A stretch of 23,230 bases of DNA, taken from IMG/VR virus record IMGVR_UViG_3300047471_000334, positions 1 to 23,230 of that record; one strand, given 5' to 3'. Both the position numbers and the translations under genes were made by a program. The notes beneath the pieces were generated by a model, which was not told where the DNA came from, searched no databases, and worked only from the letters and a program-made list of their open reading frames with translations. This stretch comes from a virus. Position 1 is the stretch's first letter. Each line of letters opens with the position of its first letter. Positions 1 to 23,230 of the stretch are shown here, piece by piece.

Positions 1-1005
1 CCGGTTCGCGTCGATCGCGGCCAGCCATTTGTCGATGCGCACCCAGTTGCCCGGCGCAAGCGTCTTACTGACCGCTTGGTTCAACTGCGGATCGAACTCG
101 GTGACTACAGTCGCCGGGCCGACAGTCGGCAGCACGTTCTCAAGGAACGGTTCGTTGCGGTTCGGCTGCGCCTGCGTCGGGCCGTAGTCGTCCGAGTAGC
201 TGAACAGGCATTCCAGCTCGCGCACATAGTTGACGGTGATCTTGCTCGGACGGATCTGCTTCCGATCCACGAAGGCGTCGCGCTCGCCGTCCCAAGTCGA
301 CTGGAACTGGTCGCGGTAGGCTTGCGCCGCTTGCAGGTCGCAGCCGTTGAAGATGACCGCAGTGCCATCGACGTCGATGTAGACTTCGCAGCCGGGGATG
401 TACGAGAGGATCCGCGCAAGCGCGACGTCGCCCTGGTCGCGCAGCGAGACGCCTTGCAGCGTGAGCTGACCGGTGCTCGCGCTGCTGCCCGCCGTCGGGA
501 AGCTTTCGATGCGGTAGCCACCGGTGCCGGGGTCTTCGAGAATCTTGAGGACTTCTTCGACGGCTTGCTGCGCGGACCAGCGCCCGCCGTCGTCGGTCAG
601 GCTGTAGGCGAGGTAGTCGAACGAGTCCGCGTTGACCTGCAGTTCGGGCAGCGCCGCGTGCGAGACGGTCTTCGTGCCGGTCTTGCGCGGCATGTTGAAG
701 TCTCGCGCAACCAAGTCGTAGGCCCACAGCCAACGCTTGTCGGCCACGACGAACGAGACGCGCGCCGGGGAGTCGCTCGGCGCCTCGTGCAGAATGTAGA
801 CCTTCTGCACCGTGGTCGTGGCCCCGCGGCTGTCGGTGAACGAGAGTTCGAGCGGCTTGCCCTTTTTCTGCTGCAGCCGCGACCAGTCGCGCCAGTTGAC
901 CGACATGACGGTCATGTACGGATGCACTCCGGTCACCAGCTTCCAGGTGATCGACTGGTTGCCGGCGAGGGCCACGCCGTCCAAGGTGACTTCGGCCTTG
1001 TCCAT
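1..1005 (-). CDS. Probable tail hub/baseplate-type structural protein (3' end cut by window)
   Basis: The reading frame opens with ATG at 1005, three bases after the TAG of the upstream gene (1009), and stays open to the window edge, giving 335 residues without the C-terminus. The N-terminus (MDKAEVTLDGVALAGNQ) is beta-rich. Around residues 180-222 there is a pattern in which a short helix (GDVALARILSYIPG) is followed by the strand EVYIDVDGTAVIF, reminiscent of hub proteins of the phage late-control D/Mu gp44 type. That similarity is by eye only. Its place as the last visible tail gene, after the candidate tape-measure genes, fits a hub or baseplate role. The Shine-Dalgarno signal is weak (GGGTAG overlapping the upstream stop), suggesting translational coupling. 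The gene is easy to miss because it has no stop inside the window and a long antisense frame (76-1695) lies over it. Confidence 0.75.
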   Translation of the reverse strand, partial: MDKAEVTLDGVALAGNQSITWKLVTGVHPYMTVMSVNWRDWSRLQQKKGKPLELSFTDSRGATTTVQKVYILHEAPSDSPARVSFVVADKRWLWAYDLVARDFNMPRKTGTKTVSHAALPELQVNADSFDYLAYSLTDDGGRWSAQQAVEEVLKILEDPGTGGYRIESFPTAGSSASTGQLTLQGVSLRDQGDVALARILSYIPGCEVYIDVDGTAVIFNGCDLQAAQAYRDQFQSTWDGERDAFVDRKQIRPSKITVNYVRELECLFSYSDDYGPTQAQPNRNEPFLENVLPTVGPATVVTEFDPQLNQAVSKTLAPGNWVRIDKWLAAIDANR

Positions 1006-1008
1006 CGG

Positions 1009-2484
1009 CTACCCGTTGGGTGTGGTCGGCCCGCGCTGGCGGCCACCGGAACCGGTCAAAGTGCGCTGCGGCGCGCGGTGGAACCGCTCGACGATCCGCT
1101 CGGTGAGTTCCGTGACTTGGAGCTGATCGGCGCCGCCGGGAAACCCGATGTACTTCGGCACCGCCTCGCTGCTTTGGTCGATCATGTTCCAGCCGGAGGC
1201 GTTGAGTTGCGTACCGGGGCGGTTGTCCGGGCCGGGCTCGTCGGTAATGGTGTCCTTGAACAGCCCGGCGTCATTGGCTTCCGGGTCTTGCGACATGCGC
1301 AGCTTCGGCGTCTCCAAGCCGACCACCACAACGCGGCGAGTGAAGACGCGCGTCAGGACCATCCAGCCGACGTCGGCGTAGGCGCTCAACTCGTCGGCTT
1401 GGTGCGTCGGCGTGTAGTTGATCGTGCGCGACTCGTTGTAGGCCGCCGAGTACGACACTTCGACGACGGGCTGCCCGCCGGTCGCTTGGTAGAGAAAAGT
1501 GAACGTCGCGGAAATCCGCTTCTGCGTCTCGTCGTACGCGGTGCGGAAATCTTCGATGCAGAAGACCTTCGGGGAGAAATCGTCCTTGAACAGCGAGATG
1601 ACCGTCGGCCGCACCTTGTTGATATAGGTGCCCTGCAGGTCGTCCGTGCGCGCGAAGTCGACCGCGCAATCGTAGGTACCGCTCACCCGGTATAGCTTGT
1701 CGAGGCTGCGCACACCGTCGCCGAGGAACGTCCCGACTTCGGTGTAGGTAATGCGGTGGTCGCGGATGTCGGGGTCATTGAGGCCGCCGATCTGCGTGTT
1801 CTGCGGCGCCAGCAGTTGCACGTACTGCCGCGTGAAGTTGCAGACGTGCGGGTAGGGCGTCAGGCTGCCGACGCCGCTGCGCTCGCGGTCCAGCGAGAAG
1901 TCCTCTTTGACCAGCTCGAAGGTTGCCGACGAGTCGATGAACGTCAGGTATGTCGCGACGTTCGCGTCCACGTTGTTGGTGAAGTTGGTCACCGCCTCGC
2001 CGCTCGCCGTGGCGGTGTAGGTACCGCGCACGGTGACGGTCGTCTGGTTGCTCGGCGAGTTGTCGGCCAGTAGTTCGATGTTGCGCAGGCCGTTGTCCGT
2101 CGAGTTATCCGCCGGCAGTTCGGCCTGGATCGTGATCGTGTAGAGCCGCGAAAAGGACTTGTCGCTGGCCGGGTCGCCGCTCTTGGTGCAGGTTGCGGTG
2201 ACGTGCAGCAAGTCCTGCCCGACGTGATAGGTTTGCGAGTTCTGGTTGAGGTTGATATCGAGCACATCGCCGCGAACCAAGCGGCGGCGGAAGGTCGACT
2301 CAAGGAACGTACTGCGCGATTCCAGCGTGGCGTGGTCCGGCGCGGTGATGACCGCCGCGAAGACCATGCGAAACGTCTCGTAGTTCTTTTCGAGGACGTA
2401 CGGGTTGTGCAGTTGGTAGTCGGTTGACGCGCCGCCGATCGTCACCCCGCCGTAGCTGATCGAGAAGATGTTGGCGGCAGACAT
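1009..2484 (-). CDS. Tail structural protein, distal-tail-like candidate (491 aa)
   Basis: The 491-residue protein starts at ATG 2484 with a good Shine-Dalgarno sequence (TAAGGTG, in which the TAA is the stop of the preceding gene; AAGG sits 6 nt from the ATG). The N-terminus (MSAANIFSISYGGVTIGG) and the following 150 residues are beta-rich and Asn/Thr-rich, with long stretches of alternating strands and no signal peptide or membrane segment. A region rich in charged residues with FLESTFRRRL (about residues 60-70) could be a helix packed on a sandwich, as in distal-tail or tube-like folds. The C-terminus (GSGGRQRGPTTPNG) looks disordered. I do not recognise a named family. The position after the candidate tape-measure pair and before a hub-like protein suggests a tail-tip component. 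Existence as a gene is near certain; the function is an inference. Confidence 0.85.
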   Translation of the reverse strand: MSAANIFSISYGGVTIGGASTDYQLHNPYVLEKNYETFRMVFAAVITAPDHATLESRSTFLESTFRRRLVRGDVLDINLNQNSQTYHVGQDLLHVTATCTKSGDPASDKSFSRLYTITIQAELPADNSTDNGLRNIELLADNSPSNQTTVTVRGTYTATASGEAVTNFTNNVDANVATYLTFIDSSATFELVKEDFSLDRERSGVGSLTPYPHVCNFTRQYVQLLAPQNTQIGGLNDPDIRDHRITYTEVGTFLGDGVRSLDKLYRVSGTYDCAVDFARTDDLQGTYINKVRPTVISLFKDDFSPKVFCIEDFRTAYDETQKRISATFTFLYQATGGQPVVEVSYSAAYNESRTINYTPTHQADELSAYADVGWMVLTRVFTRRVVVVGLETPKLRMSQDPEANDAGLFKDTITDEPGPDNRPGTQLNASGWNMIDQSSEAVPKYIGFPGGADQLQVTELTERIVERFHRAPQRTLTGSGGRQRGPTTPNG

Positions 2485-2492
2485 GGGGCACC

Positions 2493-3107
2493 TTACCGGT
2501 GGTTCTTGAACATGGTCTTGATCGTTTCGCCGAGATTGCGGAAACCGTCCGCGATCGAGCCTAGCACAAGCTGCATTTGATTCTGAACCTGCTCGCCCTT
2601 CAGATGGAACAGGTTGTCCTTGTCCATTTCGAACAACTGGATACCGCGTTCCTTCTGCGCGTTGCGGGCGAACTGCGCTTCGTAGTTGGCGCGTGCCTGG
2701 GGAGGAATCCCGTTGTTGCCGGCGAAGAAGGCGAACGTTTCTTCGACCGACTTGCGTGCTTGCTCCGACGCGCGAGCTTGCCCCGGCAGCGTGCCGAGGA
2801 TCATATTTTCAGCCTGCGCACCGTAGCGGCCCAGGCGTTCGCCGATGATGTCGCCGATGCCGCCAAGTGTCGGGCTGACCAACGGCGCGGCGATTGCGCT
2901 GGCACCGAGCAGCCCGGCGCCGAAGCCGAGCAGCTTGCCGAGGCCGAAGCCGCTGCCGCCACCCCCGCCACCGGCGGAAAGGCTGCCGGCTGCATTCGGA
3001 CCGCCGGTTGTGCCGCCACCGGCGCCGCTCCCAACGCCGAGAGAGTTCAGGGCCGCCTGCGCGTCCTTGGTGTCGAGCACGACCTTTATCTTGACTTCGT
3101 CGGCCAT
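2493..3107 (-). CDS. Small tape-measure-like tail protein, copy B (204 aa)
   Basis: ATG at 3107 lies two bases after the TAA (3110) of the preceding gene. The longer in-frame upstream extension to 3377 lies inside that gene and is a shadow. The 204-residue protein begins MADEVKIKVVLDTKDAQAAL, the kind of short beta start often seen in tape-measure proteins. A Gly-rich linker follows (about 24-58, with six consecutive glycines), then a hydrophobic stretch (59-88), then a charged helical half (95-204). It shares several patterns with the upstream neighbour: NMILG (101-105), GIPPQAR (133-139) and QKERGI (151-156), against QMILG, GFVPSDIR and VKEKGL there. It looks like a tandem paralogue. At about 200 residues it is far shorter than usual tape-measure proteins. 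Alternative: a tail-assembly or membrane-interacting protein. Confidence 0.85.
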   Translation of the reverse strand: MADEVKIKVVLDTKDAQAALNSLGVGSGAGGGTTGGPNAAGSLSAGGGGGGSGFGLGKLLGFGAGLLGASAIAAPLVSPTLGGIGDIIGERLGRYGAQAENMILGTLPGQARASEQARKSVEETFAFFAGNNGIPPQARANYEAQFARNAQKERGIQLFEMDKDNLFHLKGEQVQNQMQLVLGSIADGFRNLGETIKTMFKNHR

Positions 3108-3109
3108 CG

Positions 3110-3763
3110 TTACCCGGTGAATGCTATCGGGGCCAAGGCCAGCGCATCGACGAAACTCTGCAGCGCGGGCTTGATGGTGCCTTCCCAGGCGCCCGCGGTG
3201 CGCTCGACGAGCATGTCCACGAGAGTCGGCGTCGGGAACGCGGTGCGCAGCGCCGACAGACCCTTTTCCTTGACGAACTCTCGCTGGAAGTAGTCCAGGG
3301 CCACGTCGCGGATGTCGCTGGGCACGAACCCCTCCCGGCCTATGGCAATCATCGCGTCTTCGTGCGATTCGATCCACTCGCGTGTGCGGCGGTATGCGCG
3401 GGCCTTGTCGTCGCGATCGCCTAGAATCATCTGATTCAGTTCTTCGCCGGTGCCTGCGAGCGGTTTTCCGGTCACCAGTCGCGTTGACACGACGCCCACG
3501 GCTGCGATGGCGGCCATGGCCCCGGTCAACGGCGACGCAAAGAGTCCGCCGACGTCACTGAGCATGCCACCGATCGCGGGGCGCGCCAGTTGCCGGGCCA
3601 GCCTGGATAGCTGCGCGCGGCCATGGCTTTCCGTTCTCTCGTAGGCCGTACGCCGCTGTTCGACACCGCGCGCAGCCCTGCGCATGTCGACACCGCGCGG
3701 CAAGCTAGGCAGTTCGTCGACGTCGAAGACGACGCGAATCGTTGCGTCGTCCTGGTCGCTCAT
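3110..3763 (-). CDS. Small tape-measure-like tail protein, copy A (217 aa)
   Basis: The start codon at 3763 overlaps the TGA of the upstream gene as ATGA (3760-3763), so it is probably translated by coupling; no strong Shine-Dalgarno is seen. The N-terminus (ATIRVVFDVDELPSLPRG) is followed by an Arg-rich helix (about 28-60), a small-residue hydrophobic stretch (64-97, IGGMLSDVGGLFASPLTGAM onward) and a charged helical half. QMILG lies at 111-115, GFVPSDIR at 145-152 and VKEKGL at 164-169; all have counterparts in the next gene at similar spacing. The hydrophobic middle with charged helical flanks is typical of tape-measure proteins, but the length is not. I infer a duplicated or split small tape-measure-type protein. 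The gene call itself is strong. Confidence 0.85.
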   Translation of the reverse strand: MSDQDDATIRVVFDVDELPSLPRGVDMRRAARGVEQRRTAYERTESHGRAQLSRLARQLARPAIGGMLSDVGGLFASPLTGAMAAIAAVGVVSTRLVTGKPLAGTGEELNQMILGDRDDKARAYRRTREWIESHEDAMIAIGREGFVPSDIRDVALDYFQREFVKEKGLSALRTAFPTPTLVDMLVERTAGAWEGTIKPALQSFVDALALAPIAFTG

Positions 3764-4548
3764 GTGGTGAAGAAGCAGCCGACTACGTCCGGGTCGCTGC
3801 TTGCCTCTGCGGTTGCGCGGTCGCGCGGCGTGTAGTCGGCGACCACGGAGTAGGTGCGGCCGGGGAGCGGGCCGCCGCTCGGCACGCCGAAGTTAGAAGT
3901 GCCGGTGAAGGCCACACCTTCGAAGTCCGCCGCCGAAGCCGCCGGCGAAAGCCCGGTGACCCAGCCGATGCGGAACTGCAGGAAGTCGAAGCGTGCCGCG
4001 CACTGGTCGCCGAACCATGAGAAGGTGTCGCCGGTGAGCTGCATCAACTGCGGCGGCGTCTGGAACGGCTGCGACGTGCAGAGCGCGGTGACCGTGAACT
4101 GTTCGGCGACGATGTGCCGTCCGCGGGACGTGGTCGCCGGGGCCGTCGCGGCGGTGCCGGAGACGATCAACGGGGCGCCGTCGAATCCGGTGAGTCGCTG
4201 CACCGCGCTACGCACCCGCTCGGCGATCTCGGCGGAGCCGCGACCCTCGCTCTTGCCGTCGTCGGCCAGCGAGCCGCCGATTACCGCGTGCTCGCCGAGC
4301 GGATCGCCGGCCACGTTCACGACTGAGACAATGGTGAAGTCCTGCAGGATCAAGTCGGGGTCGTCGGGGTCCGGGCGCCCTTCGTTGATCGTCACCAGCG
4401 CGAAGGGGAAGCCGGCCGGCAAGGCGGACTCGTCGGGCTGCGTGCCTGCGTAGACGAAGACTTCGCTGCCGAAGACGACAGAGCCACCGGGCCAAGTGAC
4501 CTGCATCAACAGGTGCTTGAGCTGCTGCGCCATCTGCCAGGGGTTCAA
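3760..4548 (-). CDS. Probable tail completion/terminator protein (262 aa, TTG start)
   Basis: The frame starts with TTG at 4548, overlapping the preceding TGA as TTGA. The choice is supported by a strong GGGGAGG (4554-4560) 5 nt upstream; the first in-frame ATG (residue 6, 4533) would lie 20 nt from it. The N-terminal 160 residues contain an initial helix (MAQQLKHLLMQ), strands such as FPFALVTINEGRP (47-59), a long middle strand region (ILQDFTIVSVVNVAG) and a helix with AEIAERVRSAVQRL (106-119). That arrangement resembles tail terminator/minor tail U-type proteins. The C-terminal 90 residues are beta-rich and unusual for that group; a CFF near the end is notable. No family was recognised with certainty. 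Its place shortly after the G-like gene supports a neck or tail-completion role. Confidence 0.82.
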   Translation of the reverse strand: MNPWQMAQQLKHLLMQVTWPGGSVVFGSEVFVYAGTQPDESALPAGFPFALVTINEGRPDPDDPDLILQDFTIVSVVNVAGDPLGEHAVIGGSLADDGKSEGRGSAEIAERVRSAVQRLTGFDGAPLIVSGTAATAPATTSRGRHIVAEQFTVTALCTSQPFQTPPQLMQLTGDTFSWFGDQCAARFDFLQFRIGWVTGLSPAASAADFEGVAFTGTSNFGVPSGGPLPGRTYSVVADYTPRDRATAEASSDPDVVGCFFTT

Positions 4549-4919
4549 GGGATCCTCCCCGGCTTCTTGCTGAGCGCGCCGGCCATGGTCGGCTTCGTGG
4601 CCGCGCGCTGCGGCTTCTCTGCTGCGAGCTTCGCCAGCAGGCCGGAAGCGATGGCGCCGGCCAGCTCCGCATCGGCCGCGTCGTCACCTGCCAGTGCCGC
4701 GGCGCCGACCTGAGCCGCTTCCGGGTTCCGCAAGACGTGGCCGAGCGCAACCATGGAGTCGATGCGGAAGGCGTCGCCGATCTCGGCGAGCCGTTCGCGT
4801 TCGGCGTAGGACATGGCGAAGAACGGCCGCCACGGCGGCCGGTGCGCCCGCAGCCACTGCGAAAAGGAATTGGTGGTGACTTCGACTTCCACCACTGCGG
4901 GCTTGCGGAAAGGCCACAT
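4545..4919 (-). CDS. Small conserved-looking phage protein between neck and tail genes (124 aa)
   Basis: ATG at 4919 shares a base with the upstream stop (TGATG, 4917-4921), so translation is probably coupled. The same frame stays open to 5258, but that part is a shadow of the upstream gene. The protein starts MWPFRKPAVVEVEVTTNSFS, then has a Trp/Pro-rich patch (WLRAHRPPWRPFF), a helical acidic-basic segment (YAERERLAEIGDAFRI) and an Ala-rich, probably disordered tail ending KKPGRIP. There is no signal peptide, membrane segment or recognisable catalytic motif. The size and location before the tape-measure candidates would suit a tail assembly chaperone, but I saw no second frame product that would indicate the usual programmed frameshift. 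Function unassigned. Confidence 0.75.
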   Translation of the reverse strand: MWPFRKPAVVEVEVTTNSFSQWLRAHRPPWRPFFAMSYAERERLAEIGDAFRIDSMVALGHVLRNPEAAQVGAAALAGDDAADAELAGAIASGLLAKLAAEKPQRAATKPTMAGALSKKPGRIP

Positions 4920-5473
4920 CAGAGGGTCAGGTCGGCAAGCCGACCCAGCTTGAGGATGCGCGACTGCGTGTCGCGGAGACATTGGATGGCGACCGGCAAG
5001 CCCAGCTCGTCGCCGCGCTGGAAGGCCAGCTCGACGTTCTCCGCCCAGTCGGCGATGCCGGCATAGAGCAGCAGTGCCGGGTGGTCGATTGGGTTGTCGG
5101 GTACGTAGAGCAGCACCTTGCGCCGAGTGTACCCGGAATAGCCTGGACCCTGACCGGCGGGTACGTCGAGCATGGCGTGCCCTGAAACCGCACCCTTCGA
5201 GTAGTTGAAGGGAAAGAGCTGCTGCACCGCATCGTCGTCGAAGCCGCGAAGGATGCACCCGGCGACGTAGTGCTGGTCGTCTTCGAGCACGTCAGTCGCT
5301 TCGCCGAGCCCTTCGGCGTAGACGCGGAAGCGGGTGCTGAGCGACTTCAAGACCATATTCCGCGACTTGCCGAGCGGGATGCCGCCGTACGGGAAGGCGG
5401 CACCGAGGTCGGTGGGCGAGCAGACCAGCCGGCCCGGCGCGCGGATGATGCGGTTAACGTTGCCGGCGCTCAT
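4919..5473 (-). CDS. Tail structural protein, possible tube-type (184 aa)
   Basis: ATG at 5473 overlaps the TGA of the G-like gene (ATGA, 5470-5473) and has a good GGAG 5 nt upstream (5479-5482). The frame continues upstream to 6133, but that is a shadow of neighbouring genes. The protein begins MSAGNVNRIIRAPGRLVCSP. Its second half carries regular patterns: YSKGAVSGHAML, a Gly-rich turn (GQGPGYSGYTRRKVLLY), DNPIDHPALLLY, and the ending SRILKLGRLADLTL. The alternation of strands and turns, the lack of hydrophobic membrane segments and the place after the G-like gene suggest a virion component such as a tail tube or neck protein. I cannot place it in a named family from sequence alone. Confidence 0.82.
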   Translation of the reverse strand: MSAGNVNRIIRAPGRLVCSPTDLGAAFPYGGIPLGKSRNMVLKSLSTRFRVYAEGLGEATDVLEDDQHYVAGCILRGFDDDAVQQLFPFNYSKGAVSGHAMLDVPAGQGPGYSGYTRRKVLLYVPDNPIDHPALLLYAGIADWAENVELAFQRGDELGLPVAIQCLRDTQSRILKLGRLADLTL

Positions 5474-6057
5474 TTGATCTCCGCGACTTCGATGCCGACG
5501 GTGTAGCGGATCGCCTTGCGGGTGTCCTCGGTGATGCCGAGGAACGGCCGCGCCGGCACGTCGTGGGTCAGCGTCTTGTTCAGGAAGCGGCGGTTCAGCA
5601 ACCAACCAAGTTGGCGCTTCAGCAGCGGCGACTGTCGGCTGAGCCACTGCCACAACGCCGAGCGCACGGCCGGCGTGATCTTCGCACTCTCGACTTTGCC
5701 GCCCTTCTGGTGCACCGCGGCATACTCGACGTTCGTGCCGACTTCGACCGCCGTGCGGCCGAGCACCCGGAAGGCGATCGACTGCGCAAGGCGCCCGGTG
5801 TCGCGCAGCGCCGGTCGCGGCTCGAAGCGGCGGGCTGGGGGAGCTGCCTTGCCCGCGGCGAAGTCGGCCAGGATGCCGAAGACGTTCGGCACCGCGCGCG
5901 CCGGCCAGGGCTTGCCGCCGAAGGCTTGCTCTTTGAAGGCGCGCTGGCTCTCGGCGACGATCAGGACGCCGATCTGCTTCAGCGCGCGTTCCGGGGCTTC
6001 CAGTGCCTGGGCGATCCGCGTGAGCTTCGCGCCGCGATCGAAGACGATGCGGACCAC
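5470..6057 (-). CDS. Mu G-like virion morphogenesis / tail completion protein (195 aa, GTG start)
   Basis: This matches the phage virion morphogenesis family (Mu gpG, S-type tail completion) in order and motif. A helix with RALKQIGVLIVAESQRAF (about 24-41) is followed by GGKPWPAR (47-54), then PALRDTGRLAQSI (82-94), EVGTNVEYAAVHQKGG (105-120) and a C-terminal PARPFLGITEDTRKAI (168-183). Family members complete the head-tail joint. The GTG start at 6057 lies three bases after the upstream TGA, with GGAGAG 7 nt upstream (6065-6070). A basic insert (about 121-165, with RRFLNKTL) separates the two conserved halves. In Mu the G gene follows F directly; here it lies well downstream of the major capsid gene, at the start of the tail block. 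Confidence 0.9.
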   Translation of the reverse strand: MVRIVFDRGAKLTRIAQALEAPERALKQIGVLIVAESQRAFKEQAFGGKPWPARAVPNVFGILADFAAGKAAPPARRFEPRPALRDTGRLAQSIAFRVLGRTAVEVGTNVEYAAVHQKGGKVESAKITPAVRSALWQWLSRQSPLLKRQLGWLLNRRFLNKTLTHDVPARPFLGITEDTRKAIRYTVGIEVAEIK

Positions 6058-6060
6058 GGG

Positions 6061-8310
6061 TCAGCTCTCCACATCGTCGAAAGGCACCACCATCGGTGGG
6101 AAGTTGACCGGCAGGCTGCCCGGGTCGGACCACGGCAGAATCGGTCCGCCTTGCAGCGTGCCTTCGCGCTTGCTCTTGGTGTTGCCGCTGATGGCCGGCA
6201 CGCCATGCGCGCGCGGACCGGTCTTGCGGACCTTGCCGATCAGACCATCGTCACCGAAGACGGTCTCCCACTTGACCTGTTCGATCTGCGTCGCGGAGCC
6301 GCCGCGACGCCACAGCACGGCGATGACTGCCTGCGTGCCGACCGCGACGTGCGTCGTGCTGAGGATGTCGAATGGGGTTTGCGCGTGGATCTCCCATAGG
6401 TCGATGACGTGCTGAGCGGCAGACGTGCCCGCGTCGTCGTTGATGGACGTTTCGCTGCGCGCCGTGATGTTCGTCAGGGTGACGAGCCCGGCGGCGCTGT
6501 AGGCGTCTCGCGTCGCTTGCCACAGCAGCGCGGCGTCCGTCAGCGCGACGCCGACAAGCTGCCCGTCAAGCCGGATGTTGTAGGGGAACGAGTTCTGGTC
6601 GACGTAGGTCGACCAGTTGTTCGGCGTGAGCTGGACGCCGCCGATCGTGATATTGGTAAACGTCAGATCGTGCGGCGTGTTCGTCGAGTCGAGGCCGATG
6701 ATGCTCGACCGCTTGCCCTGCGTGCCGGTGACGCTCAGCGACAGGAAATTGAGATTCAGCGCTTGCCCCTTGCTAGAACCTGCGCCGCCGGACCCCGGCG
6801 GGGAGTTCGGCCACGGGTATGCGCCGTTTCGGATCTCGAACAGCTCGCAGAGAATGTTGCCTTCGACGATGAGATTCGTGACGGCGCGGTTCGCGACGGT
6901 CCACGTTTCCTGACCGACATCGCCGGCCAGTAGCACGCCGATGATCGGGCACGTCGCGATCGGGTTGGCCCACGATGACTGGTCCTTGAGCGAGATGGAA
7001 GCCGCCCAACAGGCATCGTAGACGTGGAAGGCGCCGGCAGGGAACGGTGGCGTTTGGTTCGGCCGGTAGCTGAGCCGGAAGACGCTCTGCACGAGGTGCA
7101 GGAAGGCGACGTTCGCGACCGAAATCGAGCCGCCGTTGAATTGAGTCTGGCAGTGATCGTCCGCGTTGACGCTCAGGCATCGTTGCCACACCGCGTTGCC
7201 GGTGTGGTAGTCGAGCGAAAGTCCGACGCCGCCCATGCCGCCGAACCAGTCAGACAGCAGCATCGCATCGGTTAGTGTGCTGTCGCCGGCCTGGATGAAG
7301 TAGTAGCACGGGTCGACGATCGTCAGCCCGGACACGCTGTTGCTGAACGTCTGGCCTTCCGTCGGGGGCCCGCCCGGCGCCGCGCCGAGGATCATCGAGT
7401 AGAGGATGCCTTGCGAGAACGGCAGCCCTTGCGTCACCGAGGCGCCGCCGCCGACGCCTTGGCCCGACAGGTTGCCGTAGCCCACGCCTACCGACCACCC
7501 GGACTTGCTGCGGCCGTCGAAAGTGCCGATCGTGTAGCAGCCCGGCGAGAAGAAGGCCGTGACGTTGTTGCCGAGCGTGAAACGCTTGTTCGCGCCGGGG
7601 ATGTTCTGCACGCCCGGCTGAAAAACGAGCGTCGAGCCGTCGGCGACCGACGATTGCGTGCCATCGAAGGTGATCGCGCCGCCGGCGGGTGCAATGCCGG
7701 AAGGCCCGACCGCAAGGTTGATCCGGTTCTTCCAGTCGCCGTTGATGACGACGATGGCCTGGGCAAAGACCGGCATGAGAATCAGGAAGTTCGTGCCGTT
7801 GATCGCCGCGACGAGATTCAGGGATGCCGGGAAGACCTGGAAGCTGGTGACCGGACCGCTGAGCAGGTGCACATTGAAGATGACCGACGAGTCGGCGCCG
7901 ACCTTGCACCAGTTCTCCGTCACCACGTCGCCCGGGTTCCACTTCTGCGTCTTGATCTGCGAAGTCTGCGAGCGAGCAAAGACCACGGCCGCGTTCGCGC
8001 CGCCGCCGATGTCGCCCGTCAGGGTGTAGCTGGTGCTGGTCTGCGCCGTCGGCCGCACAACGAAGGTGTCACCGGGTGTCGGCGAAGCGGGGAAGCCGCC
8101 GCCGACCATTGTCGCAGTCGTCAGGGTGTTCGACGAAACGACGGCCGACTGGTTGCGCAGTGCGACCGTAGCCGTGCCGGCGTCGAAGGTGATCGTCGCG
8201 CCCTGCCAGCAGTTCGGGGAGCTGCCGACGGTCGTCTGCAGCAGCGTTGCCGTGCTGACGCCACCGGCGATGAGGCCGGCTTGCCCGTTCCATGCTTCGA
8301 GAACGGCCAT
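6061..8310 (-). CDS. Beta-helix (GH49/dextranase-like) protein with C-terminal neck-like domain (749 aa)
   Basis: ATG at 8310, three bases after the upstream stop; no clear Shine-Dalgarno, so probably coupled. Residues 15-88 form a small beta module (ITFDAGTATVALRN at 40-53) that recurs in the large fibre gene. Residues about 120-585 look like a right-handed beta-helix of the GH49 dextranase/isopullulanase type: AFFSPGCYTIGTFDG (252-266), VWQRCLSVNADDH (374-386) with paired Asp384/Asp385, then a VFRLSYRP strand (410-417) and repeated strand turns. GH49 enzymes use three Asp; I can place the DD pair but not convincingly the third, so activity is uncertain. Residues about 588-749 differ: helical start (TDAALLWQATRDAY), THVAVGTQAVIAVLWRRGG (653-671), VFGDDGLIGKVRKTGPRA (684-701), and a Pro-rich end. 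This part sits where Mu has gp36-type neck genes and may be a fused connector. No in-frame start codon lies at the junction. Confidence 0.8.
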   Translation of the reverse strand: MAVLEAWNGQAGLIAGGVSTATLLQTTVGSSPNCWQGATITFDAGTATVALRNQSAVVSSNTLTTATMVGGGFPASPTPGDTFVVRPTAQTSTSYTLTGDIGGGANAAVVFARSQTSQIKTQKWNPGDVVTENWCKVGADSSVIFNVHLLSGPVTSFQVFPASLNLVAAINGTNFLILMPVFAQAIVVINGDWKNRINLAVGPSGIAPAGGAITFDGTQSSVADGSTLVFQPGVQNIPGANKRFTLGNNVTAFFSPGCYTIGTFDGRSKSGWSVGVGYGNLSGQGVGGGASVTQGLPFSQGILYSMILGAAPGGPPTEGQTFSNSVSGLTIVDPCYYFIQAGDSTLTDAMLLSDWFGGMGGVGLSLDYHTGNAVWQRCLSVNADDHCQTQFNGGSISVANVAFLHLVQSVFRLSYRPNQTPPFPAGAFHVYDACWAASISLKDQSSWANPIATCPIIGVLLAGDVGQETWTVANRAVTNLIVEGNILCELFEIRNGAYPWPNSPPGSGGAGSSKGQALNLNFLSLSVTGTQGKRSSIIGLDSTNTPHDLTFTNITIGGVQLTPNNWSTYVDQNSFPYNIRLDGQLVGVALTDAALLWQATRDAYSAAGLVTLTNITARSETSINDDAGTSAAQHVIDLWEIHAQTPFDILSTTHVAVGTQAVIAVLWRRGGSATQIEQVKWETVFGDDGLIGKVRKTGPRAHGVPAISGNTKSKREGTLQGGPILPWSDPGSLPVNFPPMVVPFDDVES

Positions 8311-8313
8311 GGT

Positions 8314-9708
8314 CTATGGGTCGGCGTAGGTTGGCGAGCCGGAACTGGGCAGGTAGCCGAAGCCGGCCAGGAACAGGTAGTACTGCAGTTTCCCGGTCGC
8401 CGGTGCGCCGCCGGTGTCCGTGAAGATCAGCGTGTCGTCGAGCTTCCAGTTGACGAGGCCGGTAGCCGACTTCTGGCGCAGGATCCAGTAGGTACCGTCG
8501 ATCTGCATCCACGGGCACAAGATGCAGTCGTCAACGAGCAGGTAGCCGGTCGAGGCCGACATGGCCCATTCGATCTCGATCGTCAGCGCGTTCGCGTCGA
8601 AGTTCTTCGGCCAGTGGTTCTGGCCAATGGGGACGATGATCTCGGCCCAGTTCGCGCCGAGCGACGCTATCGAAGTCGTGACGGTCTGCGAGCCGAAGCG
8701 CACGACGACGTTGCCGCCGACGGCGGTTCCGATCGTCTTGTTGACCATTACACGCAGAAAGTACGGCGTGTTCGGGTCGAAGTTCTTGATGCGCATCTGC
8801 GACGTCGACTGCGTCACCGTGACCGTGAGACTGCCGCTGGACGTGATCTTGAGTGAACCGCTGATCTGCGAGCCCGGGTAGTCGCGGTAGAAGTTCGTCG
8901 TGTCCTGCGAAACCTGAGCGCCGTTGTTCTTCTCGGTCCAGTTCGAAAACTTCGGCGTGTTCGAGGCGTTGTAGTCGCTGAAGGAACTGTTGTTGAGCAG
9001 CGAGCCGCCGTCGCCGGTGCCCGCGTGCTTGCTCAGGAACGTCGTGCGCGACGCCTCGCCGCTGCCGTGTGCATTGGTCGTGCGCAGCAGGGAATCGAAG
9101 GACGCCGCCGCGCCGATGAACTGGAAGCGTTCGGCTTCCTTGTCGGCGCCGGTGTTCTGGTCCTGGATGCATCGGAAGGTCTTCTTCTCGACGTTGCAGG
9201 CTTCCAGGTTGAAGTTGTTCTGGTCGACCGTGAGCCGACTCATGGAGCCGTTGCCGACGATCGTGCCGACGCCGGCCACCGTGTTCGAGTTACCGGTGGT
9301 GCCCGTGGTGTCGAAGGTGATCGTCCGCGACTTGATCGTGAAGCCCTTCTGCACGTACCACTCGTACAGCGCGCGGAAGGCGTCGGCGAACGACCGGAAG
9401 CCCGACCCCGTGCCCATGCCGGCCGTCGCGTCGGCGGCCAGGATGCGCATGTACTCGTAGACCACCGGCGACAGCACGCCGGCGACGCCGTTCGGCGTGA
9501 GCATCGACGACAGCGCGGCGCGCATGTTGTCGGTGAAGTTGCTCATGGCGACCGGGAGGAAGTCGCCGATGAGGATGGTTTCGAGCGCGTTGAACTTGCC
9601 GGCCGAGGCGGCCATCGTGCCGTCGGCGAAGTTGCGCGTCGTCTCCAGCACATCAACCGCCGCCTTCCACTGGCTGACGATCTGCGCTTCGGTCGGGGTT
9701 CCAGCCAT
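8314..9708 (-). CDS. Virion protein with CBM4/9-like jelly-roll domain (464 aa)
   Basis: ATG at 9708 has a strong GGAGGG 8 nt upstream (9717-9722). Residues 1-120 are mainly helical (IVSQWKAAVDVLETTR; FADAFRALYEWYVQKG). Residues 125-235 form a middle region of unknown type (SMSRLTVDQNNFNLEACNVE, FQFIGAAASFDSLLRT). Residues about 236-400 read like a carbohydrate-binding module of the CBM4/9 jelly-roll type: it opens SLLNNSSFSD, has FSNWTEKNNG, a Gly/Ser strand GSLKITSSGSLTVTVTQS, TPYFLRVMVNK, a NWAEIIVPIG strand and closes with STGYLLVDDCIL, the characteristic last strand. The remaining 65 residues are beta-rich. I infer a structural protein that displays a glycan-binding domain at the neck or head. 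It forms a pair with the beta-helix gene that follows three bases later. Confidence 0.85.
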   Translation of the reverse strand: MAGTPTEAQIVSQWKAAVDVLETTRNFADGTMAASAGKFNALETILIGDFLPVAMSNFTDNMRAALSSMLTPNGVAGVLSPVVYEYMRILAADATAGMGTGSGFRSFADAFRALYEWYVQKGFTIKSRTITFDTTGTTGNSNTVAGVGTIVGNGSMSRLTVDQNNFNLEACNVEKKTFRCIQDQNTGADKEAERFQFIGAAASFDSLLRTTNAHGSGEASRTTFLSKHAGTGDGGSLLNNSSFSDYNASNTPKFSNWTEKNNGAQVSQDTTNFYRDYPGSQISGSLKITSSGSLTVTVTQSTSQMRIKNFDPNTPYFLRVMVNKTIGTAVGGNVVVRFGSQTVTTSIASLGANWAEIIVPIGQNHWPKNFDANALTIEIEWAMSASTGYLLVDDCILCPWMQIDGTYWILRQKSATGLVNWKLDDTLIFTDTGGAPATGKLQYYLFLAGFGYLPSSGSPTYADP

Positions 9709-9748
9709 CCGTCAGTCCCTCCCGGCACCGGGCCGGCGCGTGGTCGCT

Positions 9749-10357
9749 TCAGCTACCAATCAGCTCGTCGACGGTCGCGGGCTCCGGCCACACGATACCC
9801 GTCTTGTCCATCGTCTCGGGCGCTTCGTAGCCCTGCTGCCCGCGCGTCTGGTCCTCGCAGAGCACCATGAACATGTACTTCGCGGCGGGCTCGTCACCTT
9901 CGCGGTAGATGTACTCCCGCGTCGGGGCGTTCGTGTCCCTGCACTCCTGGACTTCGGCTTCCGTCGGGATCTCGACGAGTTCGCCGTTGAACTTCGGGAC
10001 CACCGAGTCGGTGGGCCGGCCCGGGGCGAAGGCGCCGAGGCCGCTGCTGTTGGCGCTCTTCTGGCGGATGACCAGCCGCGGCAGCTTCTCCTGGATCCGG
10101 CGGAGCCGGGTGAAGTCGACGAGCGTGATCGCGCCGACTCGCGCAATGCGCTGCGTGCGCGATTCGCCGGCGCGCGCCAGCAGGTCGTCGTTGGTCTTCG
10201 GGAACGACACTTCGCAACTGATGTCGCCCAGCGGGCAGTCAGGCGTCAGGCCGACCCAGTACCGGTAGGCTTTGACCGAACCGGCCGCGTTCTTCTTCAG
10301 ATCCCGGACCAGCGTTGAACCGGGAATCAGGGTCACGTTCGCGTCGAGGGTTTCCAA
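9749..10357 (-). CDS. Unassigned structural-module protein after the capsid gene (202 aa, TTG start)
   Basis: The frame has an upstream TGA just six bases before a TTG at 10357. That TTG has GGAG 8 nt upstream (10366-10369), so I take it as the start. An in-frame GTG (residue 8, 10336) is a weaker alternative. The protein begins with strands (NVTLIPGSTLVRDL), has VKAYRYWVGLTPDCPLGD with two Cys, a basic helix (FTRLRRIQEKLPRLVIR), and a polar C-terminal half with PTREYIYREGDEPAAKYMFMVL. There is no membrane segment or recognised catalytic motif. The position immediately after the major capsid gene and the terminator-like hairpin matches Mu gp35, but I cannot show homology. Acidic ending (TVDELIGS). 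Confidence 0.8.
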   Translation of the reverse strand: METLDANVTLIPGSTLVRDLKKNAAGSVKAYRYWVGLTPDCPLGDISCEVSFPKTNDDLLARAGESRTQRIARVGAITLVDFTRLRRIQEKLPRLVIRQKSANSSGLGAFAPGRPTDSVVPKFNGELVEIPTEAEVQECRDTNAPTREYIYREGDEPAAKYMFMVLCEDQTRGQQGYEAPETMDKTGIVWPEPATVDELIGS

Positions 10358-10365
10358 GCGTCAGT

Positions 10366-10369
10366 CTCC
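10366..10369 (-). promoter_or_regulatory. Ribosome binding site deciding a TTG start
   Basis: GGAG lies 8 nt before the TTG at 10357. There is no in-frame ATG near the start of this frame and a TGA closes it six bases upstream, so this site is the main reason for choosing TTG. Confidence 0.6.
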
Positions 10370-10397
10370 AGGCTCTGCGTGTTGCGCGCGGGTTGCA

Positions 10398-10434
10398 GAA
10401 AGGGGGCGCCGCCACCGCGCGTAGCGACGCCCCC
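10398..10434 (-). terminator. Terminator-like hairpin after the major capsid gene
   Basis: On the minus strand an 11-pair stem (GGGGGCGUCGC with GCGGCGCCCCC, one G-U wobble; arms 10424-10434 and 10402-10412) with an 11-base loop is followed by TTTCT (10397-10401). It lies in the 95-base gap after the capsid stop (10453) and before the next gene (10357). A hairpin with a short, interrupted U tract suggests partial termination or mRNA 3'-end protection, which would raise capsid expression over downstream genes. It could not be a full stop, because the downstream genes have no visible promoter of their own. Confidence 0.6.
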
Positions 10435-10452
10435 GGTCGTACTCGGGGCCGG

Positions 10453-11463
10453 TTAGGCGATCTTGATGGCCGAGAACGGCAGGGCGACGCCGGCGCCGAC
10501 GCGCTTGTCCCACTGCACGTACTCCTGGCCGGTGTTGCGCGTGGTGTCGCTGTTGTTGTCGCCGATCAGCGAGCTGAACTCCATCAGCGGCTGGCGGTCG
10601 AGCATGAACAGCGGCTTCTTCGGCGCGCCCTTGAGGATGACGAACCAAGTCGTCGAGGTCGTGATGCGCTGCGTGCCCCACAACGTGCAGTCGCGGCTGG
10701 CGTCCTGCACGATGTTCGTCGGCGTGACGCCAAGGGCGAGCGTGCCGGTCATCACGCCGGCGGTGGTGAGGCCGAGGCCCTGGCGGCGCTGCAGGAAAGC
10801 CTGCTCGAACTGCAGGGTGGCGGCGGCCGGGTAGATGACCACGAAGCCCTGCTGGATGACTTCGTCACTCCACAGGGGCTGGCCCTTGCCGTCCTGCATC
10901 AGCCGGAACTGGGCGATGGCGGCGTAGAAGTCCGTGAGGATCGCCGACACCGAGGTGGTGCCCGACGTCGACAGCAGGTTGCCGTTGGTGACGCCGAAGC
11001 GCGCGGCACCGCCGGCGGTCGTCGCGAACATCGCGGCGCCGTCCGGGGCGTTCTGCGTCGCCGGCAGCGTGTTGGTCGTCGCGAGCAGCAGGTCGAAGGC
11101 CATTCGCTCAGGCAGCAGCGCGGCCGACATGCCGGTCTGGCGCGCCGAGTCGTAGAGCGATGACGTCTGATCGTCCGCGCGGTCGTCGCGATGCCACGAG
11201 ATGCGCCGGCCGAAGTTGTAGATGGGCACCGTGAACGTCACGGAGCGGTTCGCGTCTTCGGGGATCGGATCGCCGCGGCGCCAGAAGGCGACGTGCGGGG
11301 CCGCTTCGAAGTAGGCGAACTCGTGCTGGCGGTTCCAGGCCGTCAACCCGTCCATGATGAGCGAAAGGCGACCGTCCGCCTGCCGGTTCTGGACGGCGAG
11401 GTACGTGTCGGCGAACTCGGTCCGCAGACCGTTCGCGAGGACTGAACTGGCAACAACATCCAT
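10453..11463 (-). CDS. Major capsid protein, Mu gpT-like (336 aa)
   Basis: The 336-residue length, position and motifs fit the Mu-like major head subunit gpT. An N-terminal helical region (GLRTEFADTYLAV) is followed by a stretch with FTVPIYNFGRRISWHRDDRAD (about 76-96), a region LPERMAFDLLLATTNTLP, the strand IQQGFVVIYPAAATLQFEQA, and a C-terminus with GQEYVQWDKRVGAGVALPFS, close to the usual gpT ending. It would form the shell after scaffold-guided assembly. ATG at 11463; the Shine-Dalgarno is weak (GCGAGA about 8 nt upstream). The terminator-like hairpin that follows suggests it is expressed more than later genes. Neighbours are the decoration-type gene upstream and neck genes downstream. 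Confidence 0.88.
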   Translation of the reverse strand: MDVVASSVLANGLRTEFADTYLAVQNRQADGRLSLIMDGLTAWNRQHEFAYFEAAPHVAFWRRGDPIPEDANRSVTFTVPIYNFGRRISWHRDDRADDQTSSLYDSARQTGMSAALLPERMAFDLLLATTNTLPATQNAPDGAAMFATTAGGAARFGVTNGNLLSTSGTTSVSAILTDFYAAIAQFRLMQDGKGQPLWSDEVIQQGFVVIYPAAATLQFEQAFLQRRQGLGLTTAGVMTGTLALGVTPTNIVQDASRDCTLWGTQRITTSTTWFVILKGAPKKPLFMLDRQPLMEFSSLIGDNNSDTTRNTGQEYVQWDKRVGAGVALPFSAIKIA

Positions 11464-11517
11464 GGTCGAATCTCGCTAGGTTCAGGAAAGGGTGGCGGTC
11501 AGGCGATCGTCCGTGGC

Positions 11518-11970
11518 CTACTGGCCGAGGTACTCGCTCGGGGTGAAGAGCTGCACGTCGAATGACGTCGCGCTGTTGAAACTCTTGATCCAGCCGACGG
11601 CCTTGACGTTGGTGTTCGCGGTCGTGGTCAGGTCGGCCGAAGCGTTGCTCGTCGCGCAGTAGACGAGGTCGTTGACGTTGGCGATCGTCGAGGCGTTGGC
11701 CACGGGCACGCCGAGCAGGATCTTGCCGGACTCGTCCACTCGGGCGCGCACGTTCGGCGTGACGCCGGTGTTGCCGAGGACGTCGAACTCGACGACGCCG
11801 ACGAACTTGCTTGTCGCGACGTCACCGCCCGGCCACAAGTCGAGGGTGCCGGCCGCCAGCGTGCCGACGAGCATGCCGGCGTAGAGCTGCAGGGCGTTCG
11901 TGACGACGTAGGTGCCGTAGACGCCGCGCGTCGAAGAAGGAAGGATGATGTTCGCAGTCTGCGTGGCCAT
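11518..11970 (-). CDS. Probable head decoration/capsid cement protein (150 aa)
   Basis: This 150-residue beta-rich protein lies between the protease/scaffold and the major capsid genes, the usual place for decoration proteins (lambda gpD/Mu gp33 position). It starts MATQTANIILPSSTRGVY and shows VTNALQLYAGMLVGTLAAGT, a Gly-Pro turn (LWPGGD), FVGVVEFDVLGN, then a strand-rich second half with ILLGVPVANASTI, DLVYCATSN and a final FDVQLFTPSEYLGQ. The pattern of a single barrel with 'level, reset, update' strands is common to DUF2190/cement-like proteins. ATG at 11970 with only a weak purine tract (GAGAAAAG) upstream. Family placement is inferred from position, size and fold pattern. Confidence 0.8.
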   Translation of the reverse strand: MATQTANIILPSSTRGVYGTYVVTNALQLYAGMLVGTLAAGTLDLWPGGDVATSKFVGVVEFDVLGNTGVTPNVRARVDESGKILLGVPVANASTIANVNDLVYCATSNASADLTTTANTNVKAVGWIKSFNSATSFDVQLFTPSEYLGQ

Positions 11971-12020
11971 GGTCTTTTCTCGGGTTCCGGTCGGTCAGTA
12001 GTCGGGGGAAGCGGCGAGGA

Positions 12021-12569
12021 TCAGCCGGTGACGGCGACCTTCTTCTTGATGACGAAGCGCTTGTCCACGCCCGCCATGTTGATCGCGATGTAGCGTTCCT
12101 CGCTCGTGCGGACGAAGCCCTTCTCGTTCTGGATCTGCCACTCGCGGGCGAAGTTCGTGGCCTTCTCGACGGCTTCGGTGCCGAACTCGGTGTACTCCAG
12201 CGCAGCCGGGCTGGCGTTCGCCGGCATGCCGCCGGCGAAGTTCGCTGCGTCGCTGCCGCGCTCGCGCGGCACCGCGGCGAAGGTCGTCACCATGCTGTCG
12301 ACGTACGCCTTGAAGGCGGCGGCGCCGTGCTCCGCGTGGAACTTGGTGAGCGTTTTCTCAGGCTCGGCGCCGAGCGGCCGGCCGTCGAGACGCTTCAGCG
12401 CGTCGGCGACGTCGTCCTTGCGCTGCTGCAGCTTGTCGCGCTCGATGCCCTGCGCCTTCAGCGCGGCGACTTCGCCTTGCAGCGCGGCCATCTGCACCAC
12501 GCTGGTCTCGTCCTTCTTGTCGGCGGGAGTGGAAACGTCGGTCTTCTTGTTGGGTTCCATGGCGCTCAT
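12021..12569 (-). CDS. Nested in-frame scaffold protein (candidate internal start, 182 aa)
   Basis: Within the protease gene an in-frame ATG at 12569 (Met306) is preceded by GGCGGAGAGAGC, with GGAG (12575-12578) 5 nt away, one of the better ribosome sites in the window. A product from here would have 182 residues: a coiled-coil segment (about 330-366 of the parent, AALQGEVAALKAQGIERDKL onward) and a C-terminal basic part (VDKRFVIKKKVAVTG). This is the layout of Mu gpZ inside gpI and of lambda Nu3 inside C, where a scaffold is translated from inside the protease gene. I see the site; expression is inferred. Confidence 0.55.
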   Translation of the reverse strand: MSAMEPNKKTDVSTPADKKDETSVVQMAALQGEVAALKAQGIERDKLQQRKDDVADALKRLDGRPLGAEPEKTLTKFHAEHGAAAFKAYVDSMVTTFAAVPRERGSDAANFAGGMPANASPAALEYTEFGTEAVEKATNFAREWQIQNEKGFVRTSEERYIAINMAGVDKRFVIKKKVAVTG

Positions 12570-13484
12570 GCTCTCTCCGCCGGGGACGGCAGCCTTTGCC
12601 GGCCCGGACAGGGAATCGGGGTTTGCGGAAGTGGCGGCCTTGCGGCGAATCGCGTCGATGGCCGCCGTGATCGCTGCAAGGTCGGCGATGGTCAGCGTGC
12701 CGTCTTCGATCATCTGAACGACCGTCGCGGCCGGGCCGCTGGTCGCGTCCATCGGCTGTTCGTCCTTGCCCTCGCCGGGCGCGGGCACGCCGGCACCTGA
12801 GCCGGAGTCGCCGCCTTCCTTCGCCGGCGGCTGCGTCTTCTTCGGCGGCGTGCCTTCGTCCTTCTTGTCGGTCTTGTCGGCCTTGTCTGCCTTCGGCTCG
12901 TCTTCGAACACGATGGCGCCGCCCTTCTCGCGCGCGAAGAACACGGGTTCCGTCGGCGACAGCTCGGCGGGCCAGTCCCGCTGCTCGCTCTTGAACGTCG
13001 CCACCTGCACGTTGTCGATGATGCTGCTGACCATCAGCATCGGCAGTTCGAGGTACGGCGCCTCGTGGTCGAGCAGCGCGAGCGAATTGAGCTGCGGCTT
13101 GTCGGCGTTGAAGATCTCGACCGAGCGGTACGGCAGGCGCTTCTGCAGCACATCGACGCCGACAGTGGCGTCGGTGATGACGAGGTCGGCCAGCACGGCG
13201 ATCTTCGGTTCGCCCTTGAAGACGATGCGTTTCGTGCCAGTGATGCGGAAGTAGCCGGCCGCGCGCACCGGGTCCGTCAAGGCGATCTTGTCGTGATGCT
13301 TGACGTGCAGCGGCGGGTAGTAGCCTTCGAGTTCGGCCTGCATCGCGCAGTCGACGGCCGCCTTGATCCACGTCACGTCGAAGTCGTGATCCCCGCGCTT
13401 GCACTCGACGAAGATCGGCACGTCTCGGATCGTGAGCGTCCCGTCTGCCGCACGCACCGCTCGGTAGCCGACGATTGGGTCCAT
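12021..13484 (-). CDS. Prohead protease with C-terminal scaffold (Mu I-like, 487 aa)
   Basis: The N-terminal about 190 residues look like a phage prohead protease. YYPPLHVKHHD (55-65) gives candidate catalytic His60/His63/His64, LPYRSVEIF (117-125) a candidate nucleophile Ser121, and LLDHEAP (137-143) a second His140. A Ser-His-His arrangement is typical of assemblin-type proteases, but which residues act here is inferred. A Lys/Asp/Pro-rich linker (about 196-245) joins to a second part with a short helical segment (VVQMIEDGTLTIADLAAIT) and a coiled-coil scaffold. It would act in prohead assembly and maturation. ATG at 13484 lies four bases after the preceding stop, with no clear Shine-Dalgarno (coupled). 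An internal start for the scaffold is described separately. Confidence 0.87.
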   Translation of the reverse strand: MDPIVGYRAVRAADGTLTIRDVPIFVECKRGDHDFDVTWIKAAVDCAMQAELEGYYPPLHVKHHDKIALTDPVRAAGYFRITGTKRIVFKGEPKIAVLADLVITDATVGVDVLQKRLPYRSVEIFNADKPQLNSLALLDHEAPYLELPMLMVSSIIDNVQVATFKSEQRDWPAELSPTEPVFFAREKGGAIVFEDEPKADKADKTDKKDEGTPPKKTQPPAKEGGDSGSGAGVPAPGEGKDEQPMDATSGPAATVVQMIEDGTLTIADLAAITAAIDAIRRKAATSANPDSLSGPAKAAVPGGESMSAMEPNKKTDVSTPADKKDETSVVQMAALQGEVAALKAQGIERDKLQQRKDDVADALKRLDGRPLGAEPEKTLTKFHAEHGAAAFKAYVDSMVTTFAAVPRERGSDAANFAGGMPANASPAALEYTEFGTEAVEKATNFAREWQIQNEKGFVRTSEERYIAINMAGVDKRFVIKKKVAVTG

Positions 13485-13488
13485 GTGG

Positions 13489-14019
13489 TCAGGTCGCCGC
13501 GAAGGCGCTCCGGTCGATACCGAGACGAATGCAGATCTGCGCTGCGTTGCCGAGCGCGATCGCGGTGCGCGCGATCAGCAGCCCGTACAGGTTGCCGTAG
13601 TAGACCATCGGCACGTACGCGGCACTCGACAGGTCGACACCGCGGTAGACGTCGAGCGCGCCGGCCGTGACCTTGTTCGCGGTCTTGAAGCTGACCATGC
13701 CGATGAGCTTCGCTTGATCCGCGGCGACGAGCGCACACGCGGCATTGTCCGCGGCAGCCGTCGGCACCGCGTCGAACAGCAGCAGGTCGAAGTCCATCGC
13801 CGCGGCGAGGCTCTGCGTCAGGTAGGCGTCCAGGACTTGACCGCCGCACGTCTGGCCCTCAGTGAACTGCAGGTAGTTCGAAGCGCCGGTCGTGTCGCTG
13901 ATCTGATCGCCGAGCGCGTAGGCGGTCGCGTCCGCCGGCCGCGTGAACTGCACCATTGCCGAGCTGTAGCCGTTCGGCCAGTTCGTCTTCGTGGTGTTGG
14001 TGTTGACGGTTGCGGGCAT
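13489..14019 (-). CDS. Small head-module structural protein (176 aa)
   Basis: A 176-residue beta-rich protein beginning MPATVNTNTTKTNWPNGYSS. It contains MVQFTRPADATAYALGDQIS (about 22-41), a phrase seen in many small phage structural proteins of unknown function (by memory, not searched), and a second half with strands VSFKTANKVTAGALDVYRG and helix ARTAIALGNAAQICIRLG. It lies between the minor head protein and the protease, where Mu has no equivalent. A head decoration or fibre-base role is plausible but unproven. ATG at 14019 follows the stop of the 38-residue micro-ORF by three bases and has no clear Shine-Dalgarno of its own, so it may depend on translation through that micro-ORF or on its RNA structure. 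Confidence 0.83.
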   Translation of the reverse strand: MPATVNTNTTKTNWPNGYSSAMVQFTRPADATAYALGDQISDTTGASNYLQFTEGQTCGGQVLDAYLTQSLAAAMDFDLLLFDAVPTAAADNAACALVAADQAKLIGMVSFKTANKVTAGALDVYRGVDLSSAAYVPMVYYGNLYGLLIARTAIALGNAAQICIRLGIDRSAFAAT

Positions 14020-14022
14020 GGC

Positions 14023-14139
14023 TCAGCTGCCTGTTGCAACAACAGTCGGCGCAACAATCGTTGTTCCAACAAAGGTTGTTGCAACGAAAGCTGTGGTAAC
14101 AACTATCACGGCCGGGAACCCTATCCATGGTGTGTGCAT
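14023..14139 (-). CDS. Micro-ORF of pentapeptide repeats (38 aa)
   Basis: Between the minor head protein stop (14152) and the next start (14019) a 38-codon frame runs from ATG 14139 to TGA 14023. The product starts MHTPWIGFPAVIVVTTAFVA and has five near-repeats of the type Thr/Ala-Val/Phe/Ile-Val-Ala/Gly-Thr (residues 12-36), ending GS. It is Val/Thr/Ala-rich and hydrophobic, with no charged residue after the start region. A GGGG 10 nt upstream is a weak ribosome site. It exactly fills the gap, 12 bases after one gene and three before the next, as operon genes here do. It could be a real small protein, a leader peptide, or a chance frame across a repeat. Confidence 0.45.
   Translation of the reverse strand: MHTPWIGFPAVIVVTTAFVATTFVGTTIVAPTVVATGS
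14032..14106 (-). repeat. Five 15-base tandem repeats with palindromic cores
   Basis: On the minus strand five 15-base units carry the core TTGTTGCAACA in variant form (units at 14032, 14047, 14062, 14077 and 14092). GTTGCAAC is self-complementary. GTTGCAACAAC and GTTGTTGCAAC (14075-14085 and 14033-14043) form a perfect 11-base inverted repeat. The stretch is visibly richer in A and T than its surroundings. It may fold in the mRNA just upstream of the 176-residue gene. Confidence 0.7.
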
Positions 14140-14151
14140 CAGCGCAAGCCC

Positions 14152-15075
14152 CTAGTGCCTGAATCCGGGATCCGGGTAGGCGCCCGCCGGCACCGCGCTG
14201 TTGATGACGACCCCGTTGCGCAGCCGGCCCTGCTGCGTCAGCTCGTAGGCCGTGACGTGCGAGACTTGACAGCGGCAGTTGTAGCCGAGTGGGGGCGCCA
14301 ACTGGGCCCAGGCCGGGTGCTCGACGGCCAGCACCATGCCGTCCGCGGCACCGTGGTTGTGCCGGGTGTCGGAATCGCCCACGGCGTCGAAGCGGAAGGC
14401 CGGCACCGCCGTTCGGATGTCCTGGTCTTGCGCCTGCTTGAAGCGGCCGGCGGTGACCGCCGTGTTGACGTTCGTGCGGAAGGCCATGCGGGCGTACGAC
14501 TCGGACCACGCCGACGTCCGGGCCGCCACGACGTTCGCGCGCATGGCTAGCCTGCGCCCGGCTTCCGTCTCGCCGAGCCCTTCCTTGAAGGCCCGCGCGA
14601 TGTACGCCTGGGCTTCCTCGGCCACCGTCTGCTCGACGGCGCGCACGAAGGCCATGACGTGCCCGGCTTCGTAGGCCCGGGCGATGCCCTGCGCCGTGCG
14701 CTCGGCGGCCGGCCGCACGACGATCGGCACCCGGGTGACGATGTCTTCCAGCGCTTCGGCGAAGGTGACGCGCGGCACGATGGACTGCACCGGCGCAGCG
14801 GCGAAGCGCAGCAGCTCGCCGACTTGATGCGCGAAGCGGCCGTGCACCGGCTCGGCGAGCTCCTGGGCCGCCGCCTGCAGCGTCATTGCCGCGCCGAGCA
14901 TCGCCGATAGGCCCATCGTTTCCGCCATCGTCTTCTGCAGCGCCGCGCGAGCGTCCGCGGCTGCCGGGGCGTTGCTGGTGATGAGCGCAACGAGCAGGTC
15001 GTGCACCGCATAGAAGTAGGGCTTCGCGTAGCGCCCGGTCACGTCTTCCAGGAACTTCGTCGCGTCGAGGTTCAT
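14152..15075 (-). CDS. Minor head protein, Mu F / SPP1 gp7-like (307 aa)
   Basis: ATG at 15075 overlaps the portal stop as ATGA (15072-15075); the longer frame to 15360 is a shadow of the portal gene. The protein is mainly helical to about residue 180. It then has the family block: ARTSAWSESYARMAFRTNVN (185-204), AGRFKQAQDQDIRTAVPAFR (209-228), a DxDTRHNHGAADG segment (234-246), PAWAQLAPPLGYNCRC (254-269) ending in the conserved Asn-Cys-Arg-Cys. Family members bind the portal and help in head assembly or DNA packaging. C-terminal PDPGFRH is a common ending pattern in this group. The order portal then F-like is that of Mu. Confidence 0.92.
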   Translation of the reverse strand: MNLDATKFLEDVTGRYAKPYFYAVHDLLVALITSNAPAAADARAALQKTMAETMGLSAMLGAAMTLQAAAQELAEPVHGRFAHQVGELLRFAAAPVQSIVPRVTFAEALEDIVTRVPIVVRPAAERTAQGIARAYEAGHVMAFVRAVEQTVAEEAQAYIARAFKEGLGETEAGRRLAMRANVVAARTSAWSESYARMAFRTNVNTAVTAGRFKQAQDQDIRTAVPAFRFDAVGDSDTRHNHGAADGMVLAVEHPAWAQLAPPLGYNCRCQVSHVTAYELTQQGRLRNGVVINSAVPAGAYPDPGFRH

Positions 15076-16415
15076 CGACGGAACGGGAACAGGCTGCCGC
15101 CGCCAACGCCGGCCGGATCCATCCCGGGCGTCGGCGCTGCGGCGCCCGGAATCACGTCTTCGCCTTCTTCCGGCTTGCGGAAGCCTGTCTGGTCGAGAAC
15201 GTCGTCCTTGCTCAAGTCGACGCCCATGCCGTGCAGCACGTTCGCGACGTCGGCGCGCATCTTCGGGTCTTGCACCGACTCCTGCTGCAGCGAGAACTTC
15301 GGCTGTTCCTCGGTGATCTGTAGCTCGCCTATGTTGATCCAGTTGTAGTGCCACAGACACCCGATCAACGATCGCGTGAGCGTCTCTTCGAGCGCTTCGC
15401 GGTCGCTCTTGATGAGGGTTTCCGTGCTGTCGGCCTGCGTCTCACTGAGCGCGTAGCTGCCGCCTTCGCTCGCTTGCGTCGGCAGGTTGGCGGCCAAGAT
15501 CAGCGTTGCGATCGTGGCGCGCAGTTCGTCGCGCATCGTCTTCAGCAGTTGCCAGCCTTCGCCGTTCATGTTGACGACTTCGACTTGATCCGCTGAGTCG
15601 TAGACGAGCACGTTTCGCGCGCGCAGGTCGGTCAGCACGTCGCGCCACGCGGTGATTAGCTCCGTGTTCGGCTTGCCGCTGTTCGCGTCGCGGACGCCGT
15701 CGACCTTCGCCGTCAGGATGCCCTGCGCGAAGCGTTCGACCGCCTGTAGCGATTCCTGGAAGACGTGCTCTTTCGCGTACCACCACCAGCCCAGCGCCTC
15801 GCGGAGCCCGCGGCCATGGCCCAGCGATCCCTGGTCATCTTGGTAGACGTGCCGGATCGTGCGCAGTGCGTCCTGCGCCGACTCGACTTCGAAGACCTGC
15901 TTGCCGAGGTTCCACCGCTCCCAGTGCGCTTCGATCCGGTTCAGGCGCTGGTCGAACTTCGGCACGATGCGGAAATAGCGCTTGTCCATGTCCTCAAGAC
16001 GGACAGGGACGAGCCAAGTGCGCGGCTTGCCGTCGCCGAGCTTCAGCACCTTCGCTTCGAGATGGATGCGCGCGAAGCGCGAGCCGCTGAAGAACGCCCG
16101 CGCGAGATTCACGCGCGCGTCGAAAAAGCGCTCGATGTTGTCCAGCAGCTCGCTCGCCACCGCCACGGCCACCGGTGCCCGCGGCGACTTCTCCACCTTC
16201 GGCAGCACGGACCACTGCTGCCCCGCAATCATCATGCGGCGCTTCGACACCGCCGCGGCGATGTCGGCATCGCGCAGCATCTTTTCTTCGAGTTCCGGGT
16301 CGCGCAGCAGCCACAGCGACGGGTCGTAGATCTGAACGCCGTTCCGCCACGCGGTCGACAGCGCCCGGACGTAGAGCTGCTGCGATTGGTTGCGTGCGCG
16401 CAGTTCCGTGGTCAT
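15072..16415 (-). CDS. Portal protein, DUF935 / Mu gp29-like (447 aa)
   Basis: The protein matches the DUF935 portal family. The start has LSTAWRNGVQIYDPSLWLLR (19-38) and RDADIAAAVSKRRMMIAGQQ (48-67), the typical two-helix opening. The clip/wing region includes GRGLREALGWWWYAKEHVFQ (201-220) and ERFAQGILTAKV (227-238). The stem and crown are followed by ATLILAANLPTQASEGGSYA (303-322), a strong family signature, and a Pro/Gly-rich C-terminus (VIPGAAAPTPGMDPAG). It forms the ring through which DNA enters. ATG at 16415 lies 16 bases after the fibre stop, with GTAGG 10 nt upstream. In Mu the terminase genes precede it; here they are not in the adjacent position. Confidence 0.93.
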   Translation of the reverse strand: MTTELRARNQSQQLYVRALSTAWRNGVQIYDPSLWLLRDPELEEKMLRDADIAAAVSKRRMMIAGQQWSVLPKVEKSPRAPVAVAVASELLDNIERFFDARVNLARAFFSGSRFARIHLEAKVLKLGDGKPRTWLVPVRLEDMDKRYFRIVPKFDQRLNRIEAHWERWNLGKQVFEVESAQDALRTIRHVYQDDQGSLGHGRGLREALGWWWYAKEHVFQESLQAVERFAQGILTAKVDGVRDANSGKPNTELITAWRDVLTDLRARNVLVYDSADQVEVVNMNGEGWQLLKTMRDELRATIATLILAANLPTQASEGGSYALSETQADSTETLIKSDREALEETLTRSLIGCLWHYNWINIGELQITEEQPKFSLQQESVQDPKMRADVANVLHGMGVDLSKDDVLDQTGFRKPEEGEDVIPGAAAPTPGMDPAGVGGGSLFPFRR

Positions 16416-16431
16416 GGACGGGAAACCTACT

Positions 16432-19400
16432 CTAGATTGCGACCTTTGTCAGCGAGGCAACGATGCGTTGCCCGTCCGTGACGCTGGCGTCGGGCGTCTC
16501 GTTGATCGAATCCGTGGTGATGCGTTCCAGGTCGTCGACATTCATCAGGAAGACCTGCAGGTCGCTGGCGCGCAGCTTCTGCAGGGCCGTGCGGATGTTC
16601 GCGGCTTCGGTGAAGAGTGCCGATGCCGTCGCGAGTTGCGGCTGCCGGAAGATGATCGGCAGCGGCGTCCCGCTGGTGCGCGTCGAGAAGTCCGCGCGCA
16701 GGTCGGCGACGAACTGCGCGAGCTGGTTGGCGAAGGCGGTGCCGCCATTGGTCACGGTCTGATCGATCGTGCCGAGATCCACGAAGATCCCCTTCAGGTC
16801 CACCTGCTTGCCCAGGCTGAGGTTCGCCCAGCGGCAGAACGCCTGCCACTGCAGTTTGAGCGCAGGGTAGTTCTCGGCGTACGCCTTCGACCACCGGCCG
16901 CCGGCCGCCGGCGTGCTCGGGTAGTTGTCCGGCGTGTAGGCGAGCAGCGCCGAGGCCAGCCCGCTGTTGTCGACGGCCCGCTTCATCAGCAGCGGCAGCA
17001 TCGAGCATTCGGGGCCGGCGACATTGCTGAAGGTGCCGCTAGTGTTCGGGTTGCCGGCGCTGACGTCGTAGGCGACGCCTTCGCCGGTGCGCGCATCCCA
17101 GATGCCTTGCCGCGCATCGCGCGCGCCGTCGGTCAGCGTCGGCGAGGCGAGGTCGGTCAAGTAGGCATTGGTGATCGGTCCTTTGAAGATCGAATCGCCG
17201 AGCATGATGTACGCCGGCACTGCGCCGGCGTAGTCGGCCGCGTTCTCGTCGGCAAGCAGCAGGTCGTAGGCTTGCCGAACCGCGCGGGCCATCGGACCCC
17301 AGTAGACGTCGGCTTGATAAAACGCCTTGTTCTCGCTCGGCGTGTAGAGCACCGAGACGTCGAGACAGAGCGGCTGCCCTTCCATAGACACGCAGCGAAC
17401 GTTGCCGATCGCATCCGAGGCAGCGACGCTGCGGTGCGCGAGGTTCGCGAACGTAGTCGCGCTCGGCACGGCCACGTTGTTGATCTCAGCAGCGTGGTTG
17501 ACGATGACCACTTTCAGATTCGGATTGCCGAGCACCGTGCGGAAATAGGCGATCGTCTCGGTCACCTTCTGTTGGTAGCTCGCTTGGTGCGCCGGGTTCG
17601 CGATCCAGTCGTTGACGTCGCGCTGGCTGTTGTCGAGCACCAGCAGATCCCAGAACAGCGCATTGCCGTTCGCGAGCGCGGACCATGCCGTATTCATCGC
17701 GGCAAGCTGCGCGGCGAAGGCGACCTTGCCGCTGCCCGTCGCCACGTCGAACGCCGAGAAGGTCGGCGCCGTCTGGAAGTATTTCGCGACCTGGAAATAG
17801 GGCGCTTGCGGGTAGGTGTGCTCAAGCAGCTCGCGGATCAACCCGCCGTCGAGCCCGATGCCGGCGCCGAAGTTGCCCCATGACGAGCCGCCGCGCTTGC
17901 TGAGCTGGTTCGCTTGCGTCTCGGTGAGCGTGAGCCAACCGGCGATGGGGTGGTAGTCGGTCCATGCGCCCTTGGCCGCGGTGCCGGTGTTGCCGCCGAG
18001 GAATAGCTTCTGGTTGGCCGTCGGCGTCACCGACCATGCGCTGCCGACTTGGAGCGTGTCCGCCGTGTTGCCAATGACAACCTTGCGGTCCGAGAAGCCG
18101 AGCGCGTAGCCGGGCACGAAGCTGTTCTCGATCGTGACCGTGTAGCCGATCCACTGGCCGGCGGACCAGCCGGGCGATCCGGTCACCTGAACGTGCGTCG
18201 CATCGGTGCCGGCAGGGTTGATCCCGAACAGCGCCGTCCCGTTCAGGCCGTCGAACCACGGATACCAACCGAGCGCCGCCGCCGTCGGCGCGCCGCTGCT
18301 CGGGTTGTCCGGCACCACGCGCATGATCTTGTCGGCGTAGCTCGAACGCAGCTCGCTCGCGCCGGCCGCGGAAACGGCGGTGTCGATGCAGTTGACCTGC
18401 TTCGTGGAACCGCCGTTGGTCATGTGGTCGCCGACGATCAGGATGCCGGGGACTTGCAGGTTCGGCGGCGGCGGCGTGACGATGACCGTCGTGGTGCCCG
18501 TCGTCGGAGCCGACCAGTCACTGTTGCCCGCGGCGTTGTGCGCCCGAATCTTGATGTAGTAGACGGTGTTCGAGTTGAGCCCGGTCAGCGTGCACGACAC
18601 CGCGTCGACTCCGCCGACGTTGCTGACGATCGAGTAGGTGACGCCGCCGTCGATGCTGACGCCGGCATCGAAGCCCGTCTCGTTGTAGCTCGTCGCGTCG
18701 GTCCAAGAGACGTCGAGCGTCGTGTTCGTCGGGTTCGCCGTCGCGCCGATCGTTGGTGCGTCGGGCGGCACGAGCGCGGTCGCGAACGCGGCGACCGCGT
18801 TGACCGCGCCGGCGCGCATCCAGTCGACGGCATACTTTGCCTGCCAGATCGGGTTCCAGTTGGTGACCCACTGGCCTTCGGCCTGCGTCTCGTAGGCGGC
18901 GCGCGTCGCCGAGATGCCGCGATAGGTGCAGTAGTCCGGCAGCCGGCGCTTCGCGGTCGGCGCGAGCGGCGAGCCCGGGTAGGTCGAACCACTGTCCGCG
19001 GACTTCGTGTTCCACGCGGCATTCGTCTGGTCGGCGCCGTTGTAGTGGAACAGGTGGCCGTCGCCGGCCGCGCCGAAGATGTTGTTCGCGCCGGTGCTCT
19101 GCCCACCGCCGGGGAGCCAATCCAGGTTGTCGCGGACGTTGAGGTAGAGCGAGCCGTTGCCGGTCGAAAACAGGTTGGTGACGTTGCGGCGGTCGGTCCA
19201 GAGGCCCGTGTAGTTCGCCGGCCGACTGATGTCGAGGAAGCCGTTCGAGCCCTGCACGTAGTTGTCAACGATCGTCGCCGCCGCCGCGGTGAAGGTGTTC
19301 GTAAGCAGGATGTGCAGCGAGCCGCCCGCGTAGTAGGACATCGGCTCCGAGGCGATCGCATCGCCATAGAGCAGCATCCGCTGGAACGTGACGTTGTTGT

Positions 19401-21231
19401 TGTTGTGGCCGCCGCCGCCGCCATCGTTCTGGTCCCAGCCGATGTAGCCAATCTGTCCGCCGGAGAACCCGTCGATGATCTCGCGCCGTCCATCCTGGGC
19501 GCCGTCTTGCACGACGATCGCCTGCGTGGACAGCACCGAGTTGTCGACACTGCTGCGCTGCACGCCCTCCATGCTGATGCCGATGGAGCACATGGCCCAT
19601 AGGCTGTTCTGGATCGTGCCGCCGCTGCGCAGCATCACGTCGCCTTCGCTGAAGTAGCAGTTGTCGATCAGTGCGTTGGTGCACGATCGCTGGATATAGA
19701 GCGCATGGCGGAAGATGGACGGCGTGTTCCAACTGATCTGGTAGGCAGTGCCGTTCGATGGCTGCGCGCCGCCGTAGCCGTTGTTCCACGCCTCCTGGCC
19801 ATTGAGCGTGGTCTTGCCGTTCGACGAGATGAGGCGCTGGAATCCGTTGACCTGCACCATGCGGCCGCTCGGACTTCCGCTACACGAAATGACATCGTTG
19901 TCCGAAGGCGCCACCGACAGCGCGGCAAAACTTATCTGCGCCGTCGTGCTGCCCGTGATCTTGCGCTGTACGTTACGCAGCGCGACCGTCGGCGTGTTCT
20001 GATCGAAGGTGATCCAGTAGTTGGTGAGGCCAACCGCCGGCAGCGTTCCCGCCGCGAAGTTGATCGTCGTCGTCGTGTGACCCCCGGTCGCCGCGGTGAT
20101 CGTCGGCCCGGGGACCCACTTCTGGCTTGCATCGGTCAGAAACAGCGTATTGACGCCGCCGGCTGCGTAGGTCGGCGAAGCGACCTGCGAGCTGTGCACG
20201 TCTTCGATGGTCGCGCCGGCGCAGCGTGGGAACCACGAGTCCTGGATCGTCAGGTTGTCGATCGCGTGGAACAGGACGCCCGACGGGTTCTGCGGACCGC
20301 CGTTGCCAAACTGGCCGCTGACTCCGTAGTCGTAGCAGTCGCCGATCCAGGTGCGCCGCACGGTGAGGCCGTTGATGCGCGCGGCTTCCGTCGAGCCGCC
20401 GTTGTTGCCGGTCATCACGAGGCCGAACGAGGCATAGCGGATGTGGCAACCTTCGACGATGACGTTGATCGCCCCGCCAGTTCCTGAACTGTGCTGCGCC
20501 TGCAGCGCGATGCCGTAGAGCTGCCCCGTCGTGTTGTTGGTGAAGAAGTAGTTGCGGCGCGCGGTGATGTCCCACGTCACGTCGAGGTGCTGCCACAGCA
20601 GCCGCGGGCGGTTGTCCGTGTTGCCCACGTTGAACGGCGTGTTGCTGTCAGTCGCGCCGGTGAACTTCGGCCGGCCCGCGGTGAAGTCGCCGTAGGCCGT
20701 GAAGGCCATTTCGTCCGCGTTGATCGCGCCGGCACCGTTCGGGTGCCAGTCCTGCTGCTGCGACGTGAAGGTGTCGCCGCACTTATAGAGGATGTGGTCG
20801 CCAGGGTTGAAGATGCCGCTGACTTCGCCGCTCCACTTCGTCTTTGGCGCGACGACGGATAGCCCGCTGTTGCCGCCGGCGCCCGACGAGCTGACGAAGA
20901 TGCGCTTGCGCGCCGATTGCAGCACCGGCACCGTCCAGCCGTTCAGGTCGGTGAACTGCAACGCTGCCGCATAGGCCGGACGGAATGCGGCGACCCACAC
21001 GGAATCGGAGTGGTCCTTGACCCACAAGTAGCGCGGATGCGTGCTGTCGTTCGTGAACGTGAAGCGGTGCGAGTCGGCGCTACCCGTGACCGTGCCCAGC
21101 GGCGTGTAGCCGGAGAGGCCGGCTGCGTCGTCCGACCAGCGCGCATCCCAGTCGGTCGCTCCCTGGCGGTTGAGGAAGACTTCGACGAAGCCGTTGCCGG
21201 AGAGGGCATCAACTTGGGTTGGTGTGGCCAC
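16432..21231 (-). CDS. Large fibre/tailspike: beta-helix, FN3 and two SGNH-like domains (1599 aa)
   Basis: GTG at 21231 has AAGGAGG (21241-21247) 9 nt upstream and overlaps the preceding gene by 23 bases. Domains in order: a beta-sandwich (about 1-100) that may anchor the fibre; a right-handed beta-helix (about 110-800) that opens FVSSSGAGGNSGLSVVAPKT and GDHILYKCGDTFTS as pectate-lyase-like helices do; an FN3 domain (823-917, LDVSWTDATSYNETGFDAG and a YYIKIRAHNAAGNS strand); a Pro hinge (920-923); and two SGNH/sialate-esterase-like domains (930-1330 and 1338-1599). The first has Gly-Asp-His in place of the catalytic Gly-Asp-Ser (934-936). The second has GDS (1345-1347), GPECSM (1406-1411) and LGTID (1486-1490), but its C-terminal block (PDASVTDGQR, 1580-1589) lacks the expected His. 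It probably binds or modifies host surface glycan. Residues 360-450 and 1010-1080 carry a repeated beta module also found in the 749-residue protein. Confidence 0.92.
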   Translation of the reverse strand: MATPTQVDALSGNGFVEVFLNRQGATDWDARWSDDAAGLSGYTPLGTVTGSADSHRFTFTNDSTHPRYLWVKDHSDSVWVAAFRPAYAAALQFTDLNGWTVPVLQSARKRIFVSSSGAGGNSGLSVVAPKTKWSGEVSGIFNPGDHILYKCGDTFTSQQQDWHPNGAGAINADEMAFTAYGDFTAGRPKFTGATDSNTPFNVGNTDNRPRLLWQHLDVTWDITARRNYFFTNNTTGQLYGIALQAQHSSGTGGAINVIVEGCHIRYASFGLVMTGNNGGSTEAARINGLTVRRTWIGDCYDYGVSGQFGNGGPQNPSGVLFHAIDNLTIQDSWFPRCAGATIEDVHSSQVASPTYAAGGVNTLFLTDASQKWVPGPTITAATGGHTTTTINFAAGTLPAVGLTNYWITFDQNTPTVALRNVQRKITGSTTAQISFAALSVAPSDNDVISCSGSPSGRMVQVNGFQRLISSNGKTTLNGQEAWNNGYGGAQPSNGTAYQISWNTPSIFRHALYIQRSCTNALIDNCYFSEGDVMLRSGGTIQNSLWAMCSIGISMEGVQRSSVDNSVLSTQAIVVQDGAQDGRREIIDGFSGGQIGYIGWDQNDGGGGGHNNNNVTFQRMLLYGDAIASEPMSYYAGGSLHILLTNTFTAAAATIVDNYVQGSNGFLDISRPANYTGLWTDRRNVTNLFSTGNGSLYLNVRDNLDWLPGGGQSTGANNIFGAAGDGHLFHYNGADQTNAAWNTKSADSGSTYPGSPLAPTAKRRLPDYCTYRGISATRAAYETQAEGQWVTNWNPIWQAKYAVDWMRAGAVNAVAAFATALVPPDAPTIGATANPTNTTLDVSWTDATSYNETGFDAGVSIDGGVTYSIVSNVGGVDAVSCTLTGLNSNTVYYIKIRAHNAAGNSDWSAPTTGTTTVIVTPPPPNLQVPGILIVGDHMTNGGSTKQVNCIDTAVSAAGASELRSSYADKIMRVVPDNPSSGAPTAAALGWYPWFDGLNGTALFGINPAGTDATHVQVTGSPGWSAGQWIGYTVTIENSFVPGYALGFSDRKVVIGNTADTLQVGSAWSVTPTANQKLFLGGNTGTAAKGAWTDYHPIAGWLTLTETQANQLSKRGGSSWGNFGAGIGLDGGLIRELLEHTYPQAPYFQVAKYFQTAPTFSAFDVATGSGKVAFAAQLAAMNTAWSALANGNALFWDLLVLDNSQRDVNDWIANPAHQASYQQKVTETIAYFRTVLGNPNLKVVIVNHAAEINNVAVPSATTFANLAHRSVAASDAIGNVRCVSMEGQPLCLDVSVLYTPSENKAFYQADVYWGPMARAVRQAYDLLLADENAADYAGAVPAYIMLGDSIFKGPITNAYLTDLASPTLTDGARDARQGIWDARTGEGVAYDVSAGNPNTSGTFSNVAGPECSMLPLLMKRAVDNSGLASALLAYTPDNYPSTPAAGGRWSKAYAENYPALKLQWQAFCRWANLSLGKQVDLKGIFVDLGTIDQTVTNGGTAFANQLAQFVADLRADFSTRTSGTPLPIIFRQPQLATASALFTEAANIRTALQKLRASDLQVFLMNVDDLERITTDSINETPDASVTDGQRIVASLTKVAI

Positions 21232-21625
21232 GCTTGCTGTCCTCCTTGAGTTCGTGCAACAGGCAGGTCACCCGGCGCAGTTCGCGCTCGACCTTGGCTT
21301 TCGACTCCAGTTCTTCGGCGATGAGTTCCTGGTGGTAGCTGCGCGGCACCACTTCACCCTGCGCCAGCTCCTCGCGGTGCTTCTGCTGCTGCTTCTCGAA
21401 CTTGCGTTTCTTGTCGTTCAGTTGCTTCGTCTGCACGTCGGCGAGCGCGCGCACGCGGGCGGCAAGCGCCATGTCGTTGAGCGCGGCGCGGTAGATCGCG
21501 AGGAACCACTTCTGGTCTTCGATGGACAGCGGCAGCGTCTTGCCCGGCATCGTCAAGTCTTGCAGCTTCCGGATTGCATGGATCGAAAGCTGCGGCATCA
21601 GGTCTTCGCCGAGGATGTGGGTCAT
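21209..21625 (-). CDS. Charged helical protein of unknown function (138 aa)
   Basis: ATG at 21625 overlaps the previous stop as ATGA (21622-21625); a longer frame to 21640 is a less likely start. The protein begins MTHILGEDLMPQLSIHAIRK, continues with DQKWFLAIYRAALNDMALAA, and then has a long charged helix (about 60-125, with LNDKKRKFEKQQQKHREELA) that reads as a coiled coil, ending SKRGHTNPS. There is no signal or membrane segment. The first 60 residues read as a small folded helical domain. It could be a terminase small subunit or an assembly factor, since such proteins have a helical domain followed by a coiled coil, but no helix-turn-helix could be made out. Function unassigned. Confidence 0.8.
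   Translation of the reverse strand: MTHILGEDLMPQLSIHAIRKLQDLTMPGKTLPLSIEDQKWFLAIYRAALNDMALAARVRALADVQTKQLNDKKRKFEKQQQKHREELAQGEVVPRSYHQELIAEELESKAKVERELRRVTCLLHELKEDSKRGHTNPS
21241..21247 (-). promoter_or_regulatory. Strong ribosome binding site for the fibre gene
   Basis: AAGGAGG lies 9 nt before the GTG at 21231 and inside the preceding gene. The nearest ATG (21209) is in another frame, so this site supports the GTG start of the 1599-residue protein. Confidence 0.7.
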
Positions 21626-21858
21626 GGCTCGCCGCGCCACTCGGCGATGAGCTGCTGCGGAGATTCGAGCATGGGCACCCCTCGCGCAACGGCCAGCGGA
21701 ACCGCGGGGCCGAAAGCCGGCGCGCTGAAGGTGCGGAAAGCCCCCAGCTCTACGGCCTGCGGTGCCTTCACCCGAAACGCGCTCGGCATCGGCAGGAAGC
21801 GCGTCGAGGCCATGACGGCGCCGGCGATCATCGAGGACAGAAAGCCGCGGCGGTTCAT
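21622..21858 (-). CDS. Small protein with twin-arginine-like N-terminus (78 aa)
   Basis: The start ATG at 21858 overlaps the preceding TGA as ATGA (21855-21858). The same frame is open upstream to 22266, but that part is a shadow. The protein starts MNRRGFLSSMIAGAVMASTR: Arg-Arg-x-Phe-Leu is the core of a Tat signal, and the following 15 residues are a short hydrophobic stretch. There is no clear signal-peptidase site such as Ala-x-Ala, although PMPSA (23-27) is possible. The rest (about 28-78) is Ala/Pro/Val-rich, ending LESPQQLIAEWRGEP. It could be an exported or membrane-tethered protein, unusual within a structural operon. Alternatively the N-terminus is only a basic helix. No family recognised. 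Confidence 0.72.
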   Translation of the reverse strand: MNRRGFLSSMIAGAVMASTRFLPMPSAFRVKAPQAVELGAFRTFSAPAFGPAVPLAVARGVPMLESPQQLIAEWRGEP

Positions 21859-23230
21859 ACCAGCCATTCCAGATCGTAGATGTCGCGCGGCGCCGCGATC
21901 AGCGACATGGCCGCGAGCCCCTTCGGGTTGTTCTCCAGCGCGGCCAACTGGATCGCGCTCGCATACCAGAACGGCGAGATGCCGCCGAGGATGAGGTCGG
22001 CCGGCGGCTGCGTCAGGCTCGGGATGTAGGTCGTGCAGCCCGGCCGCGGCAGGTCGTAGAAGCCGGCCGGCGGGCCGTCTGGGAACCATGCCGAGTAGCC
22101 GACGGTCACGAGGCCGCCGCTGGTCGGCAGGATGCCGTAGGTGACGACGGTCACCGCGAGCTTGCTCGCGAGCGTGAAGAAGCGGCCGGCGTCCGCCGTC
22201 TGGCCGAGCCGGTTGAGCAGCAAACCCCACACACCGGCGCCCGCGATGACTTCGCACTCTTGCCACGGCGCCCAGGTCGTCGAGCCGCGGCAGGGGTTCT
22301 TCGTGTCGGCCGGGTCGAGCGTGTCAGTCACCGGCATCGGCCCGGGGTGCGCGGCAACGCGCGCTTCGAGAACCGCGAGTTCTTCCATCGCGAGCTGCTT
22401 CAGGCTGACGCGCGCGTCCTGGCTGCTCGTCGCCAAGAACATCGCGGCCCAGTCCTTGAGTAGTCGACCGCTCGCGCGCGCCGCGTCGAACTGGCCGCGC
22501 TTGGCGCGACCGAGATCTGCGGCGAGCAGGAAGCGCAGCTCGTCGTGCAAGATCTCGTCATGCGTCGCAGCAAGCGTCGCCCACACCGGCAAGCCGCCGC
22601 GGTGCTGGTCGTCGATGAACGCGCGGAAGTTGCCGAAGGGCGGGTCGCTGTTCGGTTTCCCCCAGCACGCGCCGGTCACGCGCCACGGGTAGGCCGCCCA
22701 GGTCTTCCGACCGTCGGCGTTCTGGTCGAGCGGCGCGCCGCCGAGGTCGAGGTGGTGGTGCCCGCGCAGGATGTAGTCCATGGCGGACCATCGCATTTCC
22801 TGCACGTTCTCGTTGTCGCCGATGCCGAGCAGGCCCTTCTGCAAACCGAAGCACGGTTGGAAGCCGGTGCTGCCTGTGTCGACGAGATTCGACAGCGGGC
22901 GCACTTCGAGAAGGTCCGCTTGCGGCGCGCGGATGCGCGTCCGGTTGACGATGTCGCGCCAGCCTGCCGGCAGCGGCAAGAGCCGCGTCGCATCGGCGTC
23001 GCCGTCGATCCAGAACACGACAGGCGGCAAACCGCTGCCGCCGATCGTCCCGTAGAACGGCCGCGACTCACCGTCGAGAATCGTCAGCTTCGTCGTGAGC
23101 GTCGCGAAGTCCGACGCGAGGTTCGCGATCTCGATGACGCACGGCGCGGTCTGCGCCTGCGTGGTCCGATCGCTCCATGTGACCGTGCCTTGCACGTCCT
23201 TCTCTTCCTGGTCGGCGAAGTGGGTGACGT
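21855..23230 (-). CDS. Unassigned large structural-operon protein (5' end cut by window)
   Basis: The frame is open at the window edge. A GTG at 23195 is possible, but coding-like residues continue upstream (VTHFADQEEKD), so I treat the start as lying outside. At least 457 residues are visible. The N-terminal part is beta-like (TWSDRTTQAQTAPCVIEIAN, a FWIDGDADATRL strand). From about residue 190 (counted from the GTG) helices dominate: LPVWATLAATHDEILHDELRF, FDAARASGRLLKDWAAMFLA and ISPFWYASAIQLAALENN. The helical-hairpin and Trp-rich pattern could be an alpha/alpha toroid like six-hairpin glycosidases, but I see no catalytic motif to support it. Ends DIYDLEWLV. Terminase genes, expected nearby, are not visible. 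Confidence 0.8.
   Translation of the reverse strand, partial: VTHFADQEEKDVQGTVTWSDRTTQAQTAPCVIEIANLASDFATLTTKLTILDGESRPFYGTIGGSGLPPVVFWIDGDADATRLLPLPAGWRDIVNRTRIRAPQADLLEVRPLSNLVDTGSTGFQPCFGLQKGLLGIGDNENVQEMRWSAMDYILRGHHHLDLGGAPLDQNADGRKTWAAYPWRVTGACWGKPNSDPPFGNFRAFIDDQHRGGLPVWATLAATHDEILHDELRFLLAADLGRAKRGQFDAARASGRLLKDWAAMFLATSSQDARVSLKQLAMEELAVLEARVAAHPGPMPVTDTLDPADTKNPCRGSTTWAPWQECEVIAGAGVWGLLLNRLGQTADAGRFFTLASKLAVTVVTYGILPTSGGLVTVGYSAWFPDGPPAGFYDLPRPGCTTYIPSLTQPPADLILGGISPFWYASAIQLAALENNPKGLAAMSLIAAPRDIYDLEWLV

Follow-up and report, generated by a model that had tools for sequence, protein, structure and literature searches.

A β-helix on the N-terminus of a probable head-tail adaptor in a Mu-like phage

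The 749-residue protein described here is quite probably a head-tail adaptor subunit of a phage, with a glycan-recognising β-helix built onto its N-terminus. It is encoded in a 23,230-base virus record of IMG/VR, analysed over its whole length and hereafter called the window. The window carries a Mu-like structural operon on its minus strand, with genes for a portal, a MuF protein, a protease/scaffold region, a capsid protein and a tail-completion protein (Table 1).

The β-helix and a helical domain are joined in one translated protein. The reading frame starts with an ATG at position 8310 and ends with a stop codon at 6063-6061 on the minus strand. The earlier note on this DNA had described a single 749-residue frame, which we found at exactly 6061-8310 together with all of the peptides quoted for it, i.e. 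PGCYTIGTFDG (residues 256-266), VNADDH (381-386), THVAVGTQAVIAVLWRRGG (653-671) and VRKTGPRA (694-701); its coordinates thus stand, and its strand was corrected to minus. As had also been noted, the junction is free of in-frame start codons: neither ATG, GTG nor TTG occurs from 40 codons before it to 25 codons after it. The full frame is kept in the four contigs L002-L005 at 69-70% identity, and dN/dS values between the window and its relatives of ~0.42-0.44 for residues 1-585 and 0.35-0.37 for residues 590-749 indicate purifying selection on both parts. Because of these three observations, we conclude that a single protein is made, and they rule out readthrough between two genes as well as an overlooked stop codon. 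The junction itself, earlier placed at about residue 588, lies close by but is better set at 590/591, since the stand-alone adaptors described below start with M(A/S)xxx(D/E)LW, which aligns to LTDAALLW of the window protein.

Table 1 Features of the window, and modules found on the adaptor N-terminus in the window and in related loci (L numbers).
Feature	Locus	Position	Strand	Remark
Whole fusion gene, 749 aa	window	6061..8310	-	intact in relatives L002-L005
Residues 1-90, N-terminal extension	window	8041..8310	-	not in L039/L104/L106 helices; pLDDT about 25-37
Residues ~91-205, strand-rich N-terminal domain	window	7696..8040	-	common to L039/L104/L106; low-confidence model
Residues ~207-590, predicted right-handed parallel β-helix, clan GH-N-like	window	6541..7692	-	Foldseek, VIA-align
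Gly360, where L039/L104/L106/L120 have the Asp of N-x-D-G-F (Trp355+5)	window	7231..7233	-	
Asp384-Asp385, the invariant ADD pair of the β-helix	window	7156..7161	-	alignment with relatives
Residues 591-749, predicted head-tail adaptor domain: four-helix bundle and extended C-terminal tail	window	6061..6540	-	synteny, fold, profile
Trp727, C-terminal tail, near-invariant in adaptor family	window	6130..6132	-	candidate portal contact, compare JBD30 gp41 tail Trp (PMC11445458)
Phage_tail_S / Neck1 tail-completion protein	window	5470..6057	-	directly downstream of adaptor in nearly all relatives
464-aa protein, outside the fusion	window	8314..9708	-	no Pfam match; directly upstream of adaptor gene in nearly all relatives
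Major capsid protein (Mu gpT-like)	window	10453..11463	-	context
Portal (Portal_Mu)	window	15072..16415	-	context
1599-aa protein, fn3 and C-terminal SASA/SGNH module	window	16432-21231	-	directly upstream of portal
SGNH/SASA module, C-terminus of 1599-aa protein	window	16444..17223	-	related to adaptor-fused module in L022/L028
Helix A fusion	window, L002, L005			
Helix B (divergent β-helix) fusion	L039/L057/L082			E 3.6e-70 to window protein, shared adaptor counted
GDSL/SGNH esterase fusion	L022/L023/L094/L099 and L026/L028/L090/L092			Pfam SASA, E 2.5e-8
SASA-type esterase fusion	L018/L079			E 2.5e-5, just under Pfam cut-off
Fusion of a strand-rich module, ~355 residues	L074	4927-5988		no match in Pfam/PHROGs

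The C-terminal 159 residues belong to a family of adaptors that usually stand alone in the same gene position. Searching with the capsid protein retrieved 47 related loci; a profile of the C-terminal domain and a further scan then yielded 34 distinct adaptor members. Eight of these distinct sequences are fused and 26 stand alone, the stand-alone adaptors of the same phage family being 153-166 residues long. Where gene order was read, the adaptor is flanked by a homolog of the 464-aa gene and by a Phage_tail_S gene, and the portal, MuF, capsid and 202-aa genes lie upstream of it in conserved order. The earlier note had suggested a search for homologs of the C-terminal part that stand alone behind the capsid gene; such homologs thus make up most of the family, with synteny kept, and an invariable connection of this part to a β-helix, named there as the contrary outcome, is not seen. 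As a separate observation, the adaptor and the 464-aa gene are swapped in L038 (4424-6281) compared to the other relatives read.

An AlphaFold2 model of the adaptor domain with a pLDDT of 66 predicts four helices followed by a tail. Its six best matches in the PDB are all phage connectors, a uniform set with modest Z-scores (8rka, JBD30, 7.0; 8zdj, 6.2; 9l01, 5.6; 9jlf, 5.0; 5vgt, 4.8; 3jvo, 4.3), followed by an unrelated entry at 3.7. We also compared the adaptor by hhalign with a DUF1320 profile that comprises JBD30 gp41, D108/Mu gp36 and six other DUF1320 proteins. This comparison yielded a score of 39.2 (P 7.6e-6, probability 84%), with controls of at most 17.5 for 100 column shuffles and 8.5 for the reversed profile. 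Comparisons with shallow alignments were uninformative (P 0.048 for JBD30 gp41 alone and P 0.55 for DnaT_2), and deeper alignments were then used. Pfam and PHROGs gave no match for any of 20 adaptor members; judging from these searches, the models in curated libraries fall short of this adaptor branch, which is reached by direct profile comparison. Since fold and profile comparison agree, and the gene lies between those for the capsid and the tail-completion protein, the earlier proposal of a Mu gp36-like connector is supported. Like Mu gp36 and JBD30 gp41, the window family would thus combine a helical bundle with an extended C-terminal tail, and it occupies the same operon region after the capsid gene. 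The Mu gp36/JBD30 gp41 members that we retrieved stand alone, measure about 125-160 residues and have a bare N-terminus, whereas in the window family the C-terminal tail is longer and contains Trp, and neither Pfam nor PHROGs detects the family. The database record of JBD30 (NC_020198; L124, 509-982) calls gp42 the portal, whereas the structure paper assigns the portal to gp32 and makes gp42 the stopper (PMC11445458).

A domain that is missed by the sequence libraries and modelled at moderate confidence might not be an adaptor at all, but instead serve a neck fibre or tailspike as its C-terminal domain for assembly or chaperoning, with other proteins bringing it to the virion. However, this domain is found alone in most members of its family, sits in the adaptor slot of the operon and matches adaptors in both fold and profile. 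Moreover, the only other candidates between the capsid and tail-completion genes are the 202-aa and 464-aa proteins. We therefore regard a chaperone role as very improbable.

For the β-helix, the fold class is the safe statement, and assignment to a family is unsafe because the full-length model of the fusion is poor (mean pLDDT 49.6). Foldseek placed GH49 isopullulanases on ranks 1-2 (E 1.5e-3 and 2.0e-3); GH28 polygalacturonases come among the ranks that follow, and GH49 dextranases take ranks 8-9. Structural comparison of residues 205-604 by VIA-align gave Z-scores of 13.5-15.8 to β-helix enzymes and phage tailspikes. The predicted helix resembles two glycan-related β-helix proteins of phages, the phi29 neck appendage gp12 (Z 14.0) and the HK620 tailspike (Z 14.6). 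Both are separate appendage proteins, the former located at the neck region, whereas the window helix is fused to a predicted connector ring protein. Pfam and PHROGs returned no helix family for the window protein, and Pfam Glyco_hydro_49 had no match at E<=1 for the window, L039 or L104 proteins. Furthermore, phmmer and hmmsearch found no sequence match between the helix and the solved GH49 enzymes. A PF03718 search across 294 genomes of the L104 phylum also gave no match. The GH49-like β-helix of the earlier note thus holds at the level of the fold, as seen in a low-confidence model, but is not borne out by the Pfam model of this family. With GH49 isopullulanases and dextranases the window protein would share a right-handed β-helix after a strand-rich domain, the best Foldseek ranks and an invariant Asp pair, and the model of the strand-rich domain is consistent with the β-sandwich that precedes the GH49 helix. 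It differs from them in lacking a Pfam GH49 match, in the Gly that replaces the first Asp in its own branch, and in its place on a virion protein.

GH28 and GH49 together form clan GH-N and have their catalytic machinery in common (PMC7939477). In L039, L104, L106 and L120, the motif N-x-D-G-F lies five residues past a conserved Trp and is followed by the Asp pair. Sequence alignment shows Trp355 and Asp384-Asp385 at the same spacing in the window, L002 and L005, with Gly at position 360. Because one of the catalytic Asp positions is thus a Gly, glycan binding or an altered chemistry seems likelier for the window-branch helix than standard hydrolysis. This branch has probably lost standard catalysis, and Asp367 could in principle serve as a replacement catalytic residue. 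The term depolymerase, used in the earlier note, is accordingly doubtful for the window protein, which keeps the Asp pair but not the first Asp of the clan motif.

The β-helix is one of several apparently exchangeable modules on this adaptor family (Table 1), and in every fusion found the module is N-terminal to the adaptor. The esterase module of L022 retains the GDSL, GTND and DxxH blocks, and that of L018 has GQSN, QGExD and DxxH motifs. Since the SGNH motifs are kept, the esterase-bearing versions are likely to be active deacetylases. The module of L074 is possibly a new neck module. A tree of the 34 adaptors needs five label changes, and at least two switches between the stand-alone and the fused state follow from the starred branches alone; the SGNH fusions are nested in a clade of stand-alone adaptors. 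Comparison of L021, which lacks a module, with L022, which has one, shows the two loci to be collinear on both sides, with the insertion starting exactly at the adaptor start codon. Four apparent further fusions (L024, L033, L040 and L052) were rejected and counted as stand-alone, as their extensions arise from reading the upstream gene out of frame. A recent exchange of modules between L010 and L013 was considered as well; their helix identity (0.89-0.94) is only mildly below that of the flanks and is not decisive.

β-helices also act as rigid structural elements, and the window's branch is without the first catalytic Asp. The N-terminal modules might thus mainly form a collar or decoration that sets the size or stability of the neck and has no role with glycans. 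It is, however, esterases with intact motifs that share this site in L022 and L018, and the common denominator of the modules is carbohydrate chemistry, so that we judge a purely structural role unlikely. Polysaccharide recognition or modification would be their common theme, and the proposal of a glycan ligand for the window helix is based on its modelled fold and on the esterases at the same site in relatives.

The esterase type also occurs at a second place. The SGNH module of the L022 adaptor is similar to the C-terminus of the 1599-aa protein of the window (residues 1337-1596, E about 1e-27). In L021, L024, L030 and L033, all of which have stand-alone adaptors, a homolog of the 1599-aa protein is encoded upstream of the portal. 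In L022 this homolog is absent, and a putative terminase-like gene, recognised by eye from its sequence, precedes the portal. Thus, in the small sample of phages that could be read at both places, the esterase type is found either at the portal-side protein or on the adaptor, never on both.

A related helix also sits on a second adaptor without sequence relationship to the first, in another phage lineage. In five viral contigs (L106-L110) and in L104, a helix with 78-83% identity to the L039 helix is joined to a different C-terminal domain. The L104 domain is recognised by both PHROG_477, 'head-tail adaptor Ad1' (E 4.4e-33), and Pfam DnaT_2 (E 1.7e-29), and its gene is followed by one with a match to the PHROG head closure Hc1. 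The genes upstream encode, among others, a MuF protein and a DUF4055 portal. The window adaptor shows no sequence relationship to DnaT_2/Ad1 (hhalign P 0.3-0.55), so the same kind of N-terminal β-helix is combined here with an adaptor domain unrelated by sequence, and the other window genes have no match in the L104 and L106-L110 loci at the threshold used. L104 (JADCJE010000143.1) is a contig in a Phycisphaerales metagenome-assembled genome, with an adaptor domain 99% identical to that of the viral contigs; it is a possible host lead for this phage lineage or possibly a binning artefact. The same assembly holds a third phage-like locus (contig C33 of G001; L120/L123, 444-2660), in which a related helix precedes a 133-residue C-terminal domain; two genes further on lies a possible tail terminator, matched weakly (E 0.008). 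Identification of this C-terminal domain as a head-closure protein was rejected, since the libraries gave no match for it and it does not resemble the Hc1 protein of L104; only its position would speak for such a role. Among cultured phages, tblastn of the fusion, the adaptor, the major capsid protein, the L039 and L104 helices and the SGNH module gave nothing significant in 50,697 phage records.

How might such a protein be arranged in the virion? The JBD30 adaptor forms a dodecamer, the C-terminal tail of which is wedged in the grooves between portal clip domains, where its tryptophans stack on the portal (PMC11445458). By analogy, twelve adaptor domains of the window protein would form a ring under the portal, and their C-terminal tails, including Trp727, would be wedged between the portal clip domains and buried. 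With the C-terminus buried, only the N-terminus would be free to take up an additional domain, in agreement with all fusions found. Up to twelve β-helices would then be carried on the outside of the neck ring, because a 590-residue domain cannot fit into the DNA channel. There, they may hold the virion near a polysaccharide of the host or matrix, or modify this polysaccharide, in addition to the receptor system at the tail tip.

Phage structural proteins are often processed, and both halves of the fusion do occur separately, as adaptors are usually stand-alone and the SGNH module is also found on the protein upstream of the portal. The fusion might therefore be cleaved during assembly, leaving the adaptor to work alone and the helix to act as a free enzyme or at another site of the virion. 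We consider such cleavage improbable: no shared cleavage-like motif is evident at the junctions (VGVALTDAALLW, EPAAAAELW, EPTYAELW and QPSVTANAELLW), the linkers in L018 and L022 are short, and a free enzyme would not need an in-frame fusion with a virion ring.

The function proposed for the adaptor-borne helix is already of a known kind, because the neck passage structures (NPS) of lactococcal phages carry comparable modules. In 936 phages these are separate collar proteins with C-terminal carbohydrate-binding modules (CBMs), β-helices or esterase-like modules (PMC6669499), and domain exchange has been documented for them (PMC10684548). The NPS of 936 and P335 phages thus resemble the window family as neck proteins with exchangeable carbohydrate modules that are swapped in close relatives. 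Their β-helices, i.e. groups D/E, are similar to pectin and alginate enzymes and occur next to CBMs and esterase-like CBM forms (PMC6669499; PMC10684548). However, in the NPS the collar is a protein of its own, which TP901-1 can do without; its N-terminal part is a BppU-like ring and its modules are C-terminal. The window protein departs from this layout in that its module is N-terminal and fused to the predicted head-tail adaptor itself. In a partial literature search, we found no description of a module fused directly to the adaptor, of its N-terminal placement, of the same arrangement in a second adaptor family or of the range of modules reported here.

To our knowledge, adaptors are among the most geometrically constrained parts of the virion, and the known ones are small. 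Our data suggest that the adaptor N-terminus nevertheless tolerates modules of ~280-640 residues, repeatedly and in unrelated adaptor families. We lean towards the view that the adaptor ring is a general, repeatedly used platform for polysaccharide-active modules, and that unrelated adaptor families, perhaps together with a different neck protein (L120), independently acquired N-terminal modules, with the esterase type placed portal-side or on the adaptor but not both in the phages readable at both places. The ring would be a natural display site, and the constraint on the C-terminus would account for the N-terminal polarity of the fusions. Host-surface enzymes would thereby be placed where annotation pipelines do not look, and the prediction is that up to twelve catalytic or binding modules ring the neck of such phages.
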